From Arthrobacter sp. NicSoilB4 (GTDB taxonomy: Bacteria > Actinomycetota > Actinomycetes > Actinomycetales > Micrococcaceae), in contig NZ_AP024653.1 of the NCBI RefSeq assembly GCF_019977335.1, forward strand, positions 620,001-684,000: a stretch of 64,000 nt of DNA. Reading direction: 5' to 3'. The notes beneath the pieces are model-generated. The model did not search any database and was not told the DNA's origin. It saw only the letters and a list, made by a program, of their open reading frames with translations. This document shows, in pieces, positions 1-64,000 of the stretch. A program made the position numbers and the translations under genes. The stretch's first letter is position 1, and every line of letters starts with the position of its first letter.

Positions 1-1545
1 CTGGCCAAGGCGCAGTTCCCGCCGGGCCGCCAGCATGCGGCGGTACAGGTTGAGATGCGACGACGGCGAGGCGGCCTGTACGTCACGCGCAAGCCCTGTG
101 AAGCTCACCGGCTGCGGAAGCCAGGGAGCGGCGCCGGAACCGAATCCGGCGTTGGGCTCGCCGGCGCTCCACGGCAGCGGAACGCGGCACCCGTCGCGGC
201 CCAGCCGTTCGCCGCCGGTGCGGGCGAAGGTGGGGTCCTGCCGCTGGCCGTCCGGAATGTCGATTCCGTCGGGCAGACCAAGTTCCTCGCCCTGGTAGAG
301 GTAGGCGCCGCCGGGCAGTCCAAGCATGAACATTGAGGCAGCCGCGGCCCGGGAACGGCCGAGGGCCTCGTCCGGCTGCGGATCGAAGCTGCCGATCCCA
401 TCGCCGTCGCGCGGTGCGTGGCCGTTGTAGCCGAAGCGGGTGGCGTGCCGGACGACGTCGTGGTTGGAGAGCACCCAGGTGCTGGGGGCGCCGACGGCGT
501 CCAGCGCCGTCAGGGACTCGGTGATGACGCCGCGCATGCGGTGGACGTCCAGTCCGGCGTGCAGGTACGGGAAGTTGAAGGCCTGGTGCATTTCGTCCGG
601 CCGGACCCAGTCGGCCAGGCGGGGGAGCGGGTCCACGTTCGCCTCGGCGCAGAGGATGCGGTCCGGGCCGAATTCGGCGAGGATCCGCCGCCACCTGCGG
701 TAGATGTCGTGCAGGGCGGGCTGGCCGAACATCGGTGCGTCGTGGCCGGGGAAACCGTCGCTGCTGTTCCCGTCGGCGCGGCCGCCCCACTCGGGCAGGC
801 CGGGGGCCTTGACGAGCGCATGGGCGACGTCCACACGGAAGCCGGACACTCCGCGTTCCAGCCAGAACCGCAGGACGCGTTCGAATTCCTCGTGCACGGC
901 ATCGTTGTCCCAGTTGAAGTCGGGCTGGGACGTGTCGAACAGGTGCAGGTACCACTGGCCGGGCGTGCCGTCCGGCTCGGTGATCCGGGTCCAGGCCGGG
1001 CCGCCGAAGTGGGATTCCCAGTTGTTCGGGGGTTCTTCACCGAACGTTCCGCGGCCGTCGCGGAAGATGAACATGTCCCGTTCCGGGCTGCCTGCGGGCG
1101 CGGCCAGTGCGGCCTGGAAGGCGACGTGCTGGTCCGAGCAGTGGTTGGGTACGAGGTCCACAATCATCCGCAGGCCCAGGCGCGTGGCTTCAGCCATCAT
1201 GGCGTCGAAGTCCGCCAATGTGCCGAACAGCGGGTCGACGTCGCAGTAGTCACTGACGTCATAGCCGGCGTCGCGCTGGGGCGAACGATAAAACGGAGAG
1301 AGCCAGACCGCGTCGATCTCCAGTTCGGCCAGCTTCGGAAGTTCAGCGGTAATCCCCGCGAGGTCGCCGATGCCGTCCCCGTTCAGGTCACGGAACGAGC
1401 GTGGGTACACCTGGTAGATGACGGCGGAACGCCACCACCCGGGGAGGTGGTCTGCGGCGTGCACCGGCGTCAACGGACCGGTCAAAGGACCGGCCAGGGC
1501 CGCGGCGGTTTCGGCGGGGGCGATGAGTGTGGAATCAACGGACAT
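1..1545 (-). CDS. GH13 alpha-glucosidase (3' end cut by window edge)
   Basis: Hydrolyses alpha-glucosidic bonds in maltose and short maltodextrins, probably in the cytoplasm. About 515 residues are visible, reading leftwards from an ATG at 1545; family members usually have 550-600, so only part of the C-terminal beta domain is missing. The GH13 regions appear in order: DLVPNH (about 130-135), GFRVDVAHA with the nucleophile Asp about 239, ILCAEAN with the acid/base Glu about 301, and VLSNHD with Asp about 363. The N-terminal DLNGDGIGDL motif is the calcium-site and oligo-1,6-glucosidase/alpha-glucosidase signature. It diverges from the maltose-type transporter operon, and a LacI-type operator-like site lies about 30 bp upstream of the start, so maltodextrin-responsive control is likely. 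Exact bond preference (alpha-1,4 or alpha-1,6) cannot be read from the sequence. Confidence 0.9.
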   Translation of the reverse strand, partial: MSVDSTLIAPAETAAALAGPLTGPLTPVHAADHLPGWWRSAVIYQVYPRSFRDLNGDGIGDLAGITAELPKLAELEIDAVWLSPFYRSPQRDAGYDVSDYCDVDPLFGTLADFDAMMAEATRLGLRMIVDLVPNHCSDQHVAFQAALAAPAGSPERDMFIFRDGRGTFGEEPPNNWESHFGGPAWTRITEPDGTPGQWYLHLFDTSQPDFNWDNDAVHEEFERVLRFWLERGVSGFRVDVAHALVKAPGLPEWGGRADGNSSDGFPGHDAPMFGQPALHDIYRRWRRILAEFGPDRILCAEANVDPLPRLADWVRPDEMHQAFNFPYLHAGLDVHRMRGVITESLTALDAVGAPSTWVLSNHDVVRHATRFGYNGHAPRDGDGIGSFDPQPDEALGRSRAAAASMFMLGLPGGAYLYQGEELGLPDGIDIPDGQRQDPTFARTGGERLGRDGCRVPLPWSAGEPNAGFGSGAAPWLPQPVSFTGLARDVQAASPSSHLNLYRRMLAARRELRLGQ

Positions 1546-1576
1546 GCCGGTAATCGTAAGGCCGAATCAGCCAAAA

Positions 1577-1590
1577 TGAAAACGCTTCCA
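1577..1590. promoter_or_regulatory. LacI-family operator-like site (alpha-glucosidase side)
   Basis: TGAAAACGCTTCCA resembles the LacI/CcpA-family consensus TGNAANCGNTTNCA and lies just upstream of the alpha-glucosidase start. No lacI-type gene is in the window, so the regulator must be encoded elsewhere. Confidence 0.5.
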
Positions 1591-1733
1591 GCGGCGGCCG
1601 CGGCGAAGCCGGATTCCGCCGGCAAATGGAGGTTCCTCGGGCTCCAGCCCCGCCATCTCGCTGAAGTGCGCCGATGCTGGAACGCGCCGGGTCCTCGAGG
1701 CGGATTCGACCCCGTCCAATACTCGCCGGTAGT

Positions 1734-1751
1734 GTGACTTTCCAAAGTCAC
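1734..1751. promoter_or_regulatory. 8-bp-arm palindrome upstream of malE
   Basis: GTGACTTT-CC-AAAGTCAC has perfect 8-bp arms around a 2-bp centre. It sits 15 bp before the LacI-type site. It could be a second operator or a hairpin near the transcript start. Function unknown. Confidence 0.4.
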
Positions 1752-1766
1752 GCTGAGCATGTAACT

Positions 1767-1780
1767 TGGAAGCGCTTGCA
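1767..1780. promoter_or_regulatory. LacI-family operator (malE side)
   Basis: TGGAAGCGCTTGCA is a near-perfect palindrome around CG with the AAGCGCTT core typical of LacI-family sugar repressors. It lies about 105 bp upstream of the binding-protein ATG, at a position where it could block the promoter. Confidence 0.65.
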
Positions 1781-1885
1781 GCTGTGAGCCACATCACCGA
1801 CGATGCCACCAGGCCTCCGGAGTCTTCGCCAGAAGCTTCGGACGGAGCCTTCAGCGTGGATGCAGGATTCATGAAAGGGACACCA

Positions 1886-3184
1886 ATGAAGGTGCAGAAC
1901 ACCCTCACAACCGGGACCAGCCGCCGTGTATTCACGGCCGGCGCGATCTCCGTAGTTGCCGCGCTGGCACTGAGCGCCTGCGGCGGCGCAGCGGCCACCG
2001 CCCCGGCCACGGCCACCGCCAAACCGGACCTCAAGGCCTCCGGGGCCAGCACCATCACAATGTGGGTCGATGCCGAGCGCTCGCCCGCGCTGAAGGACAT
2101 CACCGCCAAGTTCCAGGCTGACACGGGCATCGAAGTGAAGCTCGTGGTCAAGGACTTCGCAGCAGTCCGCGACGACTTCATCACCCAGGTCCCCACCGGC
2201 AAGGGCCCGGACCTGATCGTCGGCCCGCACGACTGGGTCGGAAAATTCGTCCAGAACGGCGTCATCGCCCCGGTTGAGCTGGGCGACAAGACCTCCGGCT
2301 TCCAGGACTCCTCGATCAAGGCCATGACCTTCAACGGTTCCGTCTACGGGGTTCCGTACGCGATCGAGAACATCGCGCTGCTGCGCAACACTGACATCGT
2401 TCCCGCCGCCGCGAAGACCTTCGACGAGGTTGTCGCCAACGGCAAGAAGGCCGTCGCCGACGGCAAGGCGACGTTCCCGTTCCTGGTCGGCATGGATCCC
2501 AAGCAGGGCGATCCGTACCACCTGTACCCGCTGCAGGCCTCCATGGGCTCGCAGGTCTTCGGCAAGGCTGCCGACGGCGGCTACGATCCCAAGCAGCTCC
2601 TGATCGGCGACGCCGCCGGCGTCGAGTTCGCCAAGAAGCTGGCCGCCTGGGGCGACGCCGGCGAGAAGATCATCAACTCCAACATCACCGGCGACATCGC
2701 CAAGGAGAAGTTCCTTGCCGGCGAGTCCCCGTACTTCCTGACGGGCCCGTGGAACGTGCCGGACGTGCAGAAGAAGGGCATCAAGTTCGCCGTGGACGCG
2801 CTGCCGACTACAGGTGACAAGCCGGCCCAGCCGTTCATCGGCGTCAACGGCTTCTTCATCAGCGCCAAGAGCGCCAACGCCCTGGCCACCAACGAGTTCG
2901 TGACCAACTACCTCACCTCCGAGGCCGCCCAGGATTCCATGTACAAGGCCGGAGGCCGTCCGCCGGCACTGAAGTCATCCTTCGAGAAGGCCGCCAGCGA
3001 TCCCGTCGTGGCAGCGTTCGGCAAGATCGGCGCCACCGGCGTCCCGATGCCGGCCATCCCGGAAATGAGCGCCGTCTGGGCTGACTGGGGAGCAACCGAG
3101 CTTGCCCTGATCAAGGGCCAGGGCGACCCCGCCGCCGACTGGGCCAAGATGGCCGCCAGCATCAAGGCCAAAATCGCGGGTTAG
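1886..3184 (+). CDS. malE: Maltose/maltodextrin-type ABC transporter substrate-binding lipoprotein
   Basis: Extracellular solute-binding lipoprotein that would deliver maltose or maltodextrins to the permease encoded next door. 432 residues from ATG 1886, chosen because GAAAGGGA lies just upstream and the signal peptide then starts correctly. Residues 1-35 form a lipoprotein signal with lipobox LSAC; the Cys is the lipid-modified residue. The mature part has the family-1 solute-binding fold (ITMWVDAERSPALKDI..., DLIVGPHDWVG, ...YGVPYAIEN, GINGFF-like segment). It is followed by malF and malG-type permeases. No ATPase gene follows; an MsiK/UgpC-type ATPase at 11075-12157 may serve. The ligand is inferred from the flanking glucosidases. 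Confidence 0.88.
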   Translation: MKVQNTLTTGTSRRVFTAGAISVVAALALSACGGAAATAPATATAKPDLKASGASTITMWVDAERSPALKDITAKFQADTGIEVKLVVKDFAAVRDDFITQVPTGKGPDLIVGPHDWVGKFVQNGVIAPVELGDKTSGFQDSSIKAMTFNGSVYGVPYAIENIALLRNTDIVPAAAKTFDEVVANGKKAVADGKATFPFLVGMDPKQGDPYHLYPLQASMGSQVFGKAADGGYDPKQLLIGDAAGVEFAKKLAAWGDAGEKIINSNITGDIAKEKFLAGESPYFLTGPWNVPDVQKKGIKFAVDALPTTGDKPAQPFIGVNGFFISAKSANALATNEFVTNYLTSEAAQDSMYKAGGRPPALKSSFEKAASDPVVAAFGKIGATGVPMPAIPEMSAVWADWGATELALIKGQGDPAADWAKMAASIKAKIAG

Positions 3185-3319
3185 TTCCCGCGCCGGTTCC
3201 TGACTCTCCGGTACTCCGAGGGATCGTCACGGACCGGCAAGTACCGGGCCGGGCGGCAGTGATGCCGCCCGGCCCGTTCCTGCACCACCACCAGCTGCCC
3301 CCAAGGACTGTAGACAGCC

Positions 3320-4978
3320 ATGACAGACACCGAACTCCGCCAGGCCGGCACCCCGGCCGCCGCAAAGGGCACGGCAACAGCCCCGGACGGCGCCGCCGGT
3401 CGGCCCGGCCGCCCGGGCAAGAAGCGCCGCCGCTTCGGCCCTGACACAACCAAGGGGACGGTCGCCAAGATCGTCCTGCTGGGCCTCGTCGACGCGCTGG
3501 CCGTCTACGTCCTGATGATGCTTTTCCTCAGCGAGTCGTGGGGCGCGCTGGCGGTATCGTCCGCCGTCGTCCTGGCGATCAACTGGATCTACCTGCGCAA
3601 GGGTGGACTCCCTGCCAAGTACCTCGCCCCCGGAGTCCTGTTCCTGCTGGTCTTCCAGGTGTTCGTGGTCATGTTCAGCGGCTACATCGCTTTCACGAAC
3701 TACGGCGACGGGCACAACAGCACGAAGGATGATGCGATCGCCGCCATCCAGCTGACCGCGCAAAAACGCGTCCCCGATTCCCCGGCCTACAAAGCCGCTG
3801 TCCTGGCGAAGGACAATTCCTTCTACCTCCTGTTCACCGATCCGGACGGCAAAGTCTCGCTCGGCAATACGGAAACCCCCCTCGAGGAAATATCCGACGC
3901 CGGCACGGACTCCACCGGCAAGGCCAATGCCGTGGACGGCTACCGGACCCTGAACTTCCAGGAGATCGTCGCCAACCAGCAGAGCATCCTCGGCATCACC
4001 GTTCCGGTCTCCGAGGACCCCGCCGACGGGACGCTGCGCACGGCAGACGGCAGCAACGCCTACCAGTTCAAACCGGCCCTGACCTACGACGCCGCCGCGG
4101 ACACCTTCACGGACACCGAAAGCGGGACCGTGTACCGGGACAACGGCAAGGGCGCCTTCGCTGCCGGCAACGGCGAGACGCTCACCACCGGCTGGAAGAT
4201 CGACGTCGGCATGGAGAACTTCGCCCGCGCCTTCACCGATCCCAGCCTGCGCGGACCGCTGCTCGGCGTCATCCTCTGGACCTTCACCTTCGCCATCGCC
4301 TCGGTGGCGCTGACCTTCGCGATGGGCCTCTTCCTGGCCATGACGTTCAACCGGGAGGACCTGCGGGGCAAGAAGGTTTACCGGATCCTGATGATCCTTC
4401 CCTACGCCTTCCCGGCGTTCCTCTCCGGGCTGGTCTGGTCCGGCATCCTCAACCCGCAGTTCGGCTGGCTCAACCAGACGCTGCTGGGAGGCGCCACGAT
4501 CGGCTGGCTCACGGACCCGTTCCTGGCCAAGATCAGTGTGCTGGTGGTCAACCTCTGGCTGGGCTTCCCGTACATGTTCCTCGTCTGCACCGGCGCCCTG
4601 CAGTCGCTGCCCACGGAGCTGGACGAGGCCGCCCGGATGGACGGCGCCGGCCCCTGGCGGGTGTTCCGGTCCATCAAGCTCCCGCTGCTGCTGGTCTCCA
4701 TCGCGCCGCTGCTGATCTCCTCCTTCGCCTTCAACTTCAACAACTTCAACGTGATCTTTATGCTCACCGGCGGCGGCCCGCGCTTCGCGGACACCGACCG
4801 CGACATCGGAGCCACGGACATCCTGATCACCCTCGTCTACAAGGTGGCCTTCGGGCAGGGGACGGGACGCGACTACGGCCTCGCCAGCGCCCTTGCCATC
4901 ATCATCTTCATCATTGTGGCCACCGTTTCGGCCATCAGCTTCAAGCAGACCAAGGCACTCGAGGACGTGAACTCATGA
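3320..4978 (+). CDS. malF: Maltose-type ABC transporter permease MalF
   Basis: Inner permease subunit of the sugar importer. 552 residues, unusually long for a sugar permease because a large extracytoplasmic insertion (about residues 120-290) separates the first three membrane helices from the rest. This is the P2-loop feature of MalF, which contacts the binding protein. The N-terminal 40 residues are basic, Pro/Ala-rich and cytoplasmic. The cytoplasmic EAA loop that docks the ATPase reads DEAARMDGAGPWRVF near residue 435. The ATG at 3320 lacks a close Shine-Dalgarno (AAGGA is 13 nt away), so translation may partly depend on malE. The stop overlaps malG by ATGA. Confidence 0.9.
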   Translation: MTDTELRQAGTPAAAKGTATAPDGAAGRPGRPGKKRRRFGPDTTKGTVAKIVLLGLVDALAVYVLMMLFLSESWGALAVSSAVVLAINWIYLRKGGLPAKYLAPGVLFLLVFQVFVVMFSGYIAFTNYGDGHNSTKDDAIAAIQLTAQKRVPDSPAYKAAVLAKDNSFYLLFTDPDGKVSLGNTETPLEEISDAGTDSTGKANAVDGYRTLNFQEIVANQQSILGITVPVSEDPADGTLRTADGSNAYQFKPALTYDAAADTFTDTESGTVYRDNGKGAFAAGNGETLTTGWKIDVGMENFARAFTDPSLRGPLLGVILWTFTFAIASVALTFAMGLFLAMTFNREDLRGKKVYRILMILPYAFPAFLSGLVWSGILNPQFGWLNQTLLGGATIGWLTDPFLAKISVLVVNLWLGFPYMFLVCTGALQSLPTELDEAARMDGAGPWRVFRSIKLPLLLVSIAPLLISSFAFNFNNFNVIFMLTGGGPRFADTDRDIGATDILITLVYKVAFGQGTGRDYGLASALAIIIFIIVATVSAISFKQTKALEDVNS

Positions 4979-5937
4979 ACGGGTCACCAGGCACCGTCAG
5001 TACAACGCAGGAACCGGCCGACGTCGATCACACAGCCCACCGCACAACGGTCGAAGACCTGAAGGCGCTTCACCGCCGTCGCCCCTTCGGCGTCTGGTTC
5101 AAGGACAAGGGCTGGCGCCACCTCGTAGGCATAGCCGTGACGATCTTCGCGATCTTCCCGCTGCTCTACGTCCTCTCCGCCGCGTTCAACTCCACCGGCA
5201 CGTTGGTGGGCTCCAACGCGCTGTTCAGCCGCATCGACTTCGGGAACTTCGTCGAACTGTTCAATAACCCCTCGCGGCCCTATGCCCGCTGGTTCGTGAA
5301 CACCATGGTGGTGGGCGTCGTGACGTCCGCGGCCACCGTGTTCCTCGGCGCAATGGCGGCGTATGCGTTCTCCCGGATGCGCTTCAAGGGCCGCCGGATC
5401 GGCCTGCTCAGCCTGCTCCTGCTGCAGATGTTCCCGCAGCTGCTCGCCGTCGTCGCGATCTTCCTGCTGCTCAGCGGCATCTCCGAGGTCATCCCGGCGC
5501 TCGGCCTCGGCAGCCAGCTGGGCCTCATCATGGTCTACCTCGGCGGCGCCCTGGGCGTGAACACCTACCTGATGTACGGCTTCTTCAACACCGTCCCGCA
5601 GTCCCTCGACGAGGCGGCCAAGATCGACGGCGCCAGCCATACGCAGATCTTCTTCGGCATCATCATGCGCCTGGTCACACCGATCCTGGCCGTGGTGGGC
5701 CTGCTGTCCTTCATCGGCATTTCCGGTGAATTCGTGATCGCCAGCGTGGTGCTCACGGACCCGGACAGCCAGACCCTCGCCGTCGGCCTGTATTCCTTCG
5801 TGGCCCAGCAGCGGTCCGAAAACTGGGGCGTCTTCGCCGCCGGCGCCGTGCTCGCCGCCGTGCCCGTAATGGCCCTGTTCCTCTTCCTGCAGCGCTACAT
5901 CGTTAGCGGGCTCACCCAGGGCTCGGTGAAGGGCTAG
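4975..5937 (+). CDS. malG: Maltose-type ABC transporter permease MalG
   Basis: Second permease subunit of the importer, 320 residues with six predicted membrane helices. The EAA loop reads LDEAAKIDGASHTQIF around residue 215. The N-terminal 45 residues are cytoplasmic and polar. The start ATG overlaps the malF stop (ATGA), so the two are translationally coupled, as expected for a 1:1 heterodimer. The GH13 gene follows after 2 bp. Confidence 0.9.
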   Translation: MNGSPGTVSTTQEPADVDHTAHRTTVEDLKALHRRRPFGVWFKDKGWRHLVGIAVTIFAIFPLLYVLSAAFNSTGTLVGSNALFSRIDFGNFVELFNNPSRPYARWFVNTMVVGVVTSAATVFLGAMAAYAFSRMRFKGRRIGLLSLLLLQMFPQLLAVVAIFLLLSGISEVIPALGLGSQLGLIMVYLGGALGVNTYLMYGFFNTVPQSLDEAAKIDGASHTQIFFGIIMRLVTPILAVVGLLSFIGISGEFVIASVVLTDPDSQTLAVGLYSFVAQQRSENWGVFAAGAVLAAVPVMALFLFLQRYIVSGLTQGSVKG

Positions 5938-5939
5938 GC

Positions 5940-8015
5940 ATGACCGGGCTGGGCACGACCGGGCCGGGCAGCAACGGGTTCGGTAGGGCCGGGACGGGCA
6001 CGTTGGGGCTGCTGCCGCACCACGACGGGTCCGGCCTGCACGCCCCGGAACAGGCGGCGCTCGGTGACGAGGCCATACTGCGGGTCCGCGTTCCCGCCGG
6101 CTGGGGACGCGCCGCACGGGTCTGGCTCCGTTCGATCCACGACGGCGAGCCGCGCTATGCGCCGTGCTCCAACCTCGGTGAGGCGGACGGCTGGGTGTGG
6201 TGGCAGGCGGCCATGACAGTCACCAACCCGGTGGCCCGGTACCGCTTCCTGCTGGAGGTCCCGGCCGGGCACACAGCTGCCGACGACGGCGGGTCGGGCG
6301 CGGCGGCAGGAGAGCTGCGCTACTGGAGCCTGAACGCCCAGGGCCTCTTCAGCCGGGACGTCTCCGACTACGCGGACTTCAGGCTGACCACGTTCCCGGC
6401 AGCGCCGCAGTGGCTCCGCCGGGGCACGATGTACCAGATCTTCCCGGACCGCTTCGCCCGCTCGGCCCGGGGCTCGGCGCACGCGGTCCCGGACTGGGCC
6501 GTGCCCTGCGACTGGGACAGCACCCAGGTGCAGGGCGCCTCCGCGCAGACGCCCGTGCAGTTCTACGGCGGCGACCTGCACGGCATCACGGAGCACCTGG
6601 ACCACATCCGGCAGCTCGGCGCGGACGTCATCTACCTGACGCCGTTCTTCCCGGCGCGCTCCAACCACCGCTACGACGCCTCGACTTTTGCGTCCGTGGA
6701 TCCGCTGCTCGGCGGTGACCTGGCCCTGGTGGAGCTCGTTGAGGCGGCGCACGCCCGCGGCCTGAAGGTGATGGGCGACCTTACCGCCAACCACTCCGGC
6801 GACGCCCACGAATGGTTCCGGCATGCCCTCGCCGAACCGGATTCCGAGGAGGCGGGCTACTACCACTTCAACGAGGACCGCACAGGGTACGAAGCCTGGT
6901 ACGGCGTCCCTTCGCTGCCGAAACTCAACTGGGCCTCGCCGGGCCTCAAGGAAAGATTCGTCCTGGCTGACGACTCACCCGTCGCCCGCTGGCTCAAGCC
7001 GCCCTTCAACCTGGATGGCTGGCGGATCGACGTCGGCAACATGACCGGACGGCTCGGCGCGACGGATCTGAACCAGGACGTGGCCCGGCTGATCGCCGAC
7101 CGGGTCCGCGCCATCAACCCGGAGGCGGCCCTGCTGGCCGAGGCCACCAACGACGCCGCCCCGGACTTTAGTGGCGAACACTGGCACGGCGCCATGACGT
7201 ACTCCAACTTCACCCGGCCGCTCTGGTCCTGGCTCGCCGGAGACGCCGCACACGTCAACTTCTTCGGCACGCCCCTGCCCGGCCCCAACCGGACACGCGC
7301 CGAGGACTTCCTGGCCACCCACCTGGACCTGTCGGCAGCCTTCAGCTGGGCCGTCCGGCAGCAGAACATGAACGCGCTGAACAGCCACGACACCGCCCGG
7401 GCGGCGACAGTCATGATCGACGGCGGCCAGCGGCTCGGGGCGGCGCTGATGTTTACGCTGCCCGGCGTCCCCGTCGTATTCGCAGGCGACGAATTCGGGC
7501 TCAAGGGACACAACGGGGAAGCCTCCCGGACGCCGATGCCCTGGAACGACCCGGACCGGATCCTCGACGACTTCCGCGAGGACTACGCCGCACTCGCCGC
7601 GCTGCGCCGGGACCAGCCCGCCCTGGCCGGCGGCGGAATCCGCTGGCTGCACGCGCACGGGGACGCGCTGGCGTTTGTGCGCGAAACGGCACGGAGTTCC
7701 GTGCTCGTCGTCGTGGCCAGGGCTGCCGCGGAGGTGAAGCTTCCGGCAGGGATACTCACCGACGCCCAGTTCGGCGCGCTCGACGGGGATCCGGTCTTCA
7801 GCACTGATCAGTTCAGCACGGCCCCCTTCAGCACAGCCTCCTTCAGCACAGCTCCCCCGGGGGACGTGCAGATCAGGGTGGGTGGCGCGGCCCCAGGCGC
7901 CCTGATCTGCACCCGCGGCCCCGCGGCCGGGGTGTGGGTGCTTCCCGGCACGCCGCTGCCTGGAGCCACGCCGCCCAGGGCAGCCCAATCTTGCGCACCC
8001 GAATCCGCGCCATAG
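5940..8015 (+). CDS. GH13 cyclomaltodextrinase/neopullulanase-like glycosidase
   Basis: Likely cytoplasmic enzyme that degrades imported maltodextrins, 691 residues. An N-terminal beta-domain (about 25-150) resembling CBM34-type modules precedes the catalytic barrel. GH13 regions: DLTANHS (about 280), GWRIDVGNM with nucleophile Asp about 364, LLAEATND with Glu about 400, and ALNSHDT with Asp about 484. No signal peptide is visible. The last 80 residues are not family-like and contain a short tandem repeat (FSTAP/FSTAS units) encoded by 15-bp repeats at 7797-7856. It is the last gene of the malEFG-type operon. Cyclomaltodextrinase, maltogenic amylase and neopullulanase cannot be separated by reading. 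Confidence 0.88.
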   Translation: MTGLGTTGPGSNGFGRAGTGTLGLLPHHDGSGLHAPEQAALGDEAILRVRVPAGWGRAARVWLRSIHDGEPRYAPCSNLGEADGWVWWQAAMTVTNPVARYRFLLEVPAGHTAADDGGSGAAAGELRYWSLNAQGLFSRDVSDYADFRLTTFPAAPQWLRRGTMYQIFPDRFARSARGSAHAVPDWAVPCDWDSTQVQGASAQTPVQFYGGDLHGITEHLDHIRQLGADVIYLTPFFPARSNHRYDASTFASVDPLLGGDLALVELVEAAHARGLKVMGDLTANHSGDAHEWFRHALAEPDSEEAGYYHFNEDRTGYEAWYGVPSLPKLNWASPGLKERFVLADDSPVARWLKPPFNLDGWRIDVGNMTGRLGATDLNQDVARLIADRVRAINPEAALLAEATNDAAPDFSGEHWHGAMTYSNFTRPLWSWLAGDAAHVNFFGTPLPGPNRTRAEDFLATHLDLSAAFSWAVRQQNMNALNSHDTARAATVMIDGGQRLGAALMFTLPGVPVVFAGDEFGLKGHNGEASRTPMPWNDPDRILDDFREDYAALAALRRDQPALAGGGIRWLHAHGDALAFVRETARSSVLVVVARAAAEVKLPAGILTDAQFGALDGDPVFSTDQFSTAPFSTASFSTAPPGDVQIRVGGAAPGALICTRGPAAGVWVLPGTPLPGATPPRAAQSCAPESAP
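7797..7856 (+). repeat. Four 15-bp tandem repeats inside the GH13 gene
   Basis: Four consecutive 15-bp units starting TTCAGCAC (7797, 7812, 7827, 7842) encode repeated FSTxx pentapeptides near the C-terminus. The unit length keeps frame. It looks like slippage-generated expansion in a linker or tail outside the catalytic domain. Confidence 0.85.
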
Positions 8016-8048
8016 ACTGAAGGCCGGATTCGACGAACTGGAGACTGT

Positions 8049-9416
8049 ATGAGCATCATCGACGAGCTCACTTCTGCCCTGGACCCGGCGAAGATCGCGC
8101 TGGATGCCTCCACCCTTGGCGTCTATGCCGTGGACCAGGCACCGGTTCTGGACTACCAGCTGCCGCAGGCCGTGGTCCATGCCGAATCGATCGAAGACGT
8201 CCAGGCCACCGTCCGCGCCTGCGCCGCCCACGGCGTGGCGCTGGTGGCCCGCGGCGCCGGCACCGGCGTTTCGGGTGGCGCGCACGCCAGCAAGGACTGC
8301 GTGGTGCTGAGCCTGGAACGGATGAACCGCATCCTGGACCTCAACCCCGACGACGAGACGGCCGTGGTTGAACCCGGGGTGATCAACGCCGACCTCAACG
8401 CCGCCGCCGCCGCGCACGGGCTGATGTACGCCCCGGACCCGGCCAGTTTCAAGCTCTCCACCATCGGCGGCAACGTTGCCACCAACGCCGGGGGCCTGCG
8501 CTGCGCCAAGTACGGGGTCACCCGGGACTCGGTGCTGGCGCTCGAGGTCGTGCTGGCGGACGGCTCCCTCATCCACACCGGCCACCAGACCTTCAAGGGC
8601 GTCGCCGGCTACGACCTCACCGGTCTGTTCGTCGGCTCCGAGGGGACGCTGGGAATCGTGGTCGGCGTCACCGTCCGGCTCAAGTACCTCCCGCAGGACG
8701 TCCACACCATCGCAGCTTTCTACCCGGACTTCCGCAGCGCCGCGGCCGGCGTCCTGGCCGTGGGACGGGCCCGCGTGCAGCCGGCCATCATGGAACTCCT
8801 CGACAGCGGCAGCCTGGCCCAGCTCGACGAGATCCACGGTTCGGACCTCGCCGCCCGGGGGCAGTCCCTGCTGCTGATCCAGACCGACGGCTTCGGCGCA
8901 GCGGCGGAGGCGGCGGCGATCCGGCCCGTCCTCGTGGCGGGCGGGGCAGTGGTGACGATGGAGGCCAGCGCCGAGGCGGAGCGTCTCGTGGACCTGCGGC
9001 GCAACAGCCGGGGCGTGGAAGTCGACGACGAATACCGGGTGGGTGAGGACGTCGCCGTTCCGCGCTCCCGGCTGGTGGACTACGTCGCCGAGCTGGAGGC
9101 CATGGCAACGGCGTACGGCGTCCGGCTCAAGGTGGTGGCGCACGCCGGCGACGGGAACCTGCACCCCACGTTCTGGGTGGACCGGGTGGACGCCGCTGCC
9201 GACGCTGACGCCATCGAGCGGCTCGGCGCCGCGCTGGACAAATCCATCACCGTGGCTCTCGCGATGGGTGGCACCATCACGGGGGAGCACGGGATCGGCC
9301 AGTTCAAGCTGCGCTGGCTGGGCCTGGAGCAGAAGGAGCCCGTGCGCGAACTGCAGCGCCGGATCAAGGAACTGTTCGACCCGGCGGGCATCCTGAATCC
9401 CGGCAAGGCGATTTAG
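8049..9416 (+). CDS. FAD-linked oxidase, glycolate/D-lactate dehydrogenase (GlcD) family
   Basis: Flavoprotein that oxidises a 2-hydroxy acid such as glycolate or D-lactate. 455 residues, the usual single-subunit length. The N-terminal FAD-binding domain (PCMH type) contains VARGAGTGVSGGA around 65-78 and TIGGNVATNAGGLRC around 138. The C-terminal oxidase domain has the HAGDGNLHPTF metal-site motif around 365 and ends in TGEHGIGQFKLRWL and a LDPAGILNPGKA-like tail. It lies 33 bp after the GH13 gene and ends at a strong bidirectional terminator. Glycolate and D-lactate cannot be distinguished here. Confidence 0.9.
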   Translation: MSIIDELTSALDPAKIALDASTLGVYAVDQAPVLDYQLPQAVVHAESIEDVQATVRACAAHGVALVARGAGTGVSGGAHASKDCVVLSLERMNRILDLNPDDETAVVEPGVINADLNAAAAAHGLMYAPDPASFKLSTIGGNVATNAGGLRCAKYGVTRDSVLALEVVLADGSLIHTGHQTFKGVAGYDLTGLFVGSEGTLGIVVGVTVRLKYLPQDVHTIAAFYPDFRSAAAGVLAVGRARVQPAIMELLDSGSLAQLDEIHGSDLAARGQSLLLIQTDGFGAAAEAAAIRPVLVAGGAVVTMEASAEAERLVDLRRNSRGVEVDDEYRVGEDVAVPRSRLVDYVAELEAMATAYGVRLKVVAHAGDGNLHPTFWVDRVDAAADADAIERLGAALDKSITVALAMGGTITGEHGIGQFKLRWLGLEQKEPVRELQRRIKELFDPAGILNPGKAI

Positions 9417-9444
9417 CCCGGGTGTGCTGTTAACGGCCCCAGCT

Positions 9445-9496
9445 GACTGGCAGCAGGGGCCGTTTTGAGCGTCCAGAACGGCCCCTGCTGCCAGTC
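9445..9496. terminator. Bidirectional terminator between convergent genes
   Basis: A perfect 20-bp inverted repeat (9445-9464 with 9477-9496) has a 12-nt loop. The stem core is GCAGGGGCCGTT and T/A runs sit at the stem edges. It lies between the oxidase and the convergent DUF4032 gene and can serve both. Confidence 0.9.
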
Positions 9497-9510
9497 ACTT
9501 GGGCGCGCCC

Positions 9511-10947
9511 CTAGTCGTCGGCGTCCGGGTACTCGTCGATGGACTCGTCGGCGCCGTAGCGCGATTCCTCAGTCTCCACTTCCAGGATCTTGAGCAGTCC
9601 CGTGTCCGGGTTGAGCATGATGGCGGCCTCGTCCCTGCGGTGGCGCAGCTCGGAGTCAATGTAGGACTGCACTGCTTCGGCAAGCGGGATGTGCCGGTTC
9701 TCCTTCTCCGACATGTACCAGCGGTGCTCGAGGATCTCGTGCACAGCCTCCGCCGGCTCCAGCTTCCCGGACAGGTCGCGGGGGATGGAGCGGACAATCG
9801 GTTCGAAGATCTGGCTGACCCACAGGTGGGCGCTGTATTCCTCGTCCATCCCGGGGTTGTTGTCCGCACGGAAGGAATCCATGTCGTTCAGGAGCCGGCG
9901 GGCCTGGTTTTCCTGTGCGTCCAGGCCGGTCAGGCGCAGCAGCCGGCGCTGGTGGTGGCCGGCGTCGACCACTTTGGGCTGGAGCTGGATAGTGGAGCCG
10001 TTCTGCGTCGTCTTGATCGCGTATTCCTCGACGTCGAACCCCAGCTCGTTGAGCTTGCGGATGCGGGCGGCCACCCGCCAGCGTTCGCCGATCTCGAACG
10101 ATTCCTTCTCGGTCAGCTCGGTCCAAAGGCGCCGGTAGCTGTCCATGATGAGTTCGCTGGTGGCCACGGGGTCCACTTTTTCCTCGATGAGTCCGCCGTC
10201 GAGCAGGTCCATCAGCTCCCCGGCGATGTTGACGCGGGCGATTTCGAGATCGTATTCGCGCTGGCCGGTGGAGAGGTCCGGATACAGCTCGCCGGTCTCC
10301 GCGTCCACGAGGTAGGCGGCGAATGCGCCGGCGTCGCGGCGGAACAGCGTGTTGGACAGCGAGACGTCGCCCCAGTAGAAGCCGATCAGGTGCAGGCGGA
10401 CCAGCAGGAGGGCCTGCGCGTCGATCAGGCGGGTCAGGGTGTCCTTGCGCAGCATCTGTGAGAAGAGCGCGCGGTACGGCATGGAGAACTTCAGGTGCCG
10501 GGTGACCAGCACGGGGTTCAGCGGCCGGCCCTCCGGGGTGGTGCGCCCCGTGATGACGGCGACGGGTTCCACGCAGGGGACGTCCAGCCGGGCGAGCTTG
10601 CGGAGCATGTGGTACTCGTGGCGGGCCACGTGTTCGGAGGTTTCCTTGATGGCGATGACCGAGCCGCCAAGATGGGCGAAGCGCACAATGTGGCGGGAAA
10701 TGCCGCGGGGGAGGGCGGCGAGGTATTCCGCAGGCCAGTCCTCCAGCGCGATGTGCCACGGCAGGTCCAGGAGCTCCGGCTCGGTGGCGGCGGCCGTGAT
10801 GCTCAGCGAGCTCGAGGCCACGGACCCCTTGCTGTCATTGGCGCTGGCGGCTTCGAACCGGGGCAGTTTGCCGATCTGGCCGTAGTCGGTAGGTTCGTCG
10901 TGCCAATGGGCACTGTTGTCCTCGGTGCTGGGGCTTTGCTCGGTCAT
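9511..10947 (-). CDS. DUF4032 domain protein with kinase-like fold
   Basis: 478 residues. The N-terminal half carries segments like lipopolysaccharide (Kdo/WaaP-type) kinases: a Gly-rich HLGGSVIAIKE strand with a candidate lysine around 104-107, then EYHMLRKLA, and later a short DVSLSNTLFRRD stretch around residue 190 where protein-kinase folds place the catalytic-loop Asp and Asn. DAETGELYPD after it sits where the Mg-binding Asp would be. The C-terminal part matches the DUF4032 family widespread in actinobacteria. Activity is not established. Monocistronic on the minus strand. Confidence 0.8.
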   Translation of the reverse strand: MTEQSPSTEDNSAHWHDEPTDYGQIGKLPRFEAASANDSKGSVASSSLSITAAATEPELLDLPWHIALEDWPAEYLAALPRGISRHIVRFAHLGGSVIAIKETSEHVARHEYHMLRKLARLDVPCVEPVAVITGRTTPEGRPLNPVLVTRHLKFSMPYRALFSQMLRKDTLTRLIDAQALLLVRLHLIGFYWGDVSLSNTLFRRDAGAFAAYLVDAETGELYPDLSTGQREYDLEIARVNIAGELMDLLDGGLIEEKVDPVATSELIMDSYRRLWTELTEKESFEIGERWRVAARIRKLNELGFDVEEYAIKTTQNGSTIQLQPKVVDAGHHQRRLLRLTGLDAQENQARRLLNDMDSFRADNNPGMDEEYSAHLWVSQIFEPIVRSIPRDLSGKLEPAEAVHEILEHRWYMSEKENRHIPLAEAVQSYIDSELRHRRDEAAIMLNPDTGLLKILEVETEESRYGADESIDEYPDADD

Positions 10948-11011
10948 AAACCAATTCTTCCGTACTAAGGGCGCCCGCCCTAACGAATGGCTGCTGCAAC
11001 GCCAGTTAAAG

Positions 11012-11050
11012 CCCGACGGCGGCCCTCCAGTGAGGAGGACCGCCGTCGGG
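11012..11050 (-). terminator. Terminator hairpin after the sugar-ABC ATPase gene
   Basis: An 11-bp perfect stem (CCCGACGGCGG at 11012-11022, CCGCCGTCGGG at 11040-11050) lies 25 bp downstream of the ATPase stop. On the minus strand it is followed by a short T-containing stretch. Confidence 0.75.
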
Positions 11051-11074
11051 TGCGTAGTGCTGTGCCGGTGGGGA

Positions 11075-12157
<1,083 letters not shown>

Positions 12158-12257
12158 AGTTATCAATCCCTTCACCGGCAGGTACGTGCCGGACGATCCG
12201 TAGTGAATGGTCTTATTCTTCAGTTGTTAATTCAATTGTCAGCACCTGATCGTGCGC

Positions 12258-12285
12258 ATACTCCCCGGCCGAAGCCGAGGAGTAT
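12258..12285. other. Stem-loop upstream of the ATPase gene
   Basis: Twelve-bp arms with one mismatch (ATACTCCCCGGC / GCCGAGGAGTAT) enclose a CGAA loop. It is 101 bp upstream of the ATPase start and 130 bp past the otsB stop on the same strand, so it may terminate otsB transcription or sit in the ATPase leader. The rest of 12158-12414 shows nothing I can name. Confidence 0.5.
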
Positions 12286-12414
12286 CCAATGACGCCGCAC
12301 GGTACTTGTGCGCCACATCACAACCAGAGTATGTCAGATTTATGGCAAATGGGCCAAAATGTTACAGATGTCACATGTGATTCGGCCGACTACCGGGCCC
12401 GCATGAGCTAGAGA

Positions 12415-13227
12415 TCAGAGGCCGAGGGCGCTCTTCCGTTCCCGCAGCAGGGCTTCCAGCAACTCCGCCACGTGGACCGGAGCCTCGACCCGGAACTGGG
12501 CCTGGGTGAAGTCCAGGCCCACCTTCACGCCGAGGTCCCCTGGGAGCAGCCGGGCAAGGGCGTCCTCGTCGGTGGTGTCGTCGCCGGCGAAGATGGTGGC
12601 GGTCGCGCCTGTCGCCTGGCGGAGGAACGCTATGCCTTCCCCTTTCGAGGCATGGATCACGGAGGTCTCCAGCACACGGTTGCCGCTCTTCAGGAAGACG
12701 CCGGGCCGGTCCTGCAGGACGGCCCGGGCCGCCGCGACGGCGTCCTCGGCGACGTCCGCCGTGGCCAGCCGGGTGTGCAGTACGACGCCGGCCGGCTTGT
12801 CTTCCAGCAGGGTGCCTGGCGCCTCTTCCACAATGCCCTCCAGCTCGCGCCGGACCTGGGCGAGCAGTTCCCGCCGGGCGTCGTCGAGTTCCAGCTTCGA
12901 GGAACCGGGTCCCATCCAGACCTCCGCGCCGTGGCTGCCGACCAGCAGGGTCTTCTCCGGGGGGAAGGCGACCGCCCGCAGGCTGTCCAGCGCCCGGCCG
13001 GAGATGAGCGCCGTCGTCGTCCGCGGTAGTTCCGTGAGGGCGGCGAAAGCCGCTGCCGAGCGGGGGAGGGCGCGTGCGTCCCCGGCATGGTCCACGAGCG
13101 GGGACATGGTGCCGTCAAAATCCATAGCGACGAGCAGGTGCTCCGTCGCGGCGATGGCGTGCACTGCCTCCAGCAGGTCCGGGGAGAGCGAAAGGGGGGT
13201 CTGCTCCGGTGATAGCTCAGGAGTCAT
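12415..13227 (-). CDS. otsB: Trehalose-6-phosphate phosphatase
   Basis: Dephosphorylates trehalose 6-phosphate to trehalose. 270 residues of the HAD superfamily: motif I DFDGTMSP (Asp about 36 and 38), motif II around LISGR, and motif III/IV GDDTTDEDA near residue 225. Its start overlaps the end of otsA by 11 bp, so the two are co-translated and complete the OtsAB pathway from UDP- or GDP-glucose and glucose 6-phosphate. Trehalose serves as osmolyte, stress protectant and cell-envelope precursor in actinobacteria. Confidence 0.93.
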   Translation of the reverse strand: MTPELSPEQTPLSLSPDLLEAVHAIAATEHLLVAMDFDGTMSPLVDHAGDARALPRSAAAFAALTELPRTTTALISGRALDSLRAVAFPPEKTLLVGSHGAEVWMGPGSSKLELDDARRELLAQVRRELEGIVEEAPGTLLEDKPAGVVLHTRLATADVAEDAVAAARAVLQDRPGVFLKSGNRVLETSVIHASKGEGIAFLRQATGATATIFAGDDTTDEDALARLLPGDLGVKVGLDFTQAQFRVEAPVHVAELLEALLRERKSALGL

Positions 13228-14722
13228 CGCGGATCACCTTTTCCTTGAGCGCGTTCAGGAAGTCGGCGGACCAAAGATCGACGTCGTGGTCCAGGATTTG
13301 TTTGCGCATCGCGCGCATCCGGCGGGCGGCTTCGGCGGGCTGCATGTCCACGGCCCTCATGATGGTGTCCTTGAGGCCGTCGATGTCGTGCGGGTTCATG
13401 AGCAGGGCCTGCTTGAGCTGGTCCGCGGCGCCCGCGAACTCGCTCAGCACCAGGGCGCCGTCGTTGTTGGTACGGGCCGTGACATACTCCTTGGCCACCA
13501 GGTTCATCCCGTCCCGCAAGGCCGTGACGAGCATAACGTCGGCCGCCAGGTACAGCGCCACCATCTCCTCGACCGGGTAGCTGTGGTGCAGGTACCGGAC
13601 CGCGGTGTTCTGCATCGTGTCGTAGGTGCCGTTGATGTGGCCGACGGTGCCTTCCACTTCCTCGCGCAGCAGGCGGTACTGCTCCACCCGCTCGCGGCTG
13701 GGGCTGGCCACCTGGATCAGGGTGGCGTCCTCCACAGTGACCTCGCCGTCCTGCAGGAGCTCCTCGTAGGCCTTCAGCCGGTGCCGGATTCCCTTGGTGT
13801 AATCCAGCCGGTCGACGCCCAGCAGGATGGTCTTGGGATTGCCGAGGTCGCGGCGGATCTGCTTGGCGCGCTCGATGATCTCCGGGTTGCCGGCCAGCTC
13901 GCTGATCGCTTTGACATCGATGGAGATCGGGAAGGCCTGGGCGCGGGCAATGTGGGTGGTCTCGCCGTCGGTGCCCTTGACGTGGACCTGCTGCTGCTTG
14001 ACGCTGGCGCCGAGGAACCGGCGGGCCGAGCGCATGAAGTTGCCGGCGTCGCTGCTGCGCTGGAAGCCCACCAGGTCCGCGCCCAGCAGGCCGTCGATGA
14101 TGGCTCGGCGCCAGGGCAGTTGCGCGAAGATCTCCGGCGGCGGGAAGGGAATGTGGTTGAAGAAGCCGATCGTGAGATCCGGGCGCGCCTCGCGGAGCAT
14201 TTTCGGAACGAGCTGCAGCTGGTAGTCCTGGACCCAGACCGTGGCGCCGGGGCTGGCGTGGTGGATGACAGCGTCCGCGAACCGGCGGTTGACCTTGCGG
14301 TAGGAGTCCCACCAGGTCCGGTGGAACTCCGGCGGCGCAATCACGTCGTGGTAAAGCGGCCAGAGCGTGGCGTTGGAGAAGCCCTCGTAGAAGAGTTCGA
14401 TGTCCTGCGTGCTCAGCTGGACCGGAACGAGGTCGATGCCGCCGTGGGTGAACGGCTGGAGGTGCTCGTCCGGTGCGCCGTGCCAGCCCACCCACGCGCC
14501 GTCGGTCTTTGTCATCATGGGTGCAAGGGCCGTGACCAGGCCGCCGGGGGAGCGGCGCCAGCCGTCCTCGCAACCAGGCTCATCCGGGGAGCACCGGTCG
14601 ACAGGCAGGCGGTTGGACACCACCATGAAGTCATATTGCGCGTCCGGATCGGTGCTGCTGGTGCCGTGCGCGGACTCGTCTGCGGATTTTGGATCCGATT
14701 CGGCGTGTTTTGTGGCCTGCAT
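13217..14722 (-). CDS. otsA: Trehalose-6-phosphate synthase
   Basis: GT20 glycosyltransferase joining nucleotide-activated glucose to glucose 6-phosphate. 501 residues from ATG 14722, chosen because CAGGGGG stands 6 nt upstream; a longer frame to 14863 adds 47 residues that do not look family-like. The core begins VVSNRLPVD about residue 35. Later motifs include WVGWHG, VWVQDYQLQLVP, HIPFPPPEIF, RLDYTKG and the C-terminal RDGMNLVAKEY nucleotide-sugar site. An acidic, Ser-rich N-terminal tail of about 30 residues is extra. It heads the otsA-otsB operon. Confidence 0.94.
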   Translation of the reverse strand: MQATKHAESDPKSADESAHGTSSTDPDAQYDFMVVSNRLPVDRCSPDEPGCEDGWRRSPGGLVTALAPMMTKTDGAWVGWHGAPDEHLQPFTHGGIDLVPVQLSTQDIELFYEGFSNATLWPLYHDVIAPPEFHRTWWDSYRKVNRRFADAVIHHASPGATVWVQDYQLQLVPKMLREARPDLTIGFFNHIPFPPPEIFAQLPWRRAIIDGLLGADLVGFQRSSDAGNFMRSARRFLGASVKQQQVHVKGTDGETTHIARAQAFPISIDVKAISELAGNPEIIERAKQIRRDLGNPKTILLGVDRLDYTKGIRHRLKAYEELLQDGEVTVEDATLIQVASPSRERVEQYRLLREEVEGTVGHINGTYDTMQNTAVRYLHHSYPVEEMVALYLAADVMLVTALRDGMNLVAKEYVTARTNNDGALVLSEFAGAADQLKQALLMNPHDIDGLKDTIMRAVDMQPAEAARRMRAMRKQILDHDVDLWSADFLNALKEKVIRDDS

Positions 14723-14900
14723 TGGTGCCCCCTGGGGATTGCTCGTGGCTCCTATCCACCCTAGCCGTGCGGAATCTTCTGTGCTATTCGTCCGTTGGGA
14801 CGCGTGGGGGAAGGTTGAAAGCGCAACTTCCCAGTTTTCTCCCCTAAAATGATGAATTGCCACCCAGTGGACACCACAGGCCGATCGACCCGAGGAACCA

Positions 14901-15791
14901 ATGAGCCCCGCAAACGAACCCCGTCAGTCCAAGTCAGAGCGAACTGCCGCGGCCCGCGAGAAAGCCCGTGAGATCCGCGAGGCGCAGCTGAAGAAGGACA
15001 AGCGCAACAAGCTGCTCATCGGCTGGGGCATCGTCGTCGCCGTCGTCGCCATCATTGTTGTGGTGGCGCTGGTGGTTACCTCAAACATCCAGAACAACGC
15101 GCCGGTCGCGGACGAGGGACCCACCCCTGCCAACGGCAACGTCTACGGCGGCGTGACGCTGCTGGCCAACACCGAGGTGGCGAAGACGGAACCCGCCACC
15201 GTCCGGATCGCCGACATTCCCGCTCCGGCCGCAACCCCGCCGGCAGTGGTGACGGCGCCGGGCGCCGAAGCCGAGGCCGGCAAGCCGGTCAAGGTGGTTC
15301 TCTACATCGACTTCATCTGCCCGGTGTGCAAGAACTTCGAGACCCAGTACAACGAGACGCTCACGAACCTTCGCAACGAAGGCAAGATCACCGTGGAGTA
15401 CCGTCCGCTGGGCTTCCTGGACACCCGCTCCACCACCAACTACTCCTCCCGCGCGGCCAACGCGGCGGCATGCGTCGTGAACGAATCGCCGGAGAAGTAC
15501 GCCGACTTCGTCAATGTGCTTTTTGAGAAGCAGCCCCAAGAGGGCGGCGCCGGCATCTCGGATGCGGATCTGAAGAAGATGGCAACCGACGTCGGGGCCA
15601 AGAGCATCGATACGTGCGTGGAGCAGAAGACCTTCCGCCCGTGGGTCAAGTACACCACCCAGCAGGCTGCCTCCATCGGCGTCACCGGCACACCCACCGT
15701 CTTCGTTGACGGCCAGCAGTGGGGCAAGGGCGAGAGCGCCCAGACCCCGTTCGAGCAGTTCCTGCAGGCCGCGATCGACGCGAAGCAGTAA
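14901..15791 (+). CDS. Membrane-anchored DsbA/thioredoxin-like oxidoreductase
   Basis: 296 residues. A highly charged cytoplasmic N-terminus (KSERTAAAREKAREIREAQLKK) precedes one membrane helix at about 39-62, placing the thioredoxin-like domain outside the membrane. The active site is CPVC (about 139-142) in FICPVCKNF, the DsbA/DsbG type. The cis-Pro region TGTPTVFVDGQQW follows near 270. It probably forms or isomerises disulfides in exported proteins. GAGGAAC precedes the ATG. It is monocistronic and closed by a strong terminator. Confidence 0.9.
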   Translation: MSPANEPRQSKSERTAAAREKAREIREAQLKKDKRNKLLIGWGIVVAVVAIIVVVALVVTSNIQNNAPVADEGPTPANGNVYGGVTLLANTEVAKTEPATVRIADIPAPAATPPAVVTAPGAEAEAGKPVKVVLYIDFICPVCKNFETQYNETLTNLRNEGKITVEYRPLGFLDTRSTTNYSSRAANAAACVVNESPEKYADFVNVLFEKQPQEGGAGISDADLKKMATDVGAKSIDTCVEQKTFRPWVKYTTQQAASIGVTGTPTVFVDGQQWGKGESAQTPFEQFLQAAIDAKQ

Positions 15792-15811
15792 AGGGCCCAG
15801 CCCACAGCCTG

Positions 15812-15874
15812 CCCGGTGATAAGAAACAGCCCGGCTCCGGATTCGTCCGGGGCCGGGCTGTTTTTATCACCGGG
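15812..15874. terminator. Nested-stem terminator
   Basis: An outer stem CCCGGTGATAA / TTATCACCGGG encloses an inner stem CAGCCCGGC...GCCGGGCTG followed by TTTTT. It is about 20 bp after the DsbA-like gene. Confidence 0.9.
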
Positions 15875-15949
15875 CATCCGTGGGCTAACCTTATCTAGCG
15901 CCATCGCGCCAGGTCCTTTGCGGCCCGGTGCCGGCTGGCGCGCAGGAAT

Positions 15950-16023
15950 GCCTCCTTAGCTCAGTTGGCCAGAGCACCGCTCTTGTAAAGCGGGGGTCGT
16001 CGGTTCGAATCCGACAGGGGGCC
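15950..16023 (+). tRNA. tRNA-Thr (anticodon TGT)
   Basis: Cloverleaf read directly. The acceptor GCCTCCT pairs with AGGGGGC (one G-T), and the D arm contains AGCTCAGTTGGCCAGAGC. The anticodon stem is CCGCT/AGCGG with loop CTTGTAA giving anticodon TGT for ACA codons. The T arm is GTCGG TTCGAAT CCGAC. CCA is encoded at 16024-16026. Confidence 0.97.
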
Positions 16024-16027
16024 CCAC

Positions 16028-16069
16028 TCATCCCTCCATTCCGGCGATGTGCCCGGGATGGGGGGTTTT
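16028..16069 (+). terminator. Terminator after tRNA-Thr
   Basis: An imperfect stem (ATCCCTCCATTCC with GGGATGGGGGG) is followed by TTTTT, starting directly after the encoded CCA. The stretch 16070-16219 shows no supported gene. Confidence 0.7.
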
Positions 16070-16219
16070 TCATGCCTGAAAAGGCTGCGCAGAGATGCAG
16101 GGCCGCCGCCCCGCGTTGTCCGTTCCAGACGAAGACAGCCCGTGCGGGGGCGCCGTTCATGATCATTCCCAGAGGGCAGCGGGCGAGTACTTAGGCATCG
16201 ACTAGTGCCAGTTTCCCGG

Positions 16220-16672
16220 TTACCCGCTGGCTGGTTTGACCTCAAGGATGAATTCAACCGGTTCCCCCGGGCCGGGACTGGCCACGGCCAGCCTGTAGTC
16301 GTAGTCGCCGTCCGTTGCGGTGCCGGTGCAGACAGGGACATTGCCGCCGGAATTGGGGCGCCGCTGGCAGGTCCCGTCCATCTTCAGGACGAGGGATGCC
16401 GGTGCAGCGATGGCCTGGAGGTCCGCTGGGGTCAGCTCCGTTCCGGTGTCCCACCGCCGGGCGATGCTCGGACACGGGTTGGTACTGATACACAGGAACT
16501 GCTCCCTTCGCACAATGGTGTCCTGTCGGGTTCAATTGGACGGGATCGCGAGACGGTCGGCACGGGAGATCATGTCGTCGGTGGTCCGGTCATCGGCGGC
16601 CCGGATGAGGAAGAACGAGACCCCCACGATCAGGACTGTCGCGGCGAGAAAGATTCCCGTACGTCGTTTCAC
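16220..16672 (-). pseudogene. Membrane-anchored hypothetical protein gene interrupted by one TGA
   Basis: Reading left from GTG 16672 (GGGGGA 8 nt upstream) gives KRRTGIFLAATVLIVGVSFF, a clear N-terminal anchor, then about 25 polar residues, then TGA at 16532-16534. The same frame continues without further stops for another 103 codons: TRQDTIVRREQFLCISTN, then CPSIARRW, a CQRRPNSGG...CTGT segment and an end EFILEVKPASG at 16220. Four Cys after the stop suggest an exported domain with two disulfides. The simplest reading is one gene of about 150 codons with a nonsense change, TGG (Trp) to TGA. Alternatives are a sequencing error, or re-initiation at GTG 16513, which would lack an anchor. No function recognised. 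Confidence 0.7.
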
Positions 16673-16839
16673 TGTGTTCCCCCAAACGTCAGCAGGCACC
16701 GCCGCCTTCCGGTCTCGCGTTGGAGGGTGCCGAGTGCATCGTATCCATGTCCCCGCAGGGTTTGCGTTTCCGGCAGGGCGTTGCGCCAGCGGGACGTTAG
16801 GCCCTAGACCGCTGAAACGGTGCGGCGGAGTCTGGGCTC

Positions 16840-17331
16840 ATGACCCAAGCGAATCCGGAAAAGACGCCGGACATCAAGTCCACCCAACTCGACGAACAGC
16901 CGACGGCGGTGCTGCGCGAATCCGTTCCAATGAACACCTTGAAAGAGTTCTTTGGCCGCGCCTACCAGGCCGTGCTGGCCGTGGCAGAACAGCAGCAGGT
17001 CCAACTGGCCGGCCCGCCGTTCGCCCTCTACCACGGGATGCCGACCGACGTCGTCGACGTGGAGGCGGGCTTTCCGGTGGCGGCGCCGCTGCCGTGGCCG
17101 GGCAGCGAAGGGGGAGTGACAGCGGGATCCCTTCCCGCCGGCCGCGCCATGGAAGCGATGCACGTGGGGCCGTACGAGAAACTACCGGAGACGTACAGCG
17201 CCATCACGGGGAAAATGCGGGCCGAGGGACTGACCCCGGGGGACATGATGTGGGAGTACTACCTCAGCGACCCGGCCGCCGAGCCTGACCCGGCAAAGTG
17301 GAAGACACTCATCGTCTGGCCGGTGGCCTGA
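16840..17331 (+). CDS. GyrI-like small-molecule-binding domain protein
   Basis: 163 residues with one GyrI/AraC-effector-binding (SRPBCC-like) domain. Characteristic segments are PPFALYHGMPTDVVDVEAGFPV near 58-80, GSLPAGRAMEAMHVGPYEKLPETY near 97-120, and a C-terminal WEYYLSDPAAEPDPAKWKT followed by LIVWPV. There is no DNA-binding domain, so this is the stand-alone form, which in known cases binds or hydrolyses small lipophilic compounds. It has no operon partners. Confidence 0.85.
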   Translation: MTQANPEKTPDIKSTQLDEQPTAVLRESVPMNTLKEFFGRAYQAVLAVAEQQQVQLAGPPFALYHGMPTDVVDVEAGFPVAAPLPWPGSEGGVTAGSLPAGRAMEAMHVGPYEKLPETYSAITGKMRAEGLTPGDMMWEYYLSDPAAEPDPAKWKTLIVWPVA

Positions 17332-17486
17332 CGGGTCCGCATTGCGCCAGGGGCGCTCCGGATTTACCCGGGCGACGCAAAGTGTCGGTTTAACCACACT
17401 ATTCTTCAACTGCGTGCATAATGTCCTAAACTGCTTCACTGAGGTGCCTGAAATGGCGCTGCGCAGCAACGAAAGTGAACCCCCAA

Positions 17487-17789
17487 ATGGCTACCGATTA
17501 CGACGCACCACGCAAGACAGAAGAAGAGTCTCCCGCTGAGTCGCTGGAGGCCCTTCAGGCGTCCCGCGGCGGTGGCGCGCAGACTGCTGTCATCGACGTC
17601 GACGAGAACGACACGGCCGAAGGCATCGACCTTCCCGGTGCCGATCTTTCCGGCGAGGAACTGACGGTCATTGTTGTTCCCGAGCAGTCCGACGAATTTA
17701 CCTGCTCATCCTGCTTCCTGGTCCGTCACCGGTCCCAGGTGGCCAAGGAAAAGAATGGCCTGAAGTACTGCCGCGATTGCGAAGGCTAG
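17487..17789 (+). CDS. DUF4193 zinc-ribbon-like protein
   Basis: 100 residues starting ATDYDAPRKTEEE, the family's conserved N-terminus. ATG 17487 is chosen over the in-frame GTG at 17475 for that reason, with GAAAGTGA just upstream. The middle is acidic (DVDENDTAEGIDLPGADLSG). The C-terminus carries CSSC and CRDC about 25 residues apart, a likely zinc-binding pair. DUF4193 proteins are small and conserved across actinobacteria. Function unknown. Confidence 0.9.
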   Translation: MATDYDAPRKTEEESPAESLEALQASRGGGAQTAVIDVDENDTAEGIDLPGADLSGEELTVIVVPEQSDEFTCSSCFLVRHRSQVAKEKNGLKYCRDCEG

Positions 17790-17820
17790 GGGACCTTCCA
17801 CCGCGCACCACCACTAAGGC

Positions 17821-17866
17821 AAAGCGAAGCGCCGGAACCCGCACGGGGACCGGCGCTTCGCCGTTT
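17821..17866 (+). terminator. Terminator after DUF4193 gene
   Basis: A 12-bp perfect stem GCGAAGCGCCGG (17824-17835) / CCGGCGCTTCGC (17850-17861) with a 14-nt loop is followed by CGTTT. Confidence 0.85.
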
Positions 17867-18024
17867 CCACGGGCTTCCGCGAACGGGATACGACGGCGGC
17901 GCAACCGTCCCGTGACCCGGAGCCGCCCCGCTTAACGGTTGGACGCCGATCCGGCCCAGGGCCTCGATTCGGGCAGGAATCGCTCCTATTCTGGAGCTAT
18001 CTCAGCGCTTGAGGGGCGGCCCAA

Positions 18025-18570
18025 ATGAAGAAGTTCAGGGTGTGGTTGATAGCGGTCCTGTTGGCTGTCGGATCGGGGCTCGTGGCGCCCGGACCCGCAT
18101 CAGCAGCGCCGTACTGCGGGCTCGTGTGGGGGTCGCTGGCCAAAGAGGACCCCGCCATGAGCCAGGCCAAAGTGACGAACGTCCGCACCGGCCAGCACTA
18201 CTGCTTCGACCGTCTGGTCATTGACCTCAACGGGCCGGCTGGGGGCAATACCGTCCGCTACGTGCCGCAAGTGACACAGGACGGTTCCGGCCTCCCGGTC
18301 GCGCTGCGGGGCCAGGCTTTCCTTCAGGTCACTGTCAACGCCCCGGCCTATGACGACAGCGGCAACGCCACGTACAACCCGGCAAACCCGAATGAACTGA
18401 CCGACGTCACCGGCTACCAGACGTTCCGGCAGGTGGCGTGGGCGGGAAGCTTCGAGGGGTACTCAACCCTTGGCCTTGGAGTCCGGGCCCGGTTGCCGTT
18501 CCGCGTGTTCACCCTGGTCGGGCCGGACGCAGGCTCACGGCTTGTGATCGACGTCGCGCATTTCTGGTGA
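18025..18570 (+). CDS. Secreted AMIN-like domain protein
   Basis: 181 residues with a Sec signal peptide (KKFRVWLIAVLLAVGSGLV, cleavage near ASA-A about 31). The mature part reads like the AMIN-like domain of actinobacterial exported proteins: HYCFDRLVIDLNG, VRYVPQVTQDGSG, FRQVAWAGSFEGYSTLGLGV, and a C-terminal RLVIDVAHFW. Such domains are linked to cell-wall association. It is convergent with fliW (28 bp apart) and appears unrelated to the flagellum. Confidence 0.85.
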   Translation: MKKFRVWLIAVLLAVGSGLVAPGPASAAPYCGLVWGSLAKEDPAMSQAKVTNVRTGQHYCFDRLVIDLNGPAGGNTVRYVPQVTQDGSGLPVALRGQAFLQVTVNAPAYDDSGNATYNPANPNELTDVTGYQTFRQVAWAGSFEGYSTLGLGVRARLPFRVFTLVGPDAGSRLVIDVAHFW

Positions 18571-18598
18571 GGCGTGGCTGCAGGCGGGATGATTCCGG

Positions 18599-19006
18599 CT
18601 AGAGCGAGTTGAGGTCCGCCCGGAGCGGATATTCGCGGCCGTCCAGGACCAATTGGGCGCAGCGGCGTGTCGCCGGGTTGAACACAATCGGCGCCATGAG
18701 GTTCACCGTGGTTGCGGCGGGGGAGTGGTTGAGCACCACGAGGACCTGAGCCTCCTGGTCCTCCTCCAGCTCAAGGGCCTGCAACGTGGCCTCCGGAATC
18801 GATGGGGCGTACCCCGGAACGAACACGGCAGCGTCGGCGAGGAAGAGCCGGACCGGGCTGGGTGACCCGGCTTCGAGTGCGTAGAGACCTGCGGCGCCTT
18901 CGACGCTGCGCAGGGCGAAGTCCTGGACTTTCTCGAGGCCCGGCATGGGCGCGATGAACGTCACCGGGGTGTTGGTGACGGGCGCGTCAGCCACAGGCGT
19001 GTTCAT
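18599..19006 (-). CDS. fliW: Flagellar assembly factor FliW
   Basis: 135 residues. FliW binds flagellin and, when free, binds and inhibits CsrA, linking flagellin translation to export. Family features: FIAPMPGLEKVQDFALRSVE near 17-37, LFLADAAVFVPGYAP, VLVVLNHS and a C-terminal NLMAPIVFNPATRRCAQLVL. It overlaps flgL by ATGA and is last in the leftward operon flgN-flgK-flgL-fliW. csrA sits 28 kb away at the other end of the cluster. Confidence 0.93.
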   Translation of the reverse strand: MNTPVADAPVTNTPVTFIAPMPGLEKVQDFALRSVEGAAGLYALEAGSPSPVRLFLADAAVFVPGYAPSIPEATLQALELEEDQEAQVLVVLNHSPAATTVNLMAPIVFNPATRRCAQLVLDGREYPLRADLNSL

Positions 19007-19893
19007 CGCAGGAAGTCCATCAGCGTGGGCTGCAGAACCCGTGCCGTGGCGGCCAGAGCCACCTGATAGTTGGTTTCCTGGAGCTTCAGCTCCATGATGA
19101 CACTGCCGAGATCTGCCTTTTCAATGCCAGTCCGCTGGGCATCCAAGGTGGCCTCCAATTCTGTGTTGACGTTGCCCGCGCGTTCCAGCTGCGCCTGGCG
19201 TGTTCCAATCTCAGCACGGCCGTCGACGATGCTGGTAAACCAAGTACCCACGTTGCCGAGTTGCGATTCGCTGGGGGCCGTTCCGCCCCTCAGCGAATCG
19301 GCAATGGATTTGACGGAGGCGAAGACTGATCCCGGGCCGCTGCCAAAGACCTTCTGGCCGTCGGCGTCGACACGAACCGTCTGGGTCGCACTGAAGCGAC
19401 GTTCGACGGGGCTGAGGCCGGCGCCGTTGTACGCGGGAGGAATTGCGCCGCTGAAGGCTTCGGGGTTATCAGAGTTCCCGGCGAAGATGTTCCGGCCAAG
19501 GTGCTTGCTGTTGGCGATCGAAACCAGATCCTTGTTCAGGGACTCCAGTTCGACGGCGATGGCATCCTTGCCGGACTGGTTCAGCGAGCCGTTCCCTGCC
19601 AGGACGGTGAGGTCCTTGATCCGGTGCATCACGTTGGTGGCCTGCTCGAGCGCGGAATCCGCTGCCGTCAGCCAGGTGTTGCCGTCGTCGATGTTCCGCC
19701 CGTACTGGGCGTTGGCCGCAAGAAGGGAGCGGGTCTCCAGCGCCTTGGCGGTCGCCGCAGGATCGTCCGAGGGACGGGAGATCTTGTTGAGTGTGGTGGC
19801 TTTTTCCTGCAGTTCGGACAGCCTGGACTGCTGGGTTTGCAGGGTCCGCTGGGCATTCGCGCTCATGGTCAGGTTCGTTACGCGGTTCAGCAT
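19003..19893 (-). CDS. flgL: Flagellar hook-associated protein FlgL (HAP3)
   Basis: 296 residues. It forms the second hook-filament junction ring. The N-terminus NRVTNLTMSANAQRTLQTQQ and the coiled LQEKATTLNKISRPSDDPAATAKAL are flagellin/HAP3-like, and the C-terminal helix ends VALAATARVLQPTLMDFLR. It has typical length for a FlgL with a small middle domain. It lies 4 bp after flgK and overlaps fliW. Confidence 0.93.
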   Translation of the reverse strand: MLNRVTNLTMSANAQRTLQTQQSRLSELQEKATTLNKISRPSDDPAATAKALETRSLLAANAQYGRNIDDGNTWLTAADSALEQATNVMHRIKDLTVLAGNGSLNQSGKDAIAVELESLNKDLVSIANSKHLGRNIFAGNSDNPEAFSGAIPPAYNGAGLSPVERRFSATQTVRVDADGQKVFGSGPGSVFASVKSIADSLRGGTAPSESQLGNVGTWFTSIVDGRAEIGTRQAQLERAGNVNTELEATLDAQRTGIEKADLGSVIMELKLQETNYQVALAATARVLQPTLMDFLR

Positions 19894-19897
19894 GGGT

Positions 19898-21307
19898 CTA
19901 CCTTCCTACCAATCCGGTGCGGTTGATCAGGACGTCAAGGGCCTCGTCGACGGCGGTCATTACGCGGGCAGCGGCCTGGTAGGCATGCTGGTTGGTGAGC
20001 AGGCTGACGTTTTCCTCGTCCAGGCTGACGGAAGCCTGGGACGCGCGGCCGGTCAGGGCGGAGGCCTGGGCGGCGGAGGTGAGTGCCTCGTGCTGCTGGG
20101 CTCCCCGGGACTGGACGCCGATTCCAGTGACGATGCCCGACCAGATCCTGTCGGGAGAGCCGGCGCCGGTGCCTAGCTGAGAGATCTCGTCCGCAATGCT
20201 GGTGTCCAGTGCACCGCCCGCCGAAGACCTGAGGGCGATGTTGTTGGTGCTGGTAGGGCCGGAGATGCTGAGCGCGGCAGGTCCCGTGCCGACGATCGTG
20301 AAGAAGTCGACGTTGGAGGCGCCTGCGCCGGTGACTCCGTCCTGGTGGACGTCGTTGACCGCCGTTGCGAGAGCGGTCGCGAACCTGTTGTAAGACTCGG
20401 CTGCCTCGGCAATGGCGCCGCCCGTACCTCCGGAGGCCGGAGCCAGAACGGCGAGGGCGCCGGCGAGTTCGCCGCCGTCGGGGGCTGCGATGCCGGGCGG
20501 GTTTTCCCAGCGAAGCTGCACCGACGTTCCCATCCGGTCGGCGGGAGTGCCGGAGAGGGCCAGGGTCCGGACGGATCCGCCCGTCACGAGGGCATTTCCG
20601 CCAACAAGGACATCGACGGTGCCGTCGGGCTGTTCGCGGACGGTGCCGCCGGCGAGGCCGGCGATCTGGTCCGTGAGCTTGGCCCGGGCGTCGATCAGCT
20701 CGTTGGCCGATCCGCCGGCGGCAAGGGTGGAACGGATGGTCGTGTTGTAGGAAGCGACCTGGGCGGCTGCTGCGTTGACGGCCGCCACCGTGTCCTGTGC
20801 CTCGCCCCGGACACTGCTCCACTGCGAGTCGAGGGCTTTGTAGGCGGAGGAAATCTTGTCCGTCACGGAATTGGCAGCGTTCAGCAGCAAACCCTTGGGA
20901 CCGGACTTGTCCGGCTGGTTTGCCGCGCCCTGCCATGCTGACCAGAAGCCCTGCAACGCGGTGGAGATGCTGTTGTCACCGGGTTCCTGCAGGATGCCCT
21001 CGATGCCCTGCAGCGCGGAGGAGCGGACGCTGGCGTAGCCGGCCTGGGCGCCGGCGGAGCGGACTCCGGCGTCGAGGAAGCTGCTGCCAAGCCGGGCGAT
21101 AGCGTTCACGGACACACCCTGGCCCGCCTGCAACGCTCCGCCGCTGAAGAGTCCACGGGCGGGCGCTGCCACAGACGACTGGTCGACGCGCTGCCGCGTG
21201 TACCCCTCGGTGGCGGCGTTGGCGATGTTCTGCCCGGCCACGTTCATACCCTGCTGGGCTGCGGTCAGTCCACGGTAGGCGGTGTTCAGGGCGCCAAAGG
21301 TGCTCAT
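19898..21307 (-). CDS. flgK: Flagellar hook-associated protein FlgK (HAP1)
   Basis: 469 residues. It forms the first junction ring between hook and filament. The N-terminus has FGALNTAYRGLTAAQQGMNV and GQNIANAATEGYTRQRV, the rod/hook-family signature. The C-terminal helix QASVSLDEENVSLLTNQHAY plus TAVDEALDVLINRTG closes the D0 domain. The middle is Ala/Gly-rich. Second gene of the flgN operon. Confidence 0.94.
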   Translation of the reverse strand: MSTFGALNTAYRGLTAAQQGMNVAGQNIANAATEGYTRQRVDQSSVAAPARGLFSGGALQAGQGVSVNAIARLGSSFLDAGVRSAGAQAGYASVRSSALQGIEGILQEPGDNSISTALQGFWSAWQGAANQPDKSGPKGLLLNAANSVTDKISSAYKALDSQWSSVRGEAQDTVAAVNAAAAQVASYNTTIRSTLAAGGSANELIDARAKLTDQIAGLAGGTVREQPDGTVDVLVGGNALVTGGSVRTLALSGTPADRMGTSVQLRWENPPGIAAPDGGELAGALAVLAPASGGTGGAIAEAAESYNRFATALATAVNDVHQDGVTGAGASNVDFFTIVGTGPAALSISGPTSTNNIALRSSAGGALDTSIADEISQLGTGAGSPDRIWSGIVTGIGVQSRGAQQHEALTSAAQASALTGRASQASVSLDEENVSLLTNQHAYQAAARVMTAVDEALDVLINRTGLVGR

Positions 21308-21317
21308 TGTCGCTTCC

Positions 21318-21806
21318 TTAGAATTGCTTGTCGAAGATGCGGGAGCCGGCGGTGTCCCCGGTCTTGCCGTGCGCGTCGTAGGTGCCGGCCGCGGCAGCGG
21401 GGCGCAGATCGGCCAAGGACTCCTGGGTGGAGCGGACAGCGGTACGCAGGTACTGCTCGTTGGAGTCGCGCAGCTCCTTGATCAGGGCCGTCTGGCGGGT
21501 CAAGGCGGTGAGGTGTGCGGTGAGGATCTCGGCCCAGGCACCTTCCGGTGCCGCGGCAGCCAGTTCAGCCAGGGTCGCATCGGTGGGGAGGCCCCAGACC
21601 TCGGCGACGACGGCGGCTTCGATAGTGCGCGCCAGGCTCGCCTGGGACAGGTGCCCGAGGACCTGCTCGACTTCCCGGGTGCCGTGGGGCAGCCAGCGGG
21701 ACTTGCCCGAGGTGAGCAGCAGTTGCTCTTCCTCAAGCTTGAAGGTGAGAACGTCCAGGAGTTCACGCTCCCGCCACAGCAGGGCTGAAAGTTCGTGGAT
21801 GGCCAT
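21318..21806 (-). CDS. flgN: Flagellar export chaperone FlgN
   Basis: 162 residues, mostly helical, with an N-terminal helical hairpin IHELSALLWRERELLDVL and TFKLEEEQLLLTSG. By position directly before flgK-flgL it should chaperone those two proteins. Residues 1-115 are clearly similar to the gene at 47436-47987: shared spacing of LLxRExxxLxxLxFxLE and AxWGLPxxATLxELxxxAPxGAWAE. First gene of its operon, with a sigma-28-like promoter about 95 bp upstream. Confidence 0.88.
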   Translation of the reverse strand: MAIHELSALLWRERELLDVLTFKLEEEQLLLTSGKSRWLPHGTREVEQVLGHLSQASLARTIEAAVVAEVWGLPTDATLAELAAAAPEGAWAEILTAHLTALTRQTALIKELRDSNEQYLRTAVRSTQESLADLRPAAAAGTYDAHGKTGDTAGSRIFDKQF

Positions 21807-21900
21807 GGTCCGGACGGCTCCCTCAAAGTGACTAACGCGGTGGTGCCGGGCATGCAGTACATAAGGTGTCGGCTGCAGCCATCAGCAGGGTTCGTAGAAA

Positions 21901-21927
21901 CTATCGGCAGGGGAGCGGAATTCGTTA
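21901..21927 (-). promoter_or_regulatory. Sigma-28-type promoter of flgN-flgK-flgL-fliW
   Basis: On the minus strand: TAACGAAT (-35), 11-bp spacer, GCCGATAG (-10). The sigma-28 -10 consensus is GCCGATAA. It would start transcription near 21894. Confidence 0.8.
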
Positions 21928-21996
21928 GCGGGAATAAAGCGGATTACAGGCGGAATGGAAGGGAAGGCGGTCGCGAAAAGAATTTTGGATTTTTCC

Positions 21997-22023
21997 TTAC
22001 CTGTGCTTCCGAAAGGGCGATAA
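21997..22023 (+). promoter_or_regulatory. Sigma-28-type promoter of fliC
   Basis: TTACCTGT, 11-bp spacer, GGCGATAA. The same spacing occurs at the four other flagellar sites. Predicted start near 22030, giving a leader of about 55 nt. Confidence 0.75.
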
Positions 22024-22034
22024 CTACTCCTGAA

Positions 22035-22077
22035 GGCCCACGGATGGGCCATCGCTTACAGTCCCAAATCACGGAGG
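22035..22077 (+). promoter_or_regulatory. Candidate CsrA-binding sites in the flagellin leader
   Basis: Site 1 is a 5-bp hairpin GGCCC-ACGGAT-GGGCC (22035-22050) presenting GGA in the loop, the classical CsrA geometry. Site 2, CACGGAGG (22070-22077), covers the Shine-Dalgarno 7 nt before the ATG. Both share CACGGA. This two-site layout, with the second over the ribosome site, matches the Bacillus hag leader. csrA and fliW are both in the cluster. Confidence 0.65.
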
Positions 22078-22084
22078 AAACATC

Positions 22085-22924
22085 ATGGGCTTCGTTATTA
22101 ACAACAACCTCGCGGCAAACAACTCTTACCGCAACCTCAACGCCACGCAGAACGACCTCTCCAAGTCCTTGGAGAAGCTGTCCACCGGCCTGCGCATCAA
22201 CCGCGCCGGCGATGACGCAGCAGGCCTGTCCATTTCCGAGGGCCTGAAGTCGCAGGTCACCGGTTCGGCTCAGGCCGCCCGCAACGCCCAGGACGGCATC
22301 AGCGTCATCCAGACGACTGAAGGCGCCCTGACCGAGGTGCACTCCATCCTGCAGCGTATGCGTGACCTTGCTGTCCAGGGTGCGAACGATACGAACAACG
22401 GCGCTGCCCGCACCGCTATCAAGAAGGAAGGCGACGCCCTCGGCGCGGAGCTGGACCGCATGGTGAAGTCGACCAACTTCAATGGCACCAGCCTCCTGTC
22501 GGGCACGCCCGCAACCCTGAACATTCAGGTCGGCACCGGCGGCACTGCCAACGACACGATCAAGGTCAACCTTGCCAACGTTGCGACGACGCTTGTCGGC
22601 CTCGGCGACGGAACTACCACGGGCTTCAGCGTTACGGACAACGCCGCGGCACAGACCACGGTCGGCACGCTCGACACCGCCATTGCAGCGATCTCGACCC
22701 AGCGCGCGGACCTCGGCGCAACCCAGAACCGCCTTGAGCACGCCGTCAAGACCCTGAACATCGCCGGTGAGAACCTGCAGGCCGCTCAGTCCCGCATCGC
22801 CGACGTCGACATGGCTTCGGAAATGGTCAAGTTCACCAAGGCCAACATCCTGTCCCAGGCCGGCACCGCAATGCTGGCCCAGGCAAACCAGTCCAGCCAG
22901 GGCGTTCTTTCGCTCCTGCGCTAA
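22085..22924 (+). CDS. fliC: Flagellin
   Basis: Filament subunit, 279 residues, a short flagellin with essentially D0/D1 domains only. The N-terminus INNNLAANNSYRNLN and EKLSTGLRINRAGDDAAGLS match the conserved flagellin helix. The C-terminus ADVDMASEMVKFTKANIL plus AMLAQANQSSQGVLSLLR is equally typical. GGAGGAAAC gives a strong ribosome site. It has its own sigma-28-like promoter and terminator, so high, separate expression is expected. Confidence 0.97.
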   Translation: MGFVINNNLAANNSYRNLNATQNDLSKSLEKLSTGLRINRAGDDAAGLSISEGLKSQVTGSAQAARNAQDGISVIQTTEGALTEVHSILQRMRDLAVQGANDTNNGAARTAIKKEGDALGAELDRMVKSTNFNGTSLLSGTPATLNIQVGTGGTANDTIKVNLANVATTLVGLGDGTTTGFSVTDNAAAQTTVGTLDTAIAAISTQRADLGATQNRLEHAVKTLNIAGENLQAAQSRIADVDMASEMVKFTKANILSQAGTAMLAQANQSSQGVLSLLR

Positions 22925-23008
22925 ACCGGTTCCGGCAAGTCCGGTAGTCCAGAAATGAGGCTGCCACCCTGATCGGACGAAGACTTAATCCCGATCAAGT
23001 TCCTGCGG

Positions 23009-23047
23009 AAGGGCCGGACGATGCGAGTAATCCATCGTCCGGCCCTT
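23009..23047 (+). terminator. Terminator-type hairpin after fliC
   Basis: A perfect 15-bp stem AAGGGCCGGACGATG (23009-23023) / CATCGTCCGGCCCTT (23033-23047) with a 9-nt loop. There is no clear T tract, so it may act mainly as an mRNA-stabilising 3' end for flagellin. Confidence 0.75.
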
Positions 23048-23073
23048 ACGCGCAACATTTGAACTTCCGAATA
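23046..23073 (+). promoter_or_regulatory. Weak sigma-28-like promoter of fliD
   Basis: TTACGCGC, 12-bp spacer, TCCGAATA. The -35 matches the other flagellar sites, while the -10 is degenerate and one base further away. It is the best candidate in the fliC-fliD gap. Confidence 0.35.
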
Positions 23074-23112
23074 TTTGGCACCAGCAGTCATTTGCGGCAA
23101 TGAAAGGCAGCG

Positions 23113-24444
23113 ATGGGAATCTCACTCGACGGACTAGCCAGCGGGCTCGATACCACCGCGCTCATCAGCTCCGTGATGCAGGTTGAGGCCGTCCCGCAAA
23201 CGCTGCTGAAGTACAAGTCCCAGGACCTTCAGTCCATGGTGTCAGCGTTGCAGGGCCTCAACAGCAGGGTTGCCGCGCTCGCCACCCAGTCCACCGCCGC
23301 AGCCAAGCCCGGCGCCCTGGACCTCAACACCGCAACCACCAGCAGCGACAAGGTCACGGCCACCACCACGGCCGCCGCCAAAGCCGGTGCGCTCGACTTT
23401 CAGGTGACCAAGCTGGCGCAGACCCAAATCACCGTCACACCCATAGTGAACGCAGTGGTCGGCTGGCCGTACACCACCATGACCATCAACAGCGGTGGCC
23501 AGTCTTACACGATCGAGCCGCTCTCGAGCAACCTCGACGACGTCGTAAAGTCTGTCAACGCGGCCGGAGCCGGCGTCACAGCCAGCAAGGTAGCCGTCGG
23601 TGGTGGGGAATACCGCCTGCAGTTCACCGCCACCAAGTCCGGCGAAGCCGGTTCCTTCACCATCAGCGATCCCGGCACCGCCTACGCGAACGTCAAGACG
23701 GCGCAGGACGCCGAAATTTCACTTTGGCCCGGAACCACGGCAGCCCAGGTGGTGAAGTCATCGACGAACACTTTCACCGACCTGCTGCCCGGTGTGTCCA
23801 TCACCGCAAAAGACGTGACAGCTGCTCCCGTCACGCTCACCGTGGCCCGCGACGACGCGGGCATCACCAAGCTCGCCTCCGACCTCGTCTCAGGCGTCAA
23901 TGGCATCTTCTCCTACGTGGCAAGCAAGACCGCCGTCACAAGCACCACCAACACGAGCGGCACCTCAACCACTGCCGGTATCTTGGCCGGCGACAGCGCG
24001 GTGCGCTCCGTGAACCAGAGCATCCTGTCCGCCGCGTCCTTGCCGGTGGGCACTCCGCCGCGGTCGCCGTCGGAAATTGGAATCAGCATCACCAAGACCG
24101 GCACCATGGAATTTGACGAGAAGAAGTTCTCGGCGGCTCTTGCTTCGGACCCGGCTGGCACCGCCGCCAAGGTCCAGGAGATCGCCACGCGTATCGCCGC
24201 GGCTGCGACTAATGCCTCGGACAAGTTCGACGGCACCCTGACCAAGAAGATCACCGGTCAGCAGTCCGAAGTCCGTGACCTTGCGGACCGGATCAGCGAC
24301 TGGGACACCAGGCTCGAATCCCGCAAGGCCACGCTGCAGCGCACGTACTCGGGCCTCGAAGTGGCGCTGAGCAACATGAAGGCGCAGCAGTCCTGGCTCA
24401 GCGCGCAGCTCGGCGGCCTTTCTTCAGGAAGTAACTCAGCATGA
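23113..24444 (+). CDS. fliD: Flagellar filament cap FliD
   Basis: 443 residues. The cap protein guides flagellin folding at the filament tip. The N-terminus ISLDGLASGLDTTALISS is the FliD signature, a central Ala/Thr-rich D2/D3 domain follows, and the C-terminal helix LADRISDWDTRLESRKATLQ ends in QLGGLSSGS. GAAAGGCA precedes the ATG. It overlaps fliS by ATGA. Confidence 0.95.
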   Translation: MGISLDGLASGLDTTALISSVMQVEAVPQTLLKYKSQDLQSMVSALQGLNSRVAALATQSTAAAKPGALDLNTATTSSDKVTATTTAAAKAGALDFQVTKLAQTQITVTPIVNAVVGWPYTTMTINSGGQSYTIEPLSSNLDDVVKSVNAAGAGVTASKVAVGGGEYRLQFTATKSGEAGSFTISDPGTAYANVKTAQDAEISLWPGTTAAQVVKSSTNTFTDLLPGVSITAKDVTAAPVTLTVARDDAGITKLASDLVSGVNGIFSYVASKTAVTSTTNTSGTSTTAGILAGDSAVRSVNQSILSAASLPVGTPPRSPSEIGISITKTGTMEFDEKKFSAALASDPAGTAAKVQEIATRIAAAATNASDKFDGTLTKKITGQQSEVRDLADRISDWDTRLESRKATLQRTYSGLEVALSNMKAQQSWLSAQLGGLSSGSNSA

Positions 24445-24953
24445 CCACAGCGTCCTTCGGCAGCGGCTACGGCAATGCCGCCCAGCGGAACCAGTACCTA
24501 GCCGATTCCGTCCTCTCGGCCCCGCCGGCACGGCTGCTCACGATGCTCTACGACCGACTCATGCTGGACCTTGGCCGGGCAGAGACCGCACAGGAATCAG
24601 CCAACTGGCCCGTCGCTTCGGAGAATCTCCTGCACGGCCAAGCAATCATCGCCGAACTCATCTCCTCGCTCAAGACGGACGCCTGGGACGGTGCCGACGG
24701 CCTCCTTGGCCTGTACAACTACGCCTTCACCGCCTTGGTCAACGCGAACATCCAGCGCGATCCGGCACTGACCCGTGAAGCCATGGAACTCCTGGAACCC
24801 CTGCGCCAGGCCTGGCATGAGGCCGCCGCCGCGATTCCCGCGCCGGCGCCGGCAGGTCCGGCTGCATTCGCAACCGCCCCCACAGGCTTTGCCTCGGCGG
24901 GCGCCTGGAACACCCGGCCCGGAACAGGTGGAGGGAGCCTCGGCTTTGGGTAA
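24441..24953 (+). CDS. fliS: Flagellin export chaperone FliS
   Basis: 170 residues. It binds the flagellin C-terminus before export. QRNQYLADSVLSAPPARLLT and LYDRLMLDLGRAE are the conserved N-terminal helix, followed by HGQAIIAELISSL and LLGLYNYAFTALVNANIQRD. The last 45 residues are Ala/Pro/Gly-rich and unconserved. It is coupled to fliD by ATGA and to the next gene by an 8-bp overlap. Confidence 0.93.
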   Translation: MTTASFGSGYGNAAQRNQYLADSVLSAPPARLLTMLYDRLMLDLGRAETAQESANWPVASENLLHGQAIIAELISSLKTDAWDGADGLLGLYNYAFTALVNANIQRDPALTREAMELLEPLRQAWHEAAAAIPAPAPAGPAAFATAPTGFASAGAWNTRPGTGGGSLGFG

Positions 24954-25365
24954 CCAAACGGACGTGGTGACCGGCTTAGGGGGAGCCGGTAGCCAGTACT
25001 CCGAATCAACCCTGAGTACGCCCGCGGACACCGCCCTGGCGGCCTGGAATGCCATCCTGGACGTGCTCGAGATGGCTGTCGGCGCCGCGGAGCGCACTCT
25101 GAAGGACCCGCTCGGCCCGCTGTCCGCCGCGCCCCAGTCCGGGGCGGTGCCCCTGCCGGAGGAGCGTTGGCAGCCGCCGGTGCCTCCCGGGGCACTGCCG
25201 GCCGAAGCCCGGCGCCGCGCCCTCGCGCTCTCGGCGGCCCAGGAACGCGTCGCCAAGAGGCTCGAGGAAGCCAGACTGGAGGTCGCGAAGCAGTTGCACG
25301 CGGTCACCTCCGTTCCCGGCGTCGGGGATCCCTCCGGTGCTGTCTACCTCGACGTAAACGGCTGA
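24946..25365 (+). CDS. Hypothetical protein in the fliT position
   Basis: 139 residues. The TTG at 24946 is chosen because GGTGGAGGGAG ends about 9 nt before it; this start overlaps fliS by 8 bp. The N-terminal third is low complexity. A helical middle (LAAWNAILDVLEMAVGAAER) and an Ala/Glu/Arg-rich helix (AQERVAKRLEEARLEVAKQL) suggest a small helical protein. In other flagellar operons fliS is followed by the chaperone gene fliT, but I see no motif that would prove this identity. Likely co-expressed with fliD-fliS. Confidence 0.6.
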   Translation: MGNQTDVVTGLGGAGSQYSESTLSTPADTALAAWNAILDVLEMAVGAAERTLKDPLGPLSAAPQSGAVPLPEERWQPPVPPGALPAEARRRALALSAAQERVAKRLEEARLEVAKQLHAVTSVPGVGDPSGAVYLDVNG

Positions 25366-25454
25366 ACTGCCTCTTAAGTTGAGCCGAAATAGCCCGCAGA
25401 CCAACGGGTAAAACGCCCAGGAAAAAACCTGCACAAAACCTTTCATATTTCTGC

Positions 25455-25481
25455 TAACGCGCGGCTGACCAGTGCCGATAA
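25455..25481 (+). promoter_or_regulatory. Sigma-28-type promoter of the flgB operon
   Basis: TAACGCGC, 11-bp spacer, GCCGATAA: an exact match to the sigma-28 -10 consensus. Predicted start near 25488, about 65 nt before the flgB GTG. Confidence 0.82.
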
Positions 25482-25552
25482 CCACTGATAGAGCACGGAT
25501 CGCTCGTTTAACGGCCACGGATCGGCCACCCCACCATCCCAGGCAGGACTCT

Positions 25553-25894
25553 GTGCTCGAATCCGTGACTTCCGCCGCCTTGGCCAGCGCCATGGACGGC
25601 CTGGCGCTGCGCCAGCGCGCCATCGCGAACAACATCGCGAACGTCAACACGCCGAACTACCACGCGAAACGCGTCAGCTTCGAGGCAGCCCTCGCGGACT
25701 CCGTGCGCTCCGGTGACGGCAGCGTCGGCGCCACCACCGGCACCTCGCTTGAGCCCACCCAGTTAAACGGCAACAACGTCAACCTGGACACCGAGACCCT
25801 GTCCAACATCGACACCGTGCTGCGCTTCCAGTTCGCCGCCCGCGCCATCGGCGGGGAATTCAATGCAGTGCGCGCCGCGATGAGGACCAACTAA
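25553..25894 (+). CDS. flgB: Flagellar basal-body rod protein FlgB
   Basis: Proximal rod subunit, 113 residues. GTG 25553 is preferred (AGGCAGGA a few nt upstream; the preceding in-frame 27 codons are promoter and leader). Signature: MDGLALRQRAIANNIANVNT plus PNYHAKRV. The C-terminus LRFQFAARAIGGEFNAVRAA is standard. First gene of a long operon running to flgE with overlaps of 1-11 bp. Confidence 0.94.
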   Translation: MLESVTSAALASAMDGLALRQRAIANNIANVNTPNYHAKRVSFEAALADSVRSGDGSVGATTGTSLEPTQLNGNNVNLDTETLSNIDTVLRFQFAARAIGGEFNAVRAAMRTN

Positions 25895-26286
25895 TGACTT
25901 TTGACGCAATCGGCATCGCCGGCTCGGCCCTGACCGTGCACCGCAAATGGCTCGACGCCGTGTCGGACAACCTGGCCAACATGAACAACGCCTCCCGCAC
26001 CAACGGGCCGGCATTCCAGGCCAAGTACGTCGAGGCCGCCGAAGGCGCCGAGGGCACCGGTGTCTACGTCAAGAGCACCCAGTTCGGCAACGGCGAAGGC
26101 CGGATCGTCTACCAGCCGGACCACCCCCTGGCGGACGCCGACGGCAACGTGAAGTACCCGGACATCGATATGGCCGAGCAGATGGGCGCCCTCATCATCG
26201 CCCAGCGCGGCTACCAGGCGAACGCGCAGGTTGTGGACCGCGCCCGTGAAAGCTACCTGGCCGCCCTTGAGATTGGAAGATCCTGA
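25894..26286 (+). CDS. flgC: Flagellar basal-body rod protein FlgC
   Basis: Proximal rod subunit, 130 residues, with the family N-terminus FDAIGIAGSALTVHRKWLDA and VSDNLANMNNASRTNGPAFQ. The C-terminus QRGYQANAQVVDRARESYLA matches the rod family. Its start overlaps the flgB stop by 1 bp. Confidence 0.95.
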   Translation: MTFDAIGIAGSALTVHRKWLDAVSDNLANMNNASRTNGPAFQAKYVEAAEGAEGTGVYVKSTQFGNGEGRIVYQPDHPLADADGNVKYPDIDMAEQMGALIIAQRGYQANAQVVDRARESYLAALEIGRS

Positions 26287-26591
26287 TGCCTGTTTCCCCA
26301 ATCGCTCCCGTCCAGGGCGTCATGCCGACTGACTACATCTCCGGTGTGGGCGCTGCCACCGGCACTGACGGATCCGCCTTCGGCGCGTCCCTCACCGGTG
26401 CGGTGGACAACCTCCAGCAGCTGCAGTCGACGTCGAAAGAGCTTGCCGTCTCCGCCGTCACCGGCAACCTGGACGACATCCACAATGCCACCCTTGCCGC
26501 GAGCCGCGCCCAGATCACCCTCGAGCTCGTAGCCGCCATGCGCAACAAGGGCGTTGACGCGTTCAACGAGATCATGAGGATGCAGGCCTGA
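26286..26591 (+). CDS. fliE: Flagellar hook-basal body protein FliE
   Basis: Adapter between the MS ring and the rod, 101 residues. The conserved C-terminal part ITLELVAAMRNKGVDAFNEI plus MRMQA is clear. It overlaps flgC and fliF by single bases. Confidence 0.93.
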   Translation: MPVSPIAPVQGVMPTDYISGVGAATGTDGSAFGASLTGAVDNLQQLQSTSKELAVSAVTGNLDDIHNATLAASRAQITLELVAAMRNKGVDAFNEIMRMQA

Positions 26592-28198
26592 TGCCTCCGC
26601 AGATTACGGTCTTCTTCCAGCGCTTCGGTGCGGGCCTCAAAAGTTTCACCACCGGCCAGCGCACAGTCGCCGTGATCGGCGCCGCCCTGCTGGTGGTCGG
26701 CATCATCGCACTCTCCGCCTGGCTCTCCAAGCCCGCCCTGACCCCGCTGTTTTCCGGCCTGAAGGACACCGACGCCAGCGGCATCGTGGAGCAGCTGCGC
26801 AAAGACAACGTGCCATACGAGCTCAGCGACGGCGGCTCCACCATCCTCGTACCGCAGGACAAGGTCTACGACGAGCGCCTCAAGGCCGCCGCCGCGGGGC
26901 TCCCCACGGCCGCCGCCACCGGCTACTCCCTGCTGGACAAAATGGGCGTCACCTCGTCCGAGTTCCAGCAGTCCGTCACGTACAAGCGCGCCCTCGAAGG
27001 GGAACTCGCGAGCACGATCTCCGCCATGGACGGCGTAAAGACCGCCGCGGTCAGGCTCGCGATTCCGGAAAAGACCGTTTTTGTCTCCAAAACCCCGGAC
27101 ACCACAGCCTCCGTCTTCGTGGAGACCGCCCCCGGCTCCACACTCTCCGGCGACAAGGTCCAGGCGATCGTCCACCTGACCTCTGCCGCCATCGAAAACC
27201 TCAAACCCGCCAACGTCTCGGTCGTCGACTCGCAGGGCAACGTCCTGTCCTCCGTCGGCGGCGGCGCCGCGGGATCCGCGTCCAAGCAGGCCACCGACTA
27301 CCAGCAGCGCACCTCCGACGCTGTGAAGGCCGTGATGGACCGCGTAGTGGGCCCCGGGAACTCCACAGTGGCCGTGGCAGCGGACGTCACAGGCGAATCC
27401 GCCCAGCAGAAGAGCGAAACCTTCACCAACGCAGAAGGCGCCCTTCCGCTCAGCGAGTCTTCCAAGACCGAGAAGTACACCGGCACCGGAGGAGGCGCCG
27501 CAGGCGTCCTCGGCCCGGACAACATTGCGGTTCCCGGCGGCACGAGCGGCAACGGCAGCTTCGACTCGTCCACCGAAACCAAGAACAACGCCGTCAACAA
27601 GATCACCGAGGACCGGATGATCCCGGCGGGCGCCGTCAAGCGGCAGACCATCTCCGTGGCCGTCGACCAGGCCGCCGCCGGCGGACTCAACCTCGCCTCG
27701 CTGACCGCACTCGTCACCGCCGCCGCCGGGGTCGACGCCGACCGGGGCGACATCGTGACCGTCGAAGTCGTGCCGTTCAGCACCGCCGCGGCGGACCAGG
27801 CGGCCGCGTCCCTCGAAGCCGCCAAGGCCGACCTTGAAGCCCAGAAGCAGTCCGCATTCTTCGGCACCCTGGTCACGGCAGGCAGCATCCTGCTGGGCCT
27901 GCTGGTCCTGGCCCTCGTCGTCGCCATGGTGCTGCGCCGCCGACAGAAGCGCGAACCGGTGGACCTCGGCGAACGCCTCGACCTGGAGATGATTCCGGTG
28001 ATGCCAACCGTCACCGCGCTGCCCCCGGCACCCGTTACGTCAGCCATCCCGCTCACCGCCCTGCCGCCGATGGTGCCGCCACCTGCCCAGGTGGAGGCCG
28101 AGCGCCGACGGTTCGAGATCGACAACATGGTTGCCTCCAACCCGGAGAAAGCGGCCGACTACCTGCGCGGCCTCATGGATGACAGGCAGCCGGTATGA
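26591..28198 (+). CDS. fliF: Flagellar MS-ring protein FliF
   Basis: 535 residues. It forms the membrane-embedded MS ring. One membrane helix at about 25-45 and one at about 430-452 bracket the extracytoplasmic ring-building domains, which start LKDTDASGIVEQLRKDNVPY. The C-terminal tail (IDNMVASNPEKAADYLRGLM) is the FliG-binding peptide. It overlaps fliG by ATGA. Confidence 0.96.
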   Translation: MPPQITVFFQRFGAGLKSFTTGQRTVAVIGAALLVVGIIALSAWLSKPALTPLFSGLKDTDASGIVEQLRKDNVPYELSDGGSTILVPQDKVYDERLKAAAAGLPTAAATGYSLLDKMGVTSSEFQQSVTYKRALEGELASTISAMDGVKTAAVRLAIPEKTVFVSKTPDTTASVFVETAPGSTLSGDKVQAIVHLTSAAIENLKPANVSVVDSQGNVLSSVGGGAAGSASKQATDYQQRTSDAVKAVMDRVVGPGNSTVAVAADVTGESAQQKSETFTNAEGALPLSESSKTEKYTGTGGGAAGVLGPDNIAVPGGTSGNGSFDSSTETKNNAVNKITEDRMIPAGAVKRQTISVAVDQAAAGGLNLASLTALVTAAAGVDADRGDIVTVEVVPFSTAAADQAAASLEAAKADLEAQKQSAFFGTLVTAGSILLGLLVLALVVAMVLRRRQKREPVDLGERLDLEMIPVMPTVTALPPAPVTSAIPLTALPPMVPPPAQVEAERRRFEIDNMVASNPEKAADYLRGLMDDRQPV

Positions 28199-29211
28199 AA
28201 CTAGCCGAAACGACCCTCACCGGTACCCAGCGTGTCGCCGTCGTACTTATGCAGATGAGTCCGGTCAACGCCGCCAAGGTGATGGCCCAGTTCAACGACG
28301 CCGAGGCCGAGGACATCGCGGCGGAAATCGTCCGGCTTCGCAAGGTGGACCCCGAAGTCGCCGAGCAGATCATGAAGGACTTCCACGAAGCAGCGATGTC
28401 CAGCCCCCGGCAGGCCCGCGGAGGACGTGAGCTGGCCGAAGGCCTACTGGAAGCGTCCTTCGGCTCGGAAAAAGCCGCCGGACTGCTCAACCGCCTCACA
28501 GTCAACATGGCCGGCAAGTCCTTTGAGTTCCTGGAGGACATCGAACCGGTCCAGATCCTCGCCTTGATCGACGGCGAGCTGCCGCAGACCATCGCCCTGG
28601 TCCTGGCGCACCTCAGCCCCCGCAAGGCCTCGGCCGTGATGTCCGGACTGCCCGGCTCCCTGCGGGCCGACGTCGCCCTGAGCATCGCAACCATGGGTTC
28701 CGGTGCGCCCGAGGCAATCGGGATCGTGGCCGACACCCTCAAACTGCGTGGCGGCGCGGCCGTCTCGCAGCAGGCGTCCAAGGTGGTGGGCGGCATCCAG
28801 CCGCTGCTGGAAATCATCAACCGGACCGACGCCGGCACGGAACGCTCCGTGCTGGATGGCCTGGACCTGCTGGATCCGGACCTCGCAGTGGAGATCCGTG
28901 CCCAGATGGTCACCTTCGACGACATCGTGAAACTGGAACGCCGTGACGTGCAGCTGGTCCTCCGCGGCCTCGACGCATCCGTGCTGGCCGTGGCCATGAA
29001 GGGCGCCTCGGAGCCCGTCCTGGAGACCATCACCACCAACGTCTCCGGCCGCAACCTGGAAATCCTCGAATCAGAGATCGCCGCGCTGGGGCCGCTGCGC
29101 GCCTCCCAGATCGAGGAAGCCCGGGCCGCGGTGGTCCGTTCCATCCGCGAGCTCGAGGCTGAAGGCCAGATCACCATCCAGCGCGGGGACGAAGAAGACT
29201 ATGTCTACTGA
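28195..29211 (+). CDS. fliG: Flagellar motor switch protein FliG
   Basis: 338 residues, standard length. N domain (GTQRVAVVLMQMSPVNAAKV) binds FliF. The middle domain carries the HPQ-like segment as LPQTIALVLAHLSPRKASAV. The C domain with charged helix VKLERRDVQLVLRGLDASVL and LAVAMKGASEPVLE contacts MotA. It overlaps fliF by 4 bp and fliH by 11 bp. Confidence 0.96.
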   Translation: MKLAETTLTGTQRVAVVLMQMSPVNAAKVMAQFNDAEAEDIAAEIVRLRKVDPEVAEQIMKDFHEAAMSSPRQARGGRELAEGLLEASFGSEKAAGLLNRLTVNMAGKSFEFLEDIEPVQILALIDGELPQTIALVLAHLSPRKASAVMSGLPGSLRADVALSIATMGSGAPEAIGIVADTLKLRGGAAVSQQASKVVGGIQPLLEIINRTDAGTERSVLDGLDLLDPDLAVEIRAQMVTFDDIVKLERRDVQLVLRGLDASVLAVAMKGASEPVLETITTNVSGRNLEILESEIAALGPLRASQIEEARAAVVRSIRELEAEGQITIQRGDEEDYVY

Positions 29212-29854
29212 CGGGACCGCTACCAACAGCGCCCCGGCCCGGATCATCTTCCCGTCGCTCCGCGCCAGCGGACCCGCCAGCGAACAGGCCGGCTACACCG
29301 AAGGCCACGCCGCCGGCTACGCAGCCGGCGTCCGGGCCGCAGCCAAGGAACAGCGCCGCTGGCGCGACCGCATGTCTGCCGAGCAGGCCGCCACACTGGC
29401 CTCCGGGCAGCAGGACCTCGACCGCGCAGTCCGCGCCCTGGCCGTGGCACGGACCGACTTCGCGCACCGGAACGTGCAGGCCCTGCACGACGCCGAGGAA
29501 GTCCTCGCTCGCACAGCACTGGAACTCGCCGAGGCCATCCTGGGCTACGAACTGGCTGAAGGAACCAGGACCGCACGCGCTGCCCTGGACCGTGCCCTCT
29601 CCGGAAACGACGCCGCCACAGTGCTGGCCATCCGGCTGAACCCGACGGACATCGAGGTCCTGGCCAGGGAAGGCCAGGACCTGCCGGCCGGCCTGCCGCT
29701 GCTCGCGGATCAGTCGCTCAACCGCGGCGACGCGAAGGTCGAATACCAGCAGGGCTGGCTCGACGCCAGCCTCGGCAGCGCCCTGGCACGCGCCCGCACG
29801 GCGTTGCTGGGCGACCAGGACTGGGCAGAAACGTCGCCGGGGGACCAGCGATGA
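29201..29854 (+). CDS. fliH: Flagellar export apparatus protein FliH
   Basis: 217 residues. It is the regulator and stator of the FliI ATPase. The N-terminal GYTEGHAAGYAAGVRAAAKE is the GxxxG-repeat helix typical of FliH. The C-terminal half (LADQSLNRGDAKVEYQQGWL) matches the FliH/YscL domain. It overlaps fliG and fliI. Confidence 0.93.
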   Translation: MSTDGTATNSAPARIIFPSLRASGPASEQAGYTEGHAAGYAAGVRAAAKEQRRWRDRMSAEQAATLASGQQDLDRAVRALAVARTDFAHRNVQALHDAEEVLARTALELAEAILGYELAEGTRTARAALDRALSGNDAATVLAIRLNPTDIEVLAREGQDLPAGLPLLADQSLNRGDAKVEYQQGWLDASLGSALARARTALLGDQDWAETSPGDQR

Positions 29855-31179
29855 TCGCCGGGTGGCGTCCCAAGGGCGCAGACTACGCTGCCGCCCTGCG
29901 GGCCGCAGCGCCGCAGCGCGTCGGCGTCGTGACCTCTGTGATGGGCCTCGGCCTCGAAGTTTCCGGACTCGACTGCGCCCTGGGCGACCTGGTGACCGTG
30001 GGCTCGAACCCGGGACTGGACGCCGAGGTGGTGGCGGCCCTGGACAGCTCCGTGCGCTGCATGCCGCTGGGCCGGCTCGCCGGTGTGGCGGCGGGGGATC
30101 CCGTCCGGGCCAAGGGCGGCACCGTCCTCGTTCCCACCGGGCCGGGGCTCTTTGGCCGAGTGATTGACGGACTCGGCCGGCCCATCGACGGCAAGGGTCC
30201 GCTCAACAGCGGCCCCCGCGTGCCGATCGACAATGAAGCCCCCAATGCCATGAAACGCGCCCGCATCAACACGGCCCTGCAGACCGGGGTACGTGTGCTG
30301 GACACCATGACGACTCTGGGCAAGGGCCAGCGCATGGGACTCTTCGCAGGTTCGGGCGTTGGAAAGTCGTCCCTTCTCTCGATGATCGCCCGCGGCACCG
30401 ACGCCGAGGTCTCGGTGATCGCCCTGGTGGGGGAGCGAGGCCGTGAAGTCCGCGAGTTCCTCGAGGACGACCTCGGCCCTGCCGGGCTGGCCCGCTCCGT
30501 CGTTGTTGTCGCCACCTCGGACGAACCCGCCCTGATGCGGATGCGCGCAGCGTTTACCGCGACCCGCATCGCCGAATCCTTCCGGGACAACGGCCAGGAC
30601 GTCGTACTGATGATGGACTCCCTCACCCGCGTGGCAATGGCCCAGCGCGAGATTGGGCTGTCCGCCGGCGAGCCGCCCGCCACCCGCGGCTACCCGCCGT
30701 CGACCTTCTCCATCCTGGCCCGGCTGCTGGAACGCGCGGGCACCGCCGAGTCCGGCTCCGTCACCGGCATCTACACCGTGCTGGTCGACGGCGATGACCA
30801 CAACGAACCGATCGCCGACGCAGCGCGCTCGATCCTGGACGGCCACGTCGTCCTGGACCGGAAGCTCGCCGTCACCGGACACTTCCCCTCGGTGGACGTG
30901 CTCGGCTCGGTCTCCCGCGTCGCCACGAAGGTCAACGCCCGACCGCATCTTGAAGCGGCGGCGGCCCTGCGGCGCGTCCTTGCAGCCCGCAAGGCCGCGC
31001 AGGACCTGATCGACGTCGGCGCCTACCAGGCAGGCACCAACCCGCTGGTGGACGCGGCCCTGAACCACGAGCAGCACGTCAGCGCTTTCCTGCAACAGCC
31101 GATGGACGAATCCACTGCCCATCCTGAGTCCTGGCAGCGGCTAAACCACCTCACCTCGATCCTGGGAGCAGCAGCATGA
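29851..31179 (+). CDS. fliI: Flagellum-specific ATPase FliI
   Basis: Export ATPase, 442 residues, F1-beta-like. Walker A GSGVGKSS sits around residue 168, Walker B VVLMMDSLTR around 252, and the arginine-finger and C-terminal helical regions are intact. ALVGERGREVREFLED is the family signature. It overlaps fliH and fliJ by ATGA-type junctions. Confidence 0.96.
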   Translation: MIAGWRPKGADYAAALRAAAPQRVGVVTSVMGLGLEVSGLDCALGDLVTVGSNPGLDAEVVAALDSSVRCMPLGRLAGVAAGDPVRAKGGTVLVPTGPGLFGRVIDGLGRPIDGKGPLNSGPRVPIDNEAPNAMKRARINTALQTGVRVLDTMTTLGKGQRMGLFAGSGVGKSSLLSMIARGTDAEVSVIALVGERGREVREFLEDDLGPAGLARSVVVVATSDEPALMRMRAAFTATRIAESFRDNGQDVVLMMDSLTRVAMAQREIGLSAGEPPATRGYPPSTFSILARLLERAGTAESGSVTGIYTVLVDGDDHNEPIADAARSILDGHVVLDRKLAVTGHFPSVDVLGSVSRVATKVNARPHLEAAAALRRVLAARKAAQDLIDVGAYQAGTNPLVDAALNHEQHVSAFLQQPMDESTAHPESWQRLNHLTSILGAAA

Positions 31180-31610
31180 ACCGCCAATTTTCACTGGCAG
31201 GACTCCTGCGCCTCCGCCAGATCCAGCAGGACCAGGCGGCCACCGGGCTGGCCAGCGCCCGCTTGCGCTCCAGCTCCGTGCGGGCCCGCGAAGCGTCAGC
31301 GCGCCGCAATCTCGCCGAGGGCGATGCACCGATTTCCAGCTCTGCGTCCCTGCGGGCAGTAGCGGCGGCGCGGTCCTCCTCGCACAGCATGCTCGCAGAC
31401 CTGCAGAACCTCTCGCGGATCGCGGAGACCGAGGAAGCCACCGCCCGCGAGGAATTCATCGCCGCCCGCACCCGCTCCGTCGGCCTGGAGAAACTGCAGG
31501 CCCGCCACGACGCAGAGGTCCATATGGCGGACCTGCGCGCCGAACAATCGACCCTCGACGAGATCGCCTCCACCGTCTGGCACCGAGAAGAGCAGGAGGT
31601 GAGGTCATGA
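31176..31610 (+). CDS. fliJ: Flagellar export protein FliJ
   Basis: 144 residues, almost entirely coiled coil (Ala/Arg/Glu-rich), with RQFSLAGLLRLRQIQQDQAA at the N-terminus. FliJ links the ATPase ring to FlhA. Assignment rests on the coiled coil, length and position after fliI, because sequence conservation is low in this family. Confidence 0.82.
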   Translation: MNRQFSLAGLLRLRQIQQDQAATGLASARLRSSSVRAREASARRNLAEGDAPISSSASLRAVAAARSSSHSMLADLQNLSRIAETEEATAREEFIAARTRSVGLEKLQARHDAEVHMADLRAEQSTLDEIASTVWHREEQEVRS

Positions 31611-32272
31611 GCATGACCGAGGCAATCGGCCGGATGCAGGGCATCCAGTCGATGATTGCTGACCTGACGCGGCCCGCGGCGGCCGAGACCGATGCCGCTG
31701 CCCTGAAGTCGGCGGCCGCAACCTCGCTCGCCACCGGGACGGGGAACGGAGACGCGGCGTCCTTCACCGAGGCGCTGACCGCGGCGCTGGGCGGAACCAA
31801 CGGAACCGACATCTCCTCCCTCACCAACAGCCTGGGGCTGGGAAGCACGACGGCGATCGGCGCGCTCAAGGGCATCACCGCGCCCGCGCCCGGCGCGGCG
31901 ACAGGCAACGACGTCGTGGCCATGGCCAAGAAGTACATCGGAGTCCCTTACGTCTGGGGCGGAACCAACCCGGCCACCGGCATGGACTGCTCCGGCTTCA
32001 CCCAGCGGGTCTTCAAGGACCTCGGCATCGATATTCCCCGTGTGGTGAGTGACCAGATGCGCCAGGGGACGCCGGTGGCGTCCCTGGCCGAAGCTAAGCC
32101 CGGCGACCTGCTGGTGAGCTTCGGCGGGGACCACATCTCCATCTACCTGGGCAACGGCAAGGCCATCGACGCACCGGTCCCCGGCAAGACCATTCAGATC
32201 CGGGACGCCTGGGAGCAGCAGTCCAACCTGACCTCCATCCGGCGCATTGTCCCGGCAGGAGCTGCATCATGA
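31607..32272 (+). CDS. NlpC/P60 peptidoglycan hydrolase in the flagellar operon
   Basis: 221 residues. An N-terminal helical region of about 100 residues without an obvious signal peptide is followed by an NlpC/P60 domain. The catalytic Cys lies in GMDCSGFTQ (about 127), the His in GDHISIYLG (about 175), and VPYVWGGTNPATG precedes them. It sits between fliJ and fliK and overlaps both, so it probably opens the cell wall for the rod, the role FlgJ plays in proteobacteria. Lack of a signal peptide suggests export through the flagellar apparatus itself. Confidence 0.88.
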   Translation: MSMTEAIGRMQGIQSMIADLTRPAAAETDAAALKSAAATSLATGTGNGDAASFTEALTAALGGTNGTDISSLTNSLGLGSTTAIGALKGITAPAPGAATGNDVVAMAKKYIGVPYVWGGTNPATGMDCSGFTQRVFKDLGIDIPRVVSDQMRQGTPVASLAEAKPGDLLVSFGGDHISIYLGNGKAIDAPVPGKTIQIRDAWEQQSNLTSIRRIVPAGAAS

Positions 32273-33810
32273 AAGGCATGGATCTGGCTTCCGCGCTGGC
32301 CGCGCCGGTCCAGGGCCGCGGTTCCGGGCAGGGCGCACGCTCCCGGACCGAGGCGGGGAACGACGATACGAAGTCTTTCGACGCGGTCTTCAACGACGTC
32401 CACGGTGTTGCCGACGCCGCGCATCGACAGCCGGACGACGCCGGCGGGGGCACTTCCGGCGACAGCGCCGCGCAGGGCAGCGAATACGGTTCGGCCGCTG
32501 TGCAGAACCCGGCCCTTGCCTCCGGGGATGACGGCACGGCCTTTGCAGGCTCCGCCGCGCACGCTTCCGGGCATGTCGCCGGAGGCCCCGCCGATCAGCA
32601 GGCAGCGCTGACCTTGGCAGCGGCTCTCCCGGTGCAGGACGACCAGGCACCGTCAGCGGTCCCCGTGACTGCGGCGCCAGCCACCGGTGCCGACCCTCGG
32701 CTTGCCGTGCCGGGAGCGCTGTCGGCGGCGACCGTCCAGACGGCGGCCCTCCAGTCGGCTGCCCTGCAGACAGCGGCTTTCCAGACGGCCGCGCCGGAGA
32801 CAGCGCAGGCCGCCATCACTTCCGTTCCGGGCGCAGGCCTTGGTACTGGTGTCCCTCCGGCCGCCCCGCCCGCCGCCGGAGAAGTGCCAGGAGCCAACAG
32901 CACTGCAGCGGCGTTCACCATGCAGGCGCCCGCAGCCGAACAGACGCTGAATGTCGGCGTCCCTTCCGGCAGCGCGGGAACCGGCCCGCTCACGGCGCCA
33001 GCCACGGGCGCGCAGTCGTCGGCAGCTGTACTGCGCAACGCGCAGGCGCCGGACCCGGCCCCGGCGACGGCCGGGGCGCCGTCGTCGACGGCACCCCTAA
33101 GCACCGTGACCGACGCCGGCAGTGCAGCCGGCTTCCCGGCCGCAGCGCCAGCCGTGGGCGCCACTTCTCGCCCCGCCCGCACCGGGACCACGCCCGCCGC
33201 CGCTCCCGCCACGGCAGCAGTGGACGCCCTGGCCGCCACCGGAACCGCAGCGGCCGCCGCGGCGCCGGCCGCCCAGCCGACGTCGTCACCCGCTGCCGCA
33301 CCACAACCCGCAGCCCCCCCGGCTCCCCAGCCGGGCGCCACGCTCCAGCCGCAGTTGGCCAAACCGCTCTTCACGCTCGCGGGAGCCCCCCAGGGGCAGC
33401 ACATCATGACGCTGCAAGTGACCCCCGAGGACCTGGGGCCGATGACGGTCCGGGCGCACATTGATGCCGCCGGCGTCCGGATCGAGCTCTTCGCCCCGGG
33501 CGACGCCGGACGCGAGGCCATCCGGGGGATCCTGCCGGAGCTCCGCAAGGAACTCGCGGATGCCGGCTTCGGTGCCAGCCTCGACGTCTCCGAGCACAGC
33601 GGACCGGGCAACGCAGCCCGGGACGGAACCAGCCAGGGCAGCGCGGGCCAGGACGGCGCCGGGCGGGACTCCGGCTCCGGGACAGGCAACCGGAACAGCC
33701 CGGGCGATCCGCGCCCCGGCCACCGCTGGGAAGCCCTCGCCGACGGCGCCGCCCTGCGCGACGCAAGAATCCTCAACGGACCCCAGACCACTCTCGACAT
33801 TCTTGTCTGA
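32269..33810 (+). CDS. fliK: Flagellar hook-length control protein FliK
   Basis: 513 residues. The first 370 are extremely Ala/Pro/Thr/Gly-rich and disordered, with short tandem repeats (QTAALQSAALQTAAFQTAA) around 155-175, as expected for a molecular ruler. The C-terminal Flg_hook domain (about 375-440: HIMTLQVTPEDLGPMTVRAH, then LRKELADAGFGASLDVSEH) triggers the export switch with FlhB. It is coupled to the NlpC/P60 gene by ATGA and followed by flgD after 18 bp. Confidence 0.9.
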   Translation: MKGMDLASALAAPVQGRGSGQGARSRTEAGNDDTKSFDAVFNDVHGVADAAHRQPDDAGGGTSGDSAAQGSEYGSAAVQNPALASGDDGTAFAGSAAHASGHVAGGPADQQAALTLAAALPVQDDQAPSAVPVTAAPATGADPRLAVPGALSAATVQTAALQSAALQTAAFQTAAPETAQAAITSVPGAGLGTGVPPAAPPAAGEVPGANSTAAAFTMQAPAAEQTLNVGVPSGSAGTGPLTAPATGAQSSAAVLRNAQAPDPAPATAGAPSSTAPLSTVTDAGSAAGFPAAAPAVGATSRPARTGTTPAAAPATAAVDALAATGTAAAAAAPAAQPTSSPAAAPQPAAPPAPQPGATLQPQLAKPLFTLAGAPQGQHIMTLQVTPEDLGPMTVRAHIDAAGVRIELFAPGDAGREAIRGILPELRKELADAGFGASLDVSEHSGPGNAARDGTSQGSAGQDGAGRDSGSGTGNRNSPGDPRPGHRWEALADGAALRDARILNGPQTTLDILV

Positions 33811-33828
33811 CACGAAGGAACGCGACTC

Positions 33829-34263
33829 ATGACGATCCAGCCCATCGCCCCGCAGCCGGTCACGGCCACCGGGGAGACCGCCCAGGCAACTGCCGTGCGG
33901 GCACCCGTGCAGACCATGGATTCGGAGGTCTTTATGTCCCTCCTGGTCGCTCAGCTCAAGAACCAGAACCCGAGCGCGCCCATGGATACCAACCAGATGA
34001 TGAGCCAGACCATCCAGCTCTCCATGATGGAGAAGATGCAGGAACTGACCACGAACAGCAAGGAAGGGTTCTCCCTGCAGATGCGGCAGGCCGCCGCTGC
34101 GCTGATCGGCCATTCCGTCGGCTACATCCTTGAGGACGGCACCACCGGCACCGGGATCGCCAGCTCCGTGTCCTACTCCGGGGCAGTTCCGACCGTCAAG
34201 GTCGGCGAGCTGTCCATCCCCCTAGACTCCATCACCGGGCTCACCGCGCCGGCCGCTTCCTGA
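33829..34263 (+). CDS. flgD: Flagellar hook cap FlgD
   Basis: 144 residues. It is a scaffold for hook polymerisation. The conserved segment FMSLLVAQLKNQNPSAPMDT is followed by NQMMSQTIQLSMMEKMQEL. It is short: the C-terminal Ig-like domains of the E. coli protein are absent, as in many Gram-positive FlgD proteins. Confidence 0.93.
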   Translation: MTIQPIAPQPVTATGETAQATAVRAPVQTMDSEVFMSLLVAQLKNQNPSAPMDTNQMMSQTIQLSMMEKMQELTTNSKEGFSLQMRQAAAALIGHSVGYILEDGTTGTGIASSVSYSGAVPTVKVGELSIPLDSITGLTAPAAS

Positions 34264-34294
34264 CCAGTTTTCCACCCGTAGAAAGGCAGTTCCC

Positions 34295-35473
34295 ATGCTC
34301 CGCTCGCTGTACTCCGGAATCTTCGGCCTTCGTGCCCACCAGACCATGCTGGACGTCACCGGCAACAACATTGCCAACGTCAACACGGCTGGCTTCAAAG
34401 CTTCCTCCACACAGTTCCAGGACACCCTCTCGCAGATGACGCAGGGGGCTTCCGCGCCGCAGGGCGAAACCGGCGGCAGCAACCCCGCGCAGATCGGCCT
34501 CGGTGTCCGGGTCGCCGGCGTCAGCACCAACTTCGCCCAGGGCTCTTCGCAGAGCACCGGCCGCGCCACGGACATGATGATCTCCGGCGACGGCTTCTTC
34601 GTCACCAGCAAGGGCGGCCAGCAGCTCTTCACCCGCGCCGGCGCCTTCAGCCCCGACGCCGCCGGCCAGCTGGTCAGCCCCGACGGCGGCATCCTGCAGG
34701 GCTGGTCTGCCGTGAACGGAGTGCTCAACACCGGCGGCCCGGTCAGCGGCATCACACTGAACGCGAACAATTTGGTGCCTGCCAAGGCGACGAATTCCGT
34801 GACGGTTGACGGCAACCTGCCGAGCGACGGCACTGTCGGCGCTCCGCTCGAGCGCGTCGTCAAGGTTTACGACGGCGCCGGTGCGGTGCGGGACCTCACC
34901 CTCACCTTCACCCGGACGGGAAACGACTGGACCGTCACCGGCAACGACGGCTCGGGCGCGACCACCACAACGCTGACCCAGGATGCCAGCGGAAACCTGA
35001 CGCCGGCGAATGCCACGTTGGCCGTCGGCGGCGGCATCACCGTCAATCTCGGCGGGATCTCGGCGTTCGCCGGAATGACCTCCCTCGCTGTCAGCGGCCA
35101 GAACGGTTCCGCGGCCGGCAAGCTGGAGTCCTACACGATCGGCAACGACGGATCCGTGATCGGTTCCTTCAGCAACGGCGTCAAGCAGGTCCTCGCCAAG
35201 ATCGCGCTGGCCAACTTCACCAACCCCTCGGGACTGGAGAAAGCCGGCGGATCCTCGTACGTGGCCACCGCCAACTCCGGCGGCGTGCAGCTCGGCGGAG
35301 CAGGCGACGCCGGCATCGGCAGCCTCGCCGCCGGATCGCTGGAAATGTCCAACGTGGACCTGTCCCAGGAATTCACCAACCTGATCGTCGCCCAGCGCGG
35401 CTTCCAGGCCAACGCCCGAATCATTACGACGTCGGACGAGGTCCTGCAGGAGCTCGGCAACCTCAAGCGCTAG
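34295..35473 (+). CDS. flgE: Flagellar hook protein FlgE
   Basis: 392 residues. N-terminal LRSLYSGIFGLRAHQTMLDV and TGNNIANVNTAGFKAS plus C-terminal SNVDLSQEFTNLIVAQRGFQ and ANARIITTSDEVLQEL are the rod/hook-family ends. The middle holds the hook D1/D2 domains. GAAAGGCAG gives its ribosome site. It ends the flgB-flgE operon, with a hairpin terminator 14 bp downstream. It is the only hook or distal-rod-type gene besides flgB and flgC. Confidence 0.94.
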   Translation: MLRSLYSGIFGLRAHQTMLDVTGNNIANVNTAGFKASSTQFQDTLSQMTQGASAPQGETGGSNPAQIGLGVRVAGVSTNFAQGSSQSTGRATDMMISGDGFFVTSKGGQQLFTRAGAFSPDAAGQLVSPDGGILQGWSAVNGVLNTGGPVSGITLNANNLVPAKATNSVTVDGNLPSDGTVGAPLERVVKVYDGAGAVRDLTLTFTRTGNDWTVTGNDGSGATTTTLTQDASGNLTPANATLAVGGGITVNLGGISAFAGMTSLAVSGQNGSAAGKLESYTIGNDGSVIGSFSNGVKQVLAKIALANFTNPSGLEKAGGSSYVATANSGGVQLGGAGDAGIGSLAAGSLEMSNVDLSQEFTNLIVAQRGFQANARIITTSDEVLQELGNLKR

Positions 35474-35486
35474 CCTCCGACCCCCA

Positions 35487-35524
35487 CGCAGCACCCGGTG
35501 CCCCCGCGGGCGCCGGGTGCTGCG
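35487..35524 (+). terminator. Terminator after flgE
   Basis: A perfect 12-bp stem CGCAGCACCCGG (35487-35498) / CCGGGTGCTGCG (35513-35524), followed by GCATTT. It separates the flgB-flgE operon from the peptidase gene. Confidence 0.85.
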
Positions 35525-35550
35525 GCATTTGGCGCGGGTAGGATCATGAG

Positions 35551-36549
35551 GTGAAAAAACAATCCTGCAGTGCCTGCGGCTCGGCCGTGTACTTTGAAAA
35601 CTCGGTCTGCCTGCACTGCGGAACGAACCTGGGATACCTGCGGGAGCTCCGCACCATCGTCGCCGTGGATGGGCAAGGGCGGTACCGGGATGCCACCGCC
35701 ACGGTCTGGTACGCCTGCACGAATCTAAGGCTCTCCGGCTGCACGTGGCTTGCCCCCAAAAGCGGCGGCCAGTGCTTCAGCTGCGACCTCACGCGGACCC
35801 GTCCGAACGACAACGACGCCAAGGGACTCTCGCAGTTCATTGTCGCTGAGCGGGCCAAGCGTCAGCTCATCACCGAACTCGACGGGCTGGGCCTGCCAAT
35901 CGTCACCCGCACCGAAGACCCCGATAAGGGCCTCGCCTTCGACCTGCTGTCCAGCGCCAACGAGAACGTGGTCATCGGACATGCCACCGGGATCATCACC
36001 ATAGACCTTGCAGAAAGCGACCACGCTCACCGCGAAAGAATACGCGCCCGGCTCGATGAGCCGTACCGCACGATGCTCGGTCATTTCCGGCACGAAGTGG
36101 GCCACTATTTTGAGGACGCGCTCGTCTTCAGCAATGACGAACGGACCCGCGCGGGGCGGGATCTTTTCGGCGACGACACCAAGGACTACCAGGCAGAGAT
36201 TGACCGCCACTATTCGGAGGGCGCCCCGGCGGACTGGCAAAAGCACTACATCTCCCAGTACGCAACAATGCACCCTTACGAGGACTTTGCCGAGTCCTTT
36301 GCGCACTACCTGCATATCAGCGACACCATCGAAACCGCCCGGGAATTCGGCCTGATATCAACTAAGCCGGAGTCGTCGTCGTTCCGCGTCCTTGTGGAAA
36401 CCGAATGGCTGCCACTCTCGATCGCACTGAACCAGGTCAACCGGAGCATGGGCAAGGACGATCTGTACCCCTTTGTCCTCCCTGGCCCGGTGATCGACAA
36501 ACTCGAGTTCGTCCACGGGCTCCGCAGTTCAGCGAAGGCCCCCGCCTAA
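35551..36549 (+). CDS. Zinc-ribbon putative zinc metallopeptidase
   Basis: 332 residues from GTG 35551. An N-terminal zinc ribbon has Cys 6, 9, 20 and 23 (CSAC...CLHC), and a second Cys set occurs near 52-75 (YAC, SGC, QCFSC). A metallopeptidase-like region has HEVGHYF (about 181-187) matching HExxH, followed by HPYEDFAESFAHYLH near 240 that could supply the third ligand. This matches the family annotated as putative zinc-binding peptidase with zinc-ribbon domain. It has no signal peptide. It is preceded by the flgE terminator and followed by a sigma-28-like promoter whose -35 overlaps its stop codon, so it appears to be a separate transcription unit inside the flagellar cluster. Substrate unknown. 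Confidence 0.85.
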   Translation: MKKQSCSACGSAVYFENSVCLHCGTNLGYLRELRTIVAVDGQGRYRDATATVWYACTNLRLSGCTWLAPKSGGQCFSCDLTRTRPNDNDAKGLSQFIVAERAKRQLITELDGLGLPIVTRTEDPDKGLAFDLLSSANENVVIGHATGIITIDLAESDHAHRERIRARLDEPYRTMLGHFRHEVGHYFEDALVFSNDERTRAGRDLFGDDTKDYQAEIDRHYSEGAPADWQKHYISQYATMHPYEDFAESFAHYLHISDTIETAREFGLISTKPESSSFRVLVETEWLPLSIALNQVNRSMGKDDLYPFVLPGPVIDKLEFVHGLRSSAKAPA

Positions 36550-36573
36550 CGAAACGGCCACCCCTGCCGACAG
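36547..36573 (+). promoter_or_regulatory. Sigma-28-type promoter of flbD-motA-motB
   Basis: TAACGAAA, 11-bp spacer, GCCGACAG. The -35 overlaps the TAA stop of the peptidase gene. One -10 base differs from the other sites (C for T). Predicted start near 36580, about 73 nt before flbD. Confidence 0.72.
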
Positions 36574-36652
36574 TAGGAGGAGAACACCCTCCCTTGCTGA
36601 ACCACGCTAAGCGGAACCAACGCTGAGCAGAAAAACAGAGCAGAATCGGCCC

Positions 36653-36940
36653 ATGATCGTCGTCACACGCCTCAACGGAACGCGCTTCGCGGTCAATCCG
36701 GACCTGATCGAGCGTATCCACGAGAGCCCGGACACCCATCTGGTGACGCTCGACGGCGCCGCATACGTGGTGCTGGAAAGCCTGGCGGAAGTGGTCGAAC
36801 TCATCGCCGACTACCGGGCGTACGTCCTGAGCAAGGCACGGGATTTCCCCGCCGTGACGGGATACCCGTTGAGCCTCGTGCCGCCGTCGGACCCTTCGGA
36901 TGACGGCCGCCGCCCCGCACCTGAGCCACCAAGAAAGTAA
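36653..36940 (+). CDS. flbD: Flagellar FlbD family protein
   Basis: 95 residues. The FlbD domain occupies residues 1-60: IVVTRLNGTRFAVNPDLIER, then SPDTHLVTLDGAAYVVLES. The last 30 residues are Pro/Asp-rich. Small FlbD proteins precede motA in many Gram-positive flagellar operons. Their role is unclear; this is not the Caulobacter transcription activator of the same name. The ribosome site is weak. motA follows after 3 bp. Confidence 0.9.
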   Translation: MIVVTRLNGTRFAVNPDLIERIHESPDTHLVTLDGAAYVVLESLAEVVELIADYRAYVLSKARDFPAVTGYPLSLVPPSDPSDDGRRPAPEPPRK

Positions 36941-36943
36941 TCC

Positions 36944-37759
36944 ATGGATCCCGCAACAGTCATCGGACTGCTCCTCGCCTTTGGCTCCCTCATCGTTATG
37001 GTCCTGCTGGAAGGCGGCAGCCTCTCCTCGCTTCTGCTGCCCGCCCCCATGATCCTCGTCTTCGGAGCCACGCTGGCCATCGGACTTGCCGGCAACACCC
37101 TGAAGGACGTCGTCCAGGCGTTCAAGGCCGTGCCTGGAATGTTCATCGGTAAGACCGCGAAGCCGCAGGACAGCATCGACCAGATGGTCCGGTTCGCGGA
37201 AAAGGCGCGCAGCGAGGGCCTGCTGTCCCTTGAGGAAGAGGCAGCCAGCGTCAACGATCCCTTCCTTGCCCGTGCGCTGCAGAATATTGCGGACGGCACC
37301 GACGCCGAAGACCTCCGGATGCAGATGGAGGACGAGATCGACACGAAGGCCCGCACCGACCACTCCAACTCGAAGTTCTTCGCGTCCCTCGGCGGCTATG
37401 CCCCCACCGTCGGCATCGTCGGAACCGTCGTGTCCCTGACCCACGTCCTGGAAAACCTGTCCAAGCCGGACGAACTGGGGCATATGATCGCTGCCGCGTT
37501 CGTTGCCACGCTGTGGGGCCTGCTGTCCGCCAACTTCATCTGGCTTCCCTTCAGCGGCCGCATTGCGCGGCTGTCCGAGCTGGACATTGAACGCCGGACG
37601 CTGCTCATGGAAGGGATGCTCGCCGTCCAAGCCGGCGCCCAGCCGCTGTTGCTCGCCGAGCGGCTCCGTTCGATGGTCCCCGAGCACCAGCTCAAGAGCT
37701 CCGGAGGCGGCCGCAAGGCCGCTGCCGGCGACGCTGAAACGATGGATACCGCCGCGTGA
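36944..37759 (+). CDS. motA: Flagellar motor stator protein MotA
   Basis: 271 residues with four membrane helices (two near the N-terminus, two at about 150-205) and a large cytoplasmic loop between. GGYAPTVGIVGTVVSLTHVL is the MotA/TolQ/ExbB signature. It lies 3 bp after flbD and overlaps motB by 4 bp (GTGA). Confidence 0.94.
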   Translation: MDPATVIGLLLAFGSLIVMVLLEGGSLSSLLLPAPMILVFGATLAIGLAGNTLKDVVQAFKAVPGMFIGKTAKPQDSIDQMVRFAEKARSEGLLSLEEEAASVNDPFLARALQNIADGTDAEDLRMQMEDEIDTKARTDHSNSKFFASLGGYAPTVGIVGTVVSLTHVLENLSKPDELGHMIAAAFVATLWGLLSANFIWLPFSGRIARLSELDIERRTLLMEGMLAVQAGAQPLLLAERLRSMVPEHQLKSSGGGRKAAAGDAETMDTAA

Positions 37760-38583
37760 GTGGCCGCCGGCGCCCACGCAAGAAACCCGAAGCGCACCAC
37801 GTCGACGAACGCTGGATGGCGTCCTACATGGACATGGTCACGGTGCTCATGTGCCTGTTCATCGTCCTTTACGCCATGTCCACGGTGGACGCGAACAAGT
37901 TCGAGAAGCTGCGCAATTCCCTCGCCACCGGCTTCGGGGCGGTCGCTAGCGAAACAGTGGATACGGCCGAGGGCACAGTGGTCCCGCCGGAATTCGTGAA
38001 CGAACAACTGGAAGCCTTCGCCGCGATGAAGACGCAGGATTCAGCGGCGGCACCGGACGCCCTCGAGGCGGCCCTGAAAGAAGTGGACCGGCTGCGCGCC
38101 CTTGAGGAGCAGATGAAGGCCGGCCTGGCGGCCGCCGGGCTCACCGAGAACGTTGAGTTCCAGATTGACCAGCGCGGTCTCACGGTCAAGCTGGTCGGCT
38201 CCCAAACGTTCTTCGCACCTGACCGGCCCGAACTCACCGAGCGGGCCTCCCAGGTCCTGGCAATCATCTCTCCCATCCTCGGACCGGCCGCACTGGAGGT
38301 CATGGTCGAGGGCCACGCCGCCAACGGGGTGACCGCCTACCCGTCCACCTGGGAGCTCTCCTCGGCCCGTGCCGTGAATGTCCTGCGCTTCATGGTGGAC
38401 CGGGGCGGGATCGCCCCGGGGACCATCGGGGCAGTCGCCTTCGGCTCCGCGAGGCAGGTCAACGACGATTCCACCCCGGAACTCATGGAGCTGAACCGAC
38501 GCGTGGACATCGTGATCATCTCGGACCAGCCCGACGTCGTGCGGGCGCTGATTCCCGAAGTGCTGAAGCTTAGCGGGCAGTAG
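37756..38583 (+). CDS. motB: Flagellar motor stator protein MotB
   Basis: 275 residues from GTG 37756. A basic N-terminus is followed by a single membrane helix whose YMDMVTVLMCLFIVLYAMS contains the conserved ion-binding Asp (about residue 19). The C-terminal OmpA-like peptidoglycan-binding domain includes VEGHAANG near 185 and ELNRRVDIVI at the end. The gene is followed by a tandem-repeat stretch and not by fliL. Confidence 0.94.
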   Translation: MSGRRRPRKKPEAHHVDERWMASYMDMVTVLMCLFIVLYAMSTVDANKFEKLRNSLATGFGAVASETVDTAEGTVVPPEFVNEQLEAFAAMKTQDSAAAPDALEAALKEVDRLRALEEQMKAGLAAAGLTENVEFQIDQRGLTVKLVGSQTFFAPDRPELTERASQVLAIISPILGPAALEVMVEGHAANGVTAYPSTWELSSARAVNVLRFMVDRGGIAPGTIGAVAFGSARQVNDDSTPELMELNRRVDIVIISDQPDVVRALIPEVLKLSGQ

Positions 38584-38599
38584 AGCCTCTACTGCTGGC

Positions 38600-38659
38600 T
38601 GAATTGCCTATTGAATTGCATACTGTATCGCCTCTTGAATTGCCCGCTGTATTGCCTCC
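38600..38659 (+). repeat. Five imperfect 12-bp tandem repeats between motB and fliM
   Basis: Units at 38600, 38612, 38624, 38636 and 38648: TGAATTGCCTAT, TGAATTGCATAC, TGTATCGCCTCT, TGAATTGCCCGC, TGTATTGCCTCC. The array is A/T-richer than its surroundings and ends 10 bp before the fliM promoter -35. No function is recognised. Confidence 0.88.
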
Positions 38660-38669
38660 GGCATATTCC

Positions 38670-38696
38670 TTACGCCGCGGGATCCCTTGCCGATAG
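38670..38696 (+). promoter_or_regulatory. Sigma-28-type promoter of fliM
   Basis: TTACGCCG, 11-bp spacer, GCCGATAG. Transcription would start near 38704, at or one base before the GTG start of fliM. Confidence 0.75.
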
Positions 38697-38704
38697 TGGC
38701 AACC

Positions 38705-39601
38705 GTGAGTGTTTTGGATGAGCGGGAAGTGGCACGGGAGCGGACGGTCAGCGTCTACGACTTCCGACGCCCCGCGACGCTCGCGCGCGAACACAGCCGC
38801 GTCCTGGAACTCGCATTCGAAACGTACGCCCGCCAGTGGGGTACCCAGCTGACCGCTAAGGTCCGCGTCAAATCCGTGGTGCGGCTCGAAGACGTCAGCA
38901 TGCTCAGCTACGACGAGTACGCCGCCTCCCTGCCCGCGGTCACCGCCATGGTCCTGTGCACGGTCGAGGGCCACGATTCCAAGCTCGTGGTGCAGTTCCC
39001 CGCCCCGGCCGCCCTCGGCTGGGTGAACCGGATGCTGGGCGCCTCGAACGATTCGCCCATGCCGGACCGCAAGTTCACGCAGATCGAACAGGCCCTGGTC
39101 AAAGGCCTGATGGACGAGGCCCTTGAAGACCTCGGCTACTCCCTAGGGCCGCTGCTGAGCGAAACCATCCGGGTGGACACCATCCAGTACAACTCCCAGT
39201 TCGCCCAGGCGGCAGCCCCCAGCGAACTGATGATCGTGGCGGCATTCACCATGAACGTCGGCGACATGAGCGCCCCCGCCACCCTGGCAGTCCCCGCCAG
39301 CATCCTGCTGGGGCGCCTCAAGAAGGTCAACCCAACCGACAACCGTGGCGACAACGCGGCACGAGTCACCGCCCAGCTGGAACGGGTTCCGGTGGAACTT
39401 TCCGTCCGGCTTTCGACGTCGTTCGTCACCCCCAGCCAGGTCCTGGGCCTCGCCGTCGGCGACGTCCTGACGCTGCCGCACCTGGAAAACCGGCCGTTTG
39501 ACCTCACCCTGGACGGCACCCGGCTCGCAACTGCCGCCCCGGCCCGCAACGGATCCCGCGCGGCCGCTGTCATTGTCACAATCGAGGAGAATCACCGATG
39601 A
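38705..39601 (+). CDS. fliM: Flagellar motor switch protein FliM
   Basis: 298 residues from GTG 38705. In-frame TTG 38687 and GTG 38696 lie upstream of or inside the promoter -10 and are less likely. The middle domain begins RTVSVYDFRRPATLAREHSR and the C-terminal SPOA domain (about 220-290) includes LERVPVELSVRLSTSFVTPS. The usual N-terminal CheY-binding motif (LSQxEIDALL) and its linker are absent: only about 14 residues precede YDFRRP. It overlaps fliN by 4 bp. Confidence 0.92.
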   Translation: MSVLDEREVARERTVSVYDFRRPATLAREHSRVLELAFETYARQWGTQLTAKVRVKSVVRLEDVSMLSYDEYAASLPAVTAMVLCTVEGHDSKLVVQFPAPAALGWVNRMLGASNDSPMPDRKFTQIEQALVKGLMDEALEDLGYSLGPLLSETIRVDTIQYNSQFAQAAAPSELMIVAAFTMNVGDMSAPATLAVPASILLGRLKKVNPTDNRGDNAARVTAQLERVPVELSVRLSTSFVTPSQVLGLAVGDVLTLPHLENRPFDLTLDGTRLATAAPARNGSRAAAVIVTIEENHR

Positions 39602-40326
39602 GCATCACCCTGACCAGGCACGAATCGTCGGCGGAACGGCTCGTTGAAGAACTGCCGAGCCCGGTAGCCCTCAAGGTGCTGGCCCTGGTGCCGGCCCGCG
39701 CGGCCGCGCCTTACGCCCGCCAGGCCGTCACCGCAACCTTCGTCGGCTCCGTCACCGCCGATCTCGCCTTGATGTTGAGCGACCGAACGTTCCTCGACGA
39801 AGCGGCAGGTGGAATGGCGGGAACCCAGCCCGGCCACGTTTCGGTGACTGACGTGCTGCGTCCCGCGATGGAAAGCGCCAGTTCCGTGTTCGGCGCCGGT
39901 GTCCTGAGCGACCTGCGCGAGTCCGACGCCTCCGGGCTGCTTGCGGATCCCGACACCGCTGTCTTCGAGCTCTCCGACGGCTCCACTGCCGCTGCCTGGT
40001 TCGCCGTCCGCCTCCGCGAGCACGGCACCAGCCAGGAACGCGCCGGGGACGTGTTCGCCGGCGGCGAGGCCGTGGCCGGCCGGCTCGGGCGGATCAACAA
40101 CATCGAAATGGCCCTGACCGTGGAGATCGGCCGCACCCGGATGTCAGTGCGCGACGTGCTCTCGCTCGAACCAGGCAAAATCATTGAACTCGACCGCTCC
40201 GCCGGTGCCCCGGCGGACGTCCTGCTCAACGGCAGGCTGATCGCCCACGGCGAAGTGGTGGTCTTGGACCAGGATTACGCTGTCCGGATCACCCGAATCC
40301 TCGATGTTGCCGAGGGGCTCAGCTGA
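39598..40326 (+). CDS. fliN: Flagellar motor switch protein FliN/FliY-type
   Basis: 242 residues, larger than proteobacterial FliN (about 137). The C-terminal SPOA domain (about 165-240: INNIEMALTVEIGRTRMSVR, LEPGKIIELDRSAGAPADVL, VVLDQDYAVRITRI) is canonical. The N-terminal 150 residues look like a CheC/FliY-type domain. DVLRPAMESASSVFGAG sits where CheC phosphatases carry ExxN, but the Asn position is Ser, so phosphatase activity is doubtful. It is followed directly by fliO. Confidence 0.9.
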   Translation: MSITLTRHESSAERLVEELPSPVALKVLALVPARAAAPYARQAVTATFVGSVTADLALMLSDRTFLDEAAGGMAGTQPGHVSVTDVLRPAMESASSVFGAGVLSDLRESDASGLLADPDTAVFELSDGSTAAAWFAVRLREHGTSQERAGDVFAGGEAVAGRLGRINNIEMALTVEIGRTRMSVRDVLSLEPGKIIELDRSAGAPADVLLNGRLIAHGEVVVLDQDYAVRITRILDVAEGLS

Positions 40327-40905
40327 ATGGACGCACTGATCCTCGGGCTGCGGGTATTCGTGGCCCTGGGCGCGGTGCTTGGCCTCATGTGGTTGCTGCA
40401 ACGCCGGCTCGGCAAAGGCACCGGACGGCGGCGGGCTGACCGCGCGCTGACCATTGTCAGCCGGCAGAGCCTGGGCCAGAAGGCCTCCGTGGTGGTCGTC
40501 GACGCTTCCGGCCGGCGCTTCCTGCTGGGCGTCACGGAACACGCAGTCAACGTCCTGCACACCGGCGACATCCCGGCCGAAGCCGAGGAAGCCGCGGTTC
40601 CCGAAACCCGCCGCGGAGCAGGCGAATTTGCCCGGATCCTTTCCGGGTTCGGCTCGCTTCCCGGCGGGCAGTCCAGCTTCGAGGAACTTCCCGGCGACGG
40701 CAGCGAAGAGCCGGCCGGTTCCAGTCCCGGGAATGCCCCGCTGTCCCGCCGCAGCACCCTTCACCGGGACTCGCACGCGCGCGGATCCGCGCAGCGCGGC
40801 AACCCGTCCGGCCCTCACGGCCACGCGCCCCTGCACGGTTCAATCCTTGCCGGCTCCACATGGAAGCAGGCCGCTGCCGCTCTCAGGGGCGGACGCCGCA
40901 ATTGA
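40327..40905 (+). CDS. fliO: Flagellar biosynthesis protein FliO
   Basis: 192 residues. One N-terminal membrane helix (about 4-22) is followed by the FliO domain (RALTIVSRQSLGQKASVVVV, RRFLLGVTEHAVNVLH) and a disordered Ser/Gly/His-rich tail of about 90 residues. FliO assists FliP assembly. It starts right after the fliN stop. Confidence 0.9.
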   Translation: MDALILGLRVFVALGAVLGLMWLLQRRLGKGTGRRRADRALTIVSRQSLGQKASVVVVDASGRRFLLGVTEHAVNVLHTGDIPAEAEEAAVPETRRGAGEFARILSGFGSLPGGQSSFEELPGDGSEEPAGSSPGNAPLSRRSTLHRDSHARGSAQRGNPSGPHGHAPLHGSILAGSTWKQAAAALRGGRRN

Positions 40906-41813
40906 GCTTCCTGACTTTGCGCTCCGCCCCGGCGCTCCCGCCTGCCCCCACGCTCTCGCCCGCCGCCGCCGCTGAGACGGTCCGGTTCGGCACGGCCCGG
41001 CCCGGCAGGGCCCTCGTCCTCGGCATCGCCGTCGTCCTGTTTACGCTGCTGCTGCTGTGGCTGAACGCCTCGGCCGGCCACGCCGCCCCGGTTGACCCAA
41101 CCCCGCCGGTTGCTCCCACGGATCCGGCGAACCCGGGCGGCGGCAACGTCAACATCGAGATCAACGGACTCGACGGCAAACCGTCCACGGCCGTCCTGAC
41201 CCTGCTCGGCATCACGCTGCTCTCGGTGGCGCCGGCGCTGCTGCTGATGATGACGTCCTTCACCAAGATCTTCGTGGTTCTGGCGATGACCCGAAACGCC
41301 CTGTCGCTGCCGTCCATCCCGCCGAACCAGGTCCTCGCCGGGCTGGCCCTTTTCCTCTCGATTTTTGTTATGTGGCCGGTCATCAACGAGATGAACACGA
41401 TCGGCATCCAGCCCTACCTCAACGGCAACCTGGACTTCAACGGGGCCGTAGACGCCGCCAGCGGCCCCCTGCAGCAGTTCATGCTGGCCCACACCCGGGA
41501 AGAGGACATCGCCCTGATGTCCCGGGCCGCCGCAGCGGAGAATCCGGCCACCCCCGAGGCCGTCCCCATGCAGACCCTCATCCCCGCCTTCATGATTTCG
41601 GAACTGCGCGCCGCGTTCATCATCGGCTTCGTCATCTTCATCCCCTTCCTCGTGATCGACCTCGTGGTCTCCGCAGCCCTCATGTCCATGGGCATGATGA
41701 TGCTCCCGCCGGTGATGATCTCCCTGCCCTTCAAGATCCTGCTTTTCGTCCTGGTGGACGGCTGGGGCCTGATCATCACCGCGCTCATCCAGAGCTATGC
41801 AGGCACCGGATGA
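40902..41813 (+). CDS. fliP: Flagellar export gate protein FliP
   Basis: 303 residues from TTG 40902, which overlaps the fliO stop (TTGA). An in-frame ATG at 40860 would overlap fliO by 46 bp and is less likely. A cleavable signal-like helix (about 35-58, ending SAGHAAP) precedes the FliP core, as in E. coli. Core motifs: LMMTSFTKIFVVLAMTRNAL, NQVLAGLALFLSIFVMWPVI and FIPFLVIDLVVSAALMSMGM. The ATG of fliQ overlaps its stop. Confidence 0.92.
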   Translation: MSFLTLRSAPALPPAPTLSPAAAAETVRFGTARPGRALVLGIAVVLFTLLLLWLNASAGHAAPVDPTPPVAPTDPANPGGGNVNIEINGLDGKPSTAVLTLLGITLLSVAPALLLMMTSFTKIFVVLAMTRNALSLPSIPPNQVLAGLALFLSIFVMWPVINEMNTIGIQPYLNGNLDFNGAVDAASGPLQQFMLAHTREEDIALMSRAAAAENPATPEAVPMQTLIPAFMISELRAAFIIGFVIFIPFLVIDLVVSAALMSMGMMMLPPVMISLPFKILLFVLVDGWGLIITALIQSYAGTG

Positions 41814-42085
41814 ACGCCAACGCCGTCCTGGACATCTGCCTCCAGGCCATGATCGTCGCGGCCAAGCTCTCCGCTCCCGTCCTGGTGACCGCCCTCGTCG
41901 TCGGGCTCGCCATCGCGCTGCTGCAGTCCATTACACAGCTGCAGGAAGCCACTCTGTCCTTCGTGCCCAAGGCCGCGGCCGTGGCAGTCGCCCTGGTGAT
42001 CTGCGGCCACTGGATGATCTCGGAGATGGTCGCCTTCACCAACGATCTCTTCGCCAAGATCCCGGCCCTGCTCGGAGGCCTGTGA
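41810..42085 (+). CDS. fliQ: Flagellar export gate protein FliQ
   Basis: 91 residues with two membrane helices and the conserved KLSAPVLVTALVVGLAIALL plus QSITQLQEATLSFVPKAAAV. ATG 41810 overlaps the fliP stop (ATGA). fliR starts at a GTG 1 bp after its stop. Confidence 0.94.
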   Translation: MNANAVLDICLQAMIVAAKLSAPVLVTALVVGLAIALLQSITQLQEATLSFVPKAAAVAVALVICGHWMISEMVAFTNDLFAKIPALLGGL

Positions 42086-42086
42086 G

Positions 42087-42845
42087 GTGGGCATACCGAT
42101 CGACCCGACGTGGCTGGAAGCGGTTCTGCTGGCCACCGTCCGGATGACGGCCTTCCTGATCGTGGCACCGCCCTTCGCCTCACAGGCCTTCCCGGGCCGG
42201 GTAAAGGCCATGCTCGGGCTGGGGCTCGGACTGGCGGTCTCCCAATGGGTGTCCGCAGGCTACAGGCCGCGGGACACGGCCGGCTTCATCACGGGCGTGG
42301 TCCTGGAGCTCGTCACCGGGCTGGCCCTGGGGTTCCTGGTGCTGGTGGTCTTCTCCGCCGTCCAGTCCGCCGGTAGCCTGATCGACCTCTTCAGCGGGTT
42401 CCAGCTGGCCCAGAGCTTCGACCCCCAGATGAACGTCAACGGCGCCCAGTTCACCAGGCTGCTGCAGATGGCCGCCCTCGCGCTGCTGTTCGCCTCGGAC
42501 GGCTACCAGCTCGTCATCACCGGGCTCACGGGCAGCTTCGTGGCCCTGCCACTGGCCGGCGGCATCGATCTGGCCCAGCCGGTCCAGGCCATGACGTCGG
42601 CGGTCACCGGCATGTTCCTCGCCGCCGTCCAGATCGCCGGACCTCTGGTGGTGGTCTTGTTCCTCGCCGACGTCGGACTGGGCCTGCTCACCCGCGTGGC
42701 CCCGGCGCTCAACGCCTTCTCGCTCGGCTTCCCGCTCAAGATCCTGATGACGCTGATGCTGGCCGGATTTATGTTCCTGGCGCTGCCCAGGGTCGTCTCC
42801 AGCCTCGCCAACCAGGCCGCCAAGACAGTGCTGGGGGTGGGCTGA
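42087..42845 (+). CDS. fliR: Flagellar export gate protein FliR
   Basis: 252 residues from GTG 42087, with six to seven membrane helices. Family segments include RMTAFLIVAPPFASQAFPGR and SLIDLFSGFQLAQSFDPQMN. It completes the FliPQR pore. Its stop overlaps the flhB ATG (TGATG). Confidence 0.94.
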   Translation: MGIPIDPTWLEAVLLATVRMTAFLIVAPPFASQAFPGRVKAMLGLGLGLAVSQWVSAGYRPRDTAGFITGVVLELVTGLALGFLVLVVFSAVQSAGSLIDLFSGFQLAQSFDPQMNVNGAQFTRLLQMAALALLFASDGYQLVITGLTGSFVALPLAGGIDLAQPVQAMTSAVTGMFLAAVQIAGPLVVVLFLADVGLGLLTRVAPALNAFSLGFPLKILMTLMLAGFMFLALPRVVSSLANQAAKTVLGVG

Positions 42846-43924
42846 TGTCAGATTCACAGGAAAAAACCGAGGACGCCACCGACAAACGGATGAAAGAGGT
42901 CCGCTCCCAGGGCCAGCTTTCCCGGTCCCAGGACCTCACCGCGTGGGTCGGCGTCGGCGCCGCTGCCATCATGATTCCGGCCACCGTCGAACGCGCCTCC
43001 AACGCCGCCACGGACCAACTCTTCAGCGTCCGCAGCATTGTTGCTGCCCCGGACCCGGGCAAGGCCGTCAAAGCCCTGGAGGACGGACTCGCCTCCACGG
43101 CCGGGATCATCGGCCCCATGCTGATTGCGGTGTTTATCGTGGTCCTCGCCGCGGCCGCGCTGCAGGGCGGCGTGCACATGAAGAAATTCAAGCTGGACTT
43201 CGAGCACTTCAAACTGCTCAGTGGCCTGAAGCGCGTCTTCGGCACGCAGGCGATCTGGGGCGGGGTCAAGGCGCTGCTGAAGGCCAGTGTGGTGGGGTTG
43301 GTCCTCTACAGCGTCGTGCAGGGGCTGGTTCCGGTGCTGCTGACGGCTGGAGGCATGCCGGTCTCGGGGGTCGTGCAGGCCGCGGGCGGCGGTATCGCGT
43401 CGCTGGTCCAGTTCGCCGTAGCGGCCGGCATCGTGCTGGCTGCGGCCGATTTCTTCGTCGTCATGCGCCGCAACCGCAAGAAGACCCGGATGTCCAAGAA
43501 GGAAGTCCAGGACGAGAACAAAAGCAGCGAAGGCGACCCGCTGATCCGGTCCCAGCGGCGTGCCCGGCAAATGGCGATGAGCCGGAACCGGATGATCGCC
43601 GCGATCGGGGACGCCGACGTCGTGCTGGTCAACCCCACACACTTCGCGGTGGCGCTCAAATACGAACCCGGAAAGTCCGCGCCCCGCGTGGTGGCCAAGG
43701 GCTCCGGCCACATTGCGGCCAGGATCAGGGAAGAGGCGGAGGCAAAGAACGTGCCAATGGTCCAGGACATTCCGCTGACCCGGGCCCTGCACAGCGCCTG
43801 CGAGCTGGGCCAGGAGATCCCGGTGGATTTTTACCGCGCGGTGGCCGGGGTCCTGGCCTTCGTGATGTCACTCAAGGCCCGCGGCGCCGCCCGCGGCATG
43901 CACCGGATGGCCACGGCCCCATGA
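42845..43924 (+). CDS. flhB: Flagellar export switch protein FlhB
   Basis: 359 residues. Four membrane helices are followed by a cytoplasmic domain with the autocleavage motif NPTH (VVLVNPTHFAVALKY, about residue 264). The N-terminus SDSQEKTEDATDKRMKEVRS is typical. After cleavage FlhB switches export from hook to filament proteins together with FliK. flhA follows after 37 bp. Confidence 0.96.
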   Translation: MSDSQEKTEDATDKRMKEVRSQGQLSRSQDLTAWVGVGAAAIMIPATVERASNAATDQLFSVRSIVAAPDPGKAVKALEDGLASTAGIIGPMLIAVFIVVLAAAALQGGVHMKKFKLDFEHFKLLSGLKRVFGTQAIWGGVKALLKASVVGLVLYSVVQGLVPVLLTAGGMPVSGVVQAAGGGIASLVQFAVAAGIVLAAADFFVVMRRNRKKTRMSKKEVQDENKSSEGDPLIRSQRRARQMAMSRNRMIAAIGDADVVLVNPTHFAVALKYEPGKSAPRVVAKGSGHIAARIREEAEAKNVPMVQDIPLTRALHSACELGQEIPVDFYRAVAGVLAFVMSLKARGAARGMHRMATAP

Positions 43925-43961
43925 ACTTTCCTCCAGCCAGCGTCTGTGAAAGGACCGCACC

Positions 43962-46010
43962 ATGAAGAACAGGTTCGCCCCGCTGACAGTGCCGATCGGC
44001 ATCGTCGGCATTGTGCTGCTGCTGATTGTTCCGGTGCCCGCGCCCCTGCTGGACGTCCTCATCGTCTGCAATATCCTGCTGGCGCTCCTGGTGCTGCTGA
44101 CCAGCATGTTCGTGAAGAAGCCGCTGGATTTCTCCGTTTTCCCGTCGCTCCTGCTGGTCGCCACCCTCTTCAGGCTGGGCCTGAACGTCGCCTCCACCCG
44201 GCTGATTCTGGGGGAGGGGCACGCGGGACAGGTCATCGAGGCGTTCGGCCAGGTCACCGTGGGCGGCTCCATGATCATCGGCGCCGTCGTGTTCCTCATC
44301 CTCGTGGTCATCCAGTTCGTGGTGGTCACCAAGGGCGCGGAGCGCGTGGCCGAAGTCGGTGCGCGCTTCACCCTGGACGCCATGCCGGGCAAGCAGATGG
44401 CGATCGACGCCGACCTCAACGCGGGGCTGATCACAGATACCCAGGCCCGGGAACGCCGTGCCGAAGTCTCGGCCGAGGCCGACTTCTACGGCGCCATGGA
44501 TGGCGCCTCGAAGTTCGTCAAGGGTGACGCGATCGCCGGGCTCATCATCATCATCATCAACTTCGTCGGCGGTATCGCGATCGGCATGCTGCAGCGCGGC
44601 ATGGAAATCGGCGACGCCGTAAACACCTTCGGCATCCTGACCATGGGCGACGGCCTTGTGACCCAGATCCCGGCACTGCTGATGGCCGTGTCCACCGGCA
44701 TGATCGTGACCCGTTCCAACGCCGAGTCGGACATGGGACGCACAGCTTCCACCCAGCTGATGCAGTCACCCAATGCGCTGATGATCGCCGGCGTCGCCGC
44801 CGTCGCAATGGCACTTATTCCCGGGATGCCGCCGCTGCCGTTCATCTTGGTCGGTGCCGGGCTGATCTTCGCGTCGCGCCGGATCGCGGCCCAGAAGGCG
44901 CAGGAGGCAAAAACCCGTGACGCCGAGGCGAGTGCGCTGAACTTCCCGGAAATGGATCCGAACGAGAAGCTGCTTGAGGACATGCGCGTCCACCCGGTGG
45001 AGATCCTGCTCGCCCCGGACCTCGTGGACATGGTCTCCGGTGCCTCGGATGACCTGCTGGCGCGGGTGAGGTCCCTGCGGCACAAGATTGCCATGGAACT
45101 TGGCCTGGTTATCCCCCCGGTCCGGACCAGGGACAGCGTCGACCTGCCCCCTGCGAGCTACTCGATCCGGATCGCCGGAGTCGAGGCGGGCGCCGGCACT
45201 GCCCCGAGCGGCCAGATGCTGGCACTGGGCGACAGTCTCGACTCGCTCCCCGGCGTCGCGATGATCGAGCCGGTGTTCGGCCTGGCCGGGAAATGGATCC
45301 CGGCGGAGATGCGGCACAATGCGGAGATGACCGGCGCCACCGTGATCGACCGCGTCTCCGTCCTGGTCACCCACCTGTCCTCGATCGTCACCGCCAACGC
45401 CGCCCGGCTGTTGTCCCGCGAGGACGTCCGGGTCCTGACCGAGGGAGTGCGGAAACAGAGCCCTTCCGCCGTCGACGAACTCACTCCCGCGCTGCTCTCC
45501 CTCGCCGAGCTGCAGCGCGTGCTCCAGGGCCTGCTGGATGAGCAGGTGCCCATCAACGACCTGGCCAGGATCTACGAGGCCCTCACCCTCCGCGCCAAGG
45601 TCTCCACCGACCCGGAATCACTGGTCGAATCCGCGCGGCAGGCCCTGGGCCCGGCGCTGACGGCCAAGTTCATGGATGGCCCTGTGCTGAACGTGATCAT
45701 GATCGACCCCGTCCTGGAACAACACATGCTCGAGGACATGCGGCCCGCCGAGGGCGGCAGTCAGATCGTGATGGGCCAGGACCGGCTCGACGCCGTACTC
45801 CGCTCGGTGCGTTCCGCCGTCGACTCCGCGGCGGCCGCCAACCGGCCGGCCGTGCTGGTCTGCGCGCCGGCGCTCCGCCCCGCCATCCGCCGCCTTGTGG
45901 GAGCGCAGCCCGGCTCCGTGCCGGTACTGTCCTACCGCGAAGTCACCTCAGCCAACGTCCGGATCGAAACAGTAGGAGTCGTTCGCCATGCAGAACCGCT
46001 TTCGGCTTAA
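43962..46010 (+). CDS. flhA: Flagellar export gate protein FlhA
   Basis: 682 residues. Eight membrane helices in the first 320 residues include the FHIPEP region FPSLLLVATLFRLGLNVAST and the cytoplasmic FLIP loop DAMPGKQMAIDADLNAGLI. The C-terminal cytoplasmic docking domain follows. AAAGGACC precedes the ATG. The next gene starts inside its last 23 bp. Confidence 0.96.
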   Translation: MKNRFAPLTVPIGIVGIVLLLIVPVPAPLLDVLIVCNILLALLVLLTSMFVKKPLDFSVFPSLLLVATLFRLGLNVASTRLILGEGHAGQVIEAFGQVTVGGSMIIGAVVFLILVVIQFVVVTKGAERVAEVGARFTLDAMPGKQMAIDADLNAGLITDTQARERRAEVSAEADFYGAMDGASKFVKGDAIAGLIIIIINFVGGIAIGMLQRGMEIGDAVNTFGILTMGDGLVTQIPALLMAVSTGMIVTRSNAESDMGRTASTQLMQSPNALMIAGVAAVAMALIPGMPPLPFILVGAGLIFASRRIAAQKAQEAKTRDAEASALNFPEMDPNEKLLEDMRVHPVEILLAPDLVDMVSGASDDLLARVRSLRHKIAMELGLVIPPVRTRDSVDLPPASYSIRIAGVEAGAGTAPSGQMLALGDSLDSLPGVAMIEPVFGLAGKWIPAEMRHNAEMTGATVIDRVSVLVTHLSSIVTANAARLLSREDVRVLTEGVRKQSPSAVDELTPALLSLAELQRVLQGLLDEQVPINDLARIYEALTLRAKVSTDPESLVESARQALGPALTAKFMDGPVLNVIMIDPVLEQHMLEDMRPAEGGSQIVMGQDRLDAVLRSVRSAVDSAAAANRPAVLVCAPALRPAIRRLVGAQPGSVPVLSYREVTSANVRIETVGVVRHAEPLSA

Positions 46011-47040
46011 AGGCGCCTCGCTGGAGGAAATCCGCCGCAAGGCGGAACAGCAGCACGGCCCCGCCGCGCGCATTGTCTCCGCGGAACGCGTCATCAGTCC
46101 GGGGATCGCCGGACTCTTCGCCGGCGACCGCTACGAGGCGATCGTCGAGGTGGTGACCGGGCACGAGGTGGTCACCGGTGAGGTGGTTCCGGATCCCGAC
46201 ATCCTGTCCGAGGCCGACGTGCCCGCCGCACGGCCAGCCGGGGCCGCGAAGCCCGCGGTGGCTGCGCCGGCCCACGACTTGAAGGGGGCAGCGATTGCGG
46301 CCCTGCTCGAGGAAGCCGATGCCGCCGAACTGAGCCTGCACCGCCCCGGAAACCCCGGTCTCTCAACGGAGTCCCCGGACTTCGCCGAACTGCTGGAACA
46401 GCTCGGCACCGGGCTGCGCGGCCCGGCCGACGCGCCCGGTGTCCCCGGCGGCCGCAACCGGCAGGCGTCCGGAACGGCCCCTGCCCCTGCCTCAGCCCTG
46501 GCTGCGGGCGCTGTGACTCGGGCTGAGTCGGCGCCGGTACCGTTGCGCGAGTCCGTGCCGGTGCCTTTGAGCGGTACAGGCGATCTGGTGGTCCTTGTGG
46601 GCCTTGGCGACGACGCGCTGGACACAGCCCTGGCCATGTCCACGGCGGCCGGTGGCGCCGATGTGCGGACGGCAGGGAAGCTGTCCGCCTACGGTCATCT
46701 GCACGTCGAAGGACGCCAGGGCGCGACGGCGGCCCGCGCCCATGCCGTGCTGACGGACCAGACCGTGCTCGTGGCCTTCGGCCTCGGGAAAGCCCGCGAT
46801 GCGCTCGCGCGGCTCCAGGCAGTCGCCGCACTGTCCGCCGACCAGCTGTGGGTGGTGGTCGACGCCGGACGCAAACAGGAGGACTCAGAGCGCTGGGTGG
46901 GCGTGCTCGCCGCCCAACTGGACATCACTGCGGTAGCCGTCGTGGGGGCCGCGGAGACGGCCACCCCGGAAACCGTCAACACGCTGGGACTGCCGGTGGG
47001 TTGGATCGATTCCGGCCAGGCCCGTTCGGCCAGGATCTGA
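45988..47040 (+). CDS. FlhF-like protein with no recognisable P-loop
   Basis: 350 residues in the place flhF occupies after flhA, overlapping flhA by 23 bp. The N-terminus QNRFRLKGASLEEIRRKAEQ plus GPAARIVSAERV resembles the FlhF B domain. A low-complexity linker (about 80-185) follows. From about 190 the order of an SRP-GTPase-like domain can be traced: LVVLVGLGDDALDTALAMST where the Walker A GPTGVGKTTTLAKL belongs, WVVVDAGRKQ near 286, VVGAAETATPE, and TLGLPVGWIDSGQ where SRP GTPases have GLPVxxxxxGQ. The G1 Gly-Lys-Ser/Thr is absent, so GTP binding is unlikely. No flhG-type ATPase follows. Confidence 0.7.
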   Translation: MQNRFRLKGASLEEIRRKAEQQHGPAARIVSAERVISPGIAGLFAGDRYEAIVEVVTGHEVVTGEVVPDPDILSEADVPAARPAGAAKPAVAAPAHDLKGAAIAALLEEADAAELSLHRPGNPGLSTESPDFAELLEQLGTGLRGPADAPGVPGGRNRQASGTAPAPASALAAGAVTRAESAPVPLRESVPVPLSGTGDLVVLVGLGDDALDTALAMSTAAGGADVRTAGKLSAYGHLHVEGRQGATAARAHAVLTDQTVLVAFGLGKARDALARLQAVAALSADQLWVVVDAGRKQEDSERWVGVLAAQLDITAVAVVGAAETATPETVNTLGLPVGWIDSGQARSARI

Positions 47041-47114
47041 GATGCGCGGCACGATCCGGGCACACGCAGCGGGACTCGTCGGCAGCGCCGCACAGCGAAG
47101 GGTAGATTGAGAGG

Positions 47115-47390
47115 ATGCTGGTACTTACACGCAAGCCGGGCGAACAGATCATGATCGGCGATGGGATCGTCATCACGGTTCTCGAAGGCCGCGGCGACGG
47201 TGTTCGGATAGGCATTGAGGCGCCCCGTGGAGTGCCGATCCAGCGCCGGGAAGTCATCGAAGCCATTGCCGCGGCGAACCTGGCGGCAGCTGAGGCCGGC
47301 GCGGACGCCGGCCAGGACACGGAAGACGCGCTGCGCGGGCTCTTGCCGCCGGCGGCCCCCTCCACAGCGCCGGTCGCCCCCGCGGACTGA
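47115..47390 (+). CDS. csrA: Carbon storage / translational regulator CsrA
   Basis: 91 residues. It is an RNA-binding dimer that represses translation at GGA sites. The core LVLTRKPGEQIMIGDGIVIT and VRIGIEAPRGVPIQRREVIE retains the RNA-contact residues near Leu4 and Arg44. The last 35 residues are an Ala/Pro/Asp-rich tail beyond the usual 61-75. GAGAGG precedes the ATG. With FliW it should form the flagellin homeostasis switch. It is convergent with the second flgN-like gene. Confidence 0.95.
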   Translation: MLVLTRKPGEQIMIGDGIVITVLEGRGDGVRIGIEAPRGVPIQRREVIEAIAAANLAAAEAGADAGQDTEDALRGLLPPAAPSTAPVAPAD

Positions 47391-47424
47391 CTGCCGGGCC
47401 GTCCTGAGTCCCGAGTCCCGGGGT

Positions 47425-47452
47425 GCGGCCACCGGTCAATCGCGGTGGCCGC
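47425..47452. terminator. Bidirectional hairpin between csrA and the second flgN-like gene
   Basis: A 10-bp perfect stem GCGGCCACCG / CGGTGGCCGC with an 8-nt loop that includes the stop of the minus-strand gene. It serves both convergent genes. Confidence 0.7.
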
Positions 47453-47987
47453 CGAGGTAGTGGTCCAGCATGGGCTGGTTGGTCCGGCGGGTGACCGCCA
47501 GGGCGCGCTCAATGTTTCCCGCCGTCGTCAGCTGATCAAGAACCCCTGCGGTGTCCGCCGGCAAAGACACGGGGTCGCCGTTGCGCGGTCCGGCGGGCGC
47601 GCCGGCCACCGGACGGTTGAGATTGCCCAGAGTGTCTACGCTGGTGCGGGCGGCGTCGTCGAGCTGCCGGAGCAGTTCGCGCAGCCCGTCCAGGTGATCC
47701 TGCAGGACTTCAGCCCAGGCGCCGGGAGGTGCCCCTGCGACAAGCTCATTCAGGGTCGCCTGCGCGGGCAAGCCCCACTCGGCTGCCACAGCGGCCGACT
47801 CGACACTCCGGGCCAGTGCTTCAAAGCGCAGCCGATCAAGGACACTCTCCACTTCGGAAGCGGTGAAGCTCAACCACTGGAGGTTGCCGGCCAGGACATG
47901 AAGCCGCTGCGTTTCCAGCCTGAACAACAGCAATTCCAGCTGTCGGCGTTCCTGCCAGAGAGCTGCCGAAAGATCACCTGCACCCAT
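47436..47987 (-). CDS. Second FlgN-like export chaperone
   Basis: 183 residues from ATG 47987 (AAGGGGA about 9 nt upstream; an in-frame GTG at 48008 is possible). The first 110 residues are paralogous to FlgN at 21318-21806: ALWQERRQLELLLFRLETQR, AEWGLPAQATLNELV and APPGAWAEVLQDHLD align without large gaps. The C-terminal 60 residues differ. It is probably a chaperone for an exported flagellar protein, perhaps with a client other than FlgK/FlgL. It stands alone between csrA and the sigma factor gene on the opposite strand. Confidence 0.75.
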   Translation of the reverse strand: MGAGDLSAALWQERRQLELLLFRLETQRLHVLAGNLQWLSFTASEVESVLDRLRFEALARSVESAAVAAEWGLPAQATLNELVAGAPPGAWAEVLQDHLDGLRELLRQLDDAARTSVDTLGNLNRPVAGAPAGPRNGDPVSLPADTAGVLDQLTTAGNIERALAVTRRTNQPMLDHYLGGHRD

Positions 47988-48212
47988 GGGCCCCATTCCC
48001 CTTGCCACCCCGGCCGAGAAGCCTTACCGCATTTTCAGCCAAGCTTTTCCCTGAGGTTACACGCAGAGCGGGGATCAGGTGATAGGTTTCGTCTTGGGTG
48101 CCGCACCCGGGTTTTAAACACCGACTTTCATGGGGAAAGCACGGGGCCCATTTCGGGGGCGGCTCTCGTTCGTTTAAGGCTGCCGCATCCTGTCTCATGG
48201 GGGGACACTCTA

Positions 48213-49031
48213 TTGAATCGCGTGGAACGCAACGAGATGGTCACACAGCATCTTCCGCTGGTGGGCTACCTCGTCTCAGACTTGTGCTCAAAGGCGTCAC
48301 ACCTTTCCCGCGATGACCTGGCGTCGGCGGGCGCCATTGCCCTGATCACCTCGGCGGATTCCTTCGACCCGGACCTCGGTGTGCCGTTCGGTGCTTTCGC
48401 GCGCCGGCGGATCCTGGGCGCTTTTGCCGACGAGATGCGAGCCAGCGACTGGGCCACCCGCTCGGCGCGCCGCAGGATCAAAGAAACCATGTCGGTCCAG
48501 GAGACCCTCGCCGCAGCCCTCGGACGCACCCCCAGCGTCGACGAGATTGCCGCGGCCCTGGGTGTGCAGCAGAGCGTCGTCGAGGCGGCCCTGGCCGATG
48601 CCTCCAGGACGCTGACGCCACTGGACGAGGCCGTTGTCGACACGCTGGCCGCCGAGACCCTTACCCCGGAGCACTCCGTGCTCGCGGACGAGCGGCTGCA
48701 GTACCTCCGCGCCGCGGTGAAGTCCCTTCCCGAGCGGATGCGCTACGTCGTCGAGGAGATCTACTTTGGCGACCGGACCGTCAAGGATCTGGCCGCGGAA
48801 CTTGGATCGACCCACGCGGCGGTCTCCCAGCAGCGGGCCGAGGCCATCCGGCTCATGCGTGACGGCCTGACCGCGCACTACTCGGACGATCCCGGGCAGG
48901 GCTTCGAGCCCCAGTCGCGGATCACGCCGAAACGCCGGAACGACTACCTCGCCCAGCTGGCGGAGACCACTGCGGGCGGCATCACCAGGGCCATCTTCCC
49001 GCACGGGCCGGTACTGAACGAAGCGGTCTGA
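48213..49031 (+). CDS. fliA: Flagellar sigma factor (FliA/sigma-28 type)
   Basis: 272 residues from TTG 48213, which has GGGGGGA 7 nt upstream; GTG 48222 is too far from it. Region 2 contains LPLVGYLVSDLCSKASHLSR, FDPDLGVPFGAFARRRILGA and FADEMRASDWATRSARRRIK; region 3 ALGRTPSVDEIAAALGV; region 4 LPERMRYVVEEIYFGDRTVK and a helix-turn-helix AELGSTHAAVSQQRAEAIRL. It presumably reads the GCCGATA-type promoters of this cluster. No flgM anti-sigma gene was recognised nearby. Confidence 0.9.
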   Translation: MNRVERNEMVTQHLPLVGYLVSDLCSKASHLSRDDLASAGAIALITSADSFDPDLGVPFGAFARRRILGAFADEMRASDWATRSARRRIKETMSVQETLAAALGRTPSVDEIAAALGVQQSVVEAALADASRTLTPLDEAVVDTLAAETLTPEHSVLADERLQYLRAAVKSLPERMRYVVEEIYFGDRTVKDLAAELGSTHAAVSQQRAEAIRLMRDGLTAHYSDDPGQGFEPQSRITPKRRNDYLAQLAETTAGGITRAIFPHGPVLNEAV

Positions 49032-49245
49032 ACGGCCGCGAACGCCTTTCCCGGCCGGTAGTAAGCCAACTTAGTAAGCTGACCGAGAAATCCTTCCCGG
49101 AGCGTCGCGGTCCCTCCATGCCCTGGGGTAGCGTCGTTAGCATCGTATCTGGCGGTATCGCACGCTTTGTCACTTGTTTCAACGGCAGCTTCAAACGGCA
49201 GCTTCAGCAGAAGCGCGGCGATACCGGGACTACTCAGGAGGACAC

Positions 49246-49725
49246 ATGAAGGCATCACCAACGCTCACGACGAACCTGCAGGCAGTGCTCGTGGACCTGA
49301 TCGAAATCCACGTTCAGGGCAAACAGGCGCATTGGAACATCGTCGGGACGAACTTCCGGGACCTCCACCTGCAGCTCGACGAGATCATCGACTCGGCCCG
49401 CACCTTCGCGGATGACCTGGCAGAGCGCATGCGCGCACTGCACGCCCTCCCGGACGGCCGCAGCTCCACGGTGTCCAAGTCCACCTCGCTTGCCGAATTC
49501 CCGGCCGGTTTGATCAATACCAAGGACGCCATCGAGCGGATCGTCGCGGCGCTTGAAGCCGCTGTCGGCACCATGCGCAAAGTCCACGACGCAGTGGACG
49601 AGGAGGACCCCACGACGGCGGATCTGCTGCACGAGTTCATCGCCAAGTTCGAGCAGTACGCCTGGATGGTCAACGCCGAGACGATGCGGGCCAGCGCCAG
49701 TGTCACCACGGCGGACAGCAAGTAG
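49246..49725 (+). CDS. dps: Dps-family ferritin-like DNA-protection protein
   Basis: 159 residues from ATG 49246 with a perfect AGGAGGACAC ribosome site. The ferroxidase motif GKQAHWNIVGTNFRDLHLQL plus DEIIDSARTFADDLAERM supplies the His, Asp and Glu ligands between dodecamer subunits. Protects DNA from iron and peroxide. A 215-bp leader region precedes it. Monocistronic. Confidence 0.95.
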   Translation: MKASPTLTTNLQAVLVDLIEIHVQGKQAHWNIVGTNFRDLHLQLDEIIDSARTFADDLAERMRALHALPDGRSSTVSKSTSLAEFPAGLINTKDAIERIVAALEAAVGTMRKVHDAVDEEDPTTADLLHEFIAKFEQYAWMVNAETMRASASVTTADSK

Positions 49726-49744
49726 CGTCCCCCGGCAGTTTGTC

Positions 49745-49780
49745 AGCGCCCGGCTCCGGTTCCCACCGGCGCCGGGCGCT
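49745..49780. terminator. Hairpin between dps and the convergent MFS gene
   Basis: A perfect 10-bp stem AGCGCCCGGC / GCCGGGCGCT with a 16-nt GC-rich loop that can fold further. Confidence 0.7.
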
Positions 49781-49807
49781 CGCCATTTAAGCCCGCGGGC
49801 CGCAGGG

Positions 49808-51454
49808 CTACCGCGCGGTTGGCACTTTCCGGAGGACGACGGCGGCGAGGACCGAGGCTCCCGCCATCAGGACCAGCGCGATGGCCGCCGTGATGTGGAC
49901 GCCCGAGTCGAAGGCAGCCCGGGCAGCGGTCATCACTGCGTCCGCCAGCGGTCCCGGGAGAGCCTGGGCCAGCTCCACCGCCCCCGCAAGCGTCTCGCCG
50001 GCCTGGGCTGACGCCTCGGCAGGGGCAGCCTCGGCGACGCCGGCGGGCAGTCGGAGATTGCCCTGGTAGGAGGCCGTCAGAATGGAACCGAGGATGGCGG
50101 TGCCGAGCAGCGAGCCTATTTCGTAGCCGGTCTCGGAAATCGCGGCCGCTGCGCCGGATTTCTCCGCGGGAGCGGCGCCGAGGATTAGGTCGTTGGAGAT
50201 GGTCTCCGCGGCGCCGACGCCGAGGCACAGCACGAGCAGGGCAGCCAGCAGCAGCGCCGGGCCGTTGCCGTGATCACCGAAGGCCACCAGGAAGTAGCCG
50301 GCGGCGCTGAGGAGCAGTCCGCCGGCCACGACGAAACCAGGGCGGACCTTCTTCACCAGCGGCACCACCAGCAGTCCCGCCGCCACTGTGGCGATCAGGG
50401 CGGGAACCATGGCAACGCCGGATGCCGAGGGGGACTGCCCCTCGAGCAGCTGGAGGTGCTGGGCAAGGAACAGGATGAAGCCGTTGAAGGAGAACAGTGC
50501 CAGCACGTTCGCGATGATGGCGGTGCTGAAGACCCGGTTGCCGAAGAGGCTGATATCCAGCAGCGGAGCGGTGCGGTTCCGTGCCCCGGCGTCGGCCGGG
50601 GGCATGTTGCTCTGCGCCGGACCGCCCGACAGGAGTTGCCGCTGGCGCCGGATGAAGACGTAGCCCATCAGCAGGCCAAAGCCGATGGCGGCCAGTGGTT
50701 CAGCGGCCGGTCCGTGGGTGGCCAGGATCTTGATGCCGTAGACCACCGGCACCATCACCAGCAGGGACAGGACGATGCTGGGCACGTCCACGCGGCCCGG
50801 GTTCGGGTCGCGGGATTCCGGGATCAGGGCCGGACCCAGGACCAGCAGCGGGAGGATGATCGGCACGGCTACGAGCAGGACTGCGCCCCACCAGAAGTGC
50901 TCCACCAGCCAGCCGCCGAAGATCGGGCCCAGCGCGGCGCCGCCGGAGAAGCCGGCGGCCCAGATGGCTACGGCCAGCCGGCGCCGGTTGGGCTCGGGGA
51001 AGATGTTGCGGATCAGGGACAGGGTGGACGGCATCAGCATGGCGCCGAAGAACCCCAGCCCTGCGCGTCCGGCGATCAGCCATTCGGCGCTGGGGGCGAA
51101 GGCGGTGACCGCCGAGACGGCAGCGAAACCCGTGCTGCCGATGAAGAGCAGCCGGCGGCGGCCGATCCTGTCCCCGAGGCTGCCCATGGCCACGAGAAGA
51201 CCGGCCAGAACCAGGGGATACGCGTCGACAATCCAGAGCAGCTCGACTCCGGTGGCGTCGAGGCCGCGCGCGATGGCCGGCAGCGCAAAGGTCAGGGCAG
51301 TGTTGTCGACGGCGACGAGCAACACCGGAAACATCAACAGCGCCAGCGCCAGCCAGTCGCGCCACGGCGCGCGCGGTGCATGGTTGGTTGTGGCCCCGGC
51401 GGCGGACTTGCCAACTGCGCCGGTGGTGCTGCGGGTGAAGGAAGTGTTGCTCAT
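49808..51454 (-). CDS. MFS drug exporter, DHA2 (14-helix) family
   Basis: 548 residues with about 14 membrane helices. Motif A reads MGSLGDRIGRRRLL between helices 2 and 3, and DNTALTFALPAIARGL at helix 1 contains the acidic residue typical of QacA/SmvA-type exporters. It probably exports quaternary ammonium compounds or other cationic drugs by proton antiport. It diverges from a TetR gene across a perfect palindrome, the usual repressor-exporter layout. Confidence 0.9.
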   Translation of the reverse strand: MSNTSFTRSTTGAVGKSAAGATTNHAPRAPWRDWLALALLMFPVLLVAVDNTALTFALPAIARGLDATGVELLWIVDAYPLVLAGLLVAMGSLGDRIGRRRLLFIGSTGFAAVSAVTAFAPSAEWLIAGRAGLGFFGAMLMPSTLSLIRNIFPEPNRRRLAVAIWAAGFSGGAALGPIFGGWLVEHFWWGAVLLVAVPIILPLLVLGPALIPESRDPNPGRVDVPSIVLSLLVMVPVVYGIKILATHGPAAEPLAAIGFGLLMGYVFIRRQRQLLSGGPAQSNMPPADAGARNRTAPLLDISLFGNRVFSTAIIANVLALFSFNGFILFLAQHLQLLEGQSPSASGVAMVPALIATVAAGLLVVPLVKKVRPGFVVAGGLLLSAAGYFLVAFGDHGNGPALLLAALLVLCLGVGAAETISNDLILGAAPAEKSGAAAAISETGYEIGSLLGTAILGSILTASYQGNLRLPAGVAEAAPAEASAQAGETLAGAVELAQALPGPLADAVMTAARAAFDSGVHITAAIALVLMAGASVLAAVVLRKVPTAR

Positions 51455-51457
51455 CCA

Positions 51458-51489
51458 CTTAACTGTACCGTCTGGACGGTACAGTTAAG
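51458..51489. promoter_or_regulatory. TetR-type operator palindrome
   Basis: A perfect palindrome with 15-bp arms: CTTAACTGTACCGTC, TG, GACGGTACAGTTAAG. It lies 3 bp from the MFS start and just before the TetR coding region, so binding would cover both promoters. Confidence 0.9.
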
Positions 51490-51524
51490 AAATGAAGCCC
51501 CCGCCAGGGGGCATGATAGGACGC

Positions 51525-52064
51525 ATGGCCAGAAAACCCGTCGCCCGCGAAGCCGTCCTCGACGCTTTCGAATCCCTGCTGATCGAAGAGGGCGAGCGTG
51601 CCGCGACGCTGGATGCCGTGGCCAGGCTGGCCGGCGTCTCCAAGGGCGGGCTGCTGTACCACTTCCCGAACAAGGAGGCGATGATCGCCGTCCTGCTGGA
51701 GCGGCTGGACCGGCTGCTCGCCGAGGACCTCGCTGCTATGGCCGCCGCCCCCGAAGGCGCTGCGGCGTTCTTCATCAAGTCCTCGGTCTGGGCTGACACG
51801 CCGCTGGACCGGGTCTTCGTCGCCGCCACCCGGCTGGCCGAAGTGGCCCATCAGGAAACCTTGCGGCGGATTGCCGCCGTGCAGGCGTCCTGGCTGGAAC
51901 TGCTGGCGGCCGACGTCGGTCCCGCGATGGCCAAACCGGTGCTCTATATGGGGGACGGGCTGTATTTCAATGCCATGCTGGCCCGCGGGCCGGGCGGGCC
52001 GCTGCCGGAGGTCGGCCCCGACGTCGAGAGCCTGCTCACCGCCCTCGAGCGGCTCCGCGGCTGA
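51525..52064 (+). CDS. TetR-family transcriptional regulator
   Basis: 179 residues from ATG 51525 (ARKPVAREAVLDAFESLLIE). In-frame ATGs at 51492 and 51513 would add 11 or 4 residues, and the true start is uncertain. The N-terminal helix-turn-helix reads ATLDAVARLAGVSKGGLLYH then FPNKEAMI. The C-terminal ligand domain is unassigned. It most likely represses itself and the divergent MFS exporter through the 32-bp palindrome. The gap 52065-52288 shows no gene. Confidence 0.9.
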   Translation: MARKPVAREAVLDAFESLLIEEGERAATLDAVARLAGVSKGGLLYHFPNKEAMIAVLLERLDRLLAEDLAAMAAAPEGAAAFFIKSSVWADTPLDRVFVAATRLAEVAHQETLRRIAAVQASWLELLAADVGPAMAKPVLYMGDGLYFNAMLARGPGGPLPEVGPDVESLLTALERLRG

Positions 52065-52288
52065 GCCCGAAGCGGCCAGTCCGCCCGGGCGCCGTCGAAC
52101 TCGCCGGAATTCTGCGGCGTCGCCGGAACGTTCCGGCGAGGCCGCCGCGTTCCCGCGAATTCGCGCCGGACGGCGGTCCCCGCGCGTAACGCTCGCCGAT
52201 GCCCGGTCGCTGGTTTGCGGACGCGGGCCGGGCGTAGGACAATGAGAGCTGTGACTGTTGTCACGCCAAGTAAATATGCCTTTGATCT

Positions 52289-52491
52289 GCGGCGGGAGAG
52301 TTCTGCTTGTAGGTACAAGCAGGCGCCGTAGGAGCAAATCCTCCCCAGGAATCTCTCAGGCCCATGTACCGCCGCGGCAAGGCAACTCTGGAAAGTAGCA
52401 GGCTGTCTTTAGACATGCTGTGCTCACCGACGGTGCAAGCGGAGCCATGCGAGAGCACGGCTGCGCGGAAACTCTCAGGTCCAATACAGAG
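52289..52491 (+). ncRNA. Tandem glycine riboswitch
   Basis: Aptamer 1 (52289-52375) is closed by GCGGCGG/CCGCCGC and contains GGGAGAG, GGAGCAAATCCTCCCC and AATCTCTCAGGCCC. Aptamer 2 (52386-52491) is closed by CTCTG/CAGAG and contains CCGACGGTGCAAGCGGAG and AAACTCTCAGGTCC. A short linker separates them. Two aptamers before gcvP are the classical cooperative glycine switch that turns on glycine cleavage when glycine is abundant. The expression platform before gcvP is not obvious as a terminator; GGGGAGG follows directly, so translational control is possible. Confidence 0.93.
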
Positions 52492-52550
52492 CGGGGAGGA
52501 ACCCGAATCAATGTGGCGTACCCTGCGCCGCCTTAGTTATGGAGTTCCTT

Positions 52551-55433
<2,883 letters not shown>

Positions 55434-55446
55434 AGGACAGCGAACG

Positions 55447-56595
55447 ATGACTGAGAACTACACGGCCCTTTACGAAGAGCACAAGAAGCTCGGCGCCTCC
55501 TTCACGGACTTCGGCGGCTGGCAGATGCCACTGAAGTACAGTTCCGAACTCGCCGAGCACCACGCCGTCCGCAAGTCCGCGGGCCTGTTTGACCTCTCCC
55601 ACATGGGCGAAGTCTGGGTCACCGGCCCCGACGCCGCAGCCTTCCTGGACTACGCCCTGGTCGGCAAGATCTCCGCGATGGCGATCGGCAAGGCCAAGTA
55701 CTCGCTGATCTGCAACGCGGACGGCGGCATTATCGACGACCTCATCACGTACCGGCGTGACGACGAGAAGTTCCTCGTGGTTCCCAACGCGGGCAACGCC
55801 AAGGTCGTAGCCGCGGCCCTGGCCGAGCGTGCAGGTTCTGCCAAAGAAGGCGGGTTCGACGTCACCGTCGAGGACGCGTCCGCACGGACCTCGCTGATCG
55901 CGGTGCAGGGGCCCAAGGCCGAGGAGATCCTGCTGCGCCTGGTCCCGGCCGCGCAGCACGAGCTCGTCACCGGCCTGAAGTACTACGCCGCCGTCGAGGT
56001 CCCGTTTATGTTCGGGGGCACCAGCCAGGATCTCCTGCTGGCCCGCACCGGCTACACCGGTGAAGACGGCTTCGAAATCTTCGTCGCCAACGACGACGCC
56101 GCCGCCCTCTGGCAGGCGCTCGTCGCCATCGCCGAGGACGGCGAACTGACCGCCGCAGGACTCGCGTCCCGCGACTCGCTCCGGCTCGAAGCCGGCATGC
56201 CGCTCTACGGCAACGAGCTCTCCCTCGACGGCGACCCGTACGCCGCCGGGCTGGGCCCGATCGTCGCCCTGTCCAAGGAAGGCGACTTCGTCGGCAAGGC
56301 CGCCCTGGCCGCCAAGAAGGAAGCCGGAGCCGGGTCCTCCACGGGCCGCAAGCTGGTCGGCCTCAAGGGCCTCGGCCGCCGGGCCGGCCGCGGCCACTAC
56401 CCGGTGCTCAAGGACGGCAACACCGTCGGCGAAGTCACCTCCGGCCAGCCGAGCCCGACCCTGGGCTACCCGGTCGCGATGGCCTACGTCGACGTCGAGT
56501 TCACCGAACCCGGCACCGCCCTGGACATCGACCTCCGCGGCAAGGCCGAGCCCTTCGAAGTTGTCGCACTGCCTTTCTACAAGCGCCAAAAGTAG
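55447..56595 (+). CDS. gcvT: Aminomethyltransferase, T protein
   Basis: 382 residues. It transfers the aminomethyl carbon from GcvH to tetrahydrofolate, releasing ammonia. Typical segments: FTDFGGWQMPLKYSSELAEH, GLFDLSHMGEVWV, RTGYTGEDGFEIFV and LEAGMPLYGNELSLDGDPY. It lies 13 bp after gcvP with GAAGGACAG as ribosome site. A 650-bp structured gap separates it from gcvH. Confidence 0.96.
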   Translation: MTENYTALYEEHKKLGASFTDFGGWQMPLKYSSELAEHHAVRKSAGLFDLSHMGEVWVTGPDAAAFLDYALVGKISAMAIGKAKYSLICNADGGIIDDLITYRRDDEKFLVVPNAGNAKVVAAALAERAGSAKEGGFDVTVEDASARTSLIAVQGPKAEEILLRLVPAAQHELVTGLKYYAAVEVPFMFGGTSQDLLLARTGYTGEDGFEIFVANDDAAALWQALVAIAEDGELTAAGLASRDSLRLEAGMPLYGNELSLDGDPYAAGLGPIVALSKEGDFVGKAALAAKKEAGAGSSTGRKLVGLKGLGRRAGRGHYPVLKDGNTVGEVTSGQPSPTLGYPVAMAYVDVEFTEPGTALDIDLRGKAEPFEVVALPFYKRQK

Positions 56596-56655
56596 CCCAA
56601 CAAGTACCCCAGCGGGACCGGGTGCCACAGCGGTACCCGGGGCCGGGGTTGTGTT

Positions 56656-56762
56656 GGCCCTTCGGGCCCGACATCCTCTGCATGCTCGGTCGCGAAGACG
56701 CCCGCTGGGCGGACGTGACGCTCCCTTAGACGCATGCTGCCGGATGCCGGGCCCGAAGGGCC
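56656..56762 (+). repeat. Structured repeat, copy 1
   Basis: The outer 21-bp arms 56656-56676 and 56742-56762 pair with one mismatch. Inside, GCATGC (56680-56685) pairs GCATGC (56732-56737), GTCGCG (56689-56694) pairs CGTGAC (56714-56719) with one G-T wobble, and CGCCC (56699-56703) pairs GGGCG (56707-56711). The core 56680-56725 is 43/46 identical to the reverse complement of 57120-57165. Confidence 0.85.
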
Positions 56763-57026
56763 CGGCCTCACCCGAGGTTTAACTCCGTAGGACAACCAAC
56801 CACCACAGGACCAACGGGAACCGGCGCCTTCGAAAGCCAAAGGTGCTGGGGGATGAACAGCCTGCCGAGGGTCGGCTTGTCCCGAGAGTGTGTAAGGGCA
56901 AGCTCGATCATTGCGGGGGTTGAGCTTGATGACACGCTTAAGCCGGGGAGCAGCCCGTCCCTCGAAGAATACGAACGGCAAAGGTTCTTTCCGGAGATCT
57001 GTTGGCCCCGAAAACTGAACTGAATA

Positions 57027-57188
57027 GTGGCGGATGAGGGGATTCCGGAAGCGTGCGTCTAAGGGGGGCCCACACCGTCAGGGTTCCCTGGCCGAGCTTG
57101 CGAGGCTAGGGAGACGGTGGGGAGCGTCGCGTCCGCCCAGCGGGCGCCTTCGCGACCGAGCACGCGGAGGAATTGCCTCATCCGCCAC
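57027..57188 (-). repeat. Structured repeat, copy 2 (inverted, with 57-bp insertion)
   Basis: The outer arms 57027-57039 and 57176-57188 are perfect over 13 bp. Relative to copy 1 it is inverted: core 57120-57165 plus segment 57044-57062 match copy 1 at 43/46 and 17/19 bases. Between them is an extra 57 bp (57063-57119) that forms its own stem (CACCGTC/GACGGTG). Its inner stem is GCGTGC/GCACGC where copy 1 has GCATGC/GCATGC, so both changed bases keep the pair. Confidence 0.85.
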
Positions 57189-57245
57189 CCAAACCCAGCC
57201 ACAATTGATTTAGCCCACGACTTTTCAAACGTAAAGGAAAAACAC

Positions 57246-57629
57246 ATGGCAAAAGTTGCCCCTGAACTGCAGTACTCCGACGAGCACGAGTGGGTTGCAC
57301 GGGAGGCCGGGAACGTTGTTTCCATCGGCATCTCCGCTGTCGCCACCGATGCCCTCGGCGACATCGTCTACGTGGACCTGCCCGAGGTGGGCGCCACGGT
57401 GACCGCGGGGGAGACCTGCGGCGAGGTCGAGTCGACCAAGTCCGTCTCGGACCTGTACGCCCCGGTCACGGGCGAGGTCACCGAGACCAACCCCGCCGTC
57501 GTCGACGATCCCTCGCTGATCAACAGCGATCCGTACGGCGCCGGCTGGCTCTTCAAGGTTGCCGCCGAATCGGACGGCCCGCTGCTCTCCGCGCAGGAGT
57601 ACGCGTCCAAGAACGGCGGCGAGCTGTGA
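57246..57629 (+). CDS. gcvH: Glycine cleavage system H protein
   Basis: 127 residues from ATG 57246 (AAAGGA upstream; longer frames run into the repeat). The lipoyl-lysine lies in [20 protein letters not shown] near residue 65. It shuttles the aminomethyl group between P and T proteins and lipoamide dehydrogenase. glyA overlaps its stop (GTGA). Confidence 0.96.
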
Positions 57630-58945
57630 GCGCGGCGCAGGTAGCGGCGTTTGAGCAGGTAATCTCCCCGAGCCTGGACGCCGAACTGTCCGCACTGGAT
57701 CCGGAGATCGCCGCGAAGATCGACGCCGAGCTGACCCGCCAGCGGGACGGACTCGAGATGATCGCCTCGGAGAACCACACGGCCAAGGCCGTTATGCAGG
57801 CGCAGGGCTCCGTGCTGACCAACAAGTACGCCGAGGGCTACCCGGGCAAGCGCTACTACGGCGGCTGCGAGCACGTCGACGTCATCGAACAGCTCGCCAT
57901 CGACCGGGTCAAGGCCCTTTTCGGCGCCGAGTACGCCAACGTCCAGCCGCACTCCGGCGCGCAGGCCAACGCCTCCGTGATGCACGCGCTGATCCGTCCG
58001 GGCGACACCATCATGGGCCTGAACCTGGCCCACGGCGGCCACCTCACGCACGGCATGAAGATCAACTTCTCCGGCCGCCTGTACAACGTCATCCCGTACC
58101 AGGTCCGCGAGGAGGACCACCGGATCGACATGGCCGAGGTGGAGCGCCTGGCCCAGGAGCACAAGCCGCAGCTCATCGTCGCCGGCTGGTCCGCGTACGC
58201 CCGGCAGCTGGACTTCGCCGAGTTCCGCCGGATCGCCGACTCCGTGGGCGCCTACCTGATGGTGGACATGGCGCACTTCGCCGGGCTTGTCGCCGCCGGG
58301 CTGCACCCCTCGCCGGTGCCGCACGCGCACGTCACCACCTCCACCACGCACAAGACCCTCGCCGGTCCGCGCGGCGGCATCATCCTCTCCAACGACGCCG
58401 ACATCGCCAAGAAGATCAACTCGGCTGTGTTCCCGGGCCAGCAGGGCGGCCCGCTGGAGCATGTCATCGCCGGCAAGGCCGTGGCGTTCAAGATCGCCGC
58501 GTCCCCCGAGTTCAAGGAACGCCAGGAGCGCGTGCTCGCCGGCGCCCGGATCCTCGCCGAGCGGCTGGTCCAGCCGGATGTCACTGCCAAGGGGATCAAC
58601 GTGATCTCCGGCGGCACCGACGTCCACCTCGTCCTCGTGGACCTGCGCGACTGCGAACTGAACGGCCAGCAGGCCGAGGACCGCCTCGCGGAAATCGACA
58701 TCACCGTCAACCGCAACGCCGTGCCGTTCGACCCGCGCCCGCCGATGGTCACCTCGGGCCTGCGCATCGGCACGCCCGCTCTGGCCACCCGCGGGTTCGG
58801 CGAGGCGGCGTTCGTGGAAGTTGCGGATATCATCGCTGAGGCCCTGATCGCCGACGCCGGCGCGGACCTGTCCGAGCTGCGTGCCCGGGTGGAGGCCCTC
58901 GCCGCCGCCCACCCGCTCTATCCCTCGGTTGATAACCTCGCCTAA
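57626..58945 (+). CDS. glyA: Serine hydroxymethyltransferase
   Basis: 439 residues from GTG 57626, overlapping the gcvH stop. It interconverts glycine plus methylene-tetrahydrofolate with serine. The PLP lysine sits in [16 protein letters not shown] near residue 243; [19 protein letters not shown] and [14 protein letters not shown] are family hallmarks. With GcvPTH it converts two glycines to one serine, CO2 and ammonia. Confidence 0.96.
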
Positions 58946-58979
58946 GGGACGTATTACAGAAGTAGTAGCAGTACAGATC

Positions 58980-59020
58980 ACGACGCCGGGCCGCCGCCAC
59001 AAGCTGCCGCCCGGCGTCGT
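58980..59020 (+). terminator. Hairpin between glyA and sdaA
   Basis: A perfect 11-bp stem ACGACGCCGGG / CCCGGCGTCGT with a 19-nt loop. There is no T tract, so it may only attenuate read-through into sdaA. Confidence 0.5.
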
Positions 59021-59112
59021 GCATCCGGCGGCGCTGCCGCCAACCGGCGGCCACACCGCCTTCCGGCAGGACCCCCTGCCGGGCCACAGTTAAAGCCAGT
59101 TAGGAACCGACA

Positions 59113-60525
59113 ATGGCCGTTGGAGTCTTCGACCTCTTTTCCATCGGAATAGGACCGTCCAGTTCACACACCGTTGGCCCCATGCGGGCCGCCGCGGTGT
59201 TCGCCGAAGAACTGAAAACTTCCGGAGTGCTGGACCGGGTGGCAGGGCTGCGCGTGGACCTCTACGGATCCCTCGCCGCCACCGGCCACGGACACGGCAC
59301 CATGACCGCGATCCTGCTCGGCCTGGAAGGCTTCCACCCGGAATTGATCCTCCCCGAGGAAGTGGAGGAGCGGCTCGCCGCCATCGCCGAATCGGGCATC
59401 CTGCAGCTTGCCGGCGCCGGAGAGGGTAACGGCGTGCCGCTGCCCTATGGGGTGAAGGACATGATCCTGCGTCCCCTGACCATCCTCCCGCGGCACACCA
59501 ACGGCATGACGTTCACCGTCTCGGACGCCGACGGCGAGGTCCTGCGCTCCGCCACGTTCTTCTCCGTGGGCGGCGGATTCATCGTGCGCGAAGGCGAGGA
59601 GGATGCCGCGCTCAAGGAACTCGACGAATCCAAGAAGGAACTGCCGCTGCCCTTCCGCACCGCCGCGGAACTGCTGGGCCGCTGCCAGTCCAAAGGCCTC
59701 TCGATCGGCGAGATCATGTTCGTCAACGAGCGTGCCTCCCGCACTGAAGAAGAAATCCGCGAAGGCCTGCTGCACATTTACTCCGTGATGGAAGGCTGCG
59801 TCGAGGTCAGCCTCAAACGCGAGGGGCTGCTGCCAGGCGGCCTCAAGGTCCGACGCCGGGCACCGGACTGGCACGAACGCCTCATGAAAGAGGACAAGGA
59901 CCGGGACCCGAAGTACTGGCAGGAGTGGGTCAACCTGATCGCCCTCGCCGTGAACGAGGAAAACGCCTCGGGCGGACGCGTGGTCACTGCCCCCACCAAC
60001 GGGGCCGCCGGCATCATCCCCGCAGTGCTCTACTACGCCCTGCACTTCGCCCCGGGCATGGACAAGGCCACCCAGGCCGATCGCGACGACGTCGTGGTCA
60101 AGTTCCTGCTGACCGCCGCCGCCATCGGCGTGCTCTACAAGGAACAGGCCTCGATCTCCGGAGCCGAGGTCGGTTGCCAGGGCGAGGTGGGCTCGGCGTC
60201 GTCGATGGCTGCCGCCGGCCTCGCCGAAGTCATGGGAGGCACCCCGCAGCAGGTGGAAAACGCCGCGGAAATCGCGATGGAACACAACCTGGGCCTGACC
60301 TGTGACCCGATCGGCGGGCTCGTGCAGATCCCCTGCATCGAACGCAACGCGATCGCAGCGGCGAAGGCCATCAACGCCGCCAAGATGGCCCTGTGGGGCG
60401 ACGGCACGCACCGTGTGTCCCTGGACGAGGTCATCGTGACCATGCGCGAGACCGGCCGGGACATGAGCTCCAAGTACAAGGAGACCGCGATGGGCGGGCT
60501 CGCCGTGAACGTCGTGGAGTGCTGA
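59113..60525 (+). CDS. sdaA: L-serine ammonia-lyase (iron-sulfur, single chain)
   Basis: 470 residues with fused beta and alpha domains. It deaminates serine to pyruvate and ammonia. N-terminal [20 protein letters not shown] and the C-terminal Cys-containing [20 protein letters not shown] and [20 protein letters not shown] hold the cluster ligands. It is 167 bp after glyA, so the riboswitch transcript may reach it. It finishes the path glycine to serine to pyruvate. Convergent with tspO, 1 bp apart. Confidence 0.95.
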
Positions 60526-60526
60526 C

Positions 60527-61081
60527 TCAGTTGTAAAGTGCCGCCCACAGGTTCAGCGATGCGGCGAACACGATCCAGGACAGGTAGGGCAGCAACAGCA
60601 GCCCGGCCGTCCGGCTGATTGGTCCGAAGTAGAGAACAGTGACCGCCACAGCTGCCGCCAGGGCGACAATGATGCCGAAGGCGATCCACAGCGCGGACGT
60701 GCCGAGCACCGGGTACAGGCCAAAGAAGACCGGCGTCCACAGCAGGTTCAGTACCAGCTGGACGGCATAGGCCGTCAGGGCGTGCCGGGTACCCTCGGCC
60801 CGGCGGCGCCAGACCAGCCAGGCGGCTACCGCCATTGCGGTGTAGAGGAGCGTCCAGACCGGTCCGAACACCCAGTTCGGCGGCGACCACGGCGCCTTGT
60901 CCGCGGTGGCGTACCAGCCGTTGACGTTGCTGGCGGTGGCAAGGCCGCCGAGCCCCGCGACAAGGGCGGAGGCCGCGAGAAAGACCAGCAGTCCCAGCAG
61001 CTGGGGGCCCATCGCGCGCATTCCGGTGGAGTGCCCCCGGCGTCCGGATCCTGTGGCTAATGATTGGTGGTCAGGCGGCAT
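60527..61081 (-). CDS. TspO/MBR family membrane protein
   Basis: 184 residues from ATG 61081 with GGAAG just upstream; later ATGs at 61021 and 61012 would trim a polar 20-23 residue N-terminus. Five membrane helices. WYATADKAPWSPPNWVFGPV plus WTLLYTAMAVAAW is the family signature. TspO proteins bind tetrapyrroles and affect porphyrin handling and stress responses. The role here is not known. Confidence 0.9.
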   Translation of the reverse strand: MPPDHQSLATGSGRRGHSTGMRAMGPQLLGLLVFLAASALVAGLGGLATASNVNGWYATADKAPWSPPNWVFGPVWTLLYTAMAVAAWLVWRRRAEGTRHALTAYAVQLVLNLLWTPVFFGLYPVLGTSALWIAFGIIVALAAAVAVTVLYFGPISRTAGLLLLPYLSWIVFAASLNLWAALYN

Positions 61082-61181
61082 GCTTCCAGCGTAGCGGCTC
61101 CTTTCCGGGCTGGAGCACGGGCCCTGGCGGATAGACTTGAACCTGCATGTCCGCATGCCGCCGACGCTCGTACCGCAATGA

Positions 61182-62270
61182 TTGGATACCGCACCCTTGC
61201 GTGAATTCACTGCCCGTTTTGCCTCTGCCGAAGAGATCGCCAACTGGGATGCCCACGTCACCGCGAATCCCAACGGCGGCAACCTCCTGCAATCGGAGGC
61301 GTTCGCCGAGGTCAAGCAGCACTTCGGCTGGAAACCTCTCCACCTCGTCTACGAGACGGCAGACTATACGAGCTACAACCTCGCCCTGGAGAAGTCCTTT
61401 CCGCTGCTGGGCAAGCTCTGGTACCTGATCAAAGGCCCGGATGTGGCCTCCGTCGAGGACATCCCGGGCATCGCCGCGGCCAACGCCGAGTTCGTGAAGC
61501 GCGCCCGACTGGGGGTCTTCGCCATCAAGATTGAGCCGGACATCGTGCGCTCCGAGGCCGCCGGAAGGGTGATCGAAAGCGCCGGCCTCGTCAAGACCCA
61601 CAACCTCCAGCCCAACGACTCGACGGCCCTGCTGGACATCTCCCCGGAAGAGAACCAGCTGCTGCGCAACCTGCACTCGCGCGGCCGCAACGCCGTCCGC
61701 CGCGCCTTCCGCGAAGGTGTGGAGGTGTGCAATGTGGAGCCCACCGAAGAGAACTTCCGCGCCATGTACGCGCTGATGACCAACACCGTGGAAGCCAAGT
61801 CCCAGGTCCGCGTCCGCGAATACGAGTACTACCGCCAGTTCTGGACCAACTTCATCAACCGGGGCCAGGGCCGGCTGCTGTTCGTTTACGAGAACGGCGT
61901 GCCGTCGGTTGGCGCCTTCGTCATCAACTACGGCCGCAAGGGCACCTACAAGGACGGCGGCTCGCTGCAGAAGCGCGGCCAGTACGGCGACTCCCACCTC
62001 GTGCAGTGGACGGCCATCAACCAGCTCAAGGACCTCGGCTGCACCGAGTACGACTTCTGCGGGACACCACCCAGCGACCAGCTCAAGGACACGTCCAACC
62101 CGTTCCACGGCCTGGGACTGTTCAAGACCAGCTTCAGCAAGACGGTGACCGACTTTGTCGGCTGCTACGACCAGGTGCTGAGCCCTCTGAAGTACAAGGC
62201 CTGGATGGCCGCGGGGGAGCGGGTTGCCCGCCAGCTCTACACCCGCCGCACGGGCCAGCAGTTCTACTAA
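61182..62270 (+). CDS. FemX-type peptidoglycan bridge aminoacyltransferase
   Basis: 362 residues of the FemABX (GNAT-like) family. It adds amino acids from aminoacyl-tRNA to the lipid II stem peptide. Segments NPNGGNLLQSEAFAEVKQHF, LHSRGRNAVRRAFREGVEV, GRLLFVYENGVPSVGAFVIN and YEFCG-like TEYDFCGTPPSDQLKD are typical. The start is uncertain: TTG 61182 or TTG 61197, with no clear ribosome site. Members of the Micrococcaceae often have Ala/Ser/Thr/Gly interpeptide bridges, which fits a bridge-forming enzyme. Confidence 0.88.
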   Translation: MDTAPLREFTARFASAEEIANWDAHVTANPNGGNLLQSEAFAEVKQHFGWKPLHLVYETADYTSYNLALEKSFPLLGKLWYLIKGPDVASVEDIPGIAAANAEFVKRARLGVFAIKIEPDIVRSEAAGRVIESAGLVKTHNLQPNDSTALLDISPEENQLLRNLHSRGRNAVRRAFREGVEVCNVEPTEENFRAMYALMTNTVEAKSQVRVREYEYYRQFWTNFINRGQGRLLFVYENGVPSVGAFVINYGRKGTYKDGGSLQKRGQYGDSHLVQWTAINQLKDLGCTEYDFCGTPPSDQLKDTSNPFHGLGLFKTSFSKTVTDFVGCYDQVLSPLKYKAWMAAGERVARQLYTRRTGQQFY

Positions 62271-62301
62271 ACCGGCTGCCACGGAAACTGAGGACGCCGG
62301 A

Positions 62302-63798
62302 ATGACCAAGGAACCCGACAGCCGCCGCAGGCCGCATACCGATGGGCTGCCCAAGACCGAGCCGATGTCGGCCACGCAGGTGCGGCAGAACGCCGCGGCC
62401 AAGCGGATGCTGCGCCGGCTGGTCCAAGGGGAGAACCCGCCCACCGCCCCGATGAGCATCGTGGACCGGCTCGCCGGCAGCCCCTACGCCAACCCGATGA
62501 TCCAGGTGGGCGGGGTTGACGCCTCGGCCCGTAAGACGATCGACTTCGCACTGCACCTGGCCGAGTCCATGTTCCGTTACGGTGCCGGCGCCCTCGAAGT
62601 GGAAACCAGCATCATCGCCATTACGGCGGCGCTAGGTCTCAAACACATCGAGGTGGACATCACCAACCAGTCGGTGGCCATCAACTACGCGCCCAAGGAC
62701 CAGACTCCGATTTCGCTGCTGCGCGTCGTGCGGTCCTGGACCAACAACTACGCCGGACTGTCCCAGGTCCACCAACTGGTCACGGAAATCGTGGCCGGCG
62801 GGGTGGGCCGGGATGAGGCCGTGCGCAGGCTGGAGGAGATCACCCGCAGCGCCAAGCCCTTCCCCCGCTGGATGGTCACCGTGGCGTTCGGAATCTTCTC
62901 CGCAGCCTTTGTCGGTGTCCTGGGCGGCGGACCCGGCGCCTCCGCGGTGGCGTTCGTGTCCAACCTTCTGGTCAGCCTGCTGGCCCGGCAGCTGGGCCGC
63001 TGGCGTACCCCGGACTTCTTCATCACGGCTTCATGCTCCTTCCTGGTCACCTTCATCGCGCTGCTGCTCTGGCGGTTCGGCAGCGTGGTAGGCATCCAGA
63101 TCGCCCCAGAGATCGTGGTGGTGGGCGGCATCCTGCTGCTCCTGCCGACCGGGCGGCTGGTCTCCTCGGTCCAGGATGCCATCAACGGCTTCCCGGTCAC
63201 GGCGGCCGGCCGGTTCCTGTCCACCATGCTGACCTTCGGTGCGCTCGTGGCCGGCATCGCAGTGGGATTTGTGGTGGGGGCCATGATGGCGATGGAATCC
63301 ATTGACGTCACCAAAACATTCCCGCCGACGTATCCCTTGTGGGTGGTGATCCTGCTGATCGCCATCGCGGTGCTCATGATCGGCATCACCGAACAGACCA
63401 GCTGGACCCTGCTGCTGCCGACAGCGGCCGTGGGCGTGGTGGGCTATCTGGTCCTGATCGGAGCCGAGAACCTGGGCATCGGCCAGCGTTTTTCACCGGC
63501 CGTGGCCGCCGTCGTCATCGGCCTGCTGGGCCGGGTGGTGGCGCTCCGGATGGGAGCCCCTCAGCTGGTGGTGGCCGTTCCGGCCGCCCTGATCCTGTTG
63601 CCCGGACTCACCATATTCCGTTCCATGTATGTATTGACCATCGAGGAATCGGAAATCCTGCTGGGCGCGGGGGGCATGCTCAATGCCGGTGCCATTGTGA
63701 TGGGCGTCGCGGCCGGCATCGTGCTCGGTGACACTCTCGCCCGGCCCCTGACCCGCGGCCAGGCCAGCAACGAACGACGCCGGGCGCGGCGCCGCTAG
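62302..63798 (+). CDS. thrE: Threonine/serine exporter ThrE
   Basis: 498 residues from ATG 62302 with GAGGA 7 nt upstream, close to the 489 residues of Corynebacterium ThrE. A cytoplasmic N-terminal domain (about 60-190: MIQVGGVDASARKTIDFALH and VSINYAPK-like VAINYAPKDQTPISLLRVV) is followed by about ten membrane helices. It exports threonine and serine by proton motive force. Close to the serine-producing and serine-degrading genes, it may relieve serine or threonine excess. Confidence 0.92.
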   Translation: MTKEPDSRRRPHTDGLPKTEPMSATQVRQNAAAKRMLRRLVQGENPPTAPMSIVDRLAGSPYANPMIQVGGVDASARKTIDFALHLAESMFRYGAGALEVETSIIAITAALGLKHIEVDITNQSVAINYAPKDQTPISLLRVVRSWTNNYAGLSQVHQLVTEIVAGGVGRDEAVRRLEEITRSAKPFPRWMVTVAFGIFSAAFVGVLGGGPGASAVAFVSNLLVSLLARQLGRWRTPDFFITASCSFLVTFIALLLWRFGSVVGIQIAPEIVVVGGILLLLPTGRLVSSVQDAINGFPVTAAGRFLSTMLTFGALVAGIAVGFVVGAMMAMESIDVTKTFPPTYPLWVVILLIAIAVLMIGITEQTSWTLLLPTAAVGVVGYLVLIGAENLGIGQRFSPAVAAVVIGLLGRVVALRMGAPQLVVAVPAALILLPGLTIFRSMYVLTIEESEILLGAGGMLNAGAIVMGVAAGIVLGDTLARPLTRGQASNERRRARRR

Positions 63799-63959
63799 CT
63801 CCGCGAGGACAGCCCCTCCGGCCGCCAGGCGCCGGGTTTCCCCACCTTTGCGGGTGCACCACGGCGAGTCAGTCCTCCGCGCCGGTGTGTCCCGGCGACG
63901 GTGGGGCGAAGATGGGGAAACTCCGCGGCGCCGGTAGGTCGTGCCGTCAGATCTTGCTG

Positions 63960-64000
63960 CTAAATCTGTCCGACGGGGAGCTTCTTCTCGGCCTGGAAGT
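63960..64000 (-). CDS. Possible 3' end of a minus-strand gene
   Basis: One minus-strand frame enters from the right edge and reads FQAEKKLPVGQI before TAG at 63960-63962. Twelve codons are too few to assign. The gap 63799-63959 shows no gene. Confidence 0.25.
   Translation of the reverse strand, partial: FQAEKKLPVGQI

Follow-up and report, generated by a model that had tools for sequence, protein, structure and literature searches.

Several kinds of repeated palindrome have been described in bacteria. REP sequences and BIMEs are palindromic, mostly extragenic and situated at gene ends, in pairs of alternating orientation, and copy numbers above 100 are given for REP in the accessible portions of that literature. 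The Rickettsia palindromic elements (RPE) are approximately 150 bp in length and lie in frame in unrelated genes, as described in part of PMC10969869. In Neisseria and the Pasteurellaceae, inverted uptake signals form terminator hairpins at gene ends, the conserved part being an uptake word of 9–11 nt with approximately 1,000 occurrences (available sections of PMC1852404). Petrillo et al. defined families of repeated sequences by a common stem-loop, some of them in coding sequences; the accessible main text of that paper does not name Arthrobacter (PMC2267715). The hairpins analysed here, which lie between gcvT and gcvH of an Arthrobacter, belong to what is apparently an undescribed family of hairpin repeats, of low copy number and present in almost all sampled genomes of the host genus. 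By analogy, this family appears to work most like REP/BIME in its placement and most like RPE in its in-frame palindromes. No description of it was found in literature searches, which had most subscription journals outside their reach.

The window is the whole 64,000-nt stretch of Arthrobacter sp. NicSoilB4 DNA that was analysed. Its genes gcvT (55447..56595, +, above the cut-off of NCBIfam TIGR00528), gcvH (57246..57629, +, above that of TIGR00527), glyA and sdaA follow one another in that order, and two long imperfect hairpins with asymmetric internal loops are situated between the first two. Copy 1 is a long form (56652..56764), with its model strand on + and its better-paired strand on −, lying 56–60 nt downstream of the gcvT stop codon and matched at 130.8 bits (E 3.1e-28) by R1, a covariance model built from 37 copies. 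It consists of arms, a 3×4 internal loop, a 6-bp stem termed P2 and a long apical domain. Its fold energies are −70.6 (+) and −82.4 (−) kcal/mol, with z values of −6.9 for the model strand and −9.9 for the other, and none of 200 shuffles matched either. Copy 2 (57024..57193) is inverted, with its model strand on − and a fold on that strand, and lies 52–57 nt upstream of the gcvH start codon (R1, 93.9 bits, E 4e-19). Its apical domain holds a nested 57-nt hairpin module (57066..57122), and it is absent from the output of a second model, R2, built on the 86–89-nt short form with a few long forms. The spacer between the convergent copies (56765..57023) is 73–81 % alike over 218–237 nt in L007, L008, L014 and L016, with shorter matches elsewhere, and its own fold has a z of −1.74, with 10 of 200 shuffles equally good.

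The sequence-only reading had compared these two copies and had counted 43 of 46 shared core bases and 17 of 19 in a second segment. Alignment gave 52 nt at 92 % complementarity (56674–56725 with 57120–57171) and 22 nt at 91 % (56723–56744 with 57044–57065), in agreement with those counts at the level of segments rather than base by base. The two-sided change that it had reported, GCATGC/GCATGC in one copy against GCGTGC/GCACGC in the other, was read directly from the letters, as was CGTGAC against CGCGAC. The outer arms are indeed self-complementary in each copy (95 % over 21 nt and 90 % over 20 nt) and dissimilar between copies, and the 57-bp insertion of copy 2 has its own stem. Complementarity between the two copies likewise amounts to 92 %, and in the minimum-free-energy fold of the entire gap copy 1 pairs with copy 2. 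Direct reading of the letters found no T-run beside either copy on either strand. A terminator scan also reported nothing at the copies, but its loop range of 3–8 nt leaves it blind to hairpins with heads as large as these.

When the family is considered as a whole, each copy combines site-specific, mutually pairing arms with a common core and an apical tip that accepts further hairpin modules. The core comprises the internal loop, the 6-bp P2, a UUA or UUU bulge, and an apical domain whose UC/UC mismatches appear as GA/GA on the opposite strand. In the sense of the model strand, the order is arm, TCC/TTCC internal loop, P2 (GCGTGC/GCACGC), T-A, apical domain, bulge (TTA or TTT), P2′ and arm. 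The apical domain is either GC(TC)C-TTC-G(TC)GC or the long form found at gcv, and the internal loop reads TCAC/TTTCG or CC/TACA at some other sites. The head loops are purine-rich on the better-paired strand (GGAA/GGA and GA/GA). Several pairs switch jointly: GCGTGC/GCACGC alternates with GCATGC/GCATGC and GCGGGC/GCCCGC, and C-TTC-G alternates with G-TTC-C.

Pairing was scored in two alignments. In A4, comprising 48 copies aligned with MAFFT and with the structure assigned from these same sequences, the paired fraction of cells is 89.2 % and both sides have changed in 148 cells, against 83 for the best slid version. A5 holds 69 copies, drawn from seven genomes and aligned to the model, towards which it therefore leans; its corresponding values are 92.4 %, 329 and 101. 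In neither alignment did any of 500 shuffles reach the observed paired cells, two-sided cells or covariation score. Weaker measures were reached more often: the number of pairs with a two-sided change by 0 of 500 shuffles in A4 and 2 of 500 in A5, and the number of further pair types by 24 and 6 of 500, respectively. An arm position approximately six nucleotides from the internal loop carries A.C in 30 (column 97) or 36 (column 98) of the 48 copies of A4, and more rarely in A5 (20 or 26 of 69). It is apparent from these comparisons of related sequences that two-sided changes have preserved the fold, including among orthologous copies in the nadB reading frame, and the paired changes reported for the window are backed by many more sequences.

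The two strands of the hairpin are not equivalent: in most copies the better-paired one is the complement of the model strand. It gives the more stable fold in 155 of 170 distinct copies; for the seven-genome set the figures are 63 of 69 with RNA parameters and 65 of 69 with DNA parameters. The paired cells of A5 contain 54 A.C against 18 G.T mismatches (54:17 without the duplicate copy), together with 58 others; A.C on the model strand is G.U on the complement. Because the copies are related, none of these strand counts is independent, and some copies, such as L285, show the opposite trend. In the window, the complement strand runs along gcvH at copy 2 and against gcvT at copy 1. Since DNA parameters give the same trend, RNA and single-stranded DNA are not distinguishable here.

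Further copies, for which the sequence-only reading had recommended a search, were found both in the window's genome and in relatives, so that neither of the outcomes named there as refuting came about. Among the best 80 gcvH loci of relatives, nearly all of which are labelled Arthrobacter, Pseudarthrobacter or Paenarthrobacter and some of which come in twos from one genome, 53 were matched by R1. Together with the window they gave 93 matches, one of which (L074 4733-4845 −) reads a palindromic copy on its reverse strand. In an arrangement seen frequently, the gcvT (or glyA) stop codon is followed by a model-plus copy and the gcvH (or sdaA) start codon is preceded by a model-minus copy; the window's own glyA–sdaA gap holds no copy by R1. 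The window's genome contains, besides the two gcv copies, four others with E < 1e-5 (C1:1179126, 1225974, 2576788 and 3895926), and a weak match at 461510 (E 0.55 by R1, 8.9e-4 by R2). The gcvT–gcvH gap ranges from 20 to 653 nt among these best 80 loci, some genomes again contributing two. The proposal that the element has split the gcv operon is therefore unproven, as the same type of pair also occurs in the glyA–sdaA gap and at unrelated gene pairs.

With R1, 36 of 59 genomes of relatives and 12 of 197 genomes of the family were positive, and none of 22 genomes of other families. With R2 at E <= 1e-3, all 41 sampled genomes of the host genus were positive, with 1–16 copies each. At E <= 1e-4, 27 of 295 family genomes were positive, 22 of them from the host genus, four from genus g40 and one from g49, so that outside the host genus the repeats occur in five of these genomes, from two genera. 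At least two host-genus members, G163 and G194, gave no copies at the stricter filters of the 295-genome search. No sign of carriage by phages or viruses emerged: copy 1 had no match in phage records, and three exact core patterns had none in viral contigs. In the plasmid search copy 1 matched a single 1.35-Mb Arthrobacter replicon, in three places, and a stretch from L285 matched two Arthrobacter replicons and, over 35 nt, a Rhizobium replicon. For the stretches searched, Rfam 15 gave nothing above threshold, the only matches being to miRNAs, with 24.3 and 23.7 bits where the gathering scores are 85 and 49.

Placement relative to genes was determined, with a simple ORF caller, for 69 of 78 listed copies from seven genomes, the other nine being mostly gcv-region copies and weak matches. 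One row, L235, duplicates L231 through overlapping contig ends; it was left out of the placement counts and is among the 69 rows of A5. Sixteen copies lie between convergent genes, seven of them no more than 24 nt from each stop codon, and 27 lie between codirectional genes. Ten are in coding sequence and ten are unclear, including L238, which is in an open frame upstream of peptidase homology. Four lie in the gap between aceA and aceB, with MNSFTDNF taken as the aceB start, and the single divergent copy, one among 44 classified, depends on a doubtful ORF. In the codirectional class the model strand runs along the genes in 17 of 27, all 1–118 nt from the upstream stop codon, and is opposed to them in ten, nine of which lie 26–85 nt before the next start codon (L279, at 275 nt, is the exception). 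The copy between the isocitrate lyase and malate synthase genes, which are all on the − strand, is model-plus in L236 and L274 and model-minus in L246 and L282; its scores are low (26–45 bits), and spacer inversion or independent gain would be expected to produce such a flip.

The ten coding copies have homology on both sides and an open frame throughout. Six are in nadB (in six of the seven genomes), three in copA and one in an S58 peptidase gene, and further S58 and copA copies were found outside the 69-copy set; L244 lacks a NadB frame and is not counted as a nadB coding copy. Named L-aspartate oxidase profiles end at residues 483–491, shortly ahead of the element at residues 499–531, PRK07804 having a second stretch. 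The corresponding linkers vary among other genera, several being much shorter and some equally long, so that insertion of the nadB element relative to the NadB of other genera is weakly supported. The arms of the six nadB orthologues differ; 62 of their 72 cells are Watson–Crick pairs, and eight of 12 arm pairs have Watson–Crick alternatives that differ on both sides. Arm cells pair in 26 of 35 cases in copA, in 98 of 119 over all ten coding copies and in 602 of 691 over the other 58 copies. Other sites of the family lie at ald, at rlmB and at a gene that we take to encode a Clp ATPase.

Among 71 copies, 17.2 of 40 arm letters match for copies of one genome, 17.3 for copies of different genomes and 15.9 for shuffled letters, the highest cross-genome scores belonging mostly to orthologous or neighbouring sites. 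The arms are thus scarcely more alike than shuffled ones, and it is the core, not the arms, that is common to the copies. The ald stop codon provides an example, as three different arm sets carry the same core there in different species. Of 30 ald loci, 24 species were parsed (excluding L300, L306, L308, L311, L312 and L314), and 22 have a hairpin directly after the stop codon. Eight carry this element, 13 a different palindrome designated 'type B', one (L303, ahead of a different downstream gene) a third hairpin, one an arm without core, and one no hairpin. The folding z of the 22 hairpins, against mononucleotide shuffles, ranges from −3.2 to −8.2 (−3.2 for L287 and −4.1 for L313 over 170 nt). 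After rlmB, with 29 of 30 loci parsed (all save L340), the element is present in L315, and the remaining 28 carry repeats of other kinds or no repeat at all. Outside those 30 loci, G005, G008, G023 and G033 have a copy directly after rlmB. That the core inserts at the tips of hairpins already present in the host had been hinted at by L298, whose arm is as in L287 with the core absent, beside a different downstream gene, and by L313, with the 57-nt module inside its apical loop. When the collected loci were searched for hairpins that keep such arms but lack the core, none was found. Only L298 is ambiguous, and the idea is unproven.

Other repeat types were observed at these sites. The 'type B' palindrome after the ald stop codon reads ATCGATTGCTCCGTA ... 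CCTTTTG...AGAACG ... TACGGAGCAATCGAT and has paired changes of its own, e.g. GATTGC/GCAATC with GACTGC/GCAGTC (L286, L289, L291, L293, L295, L296, L299, L301, L302, L304, L305, L309 and L310). A separate module is the 57-nt hairpin of the CCCTAACCTCGCAAGCTCGGCCAGGGAACCC type, which occurs in both orientations, inside or beside larger hairpins, at window positions 57066–57122 and in L006, L007, L011, L014–L016, L019, L022, L028, L034, L038, L041, L050, L076, L079, L287 and L313. Units resembling GACGCTCTCTCACTTT, tandem or palindromic, fill intergenic gaps in the host genus, as in several of L315–L344 after the rlmB stop codon and in the gcvT–gcvH gap of L068, L077, L079 and L083. The window spacer (56763–57026) contains pieces like TTCGAAAGCCAAAGGTGCTGG, which resemble the remains of another hairpin (cf. 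L020).

Compared with the described systems, the family resembles REP/BIME in being palindromic, mostly extragenic, at gene ends and in pairs of alternating orientation. It differs in its copy number (1–16), in its long site-specific arms, in its presence in reading frames (10 of 69 copies) and in lacking a Y1 transposase in 40 of 41 genomes. That enzyme (HUH; PF01797) was found in one of 41 host-genus genomes, not the window's own, and in five of 14 control genomes, so that a RAYT/REP (TnpA-REP) system was rejected. With RPE it shares an in-frame palindrome in unrelated genes (here approximately 88–145 nt). It is set apart from the RPE descriptions by an unrelated organism, a mostly intergenic position, arms not common to the copies and few copies. 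As with the uptake-signal terminators, insofar as the accessible sections describe them, a repeated motif makes a gene-end hairpin; the conserved part here is, in contrast, the hairpin head. Like the families of Petrillo et al., this one is defined by a common stem-loop and has some members in coding sequence. Unlike MITEs, the copies have no terminal inverted repeat in common, their arms differing within one genome. At L290/L292, one closely matched pair of an occupied and a hairpin-less locus, inspection by eye showed no target-site duplication. The two window copies also differ from Rho-independent terminators in the lack of an adjoining T-run. The family was accordingly filed neither under REP, failing its transposase and copy number, nor under MITE, failing its shared ends. 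Of the earlier suggestion of a mobile hairpin element, what is supported is that the copies are dispersed, conserve their fold and are placed like REP sequences; membership of a known MITE or REP class is not supported.

The matched arms could be explained by mutation alone. According to the accessible part of PMC8794818, template switching makes multi-base compensatory changes, maintains hairpins and can also yield asymmetric pair frequencies, and spacer inversion has likewise been attributed to it (PMC8604942, in part). The copies would then be ancient quasi-palindromes in which template switching during replication keeps the arms complementary, with no selection on structure. The two orientations of the aceA–aceB copies (26–45 bits) and of the 57-nt module suit this account, as do arms that pair within coding sequence too (98/119 cells). 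However, nearly all copies seen retain asymmetric internal loops, the A.C mismatch of the arm has not been homogenised (30–36 of 48 in A4, though 20–26 of 69 in A5), and sites are common to several species. A.C also exceeds G.T 54:18, although PMC8794818 allows for such an asymmetry. We therefore consider upkeep by mutation alone unlikely, if worth keeping in view. A function purely as bidirectional transcription terminators or 3′-end stabilizers would account for the convergent and after-stop placement, with one divergent copy in 44 classified, and for the substitution of other hairpins after ald. It would leave the conserved core superfluous, however, and is at odds with the copies within nadB, copA and the peptidase gene, with the two window copies lacking an adjoining T-run, and with copies before start codons whose model strand is opposed to the genes. 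This restricted role appears rather improbable.

A non-autonomous mobile element (MITE or REP) that is still active, its transposase being encoded elsewhere, is more doubtful again. The dispersed copies, an occupancy that differs among species, in-frame copies, BIME-like convergent pairs and nested modules are in its favour; against it are the Y1 family's absence from 40 of 41 genomes, the lack of common ends, arms that differ among copies of one genome, sites common to several species, and the negative phage (copy 1) and viral-contig (three exact core patterns) searches. Finally, a cis-regulatory RNA, i.e. a riboswitch or attenuator, of the glycine/serine operon is hardly credible, in spite of the strong structure and of matches in 53 of the 80 best-matching relatives' loci, mostly in the gcvT–gcvH or glyA–sdaA region. 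Copies are situated at unrelated genes (the presumed Clp ATPase gene, ald, rlmB, nadB, copA) and in both orientations, Rfam gave no match above threshold, and no copy occupies the gap in close relatives, for instance L009 and L010. A glycine riboswitch or gcv-specific RNA was rejected on the other sites, the orientations and the Rfam result, and the structured RNA dedicated to gcv that had been offered as an alternative in the sequence-only reading is unlikely on the same grounds of site and orientation.

The explanation that we prefer, with about as much confidence as doubt, is that these are modular palindromic repeats of REP/RPE-like kind whose folded strand is selected, and which serve mostly as gene-end hairpins and sometimes as in-frame inserts. 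Conservation of the loops, together with the bias between strands, favours selection, while the pairing of arms in coding copies fits selection and template switching alike. Selection would act on a folded single strand, either RNA or single-stranded DNA during replication, which would be read by the cell or may formerly have been read by a mobilizing enzyme. Judging from the sequences, the intergenic hairpin is probably a sequence-tolerant gene-end structure, for which two-way transcription stop, protection of mRNA 3′ ends or insulation of neighbouring genes are candidate roles; the convergent gcv pair would separate gcvPT from gcvH-glyA-sdaA. Termination should not be the sole function, since a terminator in nadB would be harmful. 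Counting against the explanation are also the variable orientation relative to the genes, the lack of a T-run beside the window copies, the poorer pairing of the copA arms and the copies, such as L285, with the opposite strand trend. Copies in the linkers of NadB, CopA and the S58 peptidase would, by analogy with Rickettsia palindromic elements, be tolerated in-frame inserts. The repeats may have spread by a mechanism other than a Y1 transposase, and template switching at the palindrome may help to keep the arms matched. A bolder form of selection for the fold is possible, though tentative: a dedicated, putative host protein would read the folded hairpin head, interchangeable arms and plug-in tips would mark gene-end and internal sites chromosome-wide, and structural selection would extend even to the nadB frame.

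Small palindromic repeats are common, and a fold that is selected can seldom be told from one that is merely inherited. The orthologous copies of this family at many sites, one of them in nadB, constitute a natural test of selection on the fold. If such selection is confirmed, a hairpin can be held in a protein gene through its fold, and the same hairpin would be usable as an interchangeable gene-end part. If, on the other hand, template switching explains the family, it would offer a clean bacterial example of structure maintained by mutation only.
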